The translations under genes were made by a program, and so were the position numbers. From assembly GCA_004297075.1 (NCBI GenBank), contig SCVK01000396.1, positions 62,001-126,000 of the forward strand: a stretch of DNA of 64,000 nt, given 5' to 3'. The notes below the pieces were generated by a model. The model saw nothing but the letters and a program-made list of their open reading frames with translations. It did no database searches and was not told the DNA's origin. Below, in pieces: positions 1-64,000 of the stretch (position 1 is the first letter of the stretch; the number at the start of each line of letters is the position of its first letter). This DNA comes from Chitinophagaceae bacterium. GTDB lineage: Bacteria; Bacteroidota; Bacteroidia; Chitinophagales; Chitinophagaceae.

Positions 1-2078
1 GGATACTTGTTGGTTACGGTAAACGCATTGATAATATTGCGGTAGAGTGCTGCGCTTAGATTTGCAGTAAAAGATTTCGACAACTCCTGTTGCAAAAATG
101 TTTCGATACCTGTAGCGCTGCTTCTTCCTGCATTCTGAAAAATATTATAGATAAGCGTATTGCCGGGGACAATAGTTGCGATCCTGGTGATGGTTGCATC
201 TGTAATTTTGTGGTATACCGAAGTGGTTAAATTTCCTTTGGTCCAGTTAAATTTATATCCCAGTTCAAATGTGTTGGTGAATTGTGGGCGCAGTGTTGGA
301 TTACCCACTTTCAATAATTCGGGTTCATCGTATTTCGGAAAGATCCTGATGTCTACTTCATTGGGGCGATCAACTCTCCTGTTATAAAACGCCGTCAATT
401 TATTGCGGCTATTAAGTTTATATCCAAAACGCACATTGGGAAAGGGTTGCGCGTAATCGTACCCATCTGAAGAGTAGGTGTTGTGATTTGGGTTGACCTC
501 GTAATCAACTTTCACATATTCCAGACGAAGCCCCGCTTCCAGTTCAATCCTGTTACTTTCAAATACATAGTTTCCATAAATGGCCGGAATGGTTTCCTTG
601 TAGTTGGCCCACCCGCCTGCATTGGCATCTATCGGCGAATTCAGTCCGGGGAAAAACTGCATGTTGGTTGGGATCGAACGGTAACGGAATTTCATCCCTG
701 TTTCGAGACGACCGTGTTTGAGTGGACGTATATAATCCACATTCAAATCTGAAACATGTTCATCGGAAAGAAGTTTAAACGCATCCTGTCCTGTGTAGGA
801 AGGCATGATATTGGTAAAGAAATATTTTTCATCTTCCCGGTGAAAAATATAATTGAAACCGGCGTGGAGTAAATGGCCCGGCTGTTTAAATTTATGCTGA
901 TAACCGGCTGATGCAACTGCCGTATATTTTACCTCATCTTCCAAAAACTGCCAAAGACGCAAACGTTGTGAAAAATCCTTGTTGAAATAAGGGATATCGC
1001 CATTGTCCAGTATCTTCTCACGGTTAAAATAGCCCGACACGGTAAAACTGTTTTGCGCATCTGGTGTCCAGTCGATTCCTGTTTTCACTGTAGCAAATGT
1101 GGTGGTACGATTTCGTTTCACCTGTTGGTTAATTACCGTGCCATCGGAATACGTTCTGTCTGAAAATTCATTCCGGTTCAGGGTTTGGGTATACAGCCAG
1201 TCACCTTGAAAAAAAGTATTGAGTTTATTTTTTCGGTAGTTGAGCGATACGGAAGGATTGAGTTTCGGCGTTGCGCTATACTGTGGCCTGATAGTGGGAA
1301 GATTTGCTTTCCGCTCCCATAACGCACCGAGACCGCCGGTGAAGCCGATCTTGCCATTAAAGCCTTCCTGCTTATTTTTTTTATAAATGATATTGATGAT
1401 CCCCGCATTTCCATTCGCATCGTACATGGCGGACGGATTATTAATTATTTCGATTCGTTCGATGGCAGAAGCTGGTAAATTATCCAGCCCCGTTTGCCCA
1501 TTAAATCCGGTAACTGCACTTTGTTTACCATCGATCAGTATGGCCACCTTATCATTACCTCTCAATTGAACCTTACCATCCTGCACAGTTACACCGGGTA
1601 AATTCTGCATTGCCTGTAAAACAGATCCGCCTGTCTGGCTGATGTTATTGCTGAGCGAAAACACTTTCTTATCCATTTTATCACTCACGCCATCTTTTTG
1701 TCTCGATGAACTAACGGTTACTTCAGTTAACAACTTCAGATCTTCCTTCAGTTCGATACTTCCCAAATCAAGGAAAGGACTCAGCGTTCCTACCACCATT
1801 TCTTGTTGGTGTTTTTTAAACCCTGCATATACCGCTTCCAGCACATATGCTCCGCTTTTTATGTTGTTCAGCGTAAACCGACCATCCTCATTGGTGATGG
1901 TTCCACCCATAAAACTGCTGTCGGACTTTGACTTCACTATAATATTCACGTAAGCCAACGCTGATTTGCTCTTCGCATCTCTTGTTAACCCGGATACAGT
2001 TACAACCGTTTGTGTAAAAGCACATATCGGAAATAAAAGAAAAGCAAGTATGCTGGCTATTTTACTTTTTCTATTCAT
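1..2078 (-). CDS. TonB-dependent receptor / outer membrane beta-barrel family protein (truncated by window edge)
   Basis: Minus-strand frame from ATG at 2078 reads MNRKSKIASILAFLLFPICAFTQTVVTVSGL... with carboxypeptidase-regulatory-like domain and plug motif (QNLPGVTVQDGKVQLRGNDKVAILIDG...IERIEIINNPSAMYDANGNAGIINI); open at the left edge. Confidence 0.9.
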   Translation of the reverse strand, partial: MNRKSKIASILAFLLFPICAFTQTVVTVSGLTRDAKSKSALAYVNIIVKSKSDSSFMGGTITNEDGRFTLNNIKSGAYVLEAVYAGFKKHQQEMVVGTLSPFLDLGSIELKEDLKLLTEVTVSSSRQKDGVSDKMDKKVFSLSNNISQTGGSVLQAMQNLPGVTVQDGKVQLRGNDKVAILIDGKQSAVTGFNGQTGLDNLPASAIERIEIINNPSAMYDANGNAGIINIIYKKNKQEGFNGKIGFTGGLGALWERKANLPTIRPQYSATPKLNPSVSLNYRKNKLNTFFQGDWLYTQTLNRNEFSDRTYSDGTVINQQVKRNRTTTFATVKTGIDWTPDAQNSFTVSGYFNREKILDNGDIPYFNKDFSQRLRLWQFLEDEVKYTAVASAGYQHKFKQPGHLLHAGFNYIFHREDEKYFFTNIMPSYTGQDAFKLLSDEHVSDLNVDYIRPLKHGRLETGMKFRYRSIPTNMQFFPGLNSPIDANAGGWANYKETIPAIYGNYVFESNRIELEAGLRLEYVKVDYEVNPNHNTYSSDGYDYAQPFPNVRFGYKLNSRNKLTAFYNRRVDRPNEVDIRIFPKYDEPELLKVGNPTLRPQFTNTFELGYKFNWTKGNLTTSVYHKITDATITRIATIVPGNTLIYNIFQNAGRSSATGIETFLQQELSKSFTANLSAALYRNIINAFTVTNKY

Positions 2079-2129
2079 AAAACAAAATAAAAAACAAATT
2101 CTGTGGGAAATCTGTACTTGTGATCGTTA

Positions 2130-2765
2130 TTACCTATGATTTTGAGGCCATATTTTTTTCGTGAGCCATTCTGAAAGTAGCGCGCTGCCGGTACCTAATG
2201 CGGCGCCTGCGATCACATCACTGGGATAGTGCTGCCCAAGGTATAACCGTGAATACCCGACGCCCGTGGCCCAAGCAAAAGCCGGAACCGCAACATACCA
2301 TTTTTTATAATGGAGGCTAAGCGTCATCGCCGTTGCAAAAGCAAAGGACGTGTGTTGCGAAGGGAATGATAAACCTGTTTCGCTGTTACTAAATGGATGA
2401 ACATCGAGGGGATAAGTGATAAAAGGGCGGTCCCTGTTTATGGAATACTTCATCGCCTGGGTGAAGGCCAGAGACGTAAGAATACCGCCTGCGATATGCA
2501 AAGCGTCTGTCTTGCCCCCTGGATTTTTCTTGAAGTGGTTGACCAGGTACATACCTATCGGCAATCCTATGATCACCGGTGAAACTGACGAACTGAAACC
2601 CCGCCAAACGGAGCTGCCTGGCACATCAGGGTTGATGCCTTTGAGGATATTAATGTCCAGGTTCTGGGAGATACAGGTTGCTGAACAGAAAATAAACAAC
2701 AGCACAAAAAACAATCGGATCTGCGATATAGCCATAGGCAAAATAAAACCGGCATTTTGTGGCAA
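2130..2765 (-). CDS. PAP2-superfamily phosphatase
   Basis: KYSINRDRP, SFPSQHTSFAFA, SRLYLGQHYPSDVIAGAALG motifs; likely start at internal Met near 2735. Confidence 0.9.
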   Translation of the reverse strand: MPQNAGFILPMAISQIRLFFVLLFIFCSATCISQNLDINILKGINPDVPGSSVWRGFSSSVSPVIIGLPIGMYLVNHFKKNPGGKTDALHIAGGILTSLAFTQAMKYSINRDRPFITYPLDVHPFSNSETGLSFPSQHTSFAFATAMTLSLHYKKWYVAVPAFAWATGVGYSRLYLGQHYPSDVIAGAALGTGSALLSEWLTKKIWPQNHR

Positions 2766-2846
2766 ATCTGAATTCCGGTTAAAATTTCAGCTACAGATTT
2801 TCTACAGAATTATATAACTACTTTGTATGTGTAAAATGAACTGCAT

Positions 2847-3524
2847 TTGAAGATCCTGATCATTGAAGACGAAATTACACTCAACCAGAGCATGGTTGAG
2901 TTTCTCACTGCCGCAGGTTACCTGTGTGAATCCGTATTCAGTTACAAAGCGGCACTGGAGAAAATAGATTACCACAGTTATGATTGTATTGTGCTCGACA
3001 TCATGCTGCCTGGCGGCTCGGGACTGGATCTCCTGAATTATTTGAAACTCGACAAAAAAACAGAGGGTGTTATCATAGTTTCAGCACGAGGGGCTTTGGA
3101 GGATAAGATCGAGGGGTTGCAGCTTGGCGCCGATGATTACCTGATCAAACCCTTTCACCTGGCTGAGCTCAGTGTAAGGATCGCGGCAATCATTCGCCGG
3201 AAAAGTTTCAACGGGCAATCGATTGTGAGTGCGGGGGATATACAGATCGATACAGCCAGTAAGGCCGTAACAATCAACGGTAAGACTGTTGAACTTACGC
3301 AGAAAGAGTTTCAATTATTATTGTTCCTGGTGATCAACAAAAACCGGGTACTTTCTAAAAATACAATCGCCCAACATCTTTGGGGGGATGATATGGATTT
3401 CCCTGACAATTATGATTTTATCTATTCGCATATCAAGAACCTCCGTAAAAAAATGATTGCAGCAGGTGGTGAGGATTGCATCAAATCGATGTACGGCGAA
3501 GGTTATAAAATGCAGCTACCATGA
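2847..3524 (+). CDS. OmpR-family response regulator
   Basis: REC domain (IIEDE, VLDIMLPGGSGLDLL, KPF) and C-terminal winged helix (ELTQKEFQLLLFLV...YGEGYKM). Confidence 0.95.
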   Translation: MKILIIEDEITLNQSMVEFLTAAGYLCESVFSYKAALEKIDYHSYDCIVLDIMLPGGSGLDLLNYLKLDKKTEGVIIVSARGALEDKIEGLQLGADDYLIKPFHLAELSVRIAAIIRRKSFNGQSIVSAGDIQIDTASKAVTINGKTVELTQKEFQLLLFLVINKNRVLSKNTIAQHLWGDDMDFPDNYDFIYSHIKNLRKKMIAAGGEDCIKSMYGEGYKMQLP

Positions 3525-4789
3525 AACTATTTACAAAGTACAACCGTGTCAATATAACCACAACGATCATCACATTCCTTGTAGGCAGTATTGCATTTTA
3601 TTTTGTACTTGATTATGTACTTACCAGTCAACTGGATCGCGGTCTGCAAGTAGAACAAACAGAAATCACAGATTTTGTCAAAGAACACAACCGTCCGCCT
3701 GACGCACTGACCACCAAACACCAATGGACAGAAATTTCGCCGGCGGCTGAGCCGATTGCCCATCCAAAGCCACATACCACCGAAGCGTTTAATCAATTAG
3801 AGAAAGAAGTTGAGCCTGTACGTCAACTTGCTTTTACCATCCAGGCCGGGGGCAAACTATTTAAAGCCGTAGTCAACCAATCGAAAACAGAAACAGAGGA
3901 TCTTTTGCAGATGATCATATTTGTCATCATTTTAATGATTGCGCTTATACTGTTATCCAATTACCTGATCAACAGGAAACTCGTTACGGCATTATGGAAA
4001 CCTTTTTATACAACGATTGCAACCATCAAGGATTACAAGCTGTCTGAAAAGAGGGCCCTGCAACTTCCGCACGAAAAACTGGATGAACTGGACCTGCTCA
4101 ATACGAGCCTGAATACGATGACAGAACGTATACACCAGGATTACCTTGCCTTGAAAACGTTCACAGAAAATGCATCGCATGAAATGCAGACGCCCCTTGC
4201 AGTGATCCGATCCAAAGTGGAATCGCTGTTACAATACGCAGAAGGAAAAGAAATGGTTGTTCAACAATTGATGACCATTGAAGACGCCACTTTAAAATTA
4301 TCAAGGCTCCATCAATCCCTGCTGTTACTTACTAAACTGGAGAACCGGCAATTTGAATTAAGTGAATCGGTGGATCTGACATACATCCTGAAAACCAAAC
4401 TTGATGAGAGAGAATCATTGATCAATGCAAGAGAATTGATCGTAGATACGACAGCCGACCAGGTGACATTGAGTTTTCACCAGCATCTTGCAGAGATCAT
4501 GATCAATAACCTGCTGAATAATGTGATCAGGTATACCCCCTTACGTGGAACTGTTTACATCAAGCTGCATTCAGATGCTTTGTCCATAAAAAACTATGCT
4601 TCGGATGGGCCTTTAAATACGGAAAGATTATTTCAACGCTTTTACAAAGAAGAACAGTCTGCAGAGAGTACAGGACTCGGACTTGCGATCGTAAAAGAAA
4701 TCTGTTTACTGGCCGGCTTCGGGATTCAATACAGGTATGCTAATCACGAACACGAGTTCATCATTCATTTTAAACCTGAACAGAAATAA
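3521..4789 (+). CDS. Sensor histidine kinase
   Basis: ENASHEMQTPLAVIRSK H-box, NNLLNNVIRYTP N-box, GLGLAIVKEI G-box; overlaps the regulator stop. Confidence 0.95.
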   Translation: MKLFTKYNRVNITTTIITFLVGSIAFYFVLDYVLTSQLDRGLQVEQTEITDFVKEHNRPPDALTTKHQWTEISPAAEPIAHPKPHTTEAFNQLEKEVEPVRQLAFTIQAGGKLFKAVVNQSKTETEDLLQMIIFVIILMIALILLSNYLINRKLVTALWKPFYTTIATIKDYKLSEKRALQLPHEKLDELDLLNTSLNTMTERIHQDYLALKTFTENASHEMQTPLAVIRSKVESLLQYAEGKEMVVQQLMTIEDATLKLSRLHQSLLLLTKLENRQFELSESVDLTYILKTKLDERESLINARELIVDTTADQVTLSFHQHLAEIMINNLLNNVIRYTPLRGTVYIKLHSDALSIKNYASDGPLNTERLFQRFYKEEQSAESTGLGLAIVKEICLLAGFGIQYRYANHEHEFIIHFKPEQK

Positions 4790-4842
4790 AATTCAGAATG
4801 TCAACAAAATGACGTCTTAGGTTTGAGTAAAAATAAACTATC

Positions 4843-5262
4843 ATGAAAAAAATCTTATTGGCGGTTGCATTGCTTATCACCATCGCAGTTATTGCGCAGA
4901 AAACAGGCGGCACACCCGATGCAGCCAAAACAGCTTTCAACAAAGCTTATCCAGCCGCGACAAAAGTTAAATGGGAAAAAGAAGATGGGAATTACGAAGT
5001 ATCCTTTACGTTGAATGGAAAGGAAGCCTCGGCGATCTATGATGGCAAAGGTGTATTGATGGAATCAGAGCAGGAAATGAAAGCGAGTGAGCTGCCAGGG
5101 GTAATTCTTGCCTACATGAAAGAACATTACAAGGGTGTTACAGTAAAGGGAGCAGCTAAAATTACAAAAGCCAATGGCTCCGTGAACTATGAAGCTGCTA
5201 TTAAGGGAAAAGATGCGCTGTTTGACGCGAACGGTAAATTTCTGAAAGAAGTCAAAGATTAG
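4843..5262 (+). CDS. PepSY-like (BLIP-like) periplasmic protein
   Basis: Signal peptide; AFNKAYPAATKVKWEKEDGNYEVSFTLNGKEASAIYDGKGVLMESE pattern, two repeats. Confidence 0.75.
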   Translation: MKKILLAVALLITIAVIAQKTGGTPDAAKTAFNKAYPAATKVKWEKEDGNYEVSFTLNGKEASAIYDGKGVLMESEQEMKASELPGVILAYMKEHYKGVTVKGAAKITKANGSVNYEAAIKGKDALFDANGKFLKEVKD

Positions 5263-5377
5263 TCAGTCATATCACCTGATCGGATTGCCATGAATACCCG
5301 GACAAGCGGCTGCCACCGGGTTAAAACCATTCATATTGCCCGTCCGGGTGGCTGGGATTATCCGGCATCTGATCCGG

Positions 5378-5410
5378 GAGTTCCGTGGATGCGGAACTCT
5401 TTATATTTCT
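5378..5410 (+). terminator. Rho-independent terminator-like hairpin
   Basis: GAGTTCCG-tggatg-CGGAACTC followed by TTTATATTTCTT. Confidence 0.5.
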
Positions 5411-5432
5411 TCAATTCGTAAAAATATAGATC

Positions 5433-5846
5433 ATGTGGTGGATTTACGCGCTGCTTTCCGCCTTGTTTGCTGCCCTTACCGCCATCTTTGCAAAAGTGGG
5501 GATTGCAGGGATTAACAGCAATCTTGCAACTGCCATCAGGACACTTGTGGTGCTGGTCCTTGCCTGGGCAATCGTTTTTGCCCGTGGCGAGCAAAAGAAT
5601 ATCTTAAGTCTTTCAAGACACAATTTACTCTTCCTCGTTATTTCAGGACTTGCAACCGGGCTGTCCTGGATCTTTTATTTTAAGGCATTGCAGGTGGGGA
5701 AAGTTTCACAGGTTGCGCCGGTTGACAAATTGAGCGTAGCATTGGCAATCATCTTTTCAGCTGTTTTTTTAAAAGAAGTGCTTACCATTAAGATAATAGT
5801 CGGTGCAGCACTCATAATTGCAGGCGCGTTGGTACTGATTTTGTAA
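5433..5846 (+). CDS. EamA/DMT-family transporter (single-domain, half-size)
   Basis: Four to five TM helices; GLSWIFYFKALQVGKVSQVAPVDKLSVALAIIFSAVFLKE. Confidence 0.85.
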   Translation: MWWIYALLSALFAALTAIFAKVGIAGINSNLATAIRTLVVLVLAWAIVFARGEQKNILSLSRHNLLFLVISGLATGLSWIFYFKALQVGKVSQVAPVDKLSVALAIIFSAVFLKEVLTIKIIVGAALIIAGALVLIL

Positions 5847-5918
5847 TTTTTATTTTTCCTCCTGCTATCCAAATTCTCCACAGATTTACCGTATACATTC
5901 GTTTGCACAACACCCGCT

Positions 5919-8330
5919 ATGACAAATAAAATACCTGCTGTCTTTCTATTTTGCTTTTCACTGTTTTCGGTTGCCGCACAGCAACAGGCATCGACGGTAT
6001 TGGGTGTTATTGTCGATAAGGCTTCAAAAACTCCCATAGAGTTTGCCAATGTAGCGTTACTGAATGCAAACGACAGCGCAATGATCAAAGGAACTGTAAC
6101 CGACAGCAAAGGAAAATTTTCATTTGGCCAGGTGCAAAGCGGAAAGTACCTGTTAAGGTATAGTTTCATCGGTTATGAAAAAACAATGATGGCGGTAACT
6201 GCTGATAACGGACGCATCAATCTTGGATTACTACCCATCACCTTGCTAAACGGATCACTGGACAATGTTACTGTAACAACTACCAAACCATTGCTCAATA
6301 CTTCCATCGACCGGAAATCATATGATGTTACAAAAGATATCATGGCGCAAAGCGGAACGGCGAGTGATGTACTTAAAAACGTACCCTCTGTTGAAGTAGA
6401 TATCGAAGGCAATGTAAGTTTACGCGGTTCAGGAGATGTCATGATCCTCATCAACGGGCGTACTTCGCCGCTGCTGGGGAAAATGAACAAAGCCGAAGTG
6501 CTCCAGCAGTTCCCTGCAAACACCATAGAAAGAATTGAAGTGATCACCAATCCTTCCGCACGTTATAAACCGGATGGCACCTCAGGCATTATCAATATCG
6601 TTTTGAAAAAAAGCATGAAAGGTGGATGGAACGGTTCAGTGACCGGTAATGTGGGAAACCGCGACCGTTACAACACAAGTGCAACACTCAACTATAAACC
6701 AGGCAAACTCAATATTTTCGGCAACTACGGTTTGCGCCAGGACAATCGTTTGCGGACCATTACAACCAGCCGTGAATACCTTGATGCAACAACGCATGCC
6801 ACCAGTGGTTATTATTCCGAAGAGGGAAGTTCCGTTACCAAACCCCTTACCCATCTGGCTACAATTGGTTTCAGCTACGCACCGGACAAAAACAACAGTT
6901 TTGGCCTGTCAGGCAATTACCAGAACCGGGACCAGTTAAAAAACGATATCAACACAAAGATTTTTTCTGATAAAAATCATGCTTATACCAGCTATTTTGA
7001 TCGTCTTCGCGTGGACCCTGAAACCGAAAAAGAAAAAGATGCAACCGCATTTTACGAACACAATTTTCCGGGTGAAGATCATACTCTTCGCGTAGAGTTC
7101 AATGTGTCTTCTTCCAAAGAAGTCGAAAATAACGCTTACAAAAATGTCTATCATGCTCCGGGTATCAGTACCTCGCTTGACAACAACCGCATTTTCCAGG
7201 GAGATGATCAGCAACAGCTGACCATCGACTACTCACATGTTATCAATGAAAGTTCCAAGCTGGAAGCTGGGTATTCGGGGTCTTTCAACCAGCAGGATTT
7301 CAATTTTTATTTTGAAAATTACGACAACAGTACGGCTAAGTTTCTTGCAGATAAAATCAAAACCAATCAATTCCTGTTTAACCAGTCGATCCATGCACTT
7401 TACGGGACCTACCAGAAGAACTTTAAGAAGCTTGGATATTCGCTAGGCCTTCGCCTAGAAGAAGCCATCGTTAAAGGATACCAGGTAACCAAGGACACTT
7501 CGATTAAAAACGATTACCTGAAAGTCTATCCAACCATTCACCTCGCATACGAATTAAATGGCACAAGCCAGCTGCAATTAAACTACAGCCGCAGGGTACA
7601 CCGCCCCGAAGGCGATGACATCAATCCTTTCCCGGAATACCAGGATCCTTATAATGTAAGAGCGGGTAATGCAAAATTATTGCCCGAGATCATTCATTCC
7701 GTTGAATTCGGGTACAAATGGCAGAACAAGAACTTTTCTTTTGTACCGAGTTTATACTATCGCTATAAACAAAATGGATTTACGCAGGTAACTGTTGCAC
7801 TCAATGACAGCGTACTACTCACTACACAGCAGAATCTTTCAAACGATCAGTCTGCAGGATTGGAACTGATATTTTCAGCAAAAGCGGGTAAGTTCTTTTC
7901 ATCAAATCTCAGTACCAACTTTTTTTACAACCAGATCAACGCTTCCAACTTAGGGTATTTTGATAAAAAAACGATTATCTCTTTCAGCACCAATTTCAAC
8001 AGCACCTTTACGCTTACGCCAACAACAATGATACAGCTGAGCGCTAACTATCGTTCAGCACGGCTTACCCCTCAAGGGAAGAACTATCCATCTTTTGTCC
8101 TCAATACTGGTATCAGGCAGGATGTGCTCAAGAAAAAAGTTTCCATCATCCTGGCTATCTCAGATGTTCTGAAATCACAGCAGCAGAAATCAGAACTAAA
8201 TACTTCTTACTTGAAGCAAACCAGTGTTCGCAGGGCAGACCAGCCGGTGATTTATTTAGGAGTTGGTTATCGATTTGGAAAGCTGATTAAAAAACCGGAG
8301 GACAAACTCTTATTCGATAATGCGCAATAA
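5919..8330 (+). CDS. Outer membrane beta-barrel / TonB-dependent receptor family protein
   Basis: Signal peptide, carboxypeptidase-like domain, plug (VLKNVPSVEVDIEGNVSLRGSGDVMILINGR...IERIEVITNPSARYKPDGTSGIINIVLKK). Confidence 0.92.
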   Translation: MTNKIPAVFLFCFSLFSVAAQQQASTVLGVIVDKASKTPIEFANVALLNANDSAMIKGTVTDSKGKFSFGQVQSGKYLLRYSFIGYEKTMMAVTADNGRINLGLLPITLLNGSLDNVTVTTTKPLLNTSIDRKSYDVTKDIMAQSGTASDVLKNVPSVEVDIEGNVSLRGSGDVMILINGRTSPLLGKMNKAEVLQQFPANTIERIEVITNPSARYKPDGTSGIINIVLKKSMKGGWNGSVTGNVGNRDRYNTSATLNYKPGKLNIFGNYGLRQDNRLRTITTSREYLDATTHATSGYYSEEGSSVTKPLTHLATIGFSYAPDKNNSFGLSGNYQNRDQLKNDINTKIFSDKNHAYTSYFDRLRVDPETEKEKDATAFYEHNFPGEDHTLRVEFNVSSSKEVENNAYKNVYHAPGISTSLDNNRIFQGDDQQQLTIDYSHVINESSKLEAGYSGSFNQQDFNFYFENYDNSTAKFLADKIKTNQFLFNQSIHALYGTYQKNFKKLGYSLGLRLEEAIVKGYQVTKDTSIKNDYLKVYPTIHLAYELNGTSQLQLNYSRRVHRPEGDDINPFPEYQDPYNVRAGNAKLLPEIIHSVEFGYKWQNKNFSFVPSLYYRYKQNGFTQVTVALNDSVLLTTQQNLSNDQSAGLELIFSAKAGKFFSSNLSTNFFYNQINASNLGYFDKKTIISFSTNFNSTFTLTPTTMIQLSANYRSARLTPQGKNYPSFVLNTGIRQDVLKKKVSIILAISDVLKSQQQKSELNTSYLKQTSVRRADQPVIYLGVGYRFGKLIKKPEDKLLFDNAQ

Positions 8331-8429
8331 TTTCACTTAACCATGGCAAAAGTTGTGCACCATTTTAAAAATTTTTCATCTACTGTCTTTGTTTTTATGG
8401 TTATTAACGTAAGTATTTTATATATGCAT

Positions 8430-8789
8430 CTATCCGAATGATGATTGAGAGCAACAGTCCACCTGCAATAATGATAAATATTTATTTGATCTGCGGACAC
8501 CGGCTGAAGTTGATGGGGTTATACCAAAAGCGAAAAAACTCCCTGTGAGGGAACTGTCAGAGGCGATATTGAGTGGTTTGCTTACCCGTACCTGTGGAAG
8601 AAAGGCATGTTTTGTTTCGTTAACAGATGCTTTTGCAGCATCCACCAAAGCCATTTTTTGTTTCAATAACGGTATATGTTCGCTTGATGCATTCACCAGT
8701 TCCTGTAAAGTATATTGCTTTTGCGCAGTGTCAAAATTTAAAAAGACCTGAATAGCAAAAAATGCCAGACAAAGGATAATTACCGGCAA
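8430..8789 (-). pseudogene. N-terminal fragment of a TolC-family outer membrane efflux protein
   Basis: YTLQELVNASSEHIPLLKQKMALVDAAKASVNETKHAFLPQVRVSKPLNIASDSSLTGSFFAFGITPSTSAGVRR then loss of similarity; far too short for TolC. Confidence 0.6.
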
Positions 8790-9188
8790 TTTTATGAACC
8801 AGTTAAGAAACCTTTTCTATGCCTGTACTATTAGCTATTCTGCTGTTTGGACTACTTTTTTGGATTCTCGTGGTTGCCTTACCGCTCATTTTGATTGTTC
8901 AAGAATAATCACTCTTTCTTTCGATACCCTGGGGGTGAGGACAAGCGTATAATTACCTTCCTCACCTTGAACTGATACCAGATAATCCTCGGCAACTTCG
9001 AGGGGATGGGTATTCATGATAACCAAAGCGCCGGTGTGGCGTTCGAGGTAAAGGAGATATTGGGTTACCGGTATGTTATTGATCGTAATCGTTGTATCGT
9101 TAAAATGCCAGCTAGTGCCGTCAACAGCATGGAATTTTTTTGTATCAACAAGTATCTTTTGTAATCCTTCGTAATCTATAACACTGGG

Positions 9189-9851
9189 TTATTTCTTCCT
9201 GAAACTACAGAAAAGAAAGTTCTGGATGGTATTGAATGGTGTGAGATGGTCTTCCAGAATACACTTAACTCTTTCAAATGCTATCTCAAATCTTGCTGAC
9301 ATGGAAGCCTCAGAATATTGTTTGATGTCAAGACCGCTGCATTTTTTCGGGCCATTCTCTGAAAAGGTCCCAAGGATGAGGTATCCATCCTGCCTGATGG
9401 CATTTTCTGCAATGGACACATAGCGATATATTTTTTCTTCGGTGGTGAGAAAATGAAAAGCCGCGCGGTCATGCCAGAAATCAAATGAAACTTCCGGTTC
9501 AAATTCTGTTACATCAGAAACAACCCAGTGAACCTGTGCTGCTTTTTCTCCCAATCTTTTTTTTGCGCGTTCGATGGCTGCTGCAGATATATCGAGTACC
9601 CAAATGTTCTTATAGCCTTTATCAAGTAGCGCATCAACAAAATGGCTATCGCCGCCGCCTATATCGATGATGTTTGCGCTAAGGGGCAAATCGAATAAAC
9701 CGACAAACTCCATAGATGTTTTTGGATATGTCTGGAACCAGCTTACTTCGTCTTCTGCTTTCACATTATACACGTTGTCCCAATGTTGTTTGTTGTTGTC
9801 CATCTTTGGTTGTTTTGGCTGATAAATGTAATTAATTTTCAACACTGTCAA
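9189..9851 (-). CDS. Class I SAM-dependent methyltransferase
   Basis: IIDIGGGDSHFVDALLDKGYKNIWVLDIS motif I, VSDVTEF, FDFWHDRAAFHFL. Confidence 0.9.
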   Translation of the reverse strand: MTVLKINYIYQPKQPKMDNNKQHWDNVYNVKAEDEVSWFQTYPKTSMEFVGLFDLPLSANIIDIGGGDSHFVDALLDKGYKNIWVLDISAAAIERAKKRLGEKAAQVHWVVSDVTEFEPEVSFDFWHDRAAFHFLTTEEKIYRYVSIAENAIRQDGYLILGTFSENGPKKCSGLDIKQYSEASMSARFEIAFERVKCILEDHLTPFNTIQNFLFCSFRKK

Positions 9852-10620
9852 TTTTGGCTTTCAGATCCTTTCTGGAGGCCACTTCAGCAAAAACCGTATC
9901 ATAATTTGGGTTAAGGGTACCCATTGCCCTGTCCCATATCGTAAAATATAGCCCGTAATTCCCCTTAAAATACTGGTGGTGCATGTTATGGCAAACGGAT
10001 GTATTGAGCCATTTACCGACCGCGTGTTTATTAAACCCTTTCGGATACAATTCAAACCCCAAATGCCCATAGACATTGTACACCAGGCTGAATACAAAGA
10101 ATAACATTAAATGAATACTGTGTACCGGAATGGTAAACAGGAAAATGACAAAGATCAACGATTCCATAATGGCTTCCAATGGATGAAAAGAATAAGCTGC
10201 CCAGGGAGACGGGTTAGTTGACCTGTGATGAACCAAATGAAATAACCTGAATAATTTCGGGTGATGCAGTAACCGATGCATCCAATAAAAATAGGTATCA
10301 TGTATCAATAACATCAACGGGAAAGCAAGAAAAGCATATAGCCACCCGTATTCTGCAATGCTGGTATAAAAGGTTGTATGCGGACGGATCGTATCACTAT
10401 ACAACATCAATAACGGTGGCACCGAGAAAATGATTATAGAAAAGGTAGAAAAAATAATCTCTCTTACATAATGGGTTCTTTTAGGGAAATCGGGTTGTAT
10501 CTTTTTGTAACTTATTCTCTTTCGCAGGAGTATATAAAAGATAATAAATGCGGGGCCTGCGATTAAGAAATACTTATCGGCATTGTCCAGTAATAACCAT
10601 ACAAATGTTTTCCAGTTCAT
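9832..10620 (-). CDS. Sterol desaturase / fatty acid hydroxylase family protein
   Basis: Membrane protein with His clusters HDTYFYWMHRLLHH, HLVHHRS, HNMHHQY. Confidence 0.92.
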   Translation of the reverse strand: MNWKTFVWLLLDNADKYFLIAGPAFIIFYILLRKRISYKKIQPDFPKRTHYVREIIFSTFSIIIFSVPPLLMLYSDTIRPHTTFYTSIAEYGWLYAFLAFPLMLLIHDTYFYWMHRLLHHPKLFRLFHLVHHRSTNPSPWAAYSFHPLEAIMESLIFVIFLFTIPVHSIHLMLFFVFSLVYNVYGHLGFELYPKGFNKHAVGKWLNTSVCHNMHHQYFKGNYGLYFTIWDRAMGTLNPNYDTVFAEVASRKDLKAKIDSVEN

Positions 10621-10686
10621 AGTAACCTATTTATGGATCAAAACTATGGTTGTATTCATCGTGAGAACTTAACCATGGTTAATTTC

Positions 10687-11265
10687 TCAGCCTTTCATTA
10701 ATCTTTTTCTTAACCTACTAAGGCTTGGTGGTTCAATACCCAAATACCCTGCGATATATTTTAATGGCAGGCGGTTGAAAACATCGGGGAAGGTTTCAAT
10801 AAAATGCAGGTACCGCTCCTCTACAGAGCATATTCGGATATTTTGCTCTGCCAACAACGCAATGCGCAAATCATCGGCGAGCATTTTGGTAAACAATGTT
10901 TCAAATTTCGGATTCAGGGAAAAAATTAAGGGAAGTTTGTCTTTTTGCAGCATCAGCATTTCGCAATCTTCCAGGGCAATAAAATGTTTGTGTGACGGTG
11001 CATTATTAATAAGACCTTCTGTATATGTAAAGAAGCAATCATTTTTGGTAAAGCCACATGGGATCTCTTTTCCTGTTTCATCAATCAGGGTACTGACGAT
11101 CAGCCCATAATTCAGAAACCCGATAAACCTGCATTGTTCTCCAGCGCGCAGGATATAGTCACCCTTCTTAAAATATTGAATATCACTGAACAGTAATGCT
11201 TTTTCCAGGTCATCGTCCGGGAAGGGCATCCGGTCATTAATATATTTTTTAACCTGACGGTACAT
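10687..11265 (-). CDS. Crp/Fnr-family transcriptional regulator
   Basis: cNMP-binding-like domain, C-terminal LPLKYIAGYLGIEPPSLSRLRKRL helix-turn-helix. Confidence 0.9.
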   Translation of the reverse strand: MYRQVKKYINDRMPFPDDDLEKALLFSDIQYFKKGDYILRAGEQCRFIGFLNYGLIVSTLIDETGKEIPCGFTKNDCFFTYTEGLINNAPSHKHFIALEDCEMLMLQKDKLPLIFSLNPKFETLFTKMLADDLRIALLAEQNIRICSVEERYLHFIETFPDVFNRLPLKYIAGYLGIEPPSLSRLRKRLMKG

Positions 11266-11580
11266 TGCCTGTAAATTTTCAGAAATGTACAGTAAATTTC
11301 AGAAACGCTACTCCTGGCTTTAGGGATAGCCGAGGTATCTCAAGCTTTACTTAACCTATGTGAAAAGATGATTGTGCTGCGGCAATTTCATGCAGAAGGG
11401 TTGGTGAACACCAGTAAACTGGGTGTATTTCAGCAGCTAAGAAAACGGTTGTGTCTGTTACAGAAAGTATTGAAATATCCCGACAGGATACAAAGTACGA
11501 GAAACGTATATTTTTGCTTCCAACAATGCGTTCACGGAAACCTTCGAGACAGCACCACCTGACGGCGCATTTTACCGTAA

Positions 11581-12363
11581 TTAGCTAATTTCTCCTTGCT
11601 CTATTTTATCAATAATTGCCTCAAATTTGGAAACGTCTGCAAAATTTATTTGCTGTACCCTTGTACCAATATCGAAAATATAGTTCACTTTTTGCTCCCC
11701 TAATTTCACCTGTTTGGTAACCTTACCATCTTCATAAATCAAAATCTCCCATCTTTCAATCTGTTCGCTTACAACACATGTAACACCAATGCCGTAACGA
11801 ATTACCTGATCCGCATCGAAGTAAGGAATAATAGCTATCAGTGTATTGAAATCGTGCCAATGGGTTACGATGTCTGTTTTTTCAAATTTTTTCTTAGACT
11901 TATTTTTCTCAATTGGAAATAGTGTATGAACAATCTTGGTGTCCTTATATAAGATCAGCCTATAATCAGTGCCGGTATCATCACCTTTTCCTTTGAATAC
12001 ATCGAACAGATCGGGTTTATTATTCTTGGGGTCAATATTTCTGGGATCATATAAGGCTTCCGATATTTTTTGATAGTCAAAGAGTTTGCCGGAGTCTTTA
12101 CCAAACCGGCTTGTTGCAACAAAAGAATTGTCTGCCATTTTTGAATGCGCATTTGTAAAAAACCGGTGGCGCATGTTTATGTGGTTCAGACCGGTAAAAT
12201 TATCGCCCTGAATGAATATTAATTTTTTAAACGGCGAGATACTGAAAATATCTGTTTTATGTTTGGTGAATTGACCAACAAACCCAGGATTATTCAATAT
12301 GGATACGCTGGCTTTCGAAGTGACCAGTTTAATTTCTTCAGGTGTTAAAATAAGTTCTTCCAT
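11581..12363 (-). CDS. Hypothetical protein with possible BECR-like (PBECR/RelE/colicin-type) RNase fold
   Basis: FTGLNHINMRHRFF ... FGKDS ... YQKISEALYDPRNI ... YRLILYKDTKIVHTLFP resembles the PBECR pattern (H-I-x-x-R-H, I-x-x-A-L, YKDxKxVHTLFP). Confidence 0.4.
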   Translation of the reverse strand: MEELILTPEEIKLVTSKASVSILNNPGFVGQFTKHKTDIFSISPFKKLIFIQGDNFTGLNHINMRHRFFTNAHSKMADNSFVATSRFGKDSGKLFDYQKISEALYDPRNIDPKNNKPDLFDVFKGKGDDTGTDYRLILYKDTKIVHTLFPIEKNKSKKKFEKTDIVTHWHDFNTLIAIIPYFDADQVIRYGIGVTCVVSEQIERWEILIYEDGKVTKQVKLGEQKVNYIFDIGTRVQQINFADVSKFEAIIDKIEQGEIS

Positions 12364-12479
12364 AATTGACGAATTACATTAGAATTAAAGGACACGTTAA
12401 GCCTTTTTTGTACTTAAATCTATTTTGTTATAATCCTGTAAAAACAGAATGAGTTGATCTATGCGATTGGATTCTGCAT

Positions 12480-13232
12480 TTACTTCACTATAAGGATGCG
12501 GTTATCCATGTATTTGTAAATAAAAATACGGTCAAAGGTTGTTTGCGGGCAAAGTGAGTCAGTAAACGGAAAGCCCTGCGTAGACGACTCATCGCCCAAA
12601 TTGGCTATCAGCAATAGCCAATTTTCCGAAAAATGGGAAGCATATTTTGTCATTATTTTTTCTTTCTCCAGAATACGTTCTTTGACCCAGCCCGCTTCTG
12701 CATCATATACCAAGTATGCCCCGAATGATTGCCAATGATCAAACCGGTCATTGGTTATATCAATTGAATCAATAAAGGAGTCGTCGAAATATTCTTTATA
12801 AAAATGGTTACTGCTTTTGTTTTTTATCCCTTGTTTAATGTACACATGTTCAACAAGATCATATAGCCGGTTTGCATAGGTTTCAATTTCATTTGATTTG
12901 CATACAATAGGTGTATGGCAAAAACTTACAAGCACGTAAAGTTCATCTAGATAGTGCTGATTAAATTTTTCTTTTGCTTTCCTGACGATCTTTTCCTGTA
13001 AAGATTCTTTTTGTTTCACTTTTGGATTGACGATAGCCGTTACTTCTATTGAAATCCTACGGTCGTTTTCTTCAAGGATGAAATCAGGACACTCACTTTC
13101 AGCAATATGCATATTCTGCAATCCACCTCCGTGAACTGCAATAAACCTTTTCAGCAAGTTTAACTCTTCTTTCTTTTTACGTTCAATTTGCGTAGGCATA
13201 TAAATTTGAAAATACTGATTTTCCCGCCTCAA
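12480..13232 (-). CDS. Hypothetical protein with PD-(D/E)XK-like nuclease motif
   Basis: ECPDFILEENDRRISIEVTAI fits PD-x(n)-ExT-type restriction-like core. Confidence 0.45.
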   Translation of the reverse strand: MRRENQYFQIYMPTQIERKKKEELNLLKRFIAVHGGGLQNMHIAESECPDFILEENDRRISIEVTAIVNPKVKQKESLQEKIVRKAKEKFNQHYLDELYVLVSFCHTPIVCKSNEIETYANRLYDLVEHVYIKQGIKNKSSNHFYKEYFDDSFIDSIDITNDRFDHWQSFGAYLVYDAEAGWVKERILEKEKIMTKYASHFSENWLLLIANLGDESSTQGFPFTDSLCPQTTFDRIFIYKYMDNRILIVK

Positions 13233-13270
13233 AGGGGTTTGGTATTTTTGGCGTGTACAAAACGTAGTTT

Positions 13271-13642
13271 ATGCGCGTGTATATTAGTCCATTTACATTC
13301 AATATCGAGGTTGATGAAGATAGCATGACATGGCGGATCTATTACGCGGATGTTCGTATTGGCGAATTTGAATTCAGGGAAGACGAAAAAGAACGAAAAT
13401 GGCTTTCGGGTTGTGAAATACATGCTGATTATCAAAGGAAAGGCCTGGGAGGCTCAGTTATCAGGAAAGCGGTAAAACATTATGGTGCGGTGTATTTCTG
13501 TACTGCGGACCGGATTGATATGAACCATTATTATGGCGAATATGATTCAAGATATCTCACCGAGGAAGGAGTAAAGCTGATGGAAAGTTGTTTAAAAAAA
13601 AGGATCATCCGAAAAAGCTGGACTATTAATCCCTGGGATTAG
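13271..13642 (+). CDS. GNAT-family N-acetyltransferase
   Basis: ADYQRKGLGGSVIRKAVKHYG acetyl-CoA binding loop. Confidence 0.7.
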   Translation: MRVYISPFTFNIEVDEDSMTWRIYYADVRIGEFEFREDEKERKWLSGCEIHADYQRKGLGGSVIRKAVKHYGAVYFCTADRIDMNHYYGEYDSRYLTEEGVKLMESCLKKRIIRKSWTINPWD

Positions 13643-13799
13643 CTAATTGTATTTTGATAGGATATTATCAGACAAATTATTACTATTGTTAAGCAGATAT
13701 CAGTTGCTGAAATACCGGTTAGTTTATATTTTAAACGTGTCACCCTTCAGGATGGTGACAGTAAAGACGTGAGTAATAATTTCTCACTGCAATAGTTTT

Positions 13800-14648
13800 A
13801 TGAAACATGCTTTTAATACCGATTTTTTATTATGGCTCGATATAGCTTTAGATGATATCGAAACCGCGAGAATATTGTATGATAAGGGTAAGCACCGGTC
13901 CTCTTATTTCCATTTTCAGCAGGCATCAGAAAAAGCTAATAAAGCATTTGCTATCATGGCAGGCTTGTTAACTGCGGAGGAGCTTGCCGATATACAACAT
14001 AATCAGTTAAAGATCTACCGGAAAAGCCTCCGGAAGCAGGAAGTTAAGATACAGGAGATAAAAACTGTGGTGGGCAAACTGCCGAAGGGTAGTGAGCATC
14101 CTTTTTTGAGCGAGGATATTCTAACCACCCAGTCTAATGCAATGAATCAGGGCATTTCCCATATTGATGGACTCAATAATCAAAACCTGAAAGATTTGTC
14201 GCTCACAGAGCTGAGTGCTATCATCAGGGAAATTCGAAAGATTGACAAGATTAAAATAAAGTTGCCCAAAAATATCTATCCGCATATAGATAAAAAATTT
14301 TTAGAACTCGCGAGTTGGGTAGGCCAGTTTCCGACGGAGGAAGCGCAGCAGGCACAGCAGGAATATCTTGATTTTGTCAGGAATAAGGAACAGTCTGCGG
14401 AAGTCTATGGATATATTGATGAGGTTTTTAAAATGGCAATAAAAATCGGGTTTGTTGAAACTGTATTTTTCTATTGTGCGCTGCTTACTATTAAACACAG
14501 CTCAGCGACGCGTTATCCAGAAGTAGATACTAACCCTTTGAAAGAGTATCATCCTAAAATGGCTATTATAAAAAAGCAACCCGCATTTATGGACTTATTG
14601 GAAATGGCGATAAACCGCCTAAAACTTATTCACGATGGCAAAGCTTAA
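13800..14648 (+). CDS. HEPN-domain protein
   Basis: WLDIALDDIETARILYDKGKHRSSYFHFQQASEKANKAFAI; Rx4H motif RSSYFH. Confidence 0.7.
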   Translation: MKHAFNTDFLLWLDIALDDIETARILYDKGKHRSSYFHFQQASEKANKAFAIMAGLLTAEELADIQHNQLKIYRKSLRKQEVKIQEIKTVVGKLPKGSEHPFLSEDILTTQSNAMNQGISHIDGLNNQNLKDLSLTELSAIIREIRKIDKIKIKLPKNIYPHIDKKFLELASWVGQFPTEEAQQAQQEYLDFVRNKEQSAEVYGYIDEVFKMAIKIGFVETVFFYCALLTIKHSSATRYPEVDTNPLKEYHPKMAIIKKQPAFMDLLEMAINRLKLIHDGKA

Positions 14649-15420
14649 AAAAATTTCAGTTCAACCACTTACGCCGCTGGAAGCCCTTGATCTAAAGGTT
14701 GCTTCAACGCAACATGTGGACGTAAGTGAATTACCGGGCGATGTACAGGCGAAGTTGCATTCCGATCTAATGAAAATCGCACAAAAAAGTGAGGGTGTAA
14801 TTGTAATCAACTCTTTTGGCGAGACACCTTTTGTTTCTACGGTTATGCGCACCAGCAAAGAAAAAAAGAAGTTCTATGCTTTCCCGGAACCAAATCCTGT
14901 TCACCTGTATTATAAGATCGGTATAGGGCATTTGGAAGCGGCAGAGATAAAGAAGAAGGAGTTTACCCATATGCATGGAGCGCATCCTGAAAAGGAGTTT
15001 GAAGGATTTGGTACTTATTTTGAATCGCTAGTAACCGGCATTGTTTTTATGCTGATGACGATGGAAGGCTTTGTCAATCAACTACTATCCGAGGGTGCTG
15101 TCTATGCAGTAAATGGAAATGAAAAATCAAAGGCTGATGTTGAATGGATGAATCTTACTGATAAGATCATGTTTGTTGTACCTGAAATCACAGGTATTGA
15201 TTTTAGGGTGACTAATGCACAGGCTTATGGACGGATCACAAAATTAAATGAGATAAGAAACGAACTTATCCATTTAAAAAAAGTGGAAGCAGCGAATTTT
15301 ACCATTTACCAGGATCTTTTCAAACAACTCCTTGACTTCCAGATTTTAGAATCTGCGGATGCCGTATTTGAGTTTGTCACAACACTCAAGCCTGGTTATT
15401 TCAAGGAACAGGCAGAATAA
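14635..15420 (+). CDS. Hypothetical protein with C-terminal HEPN-like Rx4H motif
   Basis: RITKLNEIRNELIHLKK; overlaps upstream HEPN gene by 14 bp. Confidence 0.5.
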   Translation: MAKLKKISVQPLTPLEALDLKVASTQHVDVSELPGDVQAKLHSDLMKIAQKSEGVIVINSFGETPFVSTVMRTSKEKKKFYAFPEPNPVHLYYKIGIGHLEAAEIKKKEFTHMHGAHPEKEFEGFGTYFESLVTGIVFMLMTMEGFVNQLLSEGAVYAVNGNEKSKADVEWMNLTDKIMFVVPEITGIDFRVTNAQAYGRITKLNEIRNELIHLKKVEAANFTIYQDLFKQLLDFQILESADAVFEFVTTLKPGYFKEQAE

Positions 15421-15422
15421 AT

Positions 15423-16259
15423 TTATAGAGTGATTACCTTTATCCATTGATAAAATTCTTCGTATCCGACTCTTTTAAAAACAGCATTGGAGGTGTTGTT
15501 ATTGGCCATTGCCTGAAGGCCGACATCTACATATTCCTTTAGTAATTTTGTCGTCAGGGAATGCAAAAGAGCGGTGCCATAACCTTTTTTCCTGCTATCT
15601 TTCGCTGTATAAAATAGACCTATGATGGGAGAATCGTTTTCAGTATTCACTTGTGCAATGACACGGATCGTTTTACCGTCAACCCATTTGTAAATACTTT
15701 TGTTGTATATGCCGGGTATGACAACTTTAGCACGCATATCTGTATCCGGCGCACGGTCACCGTATTCCTCAATACGGAACTCTTCGCTCATAATGGCTAT
15801 CGGGTTAATATCACCCATCTCGGCAAGCATCATTCGGCCTGTTGCTTTATTCTCTATTTCATTTTCCTGTGTGCATTTATAAATAAGTTTTTCGGTAATT
15901 GTTTCAAAGCGTTGTTTTTTATGGGCAAGGAAAGCCTTTATCAGTTGTGTTTGTCCGCTTAACTGGTAACGTGTATTTAGATTAAGACTGATCAGTTCTG
16001 AAAGCCGGGTCAGCATTTCATTATTCCAAAAAGTTCCGTATAATAAAATCAATTCAGGGTTGGTGCCGACTACAAGGGCCAGTATATTTTGGTCTTTTTG
16101 CCCGGTAATGTTGAATGATAATTTAAGCTGGTCAGGGCTGCTCGCCAGGTAAGAAAAAATGCCATTCAGGGCTGCCGTTGCATAATAGTTCTCTACAAAA
16201 TAGGCATCATTGAATATTTCGAATTCAGTAATAGAACTGTGGTGGTGAATTTGTACCAT
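15423..16259 (-). CDS. GNAT-family N-acetyltransferase
   Basis: IIGLFYTAKDSRKKGYGTALLHSLTTKLL ... NNTSNAVFKRVGYEEF. Confidence 0.85.
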   Translation of the reverse strand: MVQIHHHSSITEFEIFNDAYFVENYYATAALNGIFSYLASSPDQLKLSFNITGQKDQNILALVVGTNPELILLYGTFWNNEMLTRLSELISLNLNTRYQLSGQTQLIKAFLAHKKQRFETITEKLIYKCTQENEIENKATGRMMLAEMGDINPIAIMSEEFRIEEYGDRAPDTDMRAKVVIPGIYNKSIYKWVDGKTIRVIAQVNTENDSPIIGLFYTAKDSRKKGYGTALLHSLTTKLLKEYVDVGLQAMANNNTSNAVFKRVGYEEFYQWIKVITL

Positions 16260-16308
16260 AAAGAGTAAATTGCTCTAATAACACGGTAATATCTAAAATA
16301 AACAAAAA

Positions 16309-17319
16309 ATGCAGACTAAGGAGTCAATTGCAGGTAGGTTATTTGACCAGTTCAAACATAAGTATGCTGATAAGTATAGTTTTCCTTCAGACCTGCCAGC
16401 CGGTGAAGGCGCACACGCATCCGTATTTAAGGCTAATGACATCTTGCGGGATACAATGGTTGCCATTAAAATCTTTCATGAAGGAACAGTTCCTTCTGGA
16501 AGCAGCCGGGCCTGGAAATTAACTTCTAATATTATTCATAACCAAATAGCTCCAACGCATACCGTTGAGACCTTTGTTGCCGATGGTTCTGAATATAAAG
16601 CAGTTATTTCGAGATTTATTCCAGGGGTAACGCTTAAGCAGGTTTTTGATTGGTGGGAATTGCAGGATGAGGGTGATAAAATGCTGATCGCGGATGATTT
16701 TTCAAAAACGTTTCTGCCATCACTGATTAATGCACTGGAGGTGTGCCATTCTCATAAATTTGGACACGGTGATCTGCATGAAGGAAATATAATGACTTTT
16801 CTTACGGATATAGGGATCAATTTTACTTTTTTCGCTGTTTTAATCGATTTTGATGCGGCCTCCGTTAGAACAGCCGTTTACGAACCTTCGGAGGAAGTTA
16901 AAATAGCAAGTGATATACGTTTGTTCAATAAACGTTTAGGGCCATACATTACAAATGAGTGGAAATGGGGTAAGTACCTATCACTGATGTATGAATCATA
17001 TCATTCGATGGAGAATATCAAGTTTGCTTATGGTGTCATTTTAAATTTTATTGATCACGTAGAAAAAGATGAGCTGTCGGGAGAATTCATTAACGCACAA
17101 ATAAAACAGCTTGTTCTTCGCGCGTTATCAGGTTTTCCCACAGCGCCAATCATGAGTATATTCAGAAGCATTGCCACCGATACAGGTCATCTGCCCGCAT
17201 TAGAAAAATCTATTGAAGAAGTAAATGAAAGTATTTATAATGGTGGTTTAGTAAGTAGCGCTTCTATGACGGAAGTTAACGACAGGCGTAATTATCTTTA
17301 CAAAACCATTTTTCCATGA
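16309..17319 (+). CDS. Serine/threonine protein kinase-like protein
   Basis: GEGAHASVFKA P-loop, VAIKIFHEG lysine, FGHGDLHEGNIM catalytic loop, VLIDFDAAS DFG-equivalent. Confidence 0.88.
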   Translation: MQTKESIAGRLFDQFKHKYADKYSFPSDLPAGEGAHASVFKANDILRDTMVAIKIFHEGTVPSGSSRAWKLTSNIIHNQIAPTHTVETFVADGSEYKAVISRFIPGVTLKQVFDWWELQDEGDKMLIADDFSKTFLPSLINALEVCHSHKFGHGDLHEGNIMTFLTDIGINFTFFAVLIDFDAASVRTAVYEPSEEVKIASDIRLFNKRLGPYITNEWKWGKYLSLMYESYHSMENIKFAYGVILNFIDHVEKDELSGEFINAQIKQLVLRALSGFPTAPIMSIFRSIATDTGHLPALEKSIEEVNESIYNGGLVSSASMTEVNDRRNYLYKTIFP

Positions 17320-17337
17320 GATATTTTTGAATAGGTG

Positions 17338-20091
17338 TCAGTCTGCCCGCTGCGTATAGAGAACAAAATATTTGGCAAGCTTAGGGTGCGGATTGGTCTT
17401 TACATATTTTTTCACAGCGCCAACTACCTGTTTCTGTGAAAATGCTTTGGCAAGATAATATCTCGTATTATAACTGAGTATCCACAAGGGATCGAAAAGC
17501 GCATAATCAAAACTGTCCATATCCAGCAGCCAGTCATAATAATCCGACAAGCCTTTAAATCTTATAATGAATTCTGCCGGCAAAGGCAGCTTGTATTTTA
17601 GTGAGAGATTGATAACACTGTTTAAGCCCGGCATGGTTTCTACTTCATCGAAGACTTGGTTGCGACCAAGTGTGTTTTTATCAGGCCGCTCAAAACAAGA
17701 AAGATATTTTTCAAAGGCTGAAGGTTCAGGCTTAATGATATCATAGATGCAGGCACGATAAAAAAGCTCATGGTTAAATTTTTCTGCAAGAAGATTATCA
17801 ATGTAAGAGGCCAAACTGGTTCGGTATTTTTTGTCCATGGCCTGGTAAAGATCAAACAACGCATTTTCATTTTCGCCCCTGATCATTGCATCAGCTTCTC
17901 CGAAAAGTTGCAACAACTGTCGGTACATTTTATCAGTTGTAATGTAGCTGTCACGTGATTTTTCTGTCAGTTCGCTAAAGGCACTGAGAATATTGAACTG
18001 GTGGAGTTCTTTGTTATCCAGAATTGCCTGCAATACTTTTTGGAGCCATTGTTTACCCATCACGGGTCCCCATGATTTAATAAAGCTTGCCACATGATGG
18101 ATCCTGCTCCGATCTCTATAAGAGATATCGGGAAGGAACCCAAGTATATTTTTTCCGCAGGCTTTGATAAAAGTTTGTGGCATATCAACAATAGAAAGGA
18201 GCGCGAGGATATTCCAGAAGTACCTGAAATAGTTATCCCTTGCTTCCCATGATGCCTTAGACAGTTGATCAATTAACGGGTATGTGTCGTTGTGGTGTTC
18301 AAGGTAGTTGGATGTAGCGGTTTCAAAATCACCTGATCCTTCCGGGATTTCATAACGGATCTTTTGTTGGATGAACCGGTTAAAGAAAGTGACTGCCAGA
18401 TCAGCATTGCCGAACAAAAGCAGTTGTTTTAAAAGTCCCGATGTTATGGCTTCCAACCGTGATGACTGCCTGCTATTCATTGCGTAACTAAGGAACAGGC
18501 CTTCCATATATTGGGCAGTCATAGTAGCAAACTCTGTGAATTTCGTATAAGGCAAACGGTTCTGAAAAACATACTCTGTCAATTCCTGGTACAGATTGAT
18601 CAATCGGTTGAGATTACTATTGCTGCTATGACCGGCACCAAGTTGGATGCGGTAATGGTCGCGTATTTTATCAAGCGTTTCAGCAATTGATTCAGCATAG
18701 GAGCGAAGCACATTGTTTTGGAAAAAAAGGCTCGCCACCTGCTTTTCAAATTCGGATGAAGCAGCGAATTGAAAATAGCGCTCTTCGGTGTCAATAAGAT
18801 CCACCTCAGTTTTCATGCTCTTTGTTTCTGTTTGCTCAGCACGCCAAAGAATATTATTACTCCATTTTAGCCGGAACAGTTCAATATAAGATTTCAGCAA
18901 ATCGTGGTTGGCGACATGGGCTTTATAATTTTCGTAATAGATAAGAAAAGCTTTGTGATATACCCCAAGGTTAAAGTAGGCCTGCGCGATTTTCAGCCTG
19001 TCTTTATCAGTGTCAGCAGCCAGTGCTTTAATTGCCCTTGCTATTTCGAGCCTATTTATCAGGCAGGTTGGACAATCACAGTTTGGAAGCTCAGGTAATT
19101 CAATGCTGACGTAATCCACACCGGTTGTCATCGATATATGGTGAACGAGATTTTCCTGTAATGTCCTGGTGATAAATTGCAGTTGCTCAAGATTTTTTTT
19201 CGTGTTTTTATAAGCTGTTCCCTGTTTAAAGCGCGGTGCGTTTCTAAAATCGATTTGCTGAAAGAGGTTTATCAAATCCTTGTTATTTGTCGCAAGGGAG
19301 TATAGACTGTAATTTGTATAAGGGTGTTTGATGTCTCTGATACGAAAGGGTTCAATCCTGATCAACAATTCTGTTGGGGTAAACTCCATGCGGGCTTTCA
19401 AAAATTTAAGTACATCGTAGACGTAGGCAAGAATATTCGGGTTTTTCTCAATAACTTTTAGTTGGTAATTGAGATTTTTTTCGGTTGCCTCTTTTGCATT
19501 GCCAAGGACTTGTTGCAAATAGCTGAAACATCTGGCTAATGAATTATAATAATTGATCGTGATACCGGGTTGCAAAAGGTCGCGATGCAATACCGGTTCT
19601 GTTTTGGCTTCGTCTGTAAAATCGCGATCTGATGTAATAAAATAGATACTGTCAATTTTTTTTCTTTTTAAGTAAGAAACGGCTGAGAAGAAAAACAATG
19701 CATCGTTGATAGATTTTGTTTTGTCGCCATGAAAAGGGGCTTTTTTTTCCAGTGAAACATCAATAGTCGCGGCTTTGACTTTCTGGGTCAGTTTAAAAGG
19801 TTTGCCTGCGGCAATTATCCCGTCAATTCTTCTGGCACGGTCCTTCAACTGCTGCATAGAAGGGAGGGATTCGCCAGTCCTGCCTGTGATGTTTTCGGTT
19901 TCTTTGATTTTTTTCTGGAGCTGGGTCAATGTCTGTCCTTTTTTCCGGGTCCATTCTTTCTGGAGGATCTCAGGCACAAGCAGGGTAATCTTATCCTGTA
20001 TAATGATGGCTTCCAGCGTGTTAAGGCTGAATTCATCCTTTGCTTCTTTGAGCATGTTCAGGAAGATATTCGTATCAATTAAAAAGTACAT
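17338..20091 (-). CDS. Large (917 aa) protein with N-terminal PIN-domain RNase
   Basis: MYFLIDTNIFLNMLKEAKD ... VPEILQKEW ... KSINDALFFFSAVSYL ... YFITSDRDF acidic motifs; long alpha-helical C-terminus. Confidence 0.75.
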   Translation of the reverse strand: MYFLIDTNIFLNMLKEAKDEFSLNTLEAIIIQDKITLLVPEILQKEWTRKKGQTLTQLQKKIKETENITGRTGESLPSMQQLKDRARRIDGIIAAGKPFKLTQKVKAATIDVSLEKKAPFHGDKTKSINDALFFFSAVSYLKRKKIDSIYFITSDRDFTDEAKTEPVLHRDLLQPGITINYYNSLARCFSYLQQVLGNAKEATEKNLNYQLKVIEKNPNILAYVYDVLKFLKARMEFTPTELLIRIEPFRIRDIKHPYTNYSLYSLATNNKDLINLFQQIDFRNAPRFKQGTAYKNTKKNLEQLQFITRTLQENLVHHISMTTGVDYVSIELPELPNCDCPTCLINRLEIARAIKALAADTDKDRLKIAQAYFNLGVYHKAFLIYYENYKAHVANHDLLKSYIELFRLKWSNNILWRAEQTETKSMKTEVDLIDTEERYFQFAASSEFEKQVASLFFQNNVLRSYAESIAETLDKIRDHYRIQLGAGHSSNSNLNRLINLYQELTEYVFQNRLPYTKFTEFATMTAQYMEGLFLSYAMNSRQSSRLEAITSGLLKQLLLFGNADLAVTFFNRFIQQKIRYEIPEGSGDFETATSNYLEHHNDTYPLIDQLSKASWEARDNYFRYFWNILALLSIVDMPQTFIKACGKNILGFLPDISYRDRSRIHHVASFIKSWGPVMGKQWLQKVLQAILDNKELHQFNILSAFSELTEKSRDSYITTDKMYRQLLQLFGEADAMIRGENENALFDLYQAMDKKYRTSLASYIDNLLAEKFNHELFYRACIYDIIKPEPSAFEKYLSCFERPDKNTLGRNQVFDEVETMPGLNSVINLSLKYKLPLPAEFIIRFKGLSDYYDWLLDMDSFDYALFDPLWILSYNTRYYLAKAFSQKQVVGAVKKYVKTNPHPKLAKYFVLYTQRAD

Positions 20092-20132
20092 CTATCGGCT
20101 TATTTTAAAAAATCCAAGGTACATTTAATACC

Positions 20133-20822
20133 ATGAATATTGAACTTAGGTCGGAGGTGTTGGCAATGAGCCTGAGACTGGAAAACCTGCTCGGGGATAT
20201 ACTATCCGTCATACTACGGCTACCAAGAAAGGATGCCAAAACCCTGGGCGATAAAGGGAGCGCCCTGTCTTTTATGTCGAAAGTCGATTTCCTCTATGAT
20301 TTAAAAAAACTTACCAAAGAACAGTATAGCCAACTAGTGGTATTTATGGAGGTGAGAAACAAGTTGATGCACAATCTCGAAATTGACAGCATGGAAAAGG
20401 CTCTGGAAAGTTCAGGTAAACTGTCCAAAATCCAACCTTATTTGAAGCAGGGGGTTGAAGCAAATGAGCTTAACCTTGAGTATGCCTTTACCCTTTTTTA
20501 CGGCAAAATCCTTGAATCCCTTGGCGATGCATTAAAAGAGATCATCCATGACCTTGAAGCGGAAGAACAGGTAAAAGAAAAAGCAAAAGATTATGACCTG
20601 CTGGAAACGCATCTGGAACTTTTTTCCGATGCTGTTGACGATGCCTCGGATATGTTTGACAAAAGATTTGGTGTTGACCCAAAAGAAGGTGGTGTTTTAC
20701 GCCAAGCGGTTATGGCTCATTTTATGATGAAGATTAAAGAGCGATACCCCGATTTTAAATTTACCACTGCCGGTGAGGAAGTAAAAGAACAGGAAGTCAA
20801 AATGGATGCCGAAACCAAATAA
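20133..20822 (+). CDS. HEPN-like hypothetical protein
   Basis: VFMEVRNKLMHNLEID Rx4H motif in a helical protein; divergent from the PIN gene. Confidence 0.5.
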   Translation: MNIELRSEVLAMSLRLENLLGDILSVILRLPRKDAKTLGDKGSALSFMSKVDFLYDLKKLTKEQYSQLVVFMEVRNKLMHNLEIDSMEKALESSGKLSKIQPYLKQGVEANELNLEYAFTLFYGKILESLGDALKEIIHDLEAEEQVKEKAKDYDLLETHLELFSDAVDDASDMFDKRFGVDPKEGGVLRQAVMAHFMMKIKERYPDFKFTTAGEEVKEQEVKMDAETK

Positions 20823-20842
20823 TTACCTAGTTAAATTAACGC

Positions 20843-21259
20843 ATGATAAAAACAAATTTTACAGAAACCGAAGCGAAATGGCTGGTTCCATTTTTAAAAG
20901 AAGGTGTATTGTTTTTTGATAATCCTCAAAGACGCAGGCACAAATATTTTTCAGCAACCAGGCTGGCATTAGAAAAATTAAAGCAACACAGCGGCACAAC
21001 CTTATATACAAGAATTGAAAAATTAATGATTGTAAGCTCTGTAAATCATCAGCGCGATATTCTTTATGCGCAATTACAGACCAGCGAAAAAGGCACACCG
21101 GAAAGACAGGCTGCGGAAAATGCGGTTGATATGCGTAAAGATGTGCTTGAGAAGTGCGGGTATTATCGGCGTAACCCGCGGTTCTGCTACGAAAATAATA
21201 CGCGTTTTAATTTGAACGACTATGAAAGCAGACGCTATGAGCAATCAGGAAGAAAGTAA
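20843..21259 (+). CDS. Hypothetical protein
   Basis: Intact 138-aa ORF 20 bp downstream of a co-directional gene. Confidence 0.5.
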   Translation: MIKTNFTETEAKWLVPFLKEGVLFFDNPQRRRHKYFSATRLALEKLKQHSGTTLYTRIEKLMIVSSVNHQRDILYAQLQTSEKGTPERQAAENAVDMRKDVLEKCGYYRRNPRFCYENNTRFNLNDYESRRYEQSGRK

Positions 21260-21389
21260 ACAATTGATACCGTTTGTAACTCACCAGGAAGCCAATGCCG
21301 ATATACTAATATATGAGGGTGCAATGAAATACAAGACCGGTTTTGAAGCATTTCAAGCGCCGGATGCTGAAGGGAGCGGGAATCATTAA
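21237..21389 (+). CDS. Small hypothetical protein (50 aa), translationally coupled
   Basis: ATG at 21237 overlapping the previous ORF end: MSNQEESKQLIPFVTHQEANADILIYEGAMKYKTGFEAFQAPDAEGSGNH. Confidence 0.3.
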   Translation: MSNQEESKQLIPFVTHQEANADILIYEGAMKYKTGFEAFQAPDAEGSGNH

Positions 21390-21392
21390 ATA

Positions 21393-22880
21393 TTATGTGG
21401 TGGTACCCTTGGGGAGATATAGGTTGAGAAAATCTTCTACTTTAATTTTTTGCGCACCATCATCATCTAAGCGCTCCCATAAAAATCCATCATTGGTATC
21501 AAAAAATAATTGAGCACGAGCGTATTGCCACGATTTGCGTTCGTGTTTCCAATACATCCGGTATTGACCTTTGTGTTATTTCATTACCGCGAATCTTTGC
21601 TGCGTTGTTTTTTTTGCTGAATCGCGAACCGACGATTGAAGCTCCAGTTGTAACCCATCTATCAATTCTTTTTTCCTTTGTTCGGCATCCGTAAGGGTTA
21701 TTTCCAAATTAAACTCCTGGCTTTGTCCCTGTATTATCAATTCTTCCAATCTTTTAATTTCTTTTTCCACCCATTCTGTTGCAACAGGTTGCATCAATAA
21801 CCTGAACGATGCGATTTCAGTATCCAGTTTTTCTATCTGCTGGTTAGCCTTGTCTAACTCTGCCTGGTATTTACCTACCGCATACGATACATCAAAAGCA
21901 AAGCCGTATTGTTTCTGTTTATAGGTCAGCGCCAACAACTCAGTTTCTGTGTTAAGATTTATATATTCCGGGAAGAATCCATTTAATGAAGAGAGTAACA
22001 CAGGGAATATGTTTTTGAACTGGCTTTTTGGAAGAAGTTCAAACGGTACCATTTTTAATTTCTTCCCGTCAAGTTCTATATCCGCAAAACCATTGATCTG
22101 TTTCAGTTTTGAACAGGGCTGCTCCAATTGGGAACTAAGTGCATTTTTTTGTTTCCGTATGGCCCTTATCCTTTCTTTTTCATTGCTAAATATTTCGTGT
22201 AAATCACGGTAGCGGTAGTCGTCATAGTCATATTCTTTTTCAAGCCAACCTGTAATCAACTTATCAAGGTAGGTTGAAAGTTGCAACGATAATTCTTTCC
22301 ATTTTTCGATTTTACCTTCATGTTGTTCCTGCTGGAACCGTAGCTGATCTATGTTGTGTGTGTATCCTTTAATTTTTTCATCAAACCTTTTTTCAGTGTC
22401 GGTGATTTCTTCTTTCTGAAAAGAAAGTGATGACTTTTCATTTTCTTCGATATCTCTCAGCTTACTTAAGACCACACTTCTTTTGCGGATGTTTCGGTCA
22501 AAATCTTTTGCATTAACAATCCAAATCAGGTACTCATAGAAATCTTCACGGATACGGATATTGGAAGCAGAAATAAAGGAGTTTTGAAATTCAATAACAA
22601 TGCCATCGGCTGTCTGTACATCAGCCCGGTGCAATTCACCGTTTTGCTGAATTACCTTTTCTCTCCATTCAGCGGGAAATTTTTCTTTCCAGTTGCGGTG
22701 CCATGGTGTTTCTGCTTCCTTCCAATTATCACAATTGGTTTTGGAGAGATGCCGCCAGTGATCGATGTTGATATCTCCGCAACAGGCAACCATTTCATTT
22801 TTGCATAGACTGCACCAGCCACGCTGCCCTGAGTAACCTGGGCCGATTTTTTGTCCGCTATCGTTGTTGGCGTATTGCAA
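21393..22880 (-). CDS. Competence protein CoiA-like nuclease; CDS interrupted by one in-frame TAA at 21576-21578
   Basis: Zn-finger-like GWCSLCKNEMVACCGDINIDHWRHLSKTNCDNWKE; nuclease motif HRADVQTADGIVIEFQNSFIS. The same frame after TAA continues HKGQYRMYWKHERKSWQYARAQLFFDTNDGFLWERL...TTT, a CoiA-like C-terminal motif. Confidence 0.75.
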
Positions 22881-22976
22881 ATGAGAATTGCTTAAATATT
22901 ATCTAAAGTTAGTGCTGGTCAATTTATGATCGAATTAATAGGATCTTTAAATCACTTATAAACTGGAGGTCAGTGA

Positions 22977-23687
22977 TCATCTTTCCGGGAATGGTGGTGG
23001 TAGTTTATGTTTCCCAGCGATGGTACCTTCGAGTAACTCGGCAAAATCCGCTTTTTCAATCAGTATCAAAAATTCGGATCGTTCTTCGGCTGACATGTTG
23101 TTGAGTGTATTGATAAATTCTTCAATATCGGTATATAAAATGTCGATCTGTTGACTGGCAGTAAGAAAATCATTTTGTACAAAATCAGCGGGAGAGCACA
23201 CTCTGTCCTGGAAGTCAACATAGAACCCGTTTTGTTTGATTTTGTCTGCTTCCAGCCAATAATAGTAATTCTGCAACCCGCTTAGGCCAACCTGTACGAC
23301 ATCAAGCGCCACCATTATATTATCCAAAAATCTTGACACTTTATTATTTGCCTTCGGCTTATTCAGTGATGGAAGACCTTTCGCCAATGGCCTTGTCAGC
23401 AACCAGACTGATAGCAAATCCTTGAACACATGATGCCTTGCTTTGTGATGATAGAAAAGTTTATGAAACCCTTTTATCTGGCGCAGACGGAGTTCGTGGC
23501 TTTCCATATACAGAACAAATGCTTTGAGCAATTCCTCGCTTCCAAGAATCAAATGAGAAATAGCATTCGCGTATTCCTTTTCTGTGGCGAGCAATTTTGC
23601 AATACGTTTGTGGCGAAGCGCATTATCCAATACGTTTTTATATACATCGCCGCACTCGGCGGCGGTTAGGCTCATAAAATCTTTCAT
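22977..23687 (-). CDS. AbiV-family abortive infection protein
   Basis: VLDNALRHKRIAKLLATEKEYANAISHLILGSEELLKAFVLYMES and FHKLFYHHKARHHVFKDLL. Confidence 0.85.
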   Translation of the reverse strand: MKDFMSLTAAECGDVYKNVLDNALRHKRIAKLLATEKEYANAISHLILGSEELLKAFVLYMESHELRLRQIKGFHKLFYHHKARHHVFKDLLSVWLLTRPLAKGLPSLNKPKANNKVSRFLDNIMVALDVVQVGLSGLQNYYYWLEADKIKQNGFYVDFQDRVCSPADFVQNDFLTASQQIDILYTDIEEFINTLNNMSAEERSEFLILIEKADFAELLEGTIAGKHKLPPPFPER

Positions 23688-23708
23688 GCTTACTAAAATA
23701 TTTTTGAT

Positions 23709-25067
23709 TTACTCTTCTACGTATTCATCTATCCATTTGTCATCGTCATACTCTAATAACTCCTCCACATATTTTCTAAAACGATGTAAGGCCGCTTCCA
23801 TAACCTTAACAGGATTTAACGAACCATCTTTGTTTCTGCCAAACCCCTTTATTTCTATACGTTTGTATTTAGTCGTGAAAACAATATCATTGCTGGATGA
23901 ATTGTATTCGATTTTTATTTTGGTTTCTTTTTCGTCAATTCGGTAATGAATAATCAGGTCGTCTTCTTTGCTGTTATTTATGATTTTTTCAAACTCAGGC
24001 AACAGTTCGGATATTGACTGAGCTAAAATTTTGGTCCAATCAAGTTTCCCCTTTTTTTTCAAAAAAGCCTTAAAGTATTTTAAGTCGTTTAAGCCTTCTT
24101 CTAAATAACTTATTTTATCCATAAATTCTGCAGCGTCACCATAGGCTTTTTCAAAAGGATAATTCCTTGCGAGATTTGATTGTGTTTCTACTACAAATTC
24201 CCAAGGATTAGTCAACTTTGAAATTTTATTAGCATGTTCCATCGTTTCTTCAATGTCCCAAAAACTGTAGGATAAATGCTTTTTGGCTTCCTGGATAATT
24301 TTACTGGTGATGCCATAGCTATTGGATACAATGTAATCATCGTAATCGGGATCTATCACAGACAATTCAATTGAATAAGGAGTAACGTTGGAGAAATGCA
24401 GGCCATTGATGTTTTTTGAAATATCGGGGTTGTAATTAGAATACAGTATGGAAGACTTAACGGATTCAATGGTAGATCTTTCGATGTTATTTGCAGTTAG
24501 TAGTGATTCTATGAAACCCAGTAACCTGTCACGCTGTATGACAACGGTTTCTTTTGTCTCATCTGATGCATTCCAGAAGGTACTGAAATGCCTATCCACA
24601 AGTTCTATCAACCTGTCATCACCAATTATCCTGATTTGCTTGTCCAGGTTTGTTTTTCGCAAGGTGCCGATTACCGATTCCTGTGCACCGCTCACAATTT
24701 TACCATTGGTAACGATCCAAACCTCGTTGATATAAACCTGTCGCATATTATACAAATCTTCATAAGGGTTATCAAACGCCTGTTGTACCTGGTTAACGAT
24801 GGTTATTAAACCGGAATTGGAACTTGCATTACCTGTTAAATCCCCTGTTTTAGCCACGATTGCTAAAAACCGCTGTTGCTCTAATCTGTCATACTCAAAG
24901 CAGATAATATCCTTACCTCTTTCAGCAGTTCCATGATATTCTATAGGAGCTATATATCCCATTTTACTAAGCAGGGGTATCATTAACTCCTGTCTGAGTG
25001 CTTTTTCACTTAGCTTATTGAGTATCTCTTTTTTTTCCCTTGGATTCATTTTATTTTGTTTTATCAA
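23709..25067 (-). CDS. Restriction-endonuclease-like protein (Mrr/REase-like N-terminal domain)
   Basis: LRQELMIPLLSKMGY...YHGTAERGKDIICFEYDRLEQQRFLAIVAKTGDLTG...NEVWIVTNGKIVSGAQESV...RIIGDDRLIELVDRH. Confidence 0.75.
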   Translation of the reverse strand: MIKQNKMNPREKKEILNKLSEKALRQELMIPLLSKMGYIAPIEYHGTAERGKDIICFEYDRLEQQRFLAIVAKTGDLTGNASSNSGLITIVNQVQQAFDNPYEDLYNMRQVYINEVWIVTNGKIVSGAQESVIGTLRKTNLDKQIRIIGDDRLIELVDRHFSTFWNASDETKETVVIQRDRLLGFIESLLTANNIERSTIESVKSSILYSNYNPDISKNINGLHFSNVTPYSIELSVIDPDYDDYIVSNSYGITSKIIQEAKKHLSYSFWDIEETMEHANKISKLTNPWEFVVETQSNLARNYPFEKAYGDAAEFMDKISYLEEGLNDLKYFKAFLKKKGKLDWTKILAQSISELLPEFEKIINNSKEDDLIIHYRIDEKETKIKIEYNSSSNDIVFTTKYKRIEIKGFGRNKDGSLNPVKVMEAALHRFRKYVEELLEYDDDKWIDEYVEE

Positions 25068-25127
25068 TCCTATTTTGTTGGGATACTTTTAGACATTGCC
25101 AATTGCGTTTCCCAATAATGTGTTCAA

Positions 25128-26084
25128 CTAATAATATTTTTTTAACCTGCTAAGTGTTACCGGAACATCAATAAACGATTTAATTTTTTCCTGAATTCTT
25201 AACACCTCTTCCTGCGAATACCTGTAACCAAGTACGATTTCAGTAATGGAGATACGTGGAAGGCAGATTTCTTTTCGTGAACCTTGTATCCCAAAGAAGG
25301 ATAACAAGGTGGTATTAAGATTGGCAAGAGGCAGCTCTACATATTTGACATTTTCCTTGTCAATCAATTTATCGTCAATCAAAATTGGGTATAATTGTTT
25401 ATCGTCTTTGGTAATAGATACCGTAACAGTGTGTTCGGTTCTGGCATCAAATAATAACCTTATTTCATGTTCAAAACTATAAATACTGTTTTTAAAAAAG
25501 CAGCATACTTTAGGATCTAATTCAATATTATCAATTGTTTCATGGAGTTCTTTTATCGCCTGAACATTTGTGGTATGGTAATAGACTTTAGACAAATGAT
25601 ATTGTTCCCAATTCCTTGAATTATTTTCCACCTGTAACCGAACGTACACGCCAGCACCATTTCGTCCATGAATTTTCCATAACAAGTGTTCGGCTGTTTC
25701 ATCATCATTTATTTCCGGGTACGAGCACATGGAAAGACAGAAAATATTTTCCTTGTCTTTTATCCATTTATCAGTTTGGTGAAATGATAAATCATGTAAT
25801 GCATATTCCAGTTCAAGCTTGTCATCCATGTTAACAAGATTATACAACCTGAGACTACAGCTTTGAAGCATGTGATAGAGATTGTCAAGACTTGTAAAGT
25901 GAATGAACTCATTTTGATCTTCATAACAGAAATCTGTTCCGGCGAGGTCTCTATTATTATTGGGTATGCAATAATAGCGGTAATTATATTCACCTTTCTC
26001 CCGTTGTACACTGTCGCGGAAGGCTGCATTTTGTAATCTGAAACCAATCTCTTCTATTTTATGGAGTAAGTCTTCTCTTTCCAT
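25128..26084 (-). CDS. DUF2971-like protein
   Basis: FIHFTSLDNLYHMLQSCSLRLYNLVNMDDKLELEYAL ... FCLSMCSYPEINDDETAEHLLWKIHGRNGAGVYVRLQ. Confidence 0.7.
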   Translation of the reverse strand: MEREDLLHKIEEIGFRLQNAAFRDSVQREKGEYNYRYYCIPNNNRDLAGTDFCYEDQNEFIHFTSLDNLYHMLQSCSLRLYNLVNMDDKLELEYALHDLSFHQTDKWIKDKENIFCLSMCSYPEINDDETAEHLLWKIHGRNGAGVYVRLQVENNSRNWEQYHLSKVYYHTTNVQAIKELHETIDNIELDPKVCCFFKNSIYSFEHEIRLLFDARTEHTVTVSITKDDKQLYPILIDDKLIDKENVKYVELPLANLNTTLLSFFGIQGSRKEICLPRISITEIVLGYRYSQEEVLRIQEKIKSFIDVPVTLSRLKKYY

Positions 26085-26102
26085 TTTTATTTTATTTAGT
26101 TG

Positions 26103-27398
26103 TCAACCAAAAGATTTGTCCCTAATCATTTCATATAAAGAATATAGCTTGCTGAAATCATCAATTACCGTAGTTACAATCTGATCATTAGTCAATTCGT
26201 TTGACCCGGCAACATAATTCCTGCCGATGGTAAAATAATAGTGTCGCCAGTTATCGGTTGACAAAAATGCTTTAAGGGTGTCTTGTGTTTGAAATGAGTT
26301 GGCTTTTATAGTTTCACCAGAACCTGCTATGTCAATCCAATATTGATCACCAAGTCCAGCTAACAATGTATAAAATCGAGTCAGGTAGGTTTGGTCGTTT
26401 TGAATGTTGCGTGAAAAATATTCCCTATCCATACGCCCTGCTCCGGCCTTACCAGGCATCAGCCAAATACCTACATCGTTATATCTGACAATCACCTGCA
26501 TCCGCATAAAATTCAAAGGGGTTGTGTCAATCTCACCATATTTTTTCAGTGCTTCCCGGCTTCTTCCGTAACCTACCCATAATGCCTTTGCATTGTCATT
26601 ATGGTGAAAATTTGTTTCGATGTGGGCGACTATATGCTCTGGCTCATAATGATGATAGATTTGCCAGTTTTGCGGAATGTGTGGAACCAATCTTTCATTC
26701 AAATCATATAACCTGTTACGAACCAGTGTCCGTTCCATCAGCACCTCCTCAGTGTCTAAATGTGTTTTACCGGGCTGAAAAGCGAGGTGATGTTCTTTAC
26801 TAAAAAACTGTCCTGCAAAATTGATGTTGTCAATGTTGAAGTTGTTGTGCAGGGCATCTTTCAATGAAGAAAGGTTGCGATTGTTTTCATTATTCCTTCG
26901 CTCATTGGCAGGAAAGGTTTCTTCATACAAAGTTATCAGCCTGTCTGTTAGTGGTTCTGAAGCAGCAAACCATTGTTCGTATGTTTTTTTCAAATCTGCA
27001 CATGCCGATTGATCAGTTATTTTAATGAAGAGTTCTTTGTTTTTGAACCAACCGCCGTCAGTGAAATTACCCGATCCCACAAAGGCAAGCCAGGCTTCAT
27101 TCAATTTGAAAAGATAAAACTTAGGATGGAAGTATTCATCCAGATAAATACCTGCCTGCATTTTATTGTCATCCATGCGCTGTTTTATTTTTTTCAGAAC
27201 GCTGGGTGGTGTAGGCATGTGAATACCTGTTGTCAATGAGAATTTATTTGCATTCGTCGCATTGCGAATAAAGAAGTCATACATACTATCGGTTGTCATG
27301 CCGACAGCTATATACGCTTCGCTGATTTCGTTTTTGACTTTGGCAAATTCGAGCGTTAATTTTTCAATCGGAACTAAAGAGGGAGTTTCATTATTCAT
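26103..27398 (-). CDS. Phospholipase D-like (HKD) domain protein
   Basis: FHPKFYLFKLNEAWLAFVGSGNFTDGGWFKNKELFIKI (HxK...GSxN). Confidence 0.75.
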   Translation of the reverse strand: MNNETPSLVPIEKLTLEFAKVKNEISEAYIAVGMTTDSMYDFFIRNATNANKFSLTTGIHMPTPPSVLKKIKQRMDDNKMQAGIYLDEYFHPKFYLFKLNEAWLAFVGSGNFTDGGWFKNKELFIKITDQSACADLKKTYEQWFAASEPLTDRLITLYEETFPANERRNNENNRNLSSLKDALHNNFNIDNINFAGQFFSKEHHLAFQPGKTHLDTEEVLMERTLVRNRLYDLNERLVPHIPQNWQIYHHYEPEHIVAHIETNFHHNDNAKALWVGYGRSREALKKYGEIDTTPLNFMRMQVIVRYNDVGIWLMPGKAGAGRMDREYFSRNIQNDQTYLTRFYTLLAGLGDQYWIDIAGSGETIKANSFQTQDTLKAFLSTDNWRHYYFTIGRNYVAGSNELTNDQIVTTVIDDFSKLYSLYEMIRDKSFG

Positions 27399-27416
27399 AA
27401 CAGTTATTTATATCTA

Positions 27417-28382
27417 TTAAAATATAGGTTCCTCATTCACTAATTCTGCGGCTTCACCGTTGGTAGCAAGGAAAATGATGGCGATTTCCGAAACAACACC
27501 TACCAAGAGTTTTGCGTATTTGATTTCAAGCCCTTTAAAATCCGCATCTTTCCCATGCCCGGTTCCATAAGCATTTCTAAGTTCTGTAACCCCATGAACG
27601 ATGGATGCGATGCCACCTAATACCTGTTTGATGGATCGTTCAGCTTCTTCGGGATCGTCAGCGTCTTTTGGTTTAAAGTCAAGCGTATTTGATGTTTCTT
27701 TTATCAGTCTTTGGAAGGTCCAATTTGGGTCTTCCGCTATTCCTTTTTGCTTTAAAATTGATTTGCAGATTGTTTCCAGTAATTCTTTGGCAGTGCCGAT
27801 TGCGATGTCCGTGTTTTTTTGTACGGCATCTACCATTAAATTGATTTTGCTGTTTACGTAATCTGTATTTAGGTATTTTTTGATCTCAGTTTTTTTTGCT
27901 GATAGAAGTGCGCCACCTTCTGTTTTCTTCCTGCCGGAAAAAACAGGCCTGCCGGAAATTTCGTTTGTTTGTATTACTTCAAAGTCATCCGCTCCGAGAA
28001 GGCGGTTATAAATAGATACCATTTTTTCCTGTTCATCCGGGCTGGTTCTTATCGTAGGATGTACGGTTTCACATAGAAACCGTAGGTATAATTCATCGGT
28101 ACAATGCGTAAGGTTAAACCTGTGATCAGTGAATATCCAGTCTAGTTCCCAATCGTAGTTCAACACGGTATGTTTGTAGATGTCTTTGTAAGCTGTATTG
28201 AATTCAGCGCGATTATCCGTTGAAGGCATTTTGTTCAAATCAAAAAGCCTGGAAAGAAAATCCGGTTCCGTTAGCCTGCCGTGATACCACAATTTTCCTA
28301 TTGTTAGTTCATCCGCTATAGCAAGCCGTGTAATACTTGTAATTCCATTTTGTTCCTGCATGTTGTATAAATTAAATGCCAT
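27417..28382 (-). CDS. Abortive infection family protein (Abi-C/AbiJ C-terminal-like, HEPN)
   Basis: AIGTAKELLETICKSILKQKG...FQRLIKETSNTL...VLGGIASIVHGVTELRNAYGTGHGKD. Confidence 0.85.
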   Translation of the reverse strand: MAFNLYNMQEQNGITSITRLAIADELTIGKLWYHGRLTEPDFLSRLFDLNKMPSTDNRAEFNTAYKDIYKHTVLNYDWELDWIFTDHRFNLTHCTDELYLRFLCETVHPTIRTSPDEQEKMVSIYNRLLGADDFEVIQTNEISGRPVFSGRKKTEGGALLSAKKTEIKKYLNTDYVNSKINLMVDAVQKNTDIAIGTAKELLETICKSILKQKGIAEDPNWTFQRLIKETSNTLDFKPKDADDPEEAERSIKQVLGGIASIVHGVTELRNAYGTGHGKDADFKGLEIKYAKLLVGVVSEIAIIFLATNGEAAELVNEEPIF

Positions 28383-28683
28383 GAAAATTTGAGTACAGTC
28401 TTAATGGGGGGGAGAAAAATAAGCCGTATTGCGACTAACAACGTTGCTTCGGTATGATGGATTAACCAGGATAATCTGCTTGACGGACGGCTACCTTGTT
28501 AGACCCAAACTGGTGTAAAACTATACAAATTCTAATAGAATTTTATTCACCGATATTTAGACGGTTGCATTTGTGATGATGCAGCCTTTTCCGACCTTTA
28601 ACTGCCTTTTAAATTGGTGGTTATTAAAGAATTATTACTTTTCCTGTAGATTTATATCGTGAAACCATCAAATCCGAATTGCA

Positions 28684-29247
28684 ATGAAATCCTACCCAAC
28701 ATACTCCGATCAGGAGTTGGTGCGTCTGCTCCAACGGGGGGATCATGCGGCCTTTTCAGTCCTTTATGAACGGTATTGGGAAATGCTGTTGGGTATGGCG
28801 TTTAACCGTTTGAAAGATCTTAGCGCGGCAGAAGATATCGTACATGATGTTTTTACCAGTCTTTGGAAAAACAGGGAATCCTTAAACATTCAATCCTTTA
28901 AGAACTGGATGGCTACGGCGGTTAAGTATATGATCATACGGGCTGCTGACAGGGCCTCTCTTGAAGAGCGATTTACTGAAGAGCAACGCAAAAACGAGGT
29001 AGTAGAAAATACACTTGCCGATAGCATGGCTGACAAGCAAATGGCCGCCATGCTTGCATCTGAGATCAACCGTCTGCCTGAGAAATGCCGTATCGTTTTC
29101 CAACTCAAACTGCAAGGCCTTTCCAACAGCGAGATTGCTGATGAAATGGGAACGACTGTAAAAACGGTTGAAAACCAGGTCAATCGTGGGAATCATTCCT
29201 TAAAAGTGGCTATGAAAAATTATTTTTTCTCCCTTCTCTTCATCTAA
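28684..29247 (+). CDS. RNA polymerase ECF-type sigma-70 factor
   Basis: FSVLYERYWEMLLGMAFNRLKDLSAAEDIVHDVFTSLWKNRE; region 4 LQGLSNSEIADEMGTTVKTVENQV. Confidence 0.95.
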   Translation: MKSYPTYSDQELVRLLQRGDHAAFSVLYERYWEMLLGMAFNRLKDLSAAEDIVHDVFTSLWKNRESLNIQSFKNWMATAVKYMIIRAADRASLEERFTEEQRKNEVVENTLADSMADKQMAAMLASEINRLPEKCRIVFQLKLQGLSNSEIADEMGTTVKTVENQVNRGNHSLKVAMKNYFFSLLFI

Positions 29248-29350
29248 TAGAGGCGCTAAGATTACCCCAACAATAAATTTTCTTTAAAAAATTGTTACCT
29301 CCTGTGGGTGCAAATATCTATTCACGTCACTTGACTATAACGACCGTATT

Positions 29351-30484
29351 ATGGAATTACCTGAAAACTTGCAAGCTGCTATTCAAAACTACCTTTCCGG
29401 TAACGCAACGGAAGCTGAAAAGCAATTGGTGAATGATTGGTATTATTCTTTTTCGGATGAAACCGTTGAGATTCCGGCTGATGTGCAAGATCTTAAGGAA
29501 CAGGTTAATCAAAGGATCAAATCACGTTTGAGCAATACCCTTCAAATCCCGATGGCGGCAGAAACAATCGTAGTGCCTATGTGGAAGAAAGTGGCAAGGT
29601 CTGCTTCCGTAGCTGCTGTACTGTTATTGGTTGCGGCAGGCGGCTGGTTGTATTTCACTAACAAGTCTGCAAAGGAATCAGCGTCTGTTCAAAATAATTC
29701 TCCGTATAAAAACGATATAGCAGCGCCGGTATCCAATAAAGCTACATTGACAATAGACGGGGGGAATCCAATTGTTTTAAGTGATCTGAATAATGGGTCA
29801 CTGGAAAAAGCTGGTGTGGCTGGCGCGTTCAAGACAGGCGATAACAAACTTTCTTACAACGGTAATACAACAGTAGTTATTTATCAAACCTTATCCAATC
29901 CAATTGGAAGTAAGCCACAAGAGTTGTCTTTGCCTGATGGTTCTATGGTATGGTTAAATGCAGGGTCCTCTATACGATATCCTTCAAAATTTACAGGTGC
30001 TGAGCGTTCCGTGTCCATGACAGGTGAAGCTTATTTTGAAGTAAAGCATGATGCAGCACAACCATTCAGGGTAAACGCAGGAAGCCAGGTTATAGAAGAT
30101 CTCGGAACCACTTTTAATGTGAAAGCATACAAAGATGAACCGGTGATGAAAACAACACTCGTAGAAGGTATTGTAAAGATCGGAAATATTACCCTGAAAC
30201 CGGGTGAGCAACTCAATGGAAAAAAAGTGATCGAGGCGAATGTTGCGCAGGAAACTGCCTGGAAGAATGGACAGTTTTATTTCAGCCACAACACGGTTGA
30301 ATCCATTCTGCAACAGGCGATGCGCTGGTATGATATAGAAGTTGAATACCAGGGAAAGGTGAATGAAACCTTTACTGTGAATGTGGACAGGGATCTGCCG
30401 ATTTCCAAACTCTTGCAGTACATGGAAAAATCAGGCGGGGTGCATTTTGAGATAGAGGGTAAAAAAGTGATTGTAAAACCCTGA
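29351..30484 (+). CDS. FecR-family anti-sigma regulator
   Basis: SLPDGSMVWLNAGSSIRYPSKFTGAERSVSMTGEAYFEVKHDAAQPFRV; C-terminal DUF4974-like region. Confidence 0.95.
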   Translation: MELPENLQAAIQNYLSGNATEAEKQLVNDWYYSFSDETVEIPADVQDLKEQVNQRIKSRLSNTLQIPMAAETIVVPMWKKVARSASVAAVLLLVAAGGWLYFTNKSAKESASVQNNSPYKNDIAAPVSNKATLTIDGGNPIVLSDLNNGSLEKAGVAGAFKTGDNKLSYNGNTTVVIYQTLSNPIGSKPQELSLPDGSMVWLNAGSSIRYPSKFTGAERSVSMTGEAYFEVKHDAAQPFRVNAGSQVIEDLGTTFNVKAYKDEPVMKTTLVEGIVKIGNITLKPGEQLNGKKVIEANVAQETAWKNGQFYFSHNTVESILQQAMRWYDIEVEYQGKVNETFTVNVDRDLPISKLLQYMEKSGGVHFEIEGKKVIVKP

Positions 30485-30620
30485 CAAAACAGGGATTCTA
30501 TAATAGCAAAGTGGCGTACACAAAAAACCGTCCCGGATTTGGCCCCGGAACGGCAGATTGTTCAGGTCACTAATAATAGTCTTGACGGACACTCATTGTA
30601 AACCCAAACACACCAAATCT

Positions 30621-33600
30621 ATGCAATTGACTGCTCTTTGCAAAGTGCTGCGCTATCAGGCACTTTTTAACCCTAAAAGCTGGCTGATCATGAAGCTGAC
30701 CACCATTCTGATCCTCGCCGGATGCCTTCAGGTTTCCGCCAGGACCTTCGCCCAAACTGTAACGCTCTCAGTGAAAAATACTTCACTGGAAAAAGTGTTT
30801 CTTGAAATCAAGAAGCAGACCGGTTACAATTTCGTCTACAATGATCGCTTCGGCAGCACCGCTAAACCTGTGACTGTCGCTGTAAAACAGCAACCTCTCG
30901 CAAGCGTACTCGAAGAATGTTTTCGTGATCAGAATTTCACATATGAGATTATTGACAAAACAATCATCATTAAAGAAAAGCCATCACAAAAAAAAGATAA
31001 CGGTGCGAACGAAGTAGTGCCTGTCCCGCCGGTTGATGTGCACGGGATGGTGAAGGATGAGAATGGTAAACCTGTTGTGGGAGCCGGTGTGCGTGTTAAG
31101 GGGACCAATAGGGGAACAACAACAAATGAAAATGGTGAGTTTACATTGATAGGTGTTGATGACAAGGCTACGCTTATTATTAGCGCAGTGAATATTGAGA
31201 CAAGTGAAGTGGGAGTAAATGGAAGGAAGGAGATTAATCTAGTAGCAAAAGCGAAAATATCAAAATTGGAGGATGTTGTTGTAAACAAAGGATATTATTC
31301 AACCTCGCAAAAATTGAATACAGGGAGCGTCGGTAAGATAAGTTCTGATGAAATAAGTAGGCAGCCCGTTCCCAATATATTAGCTACACTAGCTGGTAGG
31401 ATTCCCGGACTGGTAATAACTCAAAGTACCGGCGTAACAGGAGGCAAAATAAATGTTCAGATAAGAGGGAGAAATTCAATTGCACAGGGATCGGAACCCC
31501 TGTTCATTATTGATGGAGTACCCTTTGCGGCAAACAATAACAATGTCAATCAACTAACTTCTGCATTGTCTTCTTATGCCGGGCAGGGATTAAGCCCGTT
31601 GAGCAGTCTTAATCCGTCTGATATAGAAAGTATTGTGGTGTTAAAGGATGCGGATGCAACAGCTATCTATGGAAGCAGGGGTGCAAACGGTGTAATGCTT
31701 ATCACGACAAAAAAGGGTAAAGCCGGAGTAACCAAAATAAGCATCAATGTCAATCATGGAATGAACAAAGCCACCAGAACATCAGACATGCTCAACACGC
31801 AACAATATGTTTCCATGCGTAGAGAGGCATTTAATAATGATGGTGTGGCACCGGATATTTTCAGCGCTCCTGATCTATTGATATGGGATACGACCCGGAA
31901 CACGGACTTCAAAAAGATTTTTACAGGTAATACTGCCAGCCTCACAGACATGCAGGCTTCGATCTCGGGCGGCGATGTCAGAACGCAATTTTTAATTGGG
32001 GGAAGTTATCGGGAGGAATCCAGCGTGTTTCCCGGAGAGCTGGGATATAAAAAAGGATCCCTGTCACTTAACCTTAATCACATTTCTACGGACAAGCGGT
32101 TTACCGTTAATCTAAGTACCATTTACAATACGGATAAAAATATTTTACCTCTAAATGATTACACTTCGTTCAAAACACTATCCCCTAATTTACCTTCCTT
32201 AACGGACAGCACCGGAAAGTTGGTATGGGAGATGGGTGGTGTCCCGTTTGAAAATCCATTGGCCTATCTACAGCAAGGTTATGTTTCCAAAACTGACAAC
32301 CTGTTGAGCAATATGCAAATTGGTTATGAAGTTCTACCCGGACTTTCTCTTAAAGTAAGCTTGGGATACAATACAACATTGGTTGATGAAAAATCGTCAA
32401 TACCGAAATCAAGTCAAAATCCGCAGGCTTCATTTGGTGGAAGCGCCATTTTTGGTAATAACTCATTTAAAAGCTGGATTATAGAGCCGCAGGCTGCTTA
32501 CAATGTAAATTTGTTCAAAGGGAAATTTTCGTTTCTATTAGGCGGAACGCTACAGGAAATTGTCAACAAAAGATTGACCATCCAGGCGTCAGGTTATACT
32601 AATGACGCAATGCTCGGATCTGTAGCAGGAGCAACCAGTCTGACGGTAACTGATGGGATTACACAGTATAAATACGGCGCCATCTTTGGCAGGTTGAATT
32701 ACAATTATGCAGACAAATACCTATTCAACTTTTCGGGGCGAAGGGATGGTTCAAGCCGTTTCGGACCGGAAAAACGATTTGCCAACTTTATGGCAGGTGG
32801 CGTGGCGTGGATTTTTTCCAATGAAAAATTCTTAAAAGATAAAACCGGCGTTCTGAGTTTTGGGAAAGTCAGGGCAAGCTATGGCACGACAGGTAATGAT
32901 CAGATAGGTGATTACCAATACCTTGATGTCTGGTCAAATTATCCTTACCGCTACCAGGGTAGCTCTTTGGTGCCGACAAGGCTTTTGAACCCTGATTACG
33001 GATGGGAAGTAAACCGAAAGCTGGAATTCGGTGTTGAGCTTGGTTTTATAAATGACCGCATTTTGTTTTCCGGAAGTTTCTACCGGAACAAAAGCGATAA
33101 CCAGTTAATCAATTACAGACTCCCGGCGCAAAGCGGGTTTTCCAGTATCATCAAAAATTTTCCTGCAATAGTCGTGAACTCGGGGCTTGAGTTTAGTGTG
33201 AATACGAAAATCATTTCGTCGAGTGGTTTTAAATGGAGTTCATCAGCAAATATTACCCTGCCGAAGAACAAACTGGTTTCTTTTCCAGGCTTAGCTACTT
33301 CATCGTATGCCAGCAGTTATGTCGTAGGCAATTCTTTGAACACTTATTATGGATATCATTTACTAGGTGTTGACCCGACAACTGGTATTTATCAATTTGA
33401 AGATGTAAATAAAGACGGTTCAATTGGTATCGAGGACTATGTTCCATCCGTTAATCTTGATCCCCAGTTTTACGGCGGAATAAATAACCTGTTTGAATTT
33501 AAAGGTTGGGAGCTATCTTTTTTCCTAGAATTTAAAAAGCAAATGGGGTATAATTATAACAATTACCCGATTTATAATTTTACGCCGGGTGGAATGTATA

Positions 33601-33947
33601 ATTTACCTTCTGTATTCTTAGACCGTTGGCGAGTTCCGGGTAACCAAAATGCCATTCAGCAATTGACCCAGACTTTTACGGCTGCATACGATGGTCAATA
33701 TTATTTTTCAAACTCTGACGGCATATTCAGCGATGCTTCTTTCATAAGATTAAAAAATGTTTCGCTGTCCTATCTTTTGCCAGCACCGGTGCTGAAAAAA
33801 TTAAGCGTCCAAAATGTCAGGCTCTACCTGCAGGGGCAAAACCTCTTCACGATAACAAAGTTTAAAGGATCCGATCCTGAAACTCAGAACTTATTTATTC
33901 TTCCTCCACTCAGTACCGTAACTGCCGGAGTTCAAATCACTTTTTAA
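30621..33947 (+). CDS. SusC/RagA-family TonB-linked outer membrane protein
   Basis: STN domain, carboxypeptidase-like domain, plug IVVLKDADATAIYGSRGANGVMLITTKKG, terminal beta-barrel; start chosen at MQLTALCK. Confidence 0.95.
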   Translation: MQLTALCKVLRYQALFNPKSWLIMKLTTILILAGCLQVSARTFAQTVTLSVKNTSLEKVFLEIKKQTGYNFVYNDRFGSTAKPVTVAVKQQPLASVLEECFRDQNFTYEIIDKTIIIKEKPSQKKDNGANEVVPVPPVDVHGMVKDENGKPVVGAGVRVKGTNRGTTTNENGEFTLIGVDDKATLIISAVNIETSEVGVNGRKEINLVAKAKISKLEDVVVNKGYYSTSQKLNTGSVGKISSDEISRQPVPNILATLAGRIPGLVITQSTGVTGGKINVQIRGRNSIAQGSEPLFIIDGVPFAANNNNVNQLTSALSSYAGQGLSPLSSLNPSDIESIVVLKDADATAIYGSRGANGVMLITTKKGKAGVTKISINVNHGMNKATRTSDMLNTQQYVSMRREAFNNDGVAPDIFSAPDLLIWDTTRNTDFKKIFTGNTASLTDMQASISGGDVRTQFLIGGSYREESSVFPGELGYKKGSLSLNLNHISTDKRFTVNLSTIYNTDKNILPLNDYTSFKTLSPNLPSLTDSTGKLVWEMGGVPFENPLAYLQQGYVSKTDNLLSNMQIGYEVLPGLSLKVSLGYNTTLVDEKSSIPKSSQNPQASFGGSAIFGNNSFKSWIIEPQAAYNVNLFKGKFSFLLGGTLQEIVNKRLTIQASGYTNDAMLGSVAGATSLTVTDGITQYKYGAIFGRLNYNYADKYLFNFSGRRDGSSRFGPEKRFANFMAGGVAWIFSNEKFLKDKTGVLSFGKVRASYGTTGNDQIGDYQYLDVWSNYPYRYQGSSLVPTRLLNPDYGWEVNRKLEFGVELGFINDRILFSGSFYRNKSDNQLINYRLPAQSGFSSIIKNFPAIVVNSGLEFSVNTKIISSSGFKWSSSANITLPKNKLVSFPGLATSSYASSYVVGNSLNTYYGYHLLGVDPTTGIYQFEDVNKDGSIGIEDYVPSVNLDPQFYGGINNLFEFKGWELSFFLEFKKQMGYNYNNYPIYNFTPGGMYNLPSVFLDRWRVPGNQNAIQQLTQTFTAAYDGQYYFSNSDGIFSDASFIRLKNVSLSYLLPAPVLKKLSVQNVRLYLQGQNLFTITKFKGSDPETQNLFILPPLSTVTAGVQITF

Positions 33948-33957
33948 AATCACCAAC

Positions 33958-35337
33958 ATGAAAATCAGACCCTTATTATATTCTTCTGCAAGCAAATTAA
34001 TAGTGCTTTGCCTGACTTTTTCATCATGCAAAAAATTTATTGAGGTACCTATTCCTGTTAACCAGCAGGCTACTGTTACCGTTTTTTCGGATGAGGCGAC
34101 TGCAACCTCAGCCGTTAATGGATTGTATAGTTCTATGATGATACAAAATTTCGGAATACTAAACTCCGGAATTACTTTATACCCCGCGCTGTCGGCGGAT
34201 GAATTAATTAATACAAATCCGAATGCAACCATTTCATCATTCACGGAAAATACACTTAACTCTGAAAATACTATAATTGAATTTGACTTATGGAAGAGAA
34301 GTTTTAATTATATCTACCAAACGAATGCCATACTAAAGGGATTGTCGAATTCCAATTCACTAAGTATGGCGGTAAAAAATCAGCTTATGGGGGAAGCTAA
34401 ATTCGTAAGGGCGTTGTGTTATTTTTACCTAATTAACATTTTTGGTGATGTTCCCTATATCGTAACCACCGACTACCAGGAAAATTCAGTTGCTGCAAGA
34501 GTACCAAAAGCGACTATTTATAACAGCATACAAACTGAACTACAGGAGGCAAGCAATTTATTAGGAAACGACTATCCCTCAACGGGAAAAGTCAGACCAA
34601 ACAAATGGGCAGCAATATCTCTTTTAGCAAGAGTTTATTTATATCGGGAAAATTGGGCAGCAGCAGAGCAAACAGCCTCGCTTGTTATCAATTCCGGTAT
34701 TTACAGTCTCTCGGGCTTAAATAATGTTTTTGTAGCAAACAGTACAGAGGTGATTTGGCAATTAATGCCTGTTTTGACCTTTCTGAATACGGCTGACGGT
34801 CTTACATTTATTCCTTTCTCGGCTACTGTCAGGCCTGCCTATGGTTTGACCGCGCAGTTGATGAATTCTTTTGAAACAGGTGACCAAAGATTGAGTTCAT
34901 GGACAAAAAGCAATATAGTCAGCGGTGTAGTTTATTACTATCCATTTAAGTATAAGGTGAGAAGCGGCAGCGCAGTCACGGAGTATAATACCCTGTTTCG
35001 CTTACCGGAATTGTACCTGATCAGGGCTGAGGCAAGAACCATGCAAAATAAAATAGCAGAAGCAAAAACTGACCTGAATGTTATCAGAACACGCGCCGGT
35101 CTTTCAAATTCTTCTGCTGGATCACAGGTATCTATGGTAACCGCAATTGAGCATGAAAGGCAAATTGAATTTTTTGCCGAATGTGGTCACCGTTGGTTTG
35201 ACTTAAAACGAACTGGCCGCGCTGATGCCGTTTTAGGATCTATCAAGACTAGCTGGCAAGCAACTGATGCATTGTATCCAATACCGTTAACAGATATCCA
35301 GACGAATCCAAGTCTTACCCAAAATCCAGGCTATTAA
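33958..35337 (+). CDS. SusD/RagB-family outer membrane lipoprotein
   Basis: Lipobox FSSCKK; AKFVRALCYFYLINIFGDVPYI; ERQIEFFAECGHRWFDLKRTGRA. Confidence 0.95.
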   Translation: MKIRPLLYSSASKLIVLCLTFSSCKKFIEVPIPVNQQATVTVFSDEATATSAVNGLYSSMMIQNFGILNSGITLYPALSADELINTNPNATISSFTENTLNSENTIIEFDLWKRSFNYIYQTNAILKGLSNSNSLSMAVKNQLMGEAKFVRALCYFYLINIFGDVPYIVTTDYQENSVAARVPKATIYNSIQTELQEASNLLGNDYPSTGKVRPNKWAAISLLARVYLYRENWAAAEQTASLVINSGIYSLSGLNNVFVANSTEVIWQLMPVLTFLNTADGLTFIPFSATVRPAYGLTAQLMNSFETGDQRLSSWTKSNIVSGVVYYYPFKYKVRSGSAVTEYNTLFRLPELYLIRAEARTMQNKIAEAKTDLNVIRTRAGLSNSSAGSQVSMVTAIEHERQIEFFAECGHRWFDLKRTGRADAVLGSIKTSWQATDALYPIPLTDIQTNPSLTQNPGY

Positions 35338-35379
35338 TTAGTTGCCAAGTACCCATTTAACATCTAAAAATTTAAACAA

Positions 35380-36696
35380 ATGCCATTTTGTAAGGAGAAG
35401 CTATTGTTCATCGCAATTGCGTTATTCATATTTCAGCTTTGTACAAGAGCACAGGAAATAAAAATAGGTTCTGTTTGCCCTGATGTTGTATTAAAAGATA
35501 TTTTGAACTTTCAAACTGACGAGATCAGATTTAGTGATCTGAAAGGTAAATTCATAATTCTGGATTTTTGGGCGACAAGTTGCGGTGCATGCATTGACGC
35601 GTTTCCTAAACTGGACTCACTTCAAAAAAAATACCAGGAAAGGCTTCAGATTATTACTGTTACGCGGGAAAGCAAGCAAATAACCAGCCGTTTTTTTGCA
35701 CGAATGAAGCACATTAAAATGCCGTCGGTACCCTTTGCTACAAGTGATACCATTTTGTCAAGGGTGTTCCCCCACATGTATGTGCCGCATCATGTATGGA
35801 TAGACAGCGCACGAATAGTCCGGTACATAACCGATGGTTATAACGCAACGGAATACCATATAGAGCAATTTTTAAAGAACAATGATCTTAGGTTGTCAGA
35901 AAAAAAATATGAAAAGAATTATGCCTACAACACTCCGATTGAAGCGATCTATACTAAAACGGGGATAGATCAGCTGGAATCTTATTCGTTATTAATGCAT
36001 TGTCTCTCTGGCATTACCTTTTCAAATGGGGCAAGCAATACTTACGGGAATGAGAAGCCAAACAGGATTTCTCAAAACTGTGCTTCAATCGGCCAACTTT
36101 ACGAGACAGCGTTCAATGAAAATGGGAAACACGATTTCAGCGCAGAAAATACCATTATTTATAACATTAAAAATCGATCCCGTTTTGTTATACCGAAAGA
36201 TTTCAATCAAATGGATGAATGGAAGTCAAACTATAGTTTTAATTATGAATTGATGGTCCCGGAGACAGCTGCTGATAAGCTATACCAAAGGATGCAGCGG
36301 GACTTAGTAACGCATTTTAACGTAAAAGGAGTGATTGAAAAGAAGATGGTGAAATGTCTTGCTCTGGTCAGTACCAACAGGCAGTTATTAAAAACAAAGG
36401 GTGAGAAATCTTCCACCAATTTTTGGATAATGAGCGCTGACACGGTTAAGTTTATGGTTAATCAACCCTTCAGCTCACTTGTAACCTGGTTATCAATTTC
36501 ACGACAGGGAAAGATCAATGATATGCCCTTTATAGATCTGACAAATTATAAAGGAAATATGGATATTCAATTAAGTACAGCAGCTACTGCGACGTTCAAT
36601 ATCGAAAGATTGAGATTTGAACTAAAAAGGTATGGGCTCGATTTGGTGACGACTTTGTATCCGAGAGAGGTGCTTGTATTGAGCGATGTTGATTAG
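35380..36696 (+). CDS. TlpA-like thioredoxin-fold protein
   Basis: FRFSDLKGKFIILDFWATSCGACIDAFPKLDSL redox CGAC motif. Confidence 0.85.
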   Translation: MPFCKEKLLFIAIALFIFQLCTRAQEIKIGSVCPDVVLKDILNFQTDEIRFSDLKGKFIILDFWATSCGACIDAFPKLDSLQKKYQERLQIITVTRESKQITSRFFARMKHIKMPSVPFATSDTILSRVFPHMYVPHHVWIDSARIVRYITDGYNATEYHIEQFLKNNDLRLSEKKYEKNYAYNTPIEAIYTKTGIDQLESYSLLMHCLSGITFSNGASNTYGNEKPNRISQNCASIGQLYETAFNENGKHDFSAENTIIYNIKNRSRFVIPKDFNQMDEWKSNYSFNYELMVPETAADKLYQRMQRDLVTHFNVKGVIEKKMVKCLALVSTNRQLLKTKGEKSSTNFWIMSADTVKFMVNQPFSSLVTWLSISRQGKINDMPFIDLTNYKGNMDIQLSTAATATFNIERLRFELKRYGLDLVTTLYPREVLVLSDVD

Positions 36697-36730
36697 TCTT
36701 ATCATAAATCTGAATTAAAATATTTCAATA

Positions 36731-37177
36731 TTGAAAAAGCAATTTTTTCTTCTGAGTTTACTGTTTGTTTGTGGGTTGCTATTTGCGCAGGATCCCATCA
36801 CCTGGGAAAACTCGGTTAAAAAAACGGGAACAAATAGGTATGAGATTCACATTAAAGCTATAGCCAAGCCGTCGTGGCATATTTTTTCACAGACGAGCCC
36901 GGAAGATGGAGGTTCCCCCACTAAAATTTTTTTTTCTAAAAATCCTATGGTGAGTTTCGAGGGAAAAACGGAGGAGATTGGCAAGATCGTCCGCCGTTAT
37001 GAAAAAGCATTTGATGTAACGGTGATTTTTTTTGAGTCAAAAGTCGAATTTGTGCAAACTGTTGTATTAAAAGAAAAAGTGAAAACCAATCTGGAGGGCA
37101 GCATTGAATTTATGGCTTGTAATGATCATCAGTGTTTACCCACGAGAACGTTGAAGTTTAGTGTGCGGCTGGAATGA
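36731..37177 (+). CDS. DsbD N-terminal-domain-like protein
   Basis: DPITWENSVKKTGTNRYEIHIKAIAKPSWHIFSQ...GSIEFMACNDHQCLPTRTLKFSV; TTG start. Confidence 0.8.
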   Translation: MKKQFFLLSLLFVCGLLFAQDPITWENSVKKTGTNRYEIHIKAIAKPSWHIFSQTSPEDGGSPTKIFFSKNPMVSFEGKTEEIGKIVRRYEKAFDVTVIFFESKVEFVQTVVLKEKVKTNLEGSIEFMACNDHQCLPTRTLKFSVRLE

Positions 37178-37560
37178 GCCAAGATAATCTTTACAGGCTT
37201 GATAGTAAATCGTCAGGTTCTATTTATAGATGAATTGTTTGTCAAAAACGGATTTTGAGAATATGCGGGTTCCATTAAACACCTCGTCTTGATCACCGCG
37301 TACACAACTAATAAAACAGTATCTGATTTTTATTGTTGATCACGGAGTAAATTTTAAAGTTTTGAGACCTGACTACCCACATAAAATATTTTCAGACAGA
37401 CGCGATCGGTATATATTTATGCTTGTGGCAGTGACTATCATCCCGACCTGATTTTTAAAATGCGAATTACAGTTCGATTTTTTCTCATGTGCGACCGGGT
37501 GGTATCTACCCTCGGTATTTAGTCTTCTTACGCCCCGATTCAATTGTTGGTTTTGTGATT

Positions 37561-37590
37561 ACCAGTGTCGCCCTCAAAAGCGACACTGGT
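37561..37590. repeat. 11-bp perfect inverted repeat (stable hairpin)
   Basis: ACCAGTGTCGC-cctcaaaa-GCGACACTGGT in a ~500 bp non-coding gap; no T-tract. Confidence 0.7.
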
Positions 37591-37678
37591 TAAGGGGAAT
37601 TAATTCTGACAATTTTCTCATGTTGTAGTATACAGCAGTAACGCGGGTGCCTGTCCAGGCTGCCTGCCTTATTTTAAA

Positions 37679-38038
37679 ATGAAAGTAATGCAAATACAAA
37701 TTTTACGTGCAAAGATCCACGGTGTAGAAATTACAGAAGCTAATTTGAATTATGTTGGTAGCCTAACACTTGATGAAGAATTAATAGATGCGGTCAAGCT
37801 GTTTGAGTTTGAAAAGATACAGGTCGTAAATATCAATAACGGTGAACGAATTGAGACCTATTTAATCAAGGGCAAAAAAGGAAGCGGCGTGTGTTGTTTA
37901 AATGGTCCAGCAGCTCGCAAAGGTCTACCAGGTGATAAGGTGATCATTTTAAGTTATGGTTTGGTTGAGTTAAGTAAAGCAGACTCATGGTTTCCTTTGA
38001 AGGTGTTTCCCAAAGAAGGTAACAAACTGGAAAAATAG
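37679..38038 (+). CDS. panD: Aspartate 1-decarboxylase
   Basis: [27 protein letters not shown] (Gly-Ser self-cleavage site), [42 protein letters not shown]. Confidence 0.9.
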
Positions 38039-38057
38039 AAATTAATCAATATCCAAT

Positions 38058-38315
38058 ATGCTGTTGATAACACATCAGAAAGGAAATAGCAGATGCCTTG
38101 CATTTCTTATTGCAGATCGCATATATGATTGTCACCAGGTTCATCCCGGATTGCCTGAAACCGGCGAGGCGTTTATCGCCGATTGGGAGCGTTATAAGCC
38201 ACTCGCTTTGCTAATGCACAATGCACTCCAAACCCATTCTGTGAAAGCCCAGTTGGCGTACATAGAAATTGGGGTTGCGGAAGGGGTTCAGGCTTTGGTG
38301 TGGCCGGGTATGTAA
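38058..38315 (+). CDS. Hypothetical protein
   Basis: Intact 85-aa ORF upstream of LytTR regulator. Confidence 0.4.
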   Translation: MLLITHQKGNSRCLAFLIADRIYDCHQVHPGLPETGEAFIADWERYKPLALLMHNALQTHSVKAQLAYIEIGVAEGVQALVWPGM

Positions 38316-38316
38316 A

Positions 38317-39078
38317 ATGAAACCAATGAAAGCAGTAATAGTTGATGACGATTTTGAAAATATTGTTCATTTAAGGAATCTGCTTGTCAGATACTGTAAG
38401 AAAGTGCAGGTTATTGGTGAGGCAACTGATGCGTCACAAGGAGCTGCCATGATCATAGAGCGTCAACCTGATCTTGTTTTCCTGGATATTCAAATGCCGA
38501 AGGAATCAGGTTTCGATATGCTTAGTTCTCTCGGTGACTATGAATTCAAAGTAATCTTCATAACCGGGTATGACGAATATGCGATACAAGCCATCCGGTG
38601 TTCAGCCTTAGACTATCTTTTAAAACCTATTGAGATCTCTGAACTCGTAGCGGCTGTTTTAAAAGCCGAGAAGAAAATAAAGAAGTCACATATTACACTT
38701 CAAATCGACAATCTTCTTGATATAGTTGCTCACCCAAACAAAGAGGATCACAAAATTGCATTACCAGTAGCAAAGGGTCACCGGTTTATCAACCCTTATG
38801 AAATTCTATACCTGCAATCATCGAACAACTATACCAATTTTAAAATGACTGACAAAGAAACCATCCTTATCTCCAAAGGGCTTTATAAGTTTGAGGAGGT
38901 CGTGGCAGGGTTTGGGTTAATCCGTTGTCATGCTTCCTATATTGTCAACCCAAAGTACATCAGCAAATTTTCAAAGGCAATTACCGGTTTTGAATTGCTT
39001 CTTATCGGTGGGGATCGTATTCCGGTTACGGCAATGTATATGACAATCGTAAACGAGACATTAGGTTTAAGTAAATGA
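38317..39078 (+). CDS. LytTR-family response regulator
   Basis: REC domain (VDDDF, LVFLDIQMPKESGFDML, KPI) and LytTR domain (INPYEILYLQSSNNYTNF...LIRCHASYIVNPKYISKF). Confidence 0.93.
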   Translation: MKPMKAVIVDDDFENIVHLRNLLVRYCKKVQVIGEATDASQGAAMIIERQPDLVFLDIQMPKESGFDMLSSLGDYEFKVIFITGYDEYAIQAIRCSALDYLLKPIEISELVAAVLKAEKKIKKSHITLQIDNLLDIVAHPNKEDHKIALPVAKGHRFINPYEILYLQSSNNYTNFKMTDKETILISKGLYKFEEVVAGFGLIRCHASYIVNPKYISKFSKAITGFELLLIGGDRIPVTAMYMTIVNETLGLSK

Positions 39079-40580
39079 AACGAGTTGTTTTTTCGATAGT
39101 ATCTATTTTATTTACTGTTGGCGTTTCTGGTCAATCGGTAAAAACTAATAGTGCCCTATATTGGGATACAGTGCCCTTATTTATCGAATCCAATTTGTTT
39201 TCAAAAGGTGCGCCTAACAAGGGCGAATTCATTTTTCATTCGGATAGAATTAAAATATCCATCCCGAAACGCAATGACTATATTCTTGCAGATGCATTGA
39301 TACGGCAGACAAAGAGAAGCCTTGATAGCCTCAAGCTATTGCAAATAGAATTCTGCGTTTTTTTTCAAAACGGTTTAAGCCTAGAGTGGAAGCCAGTACC
39401 TGCAAGTAAAACCCTGATTGATACATACTTACCAGTGCAGTCAAAGATCAATATACAATTCAGGTTAAAAGGCCAAAATAAAATTCTTCAACAAACAACC
39501 CTTAAACGTGTTGACTGGAGACCGGGGCTTTACGCATACAGAACTTCTGATTTTTCTGATTCCCTAAATACTAAACTGACGGCAAAGGCTATTTATGATG
39601 ACGATCATTTACCAATTGGATTTTCATTAATTGATGACAGCCTATTAAAAATTCCGGCTGGTAAAAATGCAGAGCTTGCTATTGTCAATCATTTACTGAA
39701 TAAAGACTCCTGTATTGAATTCAGAATAGTGGACAGCGTAACCAAAAGTTTTGGTAAGTGGGTGGAAACCGGCCACTTGCTAATAATTAAGAACCTAGCA
39801 GCAAAGCATCATTACGTTCTTGAGATCCGATATAAAGGAGATAGCCGAGTCAAGACCTACCGAATACATGTTTTGCCTTTCTGGTGGCAGACAGCCTTGG
39901 CTACTTTAAGTTTTATTTTTTTGGGTGTCGCAATTGTTGCTTTAACGAGTTATATCGTTACCAGAAGGCGTAAGAAGATAGCACAACATCGAATTGCGCT
40001 GGGGATAGAAAAATATAAGAAGGAACAAAACAAACTGGACCCGCATTGGCTGGATAATATGTTTCATACACTACTCGGATTTATTCGAAACAATCAAAAC
40101 GATCTCGCTGACGAGTACATTGGCAAAGCATCCAGCATCTTACGGGATAAACTAATACATGGGGAAAGACTGCTGATCCCTTTTGAAGATGATATGAAGA
40201 TCATGAAAAATTTCATTTCAAACGAACGATTGAGACATGCATTCAATTATACTATTCATATTGATCCGGGATTAGAAAATAGCTCAATTCACTTACCTCC
40301 TATTCTTTGGCAGCCGAGTCTTGAAAATGCGATCAAGCATGGGAACGCTGGTATTATTGCTATCAGCATCCTGAAAAGGGGAAATGATTTGGTTATGGAA
40401 ATAAGCAACAGCGGAGAATTTACCAGAGTGACAACTGCTAAAGGTTTTGGTATCCCGATCACAACAGAAAGGATAAATGGCTGGAACATGGCCAATCCAG
40501 GAAGCAGGATACAATTTGATCTTAAACAGGTTGATAATGAGATCATTGCCCGATTTATTTTTGAGAAATGGTTGGCATAA
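39075..40580 (+). CDS. LytS-type sensor histidine kinase
   Basis: KLDPHWLDNMFHTLLGFI (variant of LNPHFLFNxLN), LWQPSLENAIKHG, GFGIPITTERI; overlaps regulator stop. Confidence 0.85.
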   Translation: MKRVVFSIVSILFTVGVSGQSVKTNSALYWDTVPLFIESNLFSKGAPNKGEFIFHSDRIKISIPKRNDYILADALIRQTKRSLDSLKLLQIEFCVFFQNGLSLEWKPVPASKTLIDTYLPVQSKINIQFRLKGQNKILQQTTLKRVDWRPGLYAYRTSDFSDSLNTKLTAKAIYDDDHLPIGFSLIDDSLLKIPAGKNAELAIVNHLLNKDSCIEFRIVDSVTKSFGKWVETGHLLIIKNLAAKHHYVLEIRYKGDSRVKTYRIHVLPFWWQTALATLSFIFLGVAIVALTSYIVTRRRKKIAQHRIALGIEKYKKEQNKLDPHWLDNMFHTLLGFIRNNQNDLADEYIGKASSILRDKLIHGERLLIPFEDDMKIMKNFISNERLRHAFNYTIHIDPGLENSSIHLPPILWQPSLENAIKHGNAGIIAISILKRGNDLVMEISNSGEFTRVTTAKGFGIPITTERINGWNMANPGSRIQFDLKQVDNEIIARFIFEKWLA

Positions 40581-40663
40581 ATAGATTATTTTTGAACAAT
40601 ATAATAATAGAACTATTGAGATAACAGAGTTTATTAAATAAGTAGCAGCGTTTAGCTTTCTTG

Positions 40664-40775
40664 TACTCGAAAACCGCGAAACTTTCAAACCATACAAGGA
40701 TTTAGCGAAGCGCCGCGCCGTCAAGGCGTGGGCTTTTGCTTTCCTGTATGGTAGGTGCTTCGCGGTACCTCGAGT
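40664..40775. repeat. ~110-bp nested imperfect inverted repeat
   Basis: CTCGA/TCGAG, CCGCGAA/TTCGCGG, ACCATACA/TGTATGGT and inner AGC...CGCC-gtcaa-GGCG...GCT arms. Confidence 0.65.
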
Positions 40776-40820
40776 GCGGTTTGTGAAATGTCCCACGCTG
40801 TTTTTTTAGACATATTCCAA

Positions 40821-41153
40821 ATGCAAATCAATCTTACAAGCTACCAGACAGAGATCAGTGAAAGAATCGAGATTTATCGAAAGGGTCTTTCGCAGTGCCG
40901 AAAATATTTATTGTTACAACAATTTGAGGCAGCCTCTATTTGCGGTCTCAAATCAATTTTACAATGTTGCAATGGTGCTGTTCCTGAAACAGATGACCTT
41001 ATCAAACTGGCAGATTATTGTGAACAGTTAGTAGAAGGATTTCCTAAATTGAATCTTACATCTATGCCAATACAAGAAACAGTTATTGTTATCGAAGGCA
41101 TACTTATCGAACGCCAGGCATTTTACAAACAGTTAGAAAATCTGACACATTGA
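40821..41153 (+). CDS. Hypothetical protein
   Basis: Intact ORF, start at MQINLTSYQTEISERIEIY. Confidence 0.45.
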   Translation: MQINLTSYQTEISERIEIYRKGLSQCRKYLLLQQFEAASICGLKSILQCCNGAVPETDDLIKLADYCEQLVEGFPKLNLTSMPIQETVIVIEGILIERQAFYKQLENLTH

Positions 41154-41244
41154 GTTAGCGTATCGCGCACATCCATTGATCTATTCGGACACATTACAGC
41201 GGAACAGGCTTTCATGATTAAGACAGTTTTGAAAAAAATTAGTC

Positions 41245-41676
41245 ATGAAAAAACTGTTGATCATCCTACTCGCGTTTTCTGCTGCGGCTTGCAGCAAGGT
41301 TTCCAACGACCATTCCTTTTTTAAAGATCCCAATGAGATAACTGTTGTTGTCAAAAGAACTATCCAAAAGTTGGGACTGGATGGTGATTTTATTTCGATT
41401 GACCGCGTTTCATACCTGCAATCAGGAAAGAATTCGTTTGCTTTCGTGTTTTATTCTTCTACCAAAGGCAGTAAAAGCATTGTTGTAAAAAAAGAAACCG
41501 AAACAAACCTGGTTGATGGTGGCGGCTCCGTTACTGTTTGCCAGGATGGTTCCTGTGATTGCAAGGTAAAAGCCATTATCAACAACGATGGAACTATCGA
41601 TGTGGGTTGTTCCTGTTCTTCATGCAAAATGGTTACTACCACCTATGCTTCTTTAGAAATACGTGGATACAATTAA
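41245..41676 (+). CDS. Cys-rich lipoprotein, hypothetical
   Basis: Lipobox SAAACSK; CQDGSCDCK...CSCSSCKM. Confidence 0.6.
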   Translation: MKKLLIILLAFSAAACSKVSNDHSFFKDPNEITVVVKRTIQKLGLDGDFISIDRVSYLQSGKNSFAFVFYSSTKGSKSIVVKKETETNLVDGGGSVTVCQDGSCDCKVKAIINNDGTIDVGCSCSSCKMVTTTYASLEIRGYN

Positions 41677-41688
41677 ACATTCACGCCA

Positions 41689-42164
41689 TGAAAGTCAGTT
41701 TAATTTTTTTACTGGTACTGCTGGGATTTTTATCAAACGCACAGTCAGTCGAATTGAGGACTGGCAGCAGTCTTATACCTAGTAGTTATGTTGCCCTGCG
41801 ATACCAACAGCCAACGAATTATTCCATTGATTTTTCCATTAAGGCTTTTTTGGATAGATCAAGAAAACATGGACTTAATTATACCGCGTTTGGAATCGAT
41901 GCTATGGTAGAAAAATCTTTCTCGTTTATGCGTGTTGGCGTTGGGCCTACAATTCATACTGAATCAGAATCGTGGGTGTATGCTAATCTTTCATTCTCAG
42001 AGAGAGTCAATTATGGAATAAGTCTCGAAGCAGGTGCTGAACTATTTCTAACGGATGTTTTTGGCCTCTGCGCTTTTACTAATCAGAAATTTTTGTTCAA
42101 AAGAGATCTTGGCAGTTCGCAGTTCGTTTTTGGCTTAGGTCTCACTTATCATTTCAATCAATAA
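41689..42164 (+). CDS. Outer membrane beta-barrel-like conjugation accessory protein (hypothetical)
   Basis: Signal peptide, repeated short amphipathic strands, terminal FGLGLTYHFNQ. Confidence 0.5.
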
Positions 42165-42173
42165 ACAATTTAT

Positions 42174-45100
42174 ATGCAACTAAAAAAAATGGAGCTGCTG
42201 AAGAGCAGGTGGTGGCTGGTCTTATGTTGTATGGTTTGTTTTGTTTCAATGGCGCGGGCGGGGCGCGGTGTAAACGAGATCACGCTTTCTATGAATTCCG
42301 GTACCTATGATTGTGCGACCGGTAAAGTGACAGTGAGTTACCATATCGTCAACAGGAACGAAGACGGAAGTACGAATTACAAAACCATGTATAGCATTAA
42401 TACCGGAACGGTGATCGGTTACGGCCAGACCTTTGATGAAGGTGATGTTTCTTTCACCGGTGATTATTCGCCAGGGGATGTAATTACGATCAGTGCATAC
42501 GGTATCAGTAATAATGCAGCTGAAGAAGTAAGTTTTGATTACGTTATCAATGGTTCTTCGATTCCTCCTGCGCCTTCAGTTATTGCCAGCCCACAAAGTG
42601 TTTTATGTAACGGCGGATCGACAGGATTGTATGCTTCTCCTTCGGCCGGTGGCATCATTCACTGGAGTAACGGACAGACCGGCAATATGATCACCGTGAA
42701 TACACCGGGAAATTATTTTGCCTACGAGGTTAACAGTTGTGGGCAGGGGCCAAACAGTACTATTGTGACCATTACAGCGATCAATAATATGGTCGGACCA
42801 GAGATCAGCAGCAGTAACGGAACTGCGCTTTGTAATGGAGCCTCTACTACCATCAGTGTACAATCGCCTACATCCGGAACCTATTACTGGAGTAATGGTC
42901 AAACAGGAACAAGTATCACGGTCAACACTGCCGGAACCTATTATGTTTATGTAGGAAATGAGTGTGGAACAAGCGTGTACAGCAATTCAATTGTGGTTAC
43001 AACCGGTGGTGCGCCACCTGCGCCAAGCATCGCTACCAATCAAAACACACAGTTGTGTGATGGTGCTACAGCCACCCTGTTCGCGGTATCACCACAGGGA
43101 ATGGTGACATGGAGCAATGGCCAAACAGGTAACAGTATTACCGTGAGTGTTGCCGGTAGTTACTCTGCTTATCAGACCAATGGTTGTGGGATAAGCGGTT
43201 ATAGTAATGTTGTTTCTTTTACAACTGCTTCGACACCGGTTCCTCCAAATATTACGCCGACCGGCCCCATCATTTTATGTGATGGTGCATCGACAACATT
43301 ATATTCCAATGCTAATTCGATCTGGTCACTTAACGGAACACCTATTAATTCAGGGCCGAACATTGTGATCAATGCAGGAGGAAATTATACAGCGACTGCA
43401 GCCAATAGTTGCGGAACATCCGGAACAAGTAATACCATTATCATAAGTACGCTGAATCGTCCTGTTGCACCAACCGTTACACCCCCCGGTAGCCAGTTGC
43501 TCTGCAACGGGGAGTCGGCGGTTTTGAGTTCGAATGGTACGAACATCACCTGGTCAAATGGAGCGACAGGCAATTCCATGACAACAGCAGTTGCAGGAAA
43601 TTATTATTCCTATTCTACCAATGTGTGTGGTAACAGCCCTATCAGCAATACAGTCGTTATCACTTCTGCTACTTGCCCCACACCGTCGCCGGGAACTTCT
43701 TTTTTTGTGTGCCCCGGTTCACTTAAAACATTGGATGCGGGTGCAGGATATGATACCTATTCATGGAACACCGGTCAAACGACAAGAACAATCACCGTTG
43801 GGCCAGGTAATTATTCCGTGACGGTTACCAAGAATGGTTGCGCGGCCACTTCTGCAACGGTTACTGTGGGTTATTATACAGTGACCATTCCTGTGATTAA
43901 TCCAACAGGAGCAACAACATTTTGCGCTGGTAATTTTGTGACACTTGTTTCAAGTTTAGGCTCAGCTTATTTATGGAACACGGGTGCTGCCGGTAACAGT
44001 ATCAATGTTAATTCATCAGGTAGTTACTATGTAACCGTAACCGATGCCAATGGTTGCCAGGCTACTTCTGCTGCTACTGCAATCACGGTGAATGCGTTAC
44101 CAACTGCGACAGTTGCGGGTTCAACCACAGTCTGCCAGAATGGGACAAATCCTGTTGTGACCTTTACCGGAAGCGGGGGCGTGTCACCCTATACTTTTTA
44201 CTATAAGATCAACGGTGGATCAACACTTTCTCTGGCAACTACAAGTGGTAACAGTGTGTCTGTGAATGCGCCAACAAATATTGCAGGATCATTTACCTAT
44301 GAGCTTGTCAGTGTGAAAGAATCCAGCAGCACGGCTTGTACGAATGCGGCAAACGGTTCAGCAACTGTGGTAGTGAGTGCATTACCTTCTGCTAATGTTA
44401 CCGGCAATACGACGGTATGTTTAAACAGCTCTTCGCCGATGATCACCTTTAATGGTGTAAGCGGTATAGCTCCATATACATTTACTTATTCAGTAAATGG
44501 CGGGGCAAGTCAAACAGTAACGACAACATCCGGGAACAGTGTTTCAGTATCTGTACCGACCGGCGTTGCGGGAACGTTTTCCTATGCACTATTAAGCGTG
44601 AGTGCATCAAGCGGATGTTCAAACAGTGCCAGCGGTAATGCAACGGTTGTTGTAAAACCATTGCCTTTTGCAACGATTGCGGGTTCAGTAACGGTTTGCC
44701 AGAACAGCAGCAATCCTTTGATCACGTTTGCAGGTAGCACCGGCACGGCTCCATATATTTTTACCTATAAAATTAATGGTGGCGTAAACCAAACCGTAAC
44801 TACCAATTCCGGAAACAGTGTTACAGTTGAAGCACCAACCGGTGTTGCAGGAAGTTTTGTTTATTCTTTGGTGAGTGTACAAGAGTCAAGTGGGCAGGTA
44901 TGTGCTAATTCTGTCAGTGGTAATGCTACGGTTGTTGTTAATTCCTTGCCTGTGGCTACCATTTCAGGTAATGCAAGTGTGTGCCAGAACGGAGGCGCGC
45001 GCGTCATCACCTTTGCTGGTAACAACGGCACTGCACCATATACATTTACTTATAAGGTCAATGGCGGAGCTGATCAAATGGTTACGACGACTAGCAGCAA

Positions 45101-46271
45101 TAGTGTTACTGTTAATGTACCTGTGACTACTCCAGGAACTTATATATATAGTTTGGTTAGCGTAAAAGAAAGCAGTATTACCAATTGTACTGTCCCTGCA
45201 AACGGAAGCGCATCGGTTGTTGTTAACCCATTACCTGTGGCAGCAGCGATCGTTGCACCGAACAGCCATTTATGTAATGGTGAAACAGGTCAACTCACGA
45301 TATCCAATTGGTCAGAAGGGTTTACCTATACCTGGTACCGCGATGGTGTGGTGCTTACTTCGACCACCGCGCAGACACTGGACATTACACTCCCCGGCAG
45401 TTACAAAGTGATGGTAACATCTTCTGATGGTTGTAATGCGTCAGCACTGTCCAATACCATTGTGATCACAGTAGGTACGATCTCAACACCGATCATTACG
45501 GGTTATTTAAAAGTATGTAAGGATGGCAAAACAAAATTGGTTGTTTCACCTTCAAACGAAAACTGGGCATTTGAGGTATACCGATGGACAGATACGCCGA
45601 TTGGTGATTCAGTATTTAACGGAAAAAGTTTTTCGGCGTTTGCCGGGCAGTATCAGGTTTTGGTTAAAAGAGAAGGTTGCTTCGATAGCGCTAAGGTTAT
45701 CGTTTCCGCCAATGATACTGAGTTCCCGGCAGGTCGTTTGACAATTACCCCCAATAAAATCCCTTACGGTGGAAAGGCGGACCTGGTGGCCGATGTAACA
45801 GGTGCAGCCACCTACCAATGGGATTTAGGTGACAGCCATAAGGCTGTCACCTTTTCAAATAAAATTAATCAAGCCTTTTATACACGCGCGGATAGTGTAC
45901 TCGTCAAAGTGATGGCTGTGAGTGAACGCAACTGTGCAACAGAGTTTACGGCTTCACTCAAAATAGGAGCAATGGATTCGGTAAAGATCCCCGACCATTC
46001 ATGGACCGGTAATCTCAAAGACTGGAATTTATTTCCCATGCCTTTTCACAATGAATTAAAACTATCTGTGATTCTCAAAAGAAATGAAACGGTAAGAATT
46101 GATTTATTCACTGCATTAGGCCAATGGGTTCGTTCATGGCAGTTCAGCGGAAAAAAAGGAGAGAACCTGTTTCAGCTAGATAAGCTGGAAGGACTGGCTT
46201 CATATGTGACCTATTTTATTACCGGCTTTTACAACGGCGAAAAACATTCTGATAAAATTTTTAAATACTAA
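42174..46271 (+). CDS. Giant Ig-like repeat surface protein with T9SS type A-like C-terminal sorting domain
   Basis: Signal peptide; ~7 'LCNGxSTxLxxS...WSNGxTGNxITV...GxYxxY' repeats and 4 'CQNxxxPxITFxGxxGxAPYTFTYKxNGG' repeats; C-term NLFPMPFHNELKLSVILKRNETVRIDLFTALGQWV...SDKIFKY. Confidence 0.85.
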   Translation: MQLKKMELLKSRWWLVLCCMVCFVSMARAGRGVNEITLSMNSGTYDCATGKVTVSYHIVNRNEDGSTNYKTMYSINTGTVIGYGQTFDEGDVSFTGDYSPGDVITISAYGISNNAAEEVSFDYVINGSSIPPAPSVIASPQSVLCNGGSTGLYASPSAGGIIHWSNGQTGNMITVNTPGNYFAYEVNSCGQGPNSTIVTITAINNMVGPEISSSNGTALCNGASTTISVQSPTSGTYYWSNGQTGTSITVNTAGTYYVYVGNECGTSVYSNSIVVTTGGAPPAPSIATNQNTQLCDGATATLFAVSPQGMVTWSNGQTGNSITVSVAGSYSAYQTNGCGISGYSNVVSFTTASTPVPPNITPTGPIILCDGASTTLYSNANSIWSLNGTPINSGPNIVINAGGNYTATAANSCGTSGTSNTIIISTLNRPVAPTVTPPGSQLLCNGESAVLSSNGTNITWSNGATGNSMTTAVAGNYYSYSTNVCGNSPISNTVVITSATCPTPSPGTSFFVCPGSLKTLDAGAGYDTYSWNTGQTTRTITVGPGNYSVTVTKNGCAATSATVTVGYYTVTIPVINPTGATTFCAGNFVTLVSSLGSAYLWNTGAAGNSINVNSSGSYYVTVTDANGCQATSAATAITVNALPTATVAGSTTVCQNGTNPVVTFTGSGGVSPYTFYYKINGGSTLSLATTSGNSVSVNAPTNIAGSFTYELVSVKESSSTACTNAANGSATVVVSALPSANVTGNTTVCLNSSSPMITFNGVSGIAPYTFTYSVNGGASQTVTTTSGNSVSVSVPTGVAGTFSYALLSVSASSGCSNSASGNATVVVKPLPFATIAGSVTVCQNSSNPLITFAGSTGTAPYIFTYKINGGVNQTVTTNSGNSVTVEAPTGVAGSFVYSLVSVQESSGQVCANSVSGNATVVVNSLPVATISGNASVCQNGGARVITFAGNNGTAPYTFTYKVNGGADQMVTTTSSNSVTVNVPVTTPGTYIYSLVSVKESSITNCTVPANGSASVVVNPLPVAAAIVAPNSHLCNGETGQLTISNWSEGFTYTWYRDGVVLTSTTAQTLDITLPGSYKVMVTSSDGCNASALSNTIVITVGTISTPIITGYLKVCKDGKTKLVVSPSNENWAFEVYRWTDTPIGDSVFNGKSFSAFAGQYQVLVKREGCFDSAKVIVSANDTEFPAGRLTITPNKIPYGGKADLVADVTGAATYQWDLGDSHKAVTFSNKINQAFYTRADSVLVKVMAVSERNCATEFTASLKIGAMDSVKIPDHSWTGNLKDWNLFPMPFHNELKLSVILKRNETVRIDLFTALGQWVRSWQFSGKKGENLFQLDKLEGLASYVTYFITGFYNGEKHSDKIFKY

Positions 46272-46273
46272 CC

Positions 46274-46954
46274 ATGCAAAAAATATTTTATTGCCTAATT
46301 CTTTTAATGCTGCTGTTTTCATGCAGCGATAAATATGATTCATTGTACCGCTCTGCACCGGGACCGTCGTTGTTTTTTAGTTCCGATACGATCACAGTGC
46401 GTGAAAAAGATTTCCTGAACATAAATGGCACAGGCAAGTTATGGCTGCACAGTACACCTGCAACACACCAGATGAATATTGAATACAGCGACACCAGTGG
46501 CAAAGTTCATTTTATGTATCGTGGTGTCTTGCTCACCGATTCCAGACGCGTAATCGTTGCCAACGACAGTACGGGTTTGTTCGTCAGTTGTGATGAGCCG
46601 GGGATATACTCCGTTGATTTTTATTTGACCGACCAGCTTGGAAAGACAACATCGAATCAATTGATCATTGATTGTAAAGCTAATCAAAAAATAAAATCTT
46701 CATTGGTTGCAGTGTTCGTTGATAGTGTGCAAGTCGATAACTGGAATTATAAGTTTGATGCAACGGGTTGCGTCAAGAATGATGGGAAGATCATTGCGTA
46801 TCATTTTATTATTAATGGGAATGAGATGCATACAGTTCAGCCTATTTTCTACTGGACTTTTCATCAACGTGGTGAACAAACTGTTTCACTATATGCGACA
46901 GATGATCTATTGCAATTATCCGATACAACTACTATTAAAATTAAGATACCGTGA
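46274..46954 (+). CDS. PKD-like lipoprotein
   Basis: Lipobox LLFSCSD; Ig/PKD-like YKFDATGCVKNDGKIIAYHFIINGN. Confidence 0.55.
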   Translation: MQKIFYCLILLMLLFSCSDKYDSLYRSAPGPSLFFSSDTITVREKDFLNINGTGKLWLHSTPATHQMNIEYSDTSGKVHFMYRGVLLTDSRRVIVANDSTGLFVSCDEPGIYSVDFYLTDQLGKTTSNQLIIDCKANQKIKSSLVAVFVDSVQVDNWNYKFDATGCVKNDGKIIAYHFIINGNEMHTVQPIFYWTFHQRGEQTVSLYATDDLLQLSDTTTIKIKIP

Positions 46955-48021
46955 GAAAATTATTCTTTGTTGCGCTGGTGCTGAGTAGTGCCGTGCGTGG
47001 ACAGTCACCTGCGCCTGTCATTACAGCTTTTCCTTCTTTGCGTATCCCTGCATCCAGCCGGGGACTCGCGATGGGGGATGGTGGGATCGCATCTGCCACA
47101 GAAAATCAACAGGTCTGGTATAATGTGGCAAAATCTGCTTTCATGCAGAACTTTCATCAGGTTGCTGTGAATTATACACCGTGGTTGCAATCCATTAGTA
47201 ATGATACCCGGTTTATTAACCTGAACTATCTCGGTAATGTATTCAATACATCAGCCCTTGGTTTATCTGTCAGTTACCTTGACTTTGGCAGAATGACTAC
47301 ACGCGATAACAATGGAGCAACCATTTCAGAATACCGGGCAAAAGAATATAACGTAGGCGTTTCTTATGGTTTGCAGGTGAACGAAAACACTTCGCTTGGT
47401 CTTTCTTTACGTTTACTTGGGCAGAATATGTTTACTGATGCACCGAAAAATGTATTTAGTGTTTGCGGCGATATCAGTTATTATCAATTTGCCCGCTTAA
47501 GTGATCAGAATCAAAAGATAGAATGGGGTGCGGTTCTTTACAATATCGGCCCTAAACTGAATGTGGATGGTAGTGCCTCTAAAACATTTCTGCCGACCAA
47601 CTTAGGGATAGGTGTTTCCTATGTTGGTGTAAATGACAATGATGGAAGCCAGTTAACTGCGGCTATTGATCTGAATAAATTACTGGTTCCCTCTGTTAAT
47701 GCAACGGATAAAGGAATTTTCTCAGGAATGTTTTCTTCTTTCACAGAACCTGACCAGTTTAAAACAATACGTCTTAGCACTGGCATCGAATATGGCTACC
47801 TGAATCAATTCTTTTTACGCGGTGGCCTGAGCCTAGAGAATAAATATAAGGGCAACCGGAAATATTTTGGATTAGGTGTGGGCTACAAAGGATTGATACT
47901 CGATCAATCCTGGGGGATTGACTTTCATTATCTCGTACCAGTTGGGACGGTAGCGGCCGTCTCCCCTTTTCAGCATTCGTTTGGGTTTTCGTTGGGGTTA
48001 AGTTTCGGAAATTTTCAATAA
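46951..48021 (+). CDS. PorV-like type IX secretion outer membrane protein
   Basis: FPSLRIPASSRGLAMGDGGIASATENQQVWYNVAKSAF...NTSALGLSVSYLDFG; GTG start overlapping previous stop. Confidence 0.75.
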   Translation: MRKLFFVALVLSSAVRGQSPAPVITAFPSLRIPASSRGLAMGDGGIASATENQQVWYNVAKSAFMQNFHQVAVNYTPWLQSISNDTRFINLNYLGNVFNTSALGLSVSYLDFGRMTTRDNNGATISEYRAKEYNVGVSYGLQVNENTSLGLSLRLLGQNMFTDAPKNVFSVCGDISYYQFARLSDQNQKIEWGAVLYNIGPKLNVDGSASKTFLPTNLGIGVSYVGVNDNDGSQLTAAIDLNKLLVPSVNATDKGIFSGMFSSFTEPDQFKTIRLSTGIEYGYLNQFFLRGGLSLENKYKGNRKYFGLGVGYKGLILDQSWGIDFHYLVPVGTVAAVSPFQHSFGFSLGLSFGNFQ

Positions 48022-48039
48022 CCGTTTTAAAGCAATCTA

Positions 48040-48453
48040 ATGTTATCCTCAGTTTCCTGGCAGTCTTATATCGTTGGTATTGGAATAGTTACTATCCTGT
48101 ATTACGCAGTGATTGGAAAAATATTTTATAGCAGGGAATTGATGCAATTGATATCGCGAAGCAAGGAGCAAAAGATCACAACAGAAAGAGAATTCATTCC
48201 TTCTAGCATAGATCCAGCTGAACAAGTAAATAGGATAATTGGACAGATTGGGAGTATCATAAAAATTGCCGCTGATCAAAATACTCCGCAACCCGAATTA
48301 TTTTTTTCGCTGCAACAACTGATCAGAAGCTACCCTCTCATCCAGGAATCCGAATACAGGGGAGCGGTCCGGCAGTACATCAAAGAGGTAGTTGAAGGAT
48401 ATGGATCGTATGATTTGAGTGAAGAGGAACTAACGCAGTTGTGGAAACCATAA
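48040..48453 (+). CDS. Hypothetical membrane-anchored protein of the tra locus
   Basis: Single N-terminal TM, 137 aa, located between PorV-like gene and traE. Confidence 0.5.
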   Translation: MLSSVSWQSYIVGIGIVTILYYAVIGKIFYSRELMQLISRSKEQKITTEREFIPSSIDPAEQVNRIIGQIGSIIKIAADQNTPQPELFFSLQQLIRSYPLIQESEYRGAVRQYIKEVVEGYGSYDLSEEELTQLWKP

Positions 48454-48469
48454 TGTTAAACTGAATATG

Positions 48470-48521
48470 CCTGTCCTGCCGTGCAGGAGAACCGAGTGCG
48501 AGAGTGTGCAGGGCAGGTTTG
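48470..48521 (+). terminator. Terminator/attenuator-like hairpin upstream of traE
   Basis: CCTGTCCTGC ... GCAGGGCAGG (one T-G wobble) then TTTGTTT. Confidence 0.45.
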
Positions 48522-48539
48522 TTTATTAAAACGGTAAAC

Positions 48540-48848
48540 GTGAAAAAGAAAATGTGGAAAGGCGTATGTATGACGCTTGTAATGATACTGCTTTTTGTGA
48601 CCGTGCAGGCGCAGGATGGTAATGCTGGTATTCAGGATGCGAACCAGAAAGTACGTAGTTATTTTAATTCAGGTACGCAACTGATGTATGCGGTGGGTGC
48701 GATCCTGGGTCTGATCGGCGCTATTAAAGTCTATTCCAAATGGAACGCGGGAGACCATGATACCGGTAAAGTAGCGGCGGCATGGTTTGGATCATGCGTA
48801 TTCCTGGTAGTAGTGGTTACAGTTATCAAAGCATTCTTTGGAATATGA
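48540..48848 (+). CDS. traE: Conjugative transposon protein TraE (DUF4134)
   Basis: QDANQKVRSYFNSGTQLMYAVGAILGLIGAIKVYSKWNAGDHDTGKVAAAWFGSCVFLVVVVTVIKAFFG. Confidence 0.93.
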   Translation: MKKKMWKGVCMTLVMILLFVTVQAQDGNAGIQDANQKVRSYFNSGTQLMYAVGAILGLIGAIKVYSKWNAGDHDTGKVAAAWFGSCVFLVVVVTVIKAFFGI

Positions 48849-49231
48849 TCTCCACGGAGAACTGGAAATATTTTCCGGCAAGGAAACTTGTAGAGATCGA
48901 TCTGGCGGGAACAAAATTCTACCTGGACTTACGACTGTGGGAATGCAGGGATGTAAATGATTTCTCAAATAAGTTCAGTATCGATGACTTGTACGATCAT
49001 CCGTGCGGTGGATTTATCTGCTGTTTTGATCTCAAAGCAAAAAATCTGTTTCAGGGAACGAAGGAAGAATTTGAGTTAAGAAAGCATGAACTGAAAATTG
49101 TGCGGTTACCCAGCATCAAGAAAATTGATCCTGTTGGATACAGGGCATTACAAGGTATGCATCCGAGAAAAGAGAGAACACCATTAATCGAAAAGAAGCG
49201 GTTACGAAAATCAAAGGGAAAGAGACTATGA
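48845..49231 (+). CDS. Hypothetical protein in tra operon
   Basis: ATGA overlap with traE; start MISTENWKYFPARKLVEIDL. Confidence 0.55.
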   Translation: MISTENWKYFPARKLVEIDLAGTKFYLDLRLWECRDVNDFSNKFSIDDLYDHPCGGFICCFDLKAKNLFQGTKEEFELRKHELKIVRLPSIKKIDPVGYRALQGMHPRKERTPLIEKKRLRKSKGKRL

Positions 49232-49545
49232 GTAGCGTGTACCATATCAATAAAGGGATTAATAAACCAGTTGAGTTTCGCGGGTTGAAAGCTCAATATA
49301 TCTGGTGGCTCGGTATCGGGTTATGTTTTCTGCTACTGCTATTTGCGTTAATGTATATCTGCGGTGTTCCAGTTATTATTTCCTTACTGCTGATCGCAAT
49401 CCTGGGAACCATACTGTTCCGGTATGTATATAAACTGAGCCGTACTCATGGTGAACATGGCCTGATGAAAAAAATGGCTGCAAGGTCTATTCCAAAATCA
49501 ATCAAAATAAGCAGAACAATACGATGCAAGAGATACACTACATAA
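49228..49545 (+). CDS. traF: Conjugative transposon protein TraF (DUF4133)
   Basis: YHINKGINKPVEFRGLKAQYIWWLGIGLCFLLLLFALMYICGVP. Confidence 0.9.
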   Translation: MSSVYHINKGINKPVEFRGLKAQYIWWLGIGLCFLLLLFALMYICGVPVIISLLLIAILGTILFRYVYKLSRTHGEHGLMKKMAARSIPKSIKISRTIRCKRYTT

Positions 49546-51932
49546 TGCCAATCTATAGTACCGAGCATGATGTGATCCTTTCAAAAATGGGAGATATCAC
49601 AATCGGTTTTGCGCTCGACCTGCCGGAGATCTTTACATTGTCTACCCGAGATTATGAAATGATCCACCAGACATGGACGAAGGCAATTAAATTATTACCC
49701 GCAAACAGCATCCTGTATAAACAGGATTGGTTTACAAAAGAATCTTTTAAAGCAGATTTTAAAAAAGAGCATTCCTTTTTGTCAAGAAGCAGTGAACGTT
49801 TTTTTCATGAAAGACCATTCTTGTATCATGAGTGTCTTTTATTTGTTACCATAAGACCTGCTGAAAGGAAAATGATTAATTCCATTACATCCACAATACT
49901 CCGAAAGCATATTGTTCCGGTTGAAATAAGGAATAATGCATACCCGGATGCATTCATCAATACTGTAGACCAGTTTATCCGGGTGCTGGAAGACAGCGGC
50001 CTGATAAAAACGTACAGGCTCAGGGAGGATGACCTGAACGAACTCATCAATCAATACTTACGGTTATCGAGGGATAAAACGATACGCGATATTTCATTTG
50101 AGAACGGCATTCAGGTAGGAGAAAACCATTGCAGTTTGTTCACGATGGCCGAACCGGAATCCTTACCGGGTATGTGTGGATCAAGAATCACCTATGAAAA
50201 ATATTCGACGGATCATACCAAATTCCCAATTGGATTTGCTACGCCAGTAGGGCAACTGCTCGATTGCGATCACATCTACAGCCAGTATATTTTTATGTCT
50301 GAAACATCTGCTGTTCTTCAGCAATTGGAAAAAAGAAAACTGCGGCTGCAATCATTATCTGCTTATTCAAGGGAGAATGCAATTGCTATGAATGCCACCG
50401 ACCAGTTCCTGCATGAAGCTATCGCTGATCAAAACCTGCCGGTAAAAGCGCATTTTAATATTCTGGCCTGGACAAAGGATAAAACAGACATGCAGGAGAT
50501 CAGGAACCGTTGCAGTGCGGCACTTACGCAAATGGATGCCACACCAAAAATTGAAACAGTTGGTGCGCCACAGATCTTCTGGGCAGGTATTCCAGGTAAT
50601 GCGGCAGATTTTCCGATGAACGAATGCTTTGATACTTTTTCGACACAGGCATCCTGCTTACTTAATATGGATTCACCATTTTTTTCTCCTTTCAGCCCGG
50701 CGGGTATCCGGCTGGGAGACCGGTTATCGGGCAAGCCATTGAATGTTGATCTATCTGATCAACCGATGTCAAGAGGGATCACGACTAACCGTAACAAGTT
50801 TATTCTGGGTCCATCCGGTAGCGGGAAGTCTTTTTTCACCAATCACATGCTGAGGTCTTACTATGAACAGGGTTCGCATATTGTACTGGTAGATGTGGGT
50901 CATTCGTATAAAGGTTTGTGTGATTTAATAGGAGGTTACTATTTCACATACAGCGAGCAAAATCCGATCAGCTTTAATCCATTTTATATAGAAGGAAAGG
51001 AAACACCGGATACGGAGAAAAAAGAAAGTATCAAAACACTATTACTGGCATTGTGGAAAAAAGATGACCAGGTGTTTACCAGAAGTGAGTACGTGGCGCT
51101 TTCCAACGCGCTGCAAATGTATTATGCAACGAATACATCCTTTCCCTGTTTTGACAGTTTCTATGATTTCCTGCAAACGGTTTTTGTCAAGGTGCTGGAG
51201 GGAGAAATGGTGAAGGAAAAAGATTTTGATGTATCTAATTTCCTCTATGTCTTAAGACCTTACTATAAAGGTGGAGAGTTTGATTACCTGCTGAATGCAA
51301 AAGAGAATATTGACCTGCTGGAACAACCCTTTATCGTTTTTGAACTGGACAATATCAAAGACCATCCTATCCTTTTTCCTGTGGTAACCATTATCATTAT
51401 GGAGGTATTTATTTCCAAGATGCGCAAACTGAATGGTATCCGTAAGATCATTCTTATTGAAGAGGCATGGAAGGCCATAGCCAAGGAAGGCATGGCAGAA
51501 TATATTAAGTACCTGTTTAAAACCGTGCGAAAATATTTTGGAGAGGCCATTGTCGTAACGCAGGATATTGAAGACATTATTGCCTCGCCTATCGTTAAGA
51601 ATGCGATCATCAATAACAGCGACTGCAAAATATTATTAGATCAATCAAAGTATCAGAACAAGTTCGACCAGGTGCAGGAATTGTTGGGCTTGTCTGACAA
51701 AGAGAAGACAATGGTGTTGTCGCTCAACAAAGCCAATGAGCCGGAAAGAAAATACAAAGAGGTATTTATTTCACTGGGTGGTATTATTTCAAAAGTTTAC
51801 CGGACGGAAGTTTCACCGGAAGAATATTTCGCTTACACAACGGAAGCGAATGAAAAGTTGAAGGTCGATGCGGCTACACAAAAGTATGGCAGCAGGGAGA
51901 AGGGAATTTTATCTATAACGCAAAATGATTAG
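49524..51932 (+). CDS. traG: TraG-family conjugative transposon ATPase (VirB4-like)
   Basis: Walker A ILGPSGSGKSFFTNHML; Walker B KIILIEEAWKAIA; VVTQDIEDI. Confidence 0.95.
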   Translation: MQEIHYIMPIYSTEHDVILSKMGDITIGFALDLPEIFTLSTRDYEMIHQTWTKAIKLLPANSILYKQDWFTKESFKADFKKEHSFLSRSSERFFHERPFLYHECLLFVTIRPAERKMINSITSTILRKHIVPVEIRNNAYPDAFINTVDQFIRVLEDSGLIKTYRLREDDLNELINQYLRLSRDKTIRDISFENGIQVGENHCSLFTMAEPESLPGMCGSRITYEKYSTDHTKFPIGFATPVGQLLDCDHIYSQYIFMSETSAVLQQLEKRKLRLQSLSAYSRENAIAMNATDQFLHEAIADQNLPVKAHFNILAWTKDKTDMQEIRNRCSAALTQMDATPKIETVGAPQIFWAGIPGNAADFPMNECFDTFSTQASCLLNMDSPFFSPFSPAGIRLGDRLSGKPLNVDLSDQPMSRGITTNRNKFILGPSGSGKSFFTNHMLRSYYEQGSHIVLVDVGHSYKGLCDLIGGYYFTYSEQNPISFNPFYIEGKETPDTEKKESIKTLLLALWKKDDQVFTRSEYVALSNALQMYYATNTSFPCFDSFYDFLQTVFVKVLEGEMVKEKDFDVSNFLYVLRPYYKGGEFDYLLNAKENIDLLEQPFIVFELDNIKDHPILFPVVTIIIMEVFISKMRKLNGIRKIILIEEAWKAIAKEGMAEYIKYLFKTVRKYFGEAIVVTQDIEDIIASPIVKNAIINNSDCKILLDQSKYQNKFDQVQELLGLSDKEKTMVLSLNKANEPERKYKEVFISLGGIISKVYRTEVSPEEYFAYTTEANEKLKVDAATQKYGSREKGILSITQND

Positions 51933-51933
51933 T

Positions 51934-52554
51934 ATGAAAAAGTCAAGTATTGTACTGCTGTTTTTTATGATTGGTTTTGTTTTGCCTTCGCAGGCACAGA
52001 TACCCATCATCGGAACCCTGTTAAGTAAAGTGATCAAAGCTATTGATCTGAAAGTACAGCGAATGCAGAATGAAACGCTATGGCTGCAAAATGCACAACA
52101 GGTTGCTGAGCATGAATTGTCAAAAATCAAGATCGCTGAAATAACCTCATGGCAACAAAAGCAGGAAAACTTATATGAAGATTATTTCAAAGAATTGAAA
52201 CTGGCTAAAGCATCCATTACGGGTATGTCGCAGGTCAAACGCATAATTAGCCTGCAAGCTCAGGTGATTACGGAGTATAACCGCTTTGCAAAGGATGCTA
52301 CTATCAAACCTGAATACGATGGCCTGCTTTCCAGTAGTGTTGAAATACTACAAACCTTGCAGGTTGTGATTGGTGGAAATGTATCTATGAAAGATGGTGA
52401 CAGGATCATCATGATTACAACGCTTCGCGATGCCATGAACCAATGCCTGAAAAATATCAGGACACTTAATGATCAACAGTTGCGTCTAGCGGCTGCGCAT
52501 GAACGACTGAAAGCAGATATACAATTTGTTAAACGACTAAATGGAATTCAATGA
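51934..52554 (+). CDS. traI: Conjugal transfer protein (TraI-type)
   Basis: PIIGTLLSKVIKAIDLKVQRMQNETLWLQNAQQVAEHELSKIKI; position in tra order. Confidence 0.75.
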   Translation: MKKSSIVLLFFMIGFVLPSQAQIPIIGTLLSKVIKAIDLKVQRMQNETLWLQNAQQVAEHELSKIKIAEITSWQQKQENLYEDYFKELKLAKASITGMSQVKRIISLQAQVITEYNRFAKDATIKPEYDGLLSSSVEILQTLQVVIGGNVSMKDGDRIIMITTLRDAMNQCLKNIRTLNDQQLRLAAAHERLKADIQFVKRLNGIQ

Positions 52555-53174
52555 AAACGGGATTTTGTATGTTGCTGATTTTCGTTGCCAGTTTGCGCGT
52601 TTCTGCACAGTTCCAGGAACTGGAGCAATTGAAACTGAACCTGGAAAAGCTGGCGCAGTTCAAAATGATGCTTAGTGAAATGAAGCGCGGTTATCAAACC
52701 TTGCAGAACGGATATAATTCCGTGCGTGATGTGTCACGAGGGAATTTTGATCTGCACAAATCTTATCTCGATGGATTATGGCAGGTCAATACGGCTGTAA
52801 AAAACAGTCCTGCATTAACGCAAATATTTTCAAACCAGTCACGATTGTTACAGGAATACAAAACAAGCTACCAGCGAATAGTTTCCTGCAATTTGTTTTC
52901 AGTAAAAGAACTGGCTGATATTAAAGCATCTTATCAGGTAATCATTGAACAGGTTGCATCTGACTTCGATGTACTGGATATGGTGCTTGCTCCCGGCAAA
53001 CTGCGGATGAATGACGCGGAAAGAATAAGCGTTGTAGAAAAGGTGAACGCGGGGGTTAAGGCGAATTTAGAATTGCTACGAACGATTACCAGCGATCATG
53101 CCCGACTGATGGCTTTGCGAAGTCAGCGGAAAAGGGATACAGATGCCATGCGAAGATTGAACGGCTTAAAATAA
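52551..53174 (+). CDS. Conjugal transfer accessory protein, secreted helical
   Basis: Signal peptide; helical; ends similar to upstream gene (ALRSQRKRDTDAMRRLNGLK). Confidence 0.65.
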   Translation: MKTGFCMLLIFVASLRVSAQFQELEQLKLNLEKLAQFKMMLSEMKRGYQTLQNGYNSVRDVSRGNFDLHKSYLDGLWQVNTAVKNSPALTQIFSNQSRLLQEYKTSYQRIVSCNLFSVKELADIKASYQVIIEQVASDFDVLDMVLAPGKLRMNDAERISVVEKVNAGVKANLELLRTITSDHARLMALRSQRKRDTDAMRRLNGLK

Positions 53175-53180
53175 AGTTGT

Positions 53181-54188
53181 ATGAAAATGTGTGTGTTGAT
53201 TTTGTGTGTGATTATGATACCGTCGTGTTTATTTGCGCAAGGAATATCCAACGGAGAGGGTTTTCAGTTTATCCTTGACCAATTGTATAAGGATATGATG
53301 CCGATGTGCAGCAAGCTGATCGGTGTAGCAAGGGGAATCGGTGGCTTCGGCGCTTTGTGGTATATAGCCCTTCGGGTATGGAAGCATATAGCCAACGCTG
53401 AACCGGTTGATCTGTATTCTTTGCTTCGACCGTTTGTGTTGGGATTCTGTATTTTGATTTTTCCTTCTGTCATTGATCTTATTAATGGTATCCTTCAACC
53501 TATCGTAACTGTTACCGCTGCCATGGTTAAGGATTCCAATAAGGTGATGGAAAAATACCTGCAATTGCAGGATACTAGCAGTTGGGGCGTTGGTGCATTA
53601 AACCCAGCTAATTGGATTCGTGAGGCATTCCGGCAATTGCTTGAATTGGTGTTCCAGGGGGCGGCACTTATCATTAATGTGATCCGAACGTTCTACCTGA
53701 TTGTTCTTGCCATCATCGGTCCTATTGTTTTTGGGCTGTCAATTTTTGACGGGTTTCAACACCTGATAACTGTATGGCTTGCACGATATATCAATGTATT
53801 TCTATGGTTGCCGGTGGCTAATCTTTTTGGTGCCATTATTGCGAAGATCCAAGAAAACATGATGCTGGGTAATACGCCCAGTGTTACTATTCCGGGGCAA
53901 CCTTTTTCAATAACTGATTGGGCTTATTTATTGTTTCTTTTGATCGGGATCATCGGGTACTTCACAGTTCCTTCTGTCGCCAATTACATTGTCAATGCAG
54001 GCGGCGGCAATGCTTTATTACATAAGATCTCTTCTTTCACCAGTTCAGCAGCGAAGAAAACCATGAGTGCCGCAACTACCGGCATGGGTGCGGATGCACT
54101 TGGGAATAGTGCTTCAAAAATGAGTGGTAGTATGAGCGATAATGGAGTCAACAAAGGTTATTTCAAAGACAAACTAACTGGTAAGTAG
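53181..54188 (+). CDS. traJ: Conjugative transposon protein TraJ
   Basis: Polytopic; ILDQLYKDMMPMCSKLIGVARGIGGFGALWYIALRVWKHIANAEPVDLYSLLRPF. Confidence 0.92.
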   Translation: MKMCVLILCVIMIPSCLFAQGISNGEGFQFILDQLYKDMMPMCSKLIGVARGIGGFGALWYIALRVWKHIANAEPVDLYSLLRPFVLGFCILIFPSVIDLINGILQPIVTVTAAMVKDSNKVMEKYLQLQDTSSWGVGALNPANWIREAFRQLLELVFQGAALIINVIRTFYLIVLAIIGPIVFGLSIFDGFQHLITVWLARYINVFLWLPVANLFGAIIAKIQENMMLGNTPSVTIPGQPFSITDWAYLLFLLIGIIGYFTVPSVANYIVNAGGGNALLHKISSFTSSAAKKTMSAATTGMGADALGNSASKMSGSMSDNGVNKGYFKDKLTGK

Positions 54189-54806
54189 ATGTTCAAGTCC
54201 ACACAAAATATAGATACGGCTTTTCGTTCCATGCGGATGGTTATGTTACTGGTCATTGCAGGTTGCTTATTGATCAGTTGTTATGCACTGTATCAAAATG
54301 TACAGCTCTCAGCCCGTGTACAGGATCGTGTCTATGTATTAGCTGGTGATAAGGCAATAGAAGTATTTGCATCGAATCGAAAAGACAATATCGCAGTAGA
54401 AGCCCGCGATCATGTAGCCATGTTTCATACTTTTTTCTTTTCTCTTGATCCTGATGAAAAAGCCATTGCGGCTAATCTTAAAAAGGCATTGTACATGGCG
54501 GATGGCTCGGCTAAAAAACAATACGATGACCTGGTTGAAACAGGATACATAGCGGGAATTATTTCCGGCAATATCAGCCAGCAAATAACGATTGACAGCG
54601 TAGTTGTCAATATCTCCGCACAACCCTACCTGTTTCGCTGCTATGCTACACTCAAAATCATCAGGCCAACAAGTGCTGTTACGCGAAGCCTTATTACGCA
54701 AGGTTATTTAAGAGAGATCGCACGTTCGGATCACAATCCACATGGTTTTTTGATTGAACGTTGGGAAACTCTCGAAAACAAAGATCTCAAAATTGAAAAC
54801 AGATGA
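54189..54806 (+). CDS. traK: Conjugative transposon protein TraK
   Basis: TAFRSMRMVMLLVIAG...VYVLAGDKAIEVFASNRKDNIAVEARDHVAMFHTFFFSLDPDEKAI. Confidence 0.92.
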   Translation: MFKSTQNIDTAFRSMRMVMLLVIAGCLLISCYALYQNVQLSARVQDRVYVLAGDKAIEVFASNRKDNIAVEARDHVAMFHTFFFSLDPDEKAIAANLKKALYMADGSAKKQYDDLVETGYIAGIISGNISQQITIDSVVVNISAQPYLFRCYATLKIIRPTSAVTRSLITQGYLREIARSDHNPHGFLIERWETLENKDLKIENR

Positions 54807-55963
54807 AAGAATATACACTTACTGAAAAACAAAACCAGTCGCGAAAATTCTGGACTTTTCTGCCGGTGCTGGTTGTGACGTTCTTAACCGTAATATTTTG
54901 GTTGATGGGTGGTGGATCTGGCGGCGCTGCGGGTGTTGTAAAAAAAAGCGGACTGAACACGCAGTTACCGAACGGGCGTGGTGCAAAGGATTCAGCAAAA
55001 GATAAACTTGCCTTTTATGTAGCGGCAGATGCGGATTCAGTTAAGCGACAGGAACAAATGCGGAATGATCCGTATATGCAACAATCTGTTAGAAGTCTGC
55101 AACAGGTTACACCTTCCTCGCAGACAGATGCAGAAGAGCAAAAAATTTATGCACGGATAGCCAGCATACAAAAGCAGGTAAATCGTTCAAGCAATGTGCC
55201 AGTTTCTCGATCAGAGGAAGGAGCGAATTTAAGTTTAGTGCCAAAGAATGAACCTGCACAGCTGCAAGGCGATCCTGAAATTGCTGCATTGAATGGGACA
55301 CTGGAAAAAATTCTTGACATACAGCATCCTGAGCGGATAAAATCAAGAACTGAAGAAAAGAAGACTACTGTGTTTATGGTGAGCAGAGAGCCGGGAAATA
55401 CGGACGATAGTTTTTTCGGGGCGAACGATACAGCGAACGGCCACGAATTGTTTTACAATGAAAAAGCACAGGCAAAAGATGTAAATGCCAATGCGATTCC
55501 GGCCGTCGTTCACGGCACACAGATGGTTCAAACCGGCGCACTCGTCAAATTCCGGTTGTTGTCAAGTATGTATGTAGCAGGTTTACAAATTCCTTCCGGC
55601 AGTTTCGTGTATGGGATTGCCTCGCTGAATAATGAACAACTGACTATTCATATTTCTTCTATCGGATATGGGAACAATGCATTCCCTGTTTCGCTTACCG
55701 TGTATAGCATGGATGGCTTGCCCGGTATTTATGCGCCCGGTTCTATTACAAGAGAAGTAGCAAAACAATCTACCGATCAGGGCTTGCAATCAATCGGCAT
55801 CCTCAACATGGAACCATCTTTAAAAGCACAGGCGACAGCAGCCGGTATCGGTGCAGCAAAAAGTCTTTTGAGTAAAAAAGCAAAGCAGGTATCTGTTACG
55901 ATCAAGGCGGGATATAGGGTCTTGCTAAAAGATGATAACCAGCAAAACGCTAACCATGAATAA
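54803..55963 (+). CDS. traM: Conjugative transposon protein TraM
   Basis: QSRKFWTFLPVLVVTFLTVIFWLMGGG...GLNTQLPNGRGAKDSAKDKLAFYVAADAD...KFRLLSSMYVAGLQIPSGSFVYG. Confidence 0.92.
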   Translation: MKEYTLTEKQNQSRKFWTFLPVLVVTFLTVIFWLMGGGSGGAAGVVKKSGLNTQLPNGRGAKDSAKDKLAFYVAADADSVKRQEQMRNDPYMQQSVRSLQQVTPSSQTDAEEQKIYARIASIQKQVNRSSNVPVSRSEEGANLSLVPKNEPAQLQGDPEIAALNGTLEKILDIQHPERIKSRTEEKKTTVFMVSREPGNTDDSFFGANDTANGHELFYNEKAQAKDVNANAIPAVVHGTQMVQTGALVKFRLLSSMYVAGLQIPSGSFVYGIASLNNEQLTIHISSIGYGNNAFPVSLTVYSMDGLPGIYAPGSITREVAKQSTDQGLQSIGILNMEPSLKAQATAAGIGAAKSLLSKKAKQVSVTIKAGYRVLLKDDNQQNANHE

Positions 55964-56735
55964 GCTCCTTGTTGTCATATTCCTGATTTTGCACTGGTCA
56001 TTGGCTGCGCAAACTTATATAGAACCTACAAGGCTGGAAGTTGGCATAAATAAAACGACCAACCTGGTTTTTCCTGCCGGTATCGTATCGGTTGACCGTG
56101 GCAATCAAAATATTGTTGTTCAAAAATCTGCTGCCAATATTTTGCGGGTAAAAGCACAGGTGGCTTTTTCAGAAGAAACCAATTTAACGGTCGTTACCAG
56201 TGACGGCAAACTCTATTCTTTTATCATCAACTATCATCCAGATCCTGCTCACCTGAATATTAATATGAGTCATTCACTTACCGTGAAAGGTGATAGTGCA
56301 ATGCTTGTTTTATGCAGCCGTGTGCTTTCTTCTCCAGCCGGGTTGTACCGGCTTCGTTATGTGAACGCGAATATGTACCTGACTGTTGCTGGATTTTACA
56401 TTTATAAACAGTTCATGTTTTGCCGTTTACGGATTGAAAATCGTTCGCAGATCGCTTATGATATTGAGCAGTTCCGTTTGTATATACGTGACAGTAAATT
56501 ATCCAAACGAACTTCTTCACAGGAAACAGAAATCAAACCTATGTATATCTCCGGTGATACCGCTGCTATTGCCGGAAAGTCCGGTCAGACAATTGTAGTG
56601 GCAGTGCCAAAATTTACTATTCCTGATGGAAAACATTTAGCTATTGAAATAATGGAACGAAACGGTGGCCGGAATCTGGCTATTAAGGCCAGGAACAGGC
56701 ATGTAGTAAAAGCAGTGTTAATCAGTACAAAATAA
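55956..56735 (+). CDS. traN: Conjugative transposon protein TraN (DUF4138)
   Basis: EPTRLEVGINKTTNLVFPAGIVSVDRGNQNIVVQKSAANILRVKAQ. Confidence 0.9.
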   Translation: MNKLLVVIFLILHWSLAAQTYIEPTRLEVGINKTTNLVFPAGIVSVDRGNQNIVVQKSAANILRVKAQVAFSEETNLTVVTSDGKLYSFIINYHPDPAHLNINMSHSLTVKGDSAMLVLCSRVLSSPAGLYRLRYVNANMYLTVAGFYIYKQFMFCRLRIENRSQIAYDIEQFRLYIRDSKLSKRTSSQETEIKPMYISGDTAAIAGKSGQTIVVAVPKFTIPDGKHLAIEIMERNGGRNLAIKARNRHVVKAVLISTK

Positions 56736-56742
56736 TAACGGT

Positions 56743-58557
56743 ATGAAAATATTATCTGAAGACGTGTTTGATTTTAGTGAGCAGTTGCACCAGGCTGCGC
56801 GTAACGATATGAATTGGTTTGCTTATGATACCAGCTTAGAATCTGTAACAGCGAGGGAAATTGATGTTTTTGCTTCAGAAAAAGAAGCCAATGAGTTTAA
56901 ATCAGAAAAGGAAAATTTTGGAGAAATCTTTCAGGTGTTACCTATTGATGCTGTATCTAGAAATGTCGATGAGATGATCATTATTGAATTACATGAAAAT
57001 GATCAGTACCCTGATATCTATATCGATGTGTCTGAGGTATTGGATATTCAAGACCGACTCAATTTTAATCAGACCGCAGAAGGCTTAGAAGAACTGATGC
57101 AAAGTTTTGATTGGTCTCATACATTTTATGACCCACTCTATGCCAATACGGAAACTGAATCAGATGAGGACAAAGCGGAACACAACCGGCTTGAATCTTT
57201 GATTGAACAGATGAAAGAAATCCATGGGTCGGGGTCCAAAGAGAAGGAATTGGTTGAGCTTCTTGCGGATCGATATTGGCGAGATCAGCCAATGGAAGCG
57301 CAGATATTATCACTTTTTGGCGCAGAGCCGAACATTCGAAATATGATCAAAGCCTCTGAACATCCTATTTCAAAAGAAGTATTAGATACCGCCGAGACTG
57401 CGCTCCTCAATGGTAATAACTGGATGGCGTATAACACACATTCGTATTTGCTGGAATTATCCGATGTGCATTTTTTTTCTACTAATGACGAAGCGAATCA
57501 GTATGCCCGTGATAATATCAGTGATCAGGATGGTTTTCGAGTGATTCATTTTAATTCTGTGCAGGATATACTTAAAGAAATCCCTTACGGTCAAATGGTT
57601 CTTGGGCCGGAGCCATCCATGCGGATAGATCCCGACAGCAATCCACTCATTAATAAAGACGGCAATGCGTTCACTGATGCATTGATAGACCATATTGAAG
57701 TGCAACAAAATCTCAACAATAAAAATCATGTTATGAACGAAAACAATTTGAATTACCTAAAAGACAATGTTAAGTTCTCTGGCTTTGGAGAATCCCTGTA
57801 TGGTGAACTGGAAAAGAACCTGAAAGAACAAAAAGCCGAGTTCCAGTTGCATTTCACAACACAGATCAACAATCGTCCATTTAATGCAACACTTCAATTC
57901 GGAAGGTCTGAGAATTCCGATATGTATTTTTTTAATAGTTACAAGGCATCCATCGAAAAAAAGAACGGCGAGAAAGTAGAGCAATCTTTCCGGTTGTATA
58001 AGGGCAAGGGTGTGAAAGCAAAGGAAGCTTATAACCTCCTGCAAGGTAGGGCTGTGTTTAAAGAATTGACTAACAAAGACGACCAACCCTATAAAGCCTG
58101 GTTACAACTTGACTTTGAAAATAAAGACAAGTATGATAATCATGCTGTGAAACAGTACCATGAGAAATACGGCTATGATCTTAAAGAAGCGGTCGCTAAG
58201 TTTCCTGTGCTGGATCTGGATGGGGGCAAAAAGGAAGAAGACCTATTAAAATCTCTGGAAAAAGGCAATACCCAATCTGTGACAATGGAGATCAATGGGA
58301 ACCCTGAAAAAATGTTTCTCGAAGCTAACCCGCAATACAAGACCATCAATGTCTACAACAGCGAGTTGAAATTAATGAAACATGAAGAACTGCCGTTGGC
58401 GCAGGGTAAGAGCAAGGAACAATCAGTATCCCAGGAAATGGGGAAGGATAACAAACCAGAAGTGAAGCAAGGGCAAAAACCGGTTGCCTCTCAAAAAGCG
58501 AATGATAGTTTGTTGCCTAAGAAAAGAACAGGCAAGAAAAACAAAATAAAAATGTAG
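56743..58557 (+). CDS. Conserved mobile-element accessory protein (DUF3945-like region)
   Basis: YLKDNVKFSGFGESLYGELEKNLKEQKAEFQLHFTTQINNRPFNATLQF...KAKEAYNLLQGRAVFKEL; 604 aa. Confidence 0.6.
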   Translation: MKILSEDVFDFSEQLHQAARNDMNWFAYDTSLESVTAREIDVFASEKEANEFKSEKENFGEIFQVLPIDAVSRNVDEMIIIELHENDQYPDIYIDVSEVLDIQDRLNFNQTAEGLEELMQSFDWSHTFYDPLYANTETESDEDKAEHNRLESLIEQMKEIHGSGSKEKELVELLADRYWRDQPMEAQILSLFGAEPNIRNMIKASEHPISKEVLDTAETALLNGNNWMAYNTHSYLLELSDVHFFSTNDEANQYARDNISDQDGFRVIHFNSVQDILKEIPYGQMVLGPEPSMRIDPDSNPLINKDGNAFTDALIDHIEVQQNLNNKNHVMNENNLNYLKDNVKFSGFGESLYGELEKNLKEQKAEFQLHFTTQINNRPFNATLQFGRSENSDMYFFNSYKASIEKKNGEKVEQSFRLYKGKGVKAKEAYNLLQGRAVFKELTNKDDQPYKAWLQLDFENKDKYDNHAVKQYHEKYGYDLKEAVAKFPVLDLDGGKKEEDLLKSLEKGNTQSVTMEINGNPEKMFLEANPQYKTINVYNSELKLMKHEELPLAQGKSKEQSVSQEMGKDNKPEVKQGQKPVASQKANDSLLPKKRTGKKNKIKM

Positions 58558-58561
58558 AGAC

Positions 58562-59290
58562 ATGAATACAAAAAATATAACGCTCCTTGCGGGAATGCTC
58601 ACCCGGACAGGGTTTGATCCAGGTATTGGTTACCGTTTGTTACAGCAGGTTTGCTTCCGGCCTGCAGCTTTTTCCCTGACTGAAAAAATACAGAAGGGGG
58701 ATGATGTGTTAGCCTGCACCTTGTTTTTTGAAAATAGGAACAATGAATACAATTGTGTTTACTATGATGCAGCAATCAGTAAGCAAGCTGCCATGCCTGA
58801 ACTAACTGTCAACGGAATTAACCTGCATGAACTGGATATAGCGATGCAAAATATCAATTGGAATGCACAGAAAGCGGCAGAAGAATTTCGGTTGGACGAT
58901 GAATCGACCTGGGTAAGAGAAAAAAATATCGCACAGATCGTAACAGAGCTGACAAGACTTTCGGTGACAGAGGACGGTAAGGCGTTTTCAGATGCATTAA
59001 AAGTCAAATATTGGATAGGGGTAGGACTGGAAGCATTTGTCGGAAACTTATCTGCCATTCAAAACAGGCTGGAAGTAAGCCAGCGGTTTTATTTTTTAGA
59101 TGGTGAAGCGATTGGTGTAAATGAAGCGTATCGTTTTTTGTTGAATAAGTGGATGGAGAAGAAGATGTTAGCCAAGAAAAAAACTGATAGCCAGGAAACA
59201 GGTAGTATTAACTCTTCTGCGAGTGAAGGCAAAGAAATTAAGTTGTTGAAGAAAAAAAGAATAGGCAGGACACGTAGATCAATCGGGTAA
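58562..59290 (+). CDS. Hypothetical conjugative-element protein
   Basis: Intact ORF in operon, overlaps next gene by 1 nt. Confidence 0.5.
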   Translation: MNTKNITLLAGMLTRTGFDPGIGYRLLQQVCFRPAAFSLTEKIQKGDDVLACTLFFENRNNEYNCVYYDAAISKQAAMPELTVNGINLHELDIAMQNINWNAQKAAEEFRLDDESTWVREKNIAQIVTELTRLSVTEDGKAFSDALKVKYWIGVGLEAFVGNLSAIQNRLEVSQRFYFLDGEAIGVNEAYRFLLNKWMEKKMLAKKKTDSQETGSINSSASEGKEIKLLKKKRIGRTRRSIG

Positions 59291-59577
59291 TGGAGTGCTG
59301 TAAACCGCTGGCAGATTTTTATGAAGCTATTGAAGATGATGCCAGAATTGGATCAAACCATATCAGTGTATATATGGCATTGTTGCATAAATCTGTTACC
59401 GATTCAGAAAGCAATTCCTTTTTGACCTACCGATCTGAGATTATTGGCAGAGCACGGATAAGCAGACGGACGTATAATAAGTGTATGCGGGAACTGCAGG
59501 AATTTGGGTACATCAGGTATGAACCGTCTTCCGATCCTGCACGGGCAAGTAAAGTGTATCTGAATAAATTAGTGTGA
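59290..59577 (+). CDS. Small winged-helix-like DNA-binding protein
   Basis: HISVYMALLHKSV...RARISRRTYNKCMRELQEFGYIRYEPSSDPARASKVYL. Confidence 0.55.
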   Translation: MECCKPLADFYEAIEDDARIGSNHISVYMALLHKSVTDSESNSFLTYRSEIIGRARISRRTYNKCMRELQEFGYIRYEPSSDPARASKVYLNKLV

Positions 59578-59597
59578 AGAGATAAATGTGAGATTGT

Positions 59598-59909
59598 ATG
59601 GAAGAAATGCCCATTTTATTTCCTGTTACTCCAAAGGAGTTTTGGAAACAGCTTAGATCAATTGTGGAGGAAGTTGTGGAAGCGAAAATGAATGCCGGTC
59701 ACTCGATACCCGCTGAACTATCTGAAAAGACACTTCTAAAACCACTTGAAGTCTGTGACATTTTTCGTGTATCTAAAGCCACCTTATATGAATGGATGAG
59801 ACAAGGGCGACTCAAAAGTTTTAAGATTCGTTCTCGCAGGTATTTTGCCAGAACGGATATTGAAGCTATTATCAAAAGACAACAGCGCTATGCGGCACCG
59901 ACAGTATAG
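59598..59909 (+). CDS. Excisionase-type helix-turn-helix protein
   Basis: LLKPLEVCDIFRVSKATLYEWMRQGRLKSFKIRSRRYFARTDIEAII. Confidence 0.85.
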   Translation: MEEMPILFPVTPKEFWKQLRSIVEEVVEAKMNAGHSIPAELSEKTLLKPLEVCDIFRVSKATLYEWMRQGRLKSFKIRSRRYFARTDIEAIIKRQQRYAAPTV

Positions 59910-60054
59910 ATTAGATAATAAATAGCCTCGCCCGTCAGTTTTGATGGGCTTTTCTTTATAAAAAGCCCGAAAAATGTGGTCAAATTCCTTCAATCTTTTC
60001 GAAATTTTCAGCCCTTTTTTTTGATAATCTTTACCCCATACTTTCCCCCCAAAT

Positions 60055-60094
60055 AAAAAACGCCTTGTAAATTGTTGATTTACAGGGCGTTTTA
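60055..60094 (-). terminator. Rho-independent terminator of the minus-strand RNA gene
   Basis: Minus-strand hairpin AACGCCCTGTAAA-TCAACAA-TTTACAAGGCGTT then TTTTATTT. Confidence 0.65.
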
Positions 60095-60105
60095 AAAATA
60101 GAATG

Positions 60106-60278
60106 CTGTAGGGGGAGGGATCGAACCTCCACGAGGCAGTTAGCTGTAGTACAAAGTTCGGTGGTCGACCCCGGTCATCTGACTATTGCTAATCAAATGG
60201 CTCTATGCTACGTTTATCCTGTTATCCTCACCCCCGAGACAAGAGGGCATGTCTGCCAAAAATTTCATCACCCCACAG
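60106..60278 (-). ncRNA. tRNA-like structured RNA (~172 nt) with large insertion at variable-loop position
   Basis: Minus strand: acceptor TGTGGGG / CCCTACA; D-arm TGATGAAATTTTTGGCAGACATG; anticodon-like hairpin CCCTC-TTGTCTC-GGGGG; perfect T-arm GGAGG-TTCGATC-CCTCC; ~100 nt between anticodon-like and T arms; terminator downstream. Confidence 0.6.
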
Positions 60279-60428
60279 TATATAAGAACCCGTCGCTGTT
60301 ACATTGACAAGACAATATTACGGTAAAATCTCTATTCATTGTAAATAATTCAATAAATATTTTGATAATATAGAAAACATTTAATAAATTTGATATTGTA
60401 TTGAATAATTACAAAAATATAAATCAAT

Positions 60429-60902
60429 ATGGGGGTAAAATTGAATCTTGACAAATTGGATTTCCAGATCATCCAGGAAATGATGGAAGATGCAGAGATC
60501 TCTTATGCCGACCTGGGTAAGAAACTCTTTGTTTCCGGTGGTACCATTCATGTGCGTATCAAGAAACTGGAAGAGCTAAAGGTAGTGAAAGGTAAAAAAT
60601 TATCGGTAGATCTCAAATCACTGGGCTACGATGTGATCGCTTTTATCGGGGTATACCTCGAAAAAAGCTCTTTATACGATAGTGTGGCCAAAGAACTGAA
60701 AAAGATCCCGCAGATCGTTCGCCTCAACTATACCACGGGTAATTACAGCATGTTTGCCGAAATCGTATGCAAGGATATCCAGGAACTCCGCTTTGTACTG
60801 CACGATGAACTGCAGAAGATCAAGGGAATTGAACGTACCGAGACCTTTATCTCACTCGAAGAAAGCCTCGACCGGAATGTAGTGGTGGCGCCGCAGTCCT
60901 GA
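60429..60902 (+). CDS. Lrp/AsnC-family transcriptional regulator
   Basis: LDKLDFQIIQEMMEDAEISYADLGKKLFVSGGTIHVRIKKLEE plus RAM-like domain. Confidence 0.92.
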   Translation: MGVKLNLDKLDFQIIQEMMEDAEISYADLGKKLFVSGGTIHVRIKKLEELKVVKGKKLSVDLKSLGYDVIAFIGVYLEKSSLYDSVAKELKKIPQIVRLNYTTGNYSMFAEIVCKDIQELRFVLHDELQKIKGIERTETFISLEESLDRNVVVAPQS

Positions 60903-60929
60903 CAGGAATAAATTGTATTTTCATAGCCT

Positions 60930-61793
60930 ATGCAAAGCTCTTCTTTTAACCTGGTGACGGTGGTTGCTGCCCTGCAGAAACGCTGGACAATCATCGTGTT
61001 TTTTATCATAGCGAGTATAATGGCTGCCGCTATTACGGTGTATCTGATGCCTGCTTATTATCGGTCAACCGCTACCCTCGTATCGGCCAATCCGGTGCTG
61101 GCAGATAAAGCCAGGTTCTTCAACAGCAATATACAGAACCTGTATTCCTATTTCGGTTCAGGTGATGACCTTGACAGGATTGCCGGTATAGCGGATCTTG
61201 ATACGACTTATAAACAACTGGTTGATGAATTTGATCTCATAAATTATTATGCGCTCCGCGGCGACAGTGTTTCGTTGTTGCGAAGAAAAGCGGTGCTGCT
61301 TTTACGCAAAGATCTTTCCTTGCAGAAAACTGATAAGGATCAGTTACTCATCAAAATATGGACCCAGGACAGGAACTTATCCGCCAGACTGGTTAATCGT
61401 ATGGTAAGCCTGATAGAAGCAACCGAAACTAACCTATGGCAAACGCATTACAGGCAGGCTGTCGGAAACCTGCAACTCGCTGTTACAGGCATGGAAACGA
61501 AATACGATGCATTAAGCGATAGTTTCCGGTTGGCTACTCCTTCCCATAAGGAGTTGGTAACTGCCCAGATGCGTACCCTGCTTGATCAGTTACAGCAATA
61601 CCGGAAAACAGCAGATGAATTTACCCTGGCCATTGCCACACCACCAGCTGTTCTGTATGTATTGGAAACAGCTGTACCTGCGGCTAAGGCAGAAAGGCCG
61701 GATAAATTGGCCATATTGGTTGCAACAGGTCTGGTTTCCTGTGTGTTTATCTGTTTGCTGGTATTGGTGAATGATAGAAAGCAACCTGCCTGA
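60930..61793 (+). CDS. Wzz/chain-length determinant-like protein
   Basis: N-terminal TM, VYLMPAYYRSTATLVS, coiled-coil, C-terminal PAKAERPDKLAILVATGLVSCVFICLLVL. Confidence 0.8.
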   Translation: MQSSSFNLVTVVAALQKRWTIIVFFIIASIMAAAITVYLMPAYYRSTATLVSANPVLADKARFFNSNIQNLYSYFGSGDDLDRIAGIADLDTTYKQLVDEFDLINYYALRGDSVSLLRRKAVLLLRKDLSLQKTDKDQLLIKIWTQDRNLSARLVNRMVSLIEATETNLWQTHYRQAVGNLQLAVTGMETKYDALSDSFRLATPSHKELVTAQMRTLLDQLQQYRKTADEFTLAIATPPAVLYVLETAVPAAKAERPDKLAILVATGLVSCVFICLLVLVNDRKQPA

Positions 61794-63294
61794 TATGACA
61801 GGGTCTGTGCGGCCATACCAGCGAAACCTTTACCTCTCCTCGGTGATTTTTCTGTTGAGTGGTATATGGGCCATTACCCGGCACCAACCCTATTGGCTGC
61901 TGATCCCTTTTGTGTGGATCTTATTTCCAGCGATATTTCGTTTCCTGATTAACCAACCGGGTAAGCTATTCTGGGCATGGCTGGTCTGTTTGCCTTTATC
62001 TACAGAGCTGAATATCACACCGGCACTGGGACTTGATTTTCCGGGCGAGATCTTGCTGGTACTGCTTACGGCTATGATTGTTATTCGCTGGATCCATCAA
62101 CCCTTATGGGTGCCTTATGATCTGGTAAAACATCCGTTGTTTTTGATACTGCTGATTTACCTGTGCTGGATCGGGATTACTTGTTTTTATTCGGTAGAAA
62201 CAGTGCTCTCGGTAAAATACCTGTTGGCCAAAATCTGGTATATAGTTCCGTTGGTGGTTTTGCCGCAAGTGTTACTGAAAGGGCGAACTGACAGCCGGAA
62301 GCTGGCCCTGTGTTTATTGATGCCGATGGCATGGGTGGTGTTGCAAACCCTGATCCGCCATGCTTTGTATGGATTTCGTTTTGAGGCTGTTCAAAAAACA
62401 CTGACTCCTTTTTTCAGGAATCATGTTAACTACTCCGCTTTATTGGTTTGCCTGTTGCCGGTAGCAGGATGTTTATGGATGCTAACTCCCCGGGAAAATA
62501 GATCCAGAAAATGGATCGGTTATGGGATATTACTGGGTATAACCGGCGTTTATTTTGCTTATTCCCGCGGCGCCTGGATCGCGTTACTGGTTGGTATGGC
62601 CATCATACCGGTGGTTAGGCGCAGAAAAATGGGCATGCTGGTAACCATAGCAGGCATAATCATTCTGACAACAACAACCTGGCTGGTGACAGATGAAAAC
62701 TATATCCGTTTTTCTCCGGAACATGACCAGACCATTTTTCACACTGATTTCAGCGAACATATGCTTGCCACGGTACAACTCAAAGATGTATCTACCGCAG
62801 AAAGATTTTACCGCTGGATTGCCGGTGTAAAAATGCTGGCCGAAAAACCGGTAACGGGGTTTGGTCCCAATAGTTTTTATCTGCATTACCGTCCTTATAC
62901 GGTCAGCAGTTTTGAAACATGGGTGAGTAATAATCCCGAGCATTCCACTGTACATAATTATTTTATTCTCATTGCCCTTGAACAGGGATTGATTGGTTTG
63001 ATATTATTCTGTGTTTTATATTTTGGTATGTTGTTTCACCTGCAGTCTTTGTATCACCGCCTGCAAAACCCTGTTTACAGAACCATGACCCTCACCATTG
63101 CCATGATACTCGTCATGATCGGCGTCATCAACAGCATGAGCGATATGATTGAAACAGATAAGATCGGCGGACTTTTCTGGTTATGCCTCGGAATGGTGAT
63201 CTGGCTGGAGCGGAAGAACAGAGAGGAGAGGGAGGTGTTGGCGACCGGGGAGAATATCGAACGCCGAACACCGAATATTGAACACCGAACGTAA
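61771..63294 (+). CDS. O-antigen ligase family protein
   Basis: Polytopic; YFAYSRGAWIALLVG; PVTGFGPNSF...NNPEHSTVHNYFILIALEQGLIGLILF. Confidence 0.88.
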   Translation: MIESNLPDMTGSVRPYQRNLYLSSVIFLLSGIWAITRHQPYWLLIPFVWILFPAIFRFLINQPGKLFWAWLVCLPLSTELNITPALGLDFPGEILLVLLTAMIVIRWIHQPLWVPYDLVKHPLFLILLIYLCWIGITCFYSVETVLSVKYLLAKIWYIVPLVVLPQVLLKGRTDSRKLALCLLMPMAWVVLQTLIRHALYGFRFEAVQKTLTPFFRNHVNYSALLVCLLPVAGCLWMLTPRENRSRKWIGYGILLGITGVYFAYSRGAWIALLVGMAIIPVVRRRKMGMLVTIAGIIILTTTTWLVTDENYIRFSPEHDQTIFHTDFSEHMLATVQLKDVSTAERFYRWIAGVKMLAEKPVTGFGPNSFYLHYRPYTVSSFETWVSNNPEHSTVHNYFILIALEQGLIGLILFCVLYFGMLFHLQSLYHRLQNPVYRTMTLTIAMILVMIGVINSMSDMIETDKIGGLFWLCLGMVIWLERKNREEREVLATGENIERRTPNIEHRT

Positions 63295-63378
63295 AACAGA
63301 AGAACAGAAGAACAGACGAACAGACGAACAGATGAACAGATGAACAGATGAACAGATGAACAGATGAACAGATGAACA
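63295..63378 (+). repeat. Tandem ~8-bp repeat (GAACAGAT and variants)
   Basis: gaacagaagaacagacgaacagacgaacagatgaacagatgaacagatgaacagatgaacagatgaacagatgaacaagg. Confidence 0.9.
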
Positions 63379-63496
63379 AGGAACAGGTGAAAGCAGAACA
63401 TCAAACATAGAACAAAAAAATCCGGATGACCGCATTATAAACCCTCATCTCTCCGATCGATATTCGTCAGTTCCTTGTTCGTCTGTTCATCTGTTC

Positions 63497-64000
63497 CTAG
63501 AGTTTTCCCCGCACATTCAACGCATCTCTCAATCCATTACCCAATAAATTAAAAGCGAGTACCAGCAGCATGATGGCTATACCCGGTGCCAGTGCCAGCA
63601 TGGGGTTGTGGGTGATGATGAAATTGTAGTTTTCTTTGATCATGAGTCCCCAACTGGGCTGTGGTGGTTGTACACCTACGCCGAGAAAACTAAGACCTGC
63701 TTCCATAACAATAGCAGAGGCGAAATTGCTGGCGGCGATGACCATGACCGGGCCGAGAATATTGGGAAGTATATGGCGGAAAATGGTACGTGTGTGTGAG
63801 TAGCCCAGTGCACGGGTGGCTTCTACATATTCCAGTTCACGGATGGCGAGCACCTGGCCTCTTACCAGCCTGGCCACATTTACCCACATGGTTAGTCCCA
63901 CGGCAATGAATACCTGCCAGAAACCTTTGCCGAGGGCCAGTGTAATGGCAAATACCAGCAGCAGGGTTGGAATACTCCAGATCACATTGATCAGCCACAT
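63497..64000 (-). CDS. ABC transporter permease (DppC/OppC-type), partial at window edge
   Basis: LARLVRGQVLAIRELEYVEATRALGYSHTRTIFRHILPNILGPVMV (EAA loop); SFLGVGVQPPQPSWGLMI. Confidence 0.93.
   Translation of the reverse strand: MWLINVIWSIPTLLLVFAITLALGKGFWQVFIAVGLTMWVNVARLVRGQVLAIRELEYVEATRALGYSHTRTIFRHILPNILGPVMVIAASNFASAIVMEAGLSFLGVGVQPPQPSWGLMIKENYNFIITHNPMLALAPGIAIMLLVLAFNLLGNGLRDALNVRGKL

Follow-up and report, generated by a model that had tools for sequence, protein, structure and literature searches.

A conserved tRNA-like RNA with a giant variable arm in Bacteroidota, probably a carrier in asparagine synthesis

What is the role of a gene that is shaped like a tRNA, displays a GUC anticodon-like loop and carries an enormous arm in the variable-loop position? 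The question is raised by the minus strand of the window, the 64,000-nt stretch of a Chitinophagaceae genome analysed here (genome G000, contig C137; other G and L numbers denote sampled genomes and loci). An acceptor helix, a Leu-like D arm, an anticodon-like hairpin, a T arm and a downstream terminator had been described in the initial annotation, and all five are present in the minus-strand sequence (Table 1). The insertion of about 100 nt noted there likewise proved real; it is the variable arm, about 97 nt long and with covarying stems.

Table 1. Features of the RNA gene and its surroundings, in window coordinates
Feature	Position	Strand	Remarks
tRNA-like RNA gene	60105-60278	-	174 nt; position -1 (C) to C74; U1 = 60277, G73 = 60106
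Acceptor helix, 5' strand (C-1, U1 G2 U3 ...)	60271-60278	-	partner 60106-60113; covarying helix 1
D arm, Leu-like, 3-bp stem AUG/CAU, G18G19-type loop	60249-60268	-	covarying helix 2 (AU:UA:GC types)
Anticodon-like arm CCCUC-UUGUCUC-GGGGG	60231-60247	-	covarying helix 3; G34U35C36 = 60238-60240; C38 = 60236
Giant variable arm, ~97 nt	~60133-60229	-	helices 4-5 covary class-wide, helices 6-8 within the genus
T arm GGAGG-UUCGAUC-CCUCC	60114-60130	-	covarying helix; loop UUCGANY conserved
Intrinsic terminator AAAACGCCCUGUAAAU..AUUUACAAGGCGUUUUUU	about 60054-60094	-	read from the sequence; hairpin also aligned in the Rfam E ≤ 10 search of the locus
Possible promoter -7 element TAATATTG	60313-60320	-	~35 nt upstream of the RNA; by-eye likeness to Bacteroidota TAnnTTTG in relatives
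A/T-rich inverted repeat AAATATTTATTGAATTATTT	60343-60362	-	between the RNA and asnC; read from the sequence; similar repeats in loci L046, L119, L099 and L102
AsnC-like (Lrp/AsnC family) regulator gene, 157 aa	60429-60902	+	divergent from the RNA; Pfam AsnC_trans_reg + HTH_AsnC
22-bp attachment core TTCGATCCCTCCCCCTACAGCA	60104-60125	-	3' end of the RNA gene; exact copies at C137 17201-17222 and 17397-17418
Element end	55932-59909	+	traN, two undescribed ORFs, small ORF, excisionase-like gene
traN	55932-56735	+	Pfam DUF4138, NCBIfam TIGR03780 TraN
HTH_17 excisionase-like gene	59598-59909	+	Pfam HTH_17

Architecture and distribution of the RNA family

ARAGORN called no tRNA at the locus, and Rfam returned nothing there at gathering score and just irrelevant matches at E ≤ 10; nine further loci holding homologues went equally unrecognised by Rfam. 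No match to the locus was observed in phages and plasmids, and a literature search, for which subscription papers were mostly out of reach, gave no published account of such an RNA. Single-sequence folding of the window RNA was not decisive (z -1.4), so the case for its structure rests on covariation. A covariance model (R1) of the shared core was built from ten sequences, as the initial annotation had proposed alongside the ARAGORN and Rfam checks, and the window RNA scores 122.4 bits in it.

A plain DNA search found full-length homologues in most of 36 other genomes of the same genus, and several genomes from other families of the order also matched, some of them partially; such a spread goes far beyond chance. 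With model R1, 290 genomes spread over the class were scanned, and more than 40 of them, from more than 20 families, contain the RNA. Family members scored 79-148 bits, compared to at most about 63 bits for ordinary tRNAs of 73-92 nt; exceptions to this separation were one 109-nt member (66.8 bits) and a few copies that are truncated or weak. Named genomes were also scanned with a pattern, and the matches listed include Chitinophaga, Niabella, Terrimonas, Sediminibacterium, Pedobacter, Arcticibacter, Algoriphagus, Cyclobacterium, Belliella, Fulvivirga, Marinoscillum and Saprospiraceae. The RNA also occurs in a few metagenome-assembled genomes labelled Ignavibacteria (L148, L250), which either lie outside the class or are mis-binned, and a pattern match in a Myxococcales metagenome-assembled genome (L153), which had no model match, was attributed to chance. 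The whole RNA measures 109 to about 200 nt, and nearly all of this variation lies in the variable arm. Tandem copies are common, often two to three, and number five in Phaeodactylibacter xiamenensis (L222:311-1053). One copy in a 98%-complete genome (L035:1511-1628) measures 118 nt in all, about 58 nt of its variable arm being absent, possibly through a natural deletion or an assembly error.

The predicted pairs hold throughout the family. In the MAFFT seed alignment, which was not fitted to the model, 100% of 280 paired cells were standard pairs, and among 44 distinct members, whose alignment was fitted to it, 99.4% of 1231 paired cells were standard, with two-sided changes in 16 of 28 pairs. 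Sliding the partners as a control gave 44-61% pairing over both alignments and 52-60% for the 44 members. Within the genus, the upper stem and apical hairpins of the variable arm covary as well (54 pairs, 97.9% standard, 17 pairs with two-sided changes). Lack of homologues or of compensatory changes, an Rfam match and a pseudogene, named at the outset as grounds for dismissing the RNA, were each looked at and none applied. This is thus a conserved RNA family outside Rfam with a structure supported by covariation, in line with the proposal of a non-canonical tRNA or tRNA mimic.

The acceptor of the window RNA comprises 8 bp, CUGUGGGG with CCCUACAG. Its outermost pair (C or U versus G) is better read as position -1 opposite G73, because position -1 is C, U or A while U1 is invariant. 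The variable arm opens with a basal stem of GAGG/CCUC plus CAG/CUG, followed by an internal loop GGAUAAA/CUAAC, a long stem and two apical hairpins; the internal loop is well conserved in most members and is a candidate for a protein or tertiary contact. The leader between the candidate promoter and the RNA would be removed by RNase P.

A conjugative element of about 105 kb (C137, about 17200-122104; in the window up to position 60104) has integrated at the 3' end of the RNA gene, which is its attachment site. The far copies of the attachment core are adjoined by a tyrosine integrase gene (L004, 17815-19140), and past the leftmost copy the sequence looks, by eye, like that which normally follows the RNA in G021. 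The RNA gene stays whole after integration, as ordinary tRNA genes do. At the left element end (L004:17201-17605), tandem units of 166 nt, 96% alike and spaced 196 nt, each contain the 3' end of the RNA and look like remnants of earlier integrations. A search of viral contigs for the 22-bp core gave no exact match.

Conserved bases, GatB and the AsnC-like neighbour

The aspartate identity set of bacterial tRNAs comprises G73, G10, G34, U35, C36 and C38, while G1-C72 and G2-C71 are strictly conserved in bacterial tRNA-Asp (PMC9976931). Bacterial GatCAB recognises U1-A72, as described in a study of Bdellovibrio (PMC4206432). All 59 model-found members of the RNA family contain U1-A72, G2-C71, G73 and C74. 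The identity bases of the anticodon loop are nearly as constant (U35 in 58, C36 in 58, C38 in 57 and G34 in 55 members), and the further determinant G10 occurs in just 12. U33 is present in just 49 members, and position 37 is U in 48, C in six, G in five and A in none. By the published determinants, then, most of the bases read by AspRS have been kept, G1-C72 has been swapped for the pair read by GatCAB and the bases needed at the ribosome have not been kept. The earlier remark that GUC followed by U37 fits no normal tRNA-Asp was thus both correct and informative. The absence of an encoded CCA, remarked upon as well, is a fact but not an unusual one, because the ordinary tRNA-Asp genes of these genomes often lack it too.

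Those ordinary tRNA-Asp genes display G1-C72, U33 and A37 in the carrier organisms, and a tRNA-Asp anticodon pattern was found in 12 of 12 genomes examined. The genomes checked have an ordinary tRNA-Asp of their own, which makes the RNA an extra. On a Saprospiraceae record that carries the RNA, in a copy cut off at the contig end, the tRNA-Asn (L253:2151-2225) has G1-C72 and therefore lacks the GatCAB pair; no tRNA-Asn was found in the roughly one half of the closed genome G017 that was read. The AspRS of the window's genome has Phe, and those of three other carriers have Leu, at the site aligned to the His in the RRDHGG motif of the Pseudomonas enzyme. We take this His to be a marker position separating discriminating from non-discriminating enzymes, a weak marker with which Phe and Leu here would be consistent with a discriminating AspRS.

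GatCAB, with its presence judged from GatB, tracks the RNA. Typing covered 80 genomes, of which 42 have the RNA and 38 do not; its absence in the latter was rechecked using looser filters. GatB was present in 42/42 carriers compared to 17/38 genomes without the RNA, AsnRS in 79/80 of all typed genomes, and GlnRS in 26/42 and 22/38, respectively. GatCAB has no other evident task in genomes that possess both GlnRS and AsnRS, and among these GatB occurred in 26/26 with the RNA and in 1/22 without it (Fisher p about 1e-12, a value that ignores kinship and is overstated because the genomes are phylogenetically related). The contrast repeats inside three families (f1, f23 and f59). GatB was present in all 32 genomes without GlnRS, as Gln-tRNA synthesis requires. 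In a second batch all RNA carriers had GatB save one 70%-complete assembly, and two nearly complete genomes of the same genus (G019 and G025) have GatB with no RNA detected.

The single exception among the 22, G071, has its GatB fused to a complete AspRS. Such fusions of about 1106-1110 aa were observed in G071 (L259:1804-5124) and G112 (L269:194-3526), and contain GatB_N, GatB_Yqey, an OB fold, a class II core and GAD, with a gatA-like ORF adjoining. No copy of the RNA was found in the fusion family (f33), and besides the fusion G071 encodes GlnRS and a free-standing AspRS. The fusion is possibly a second, protein-based route to tRNA-dependent Asn synthesis.

True AsnB (PRK09431) was found in 0/42 genomes with the RNA compared to 12/38 without it, and AsnA in 2/42 (G055 and G227) compared to 4/38. 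Most RNA carriers contain AsnB-like paralogues of about 600-650 aa, which could make asparagine, a point against a role of the RNA in its synthesis. The cleanest case is the closed genome G017, in which the RNA, GatB, AsnRS and GlnRS are present and no AsnA or AsnB-like protein scored above the cut-off. Many RNA-free genomes also lack a recognised AsnA or AsnB, so that absence of an asparagine synthetase is not specific to carriers. One of them, G131, a complete genome of the same family, has AsnRS and no RNA, GatB, AsnA or AsnB-like protein above the cut-off, and is predicted to be an asparagine auxotroph.

The regulator gene divergent from the RNA gave AsnC (PRK11179) as its best NCBIfam match with 150 bits, the next best being 67 bits. 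As this lies below the equivalog cut-off of 227 bits, the protein is termed AsnC-like and is not a certified AsnC. A divergent AsnC-like gene was found about 0.42-0.74 kb upstream of the RNA in 38 of 53 loci across the class, and is the sole widely recurrent neighbour of the RNA in distant genomes. The inverted repeat between the two genes is a candidate AsnC operator. In six AsnA/AsnB loci of RNA-free genomes no AsnC-like gene was found within about 1.5 kb, and a search of the RNA neighbourhood gave no Asn-releasing enzyme.

A proposed carrier and the competing explanations

The RNA family, its conserved bases, the GatB linkage, the exclusion of AsnB and the AsnC-like neighbour converge on one likely reading, namely that the RNA takes no part in decoding and is dedicated to carrying the amino acid in tRNA-dependent asparagine synthesis. 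The transcript would be matured by RNase P and CCA addition and charged with aspartate by the ordinary AspRS, since it carries G34, U35, C36, C38 and G73. The loss of G1-C72 should weaken this charging, which counts against the proposal, as do the scarcity of G10, the two carriers with AsnA and the two same-genus genomes with GatB but no RNA detected; the release of Asn, the scarcity of G10 and the AsnB-like paralogues are its weakest points. GatCAB would convert Asp to Asn on the RNA because it has U1-A72 where tRNA-Asp has G1-C72, while access of the misacylated RNA to the ribosome would be prevented by the odd anticodon loop, a possible 8 + 5-bp acceptor/T stack and the giant variable arm. 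Asn would be freed by hydrolysis or a further enzyme and then used by AsnRS, and the AsnC-like regulator may switch the RNA on under asparagine scarcity. We also favour, with somewhat less confidence, the wider idea of a class of non-decoding tRNAs acting as dedicated carriers in free amino-acid synthesis, in which a discriminating AspRS would charge, GatCAB would remodel, the giant arm would exclude the ribosome and an AsnC-type protein would exert control, making the RNA in effect a coenzyme in place of asparagine synthetase across a large share of the Bacteroidota.

The same identity bases, GatB linkage and missing decoding features would also suit an aminoacyl donor, from which Asp or Asn is passed by a non-ribosomal transferase to a peptide, lipid or cell-wall precursor; a specialised tRNA-Gly serves non-ribosomal transfer in staphylococci. 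We consider this unlikely, given that no transferase family recurs beside the RNA in the 53 loci and that the exclusion of AsnB points to Asn supply. A regulatory mimic, which would bind AspRS, GatCAB or AsnC and report the Asp/Asn status without metabolic flux, might explain the adjoining AsnC-like gene, and AspRS identity bases might serve binding alone. However, the invariant U1-A72, G73, acceptor, T loop and C74 look selected for charging and amidation, the tandem arrays of up to five copies are more fitting for a bulk substrate than for a sensor, and in genomes with GlnRS and AsnRS, GatB occurs with the RNA alone, bar the one fusion, making such a mimic quite unlikely. It is very unlikely that GatCAB and a non-discriminating AspRS act on the ordinary tRNA-Asn, with the RNA as a passenger or unrelated. 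This pathway has been demonstrated in Bdellovibrio and suggested for Bacteroidetes genera (PMC4206432), but it leaves the tracking of GatB with the RNA and the invariant Asp and GatCAB bases unexplained, and the one tRNA-Asn observed on a record with the RNA shows G1-C72 instead of U1-A72.

The conserved GUC anticodon could be taken as the sign of a ribosome-tolerated isoacceptor for Asp codons or for a recoding signal. This is highly improbable, as neither U33 nor a purine at position 37 is conserved, the variable arm is enormous and differs greatly in length among members, the genomes also have a normal tRNA-Asp and, if the RNA were amidated, Asn would enter at Asp codons. Finally, the intron-bearing or disrupted tRNA that the initial annotation had also considered, with the conjugative element as the agent of disruption here, is scarcely credible even though the RNA lies at the attachment site of the element. 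The same architecture is found in homologues across the class, closed genomes included, most genomes of the same genus hold a single intact copy, and the supposed insert matches no intron family and is a conserved arm of widely differing length closed by covarying stems.

Why bacteria, Bacteroidetes genera included, keep GatCAB despite having AsnRS and GlnRS, and without asparagine synthetases, has been stated as an open question (PMC4206432), to which the carrier proposal gives a testable answer. If it is true, asparagine auxotrophy may be wrongly predicted for many environmental Bacteroidota, a new RNA family that escapes tRNA finders exists in well-known genera such as Pedobacter and Chitinophaga, and tRNA-dependent chemistry has been split from translation via a specialised non-decoding tRNA.

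Comparison with known systems

Several known RNAs were considered as possible assignments. The RNA shares G34, U35, C36, C38, G73 and G2-C71 with tRNA-Asp(GUC), and differs from it by U1-A72, the lack of a conserved U33 and of A37, and a class II body whose variable arm measures about 36-125 nt; a functional canonical tRNA-Asp was rejected, as recognition by ARAGORN or Rfam, G10 with G1-C72, and U33 with a purine at position 37 all failed. A possible 8-bp acceptor with a 5-bp T stem and a long variable arm are shared with tRNA-Sec, which was rejected on account of the GUC instead of a UCA loop, the D stem of 3 bp instead of 6 bp and a first pair that is not strictly conserved. A tmRNA was rejected because no Rfam or ARAGORN match to one was obtained and an anticodon-type hairpin is present instead. 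An intron-containing tRNA was set aside as well, with no family match and the variable arm present in all homologues, shortened in one copy. The D-arm layout (GAAAUUGGCAGAC type) and the T arm are those of class II tRNA-Leu, and ordinary tRNA-Leu-like tRNAs are the next-best model matches after the family itself. Unlike tRNA-Leu, the RNA has a variable arm several times longer, G73 in place of A73 and a GUC loop. Class II tRNA-Leu is its probable structural ancestor.

In E. coli, AsnC is paired with asnA. The arrangement here is similar in that an AsnC-type regulator lies beside a gene proposed to supply asparagine, but its target would be an RNA rather than asparagine synthetase A. A close parallel is tRNA-dependent Asn synthesis by a non-discriminating AspRS, GatCAB and tRNA-Asn in Deinococcus, Thermus, Staphylococcus and Bdellovibrio, with which the RNA-carrying genomes share GatCAB despite AsnRS (and often GlnRS), the lack of a true AsnB, the rarity of AsnA and U1-A72 on the carrier. 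They differ in that here an RNA of Asp identity, distinct from tRNA-Asn and not used in decoding, seems to be the carrier. A discriminating AspRS would then be enough, and mischarging of tRNA-Asn would not be required.
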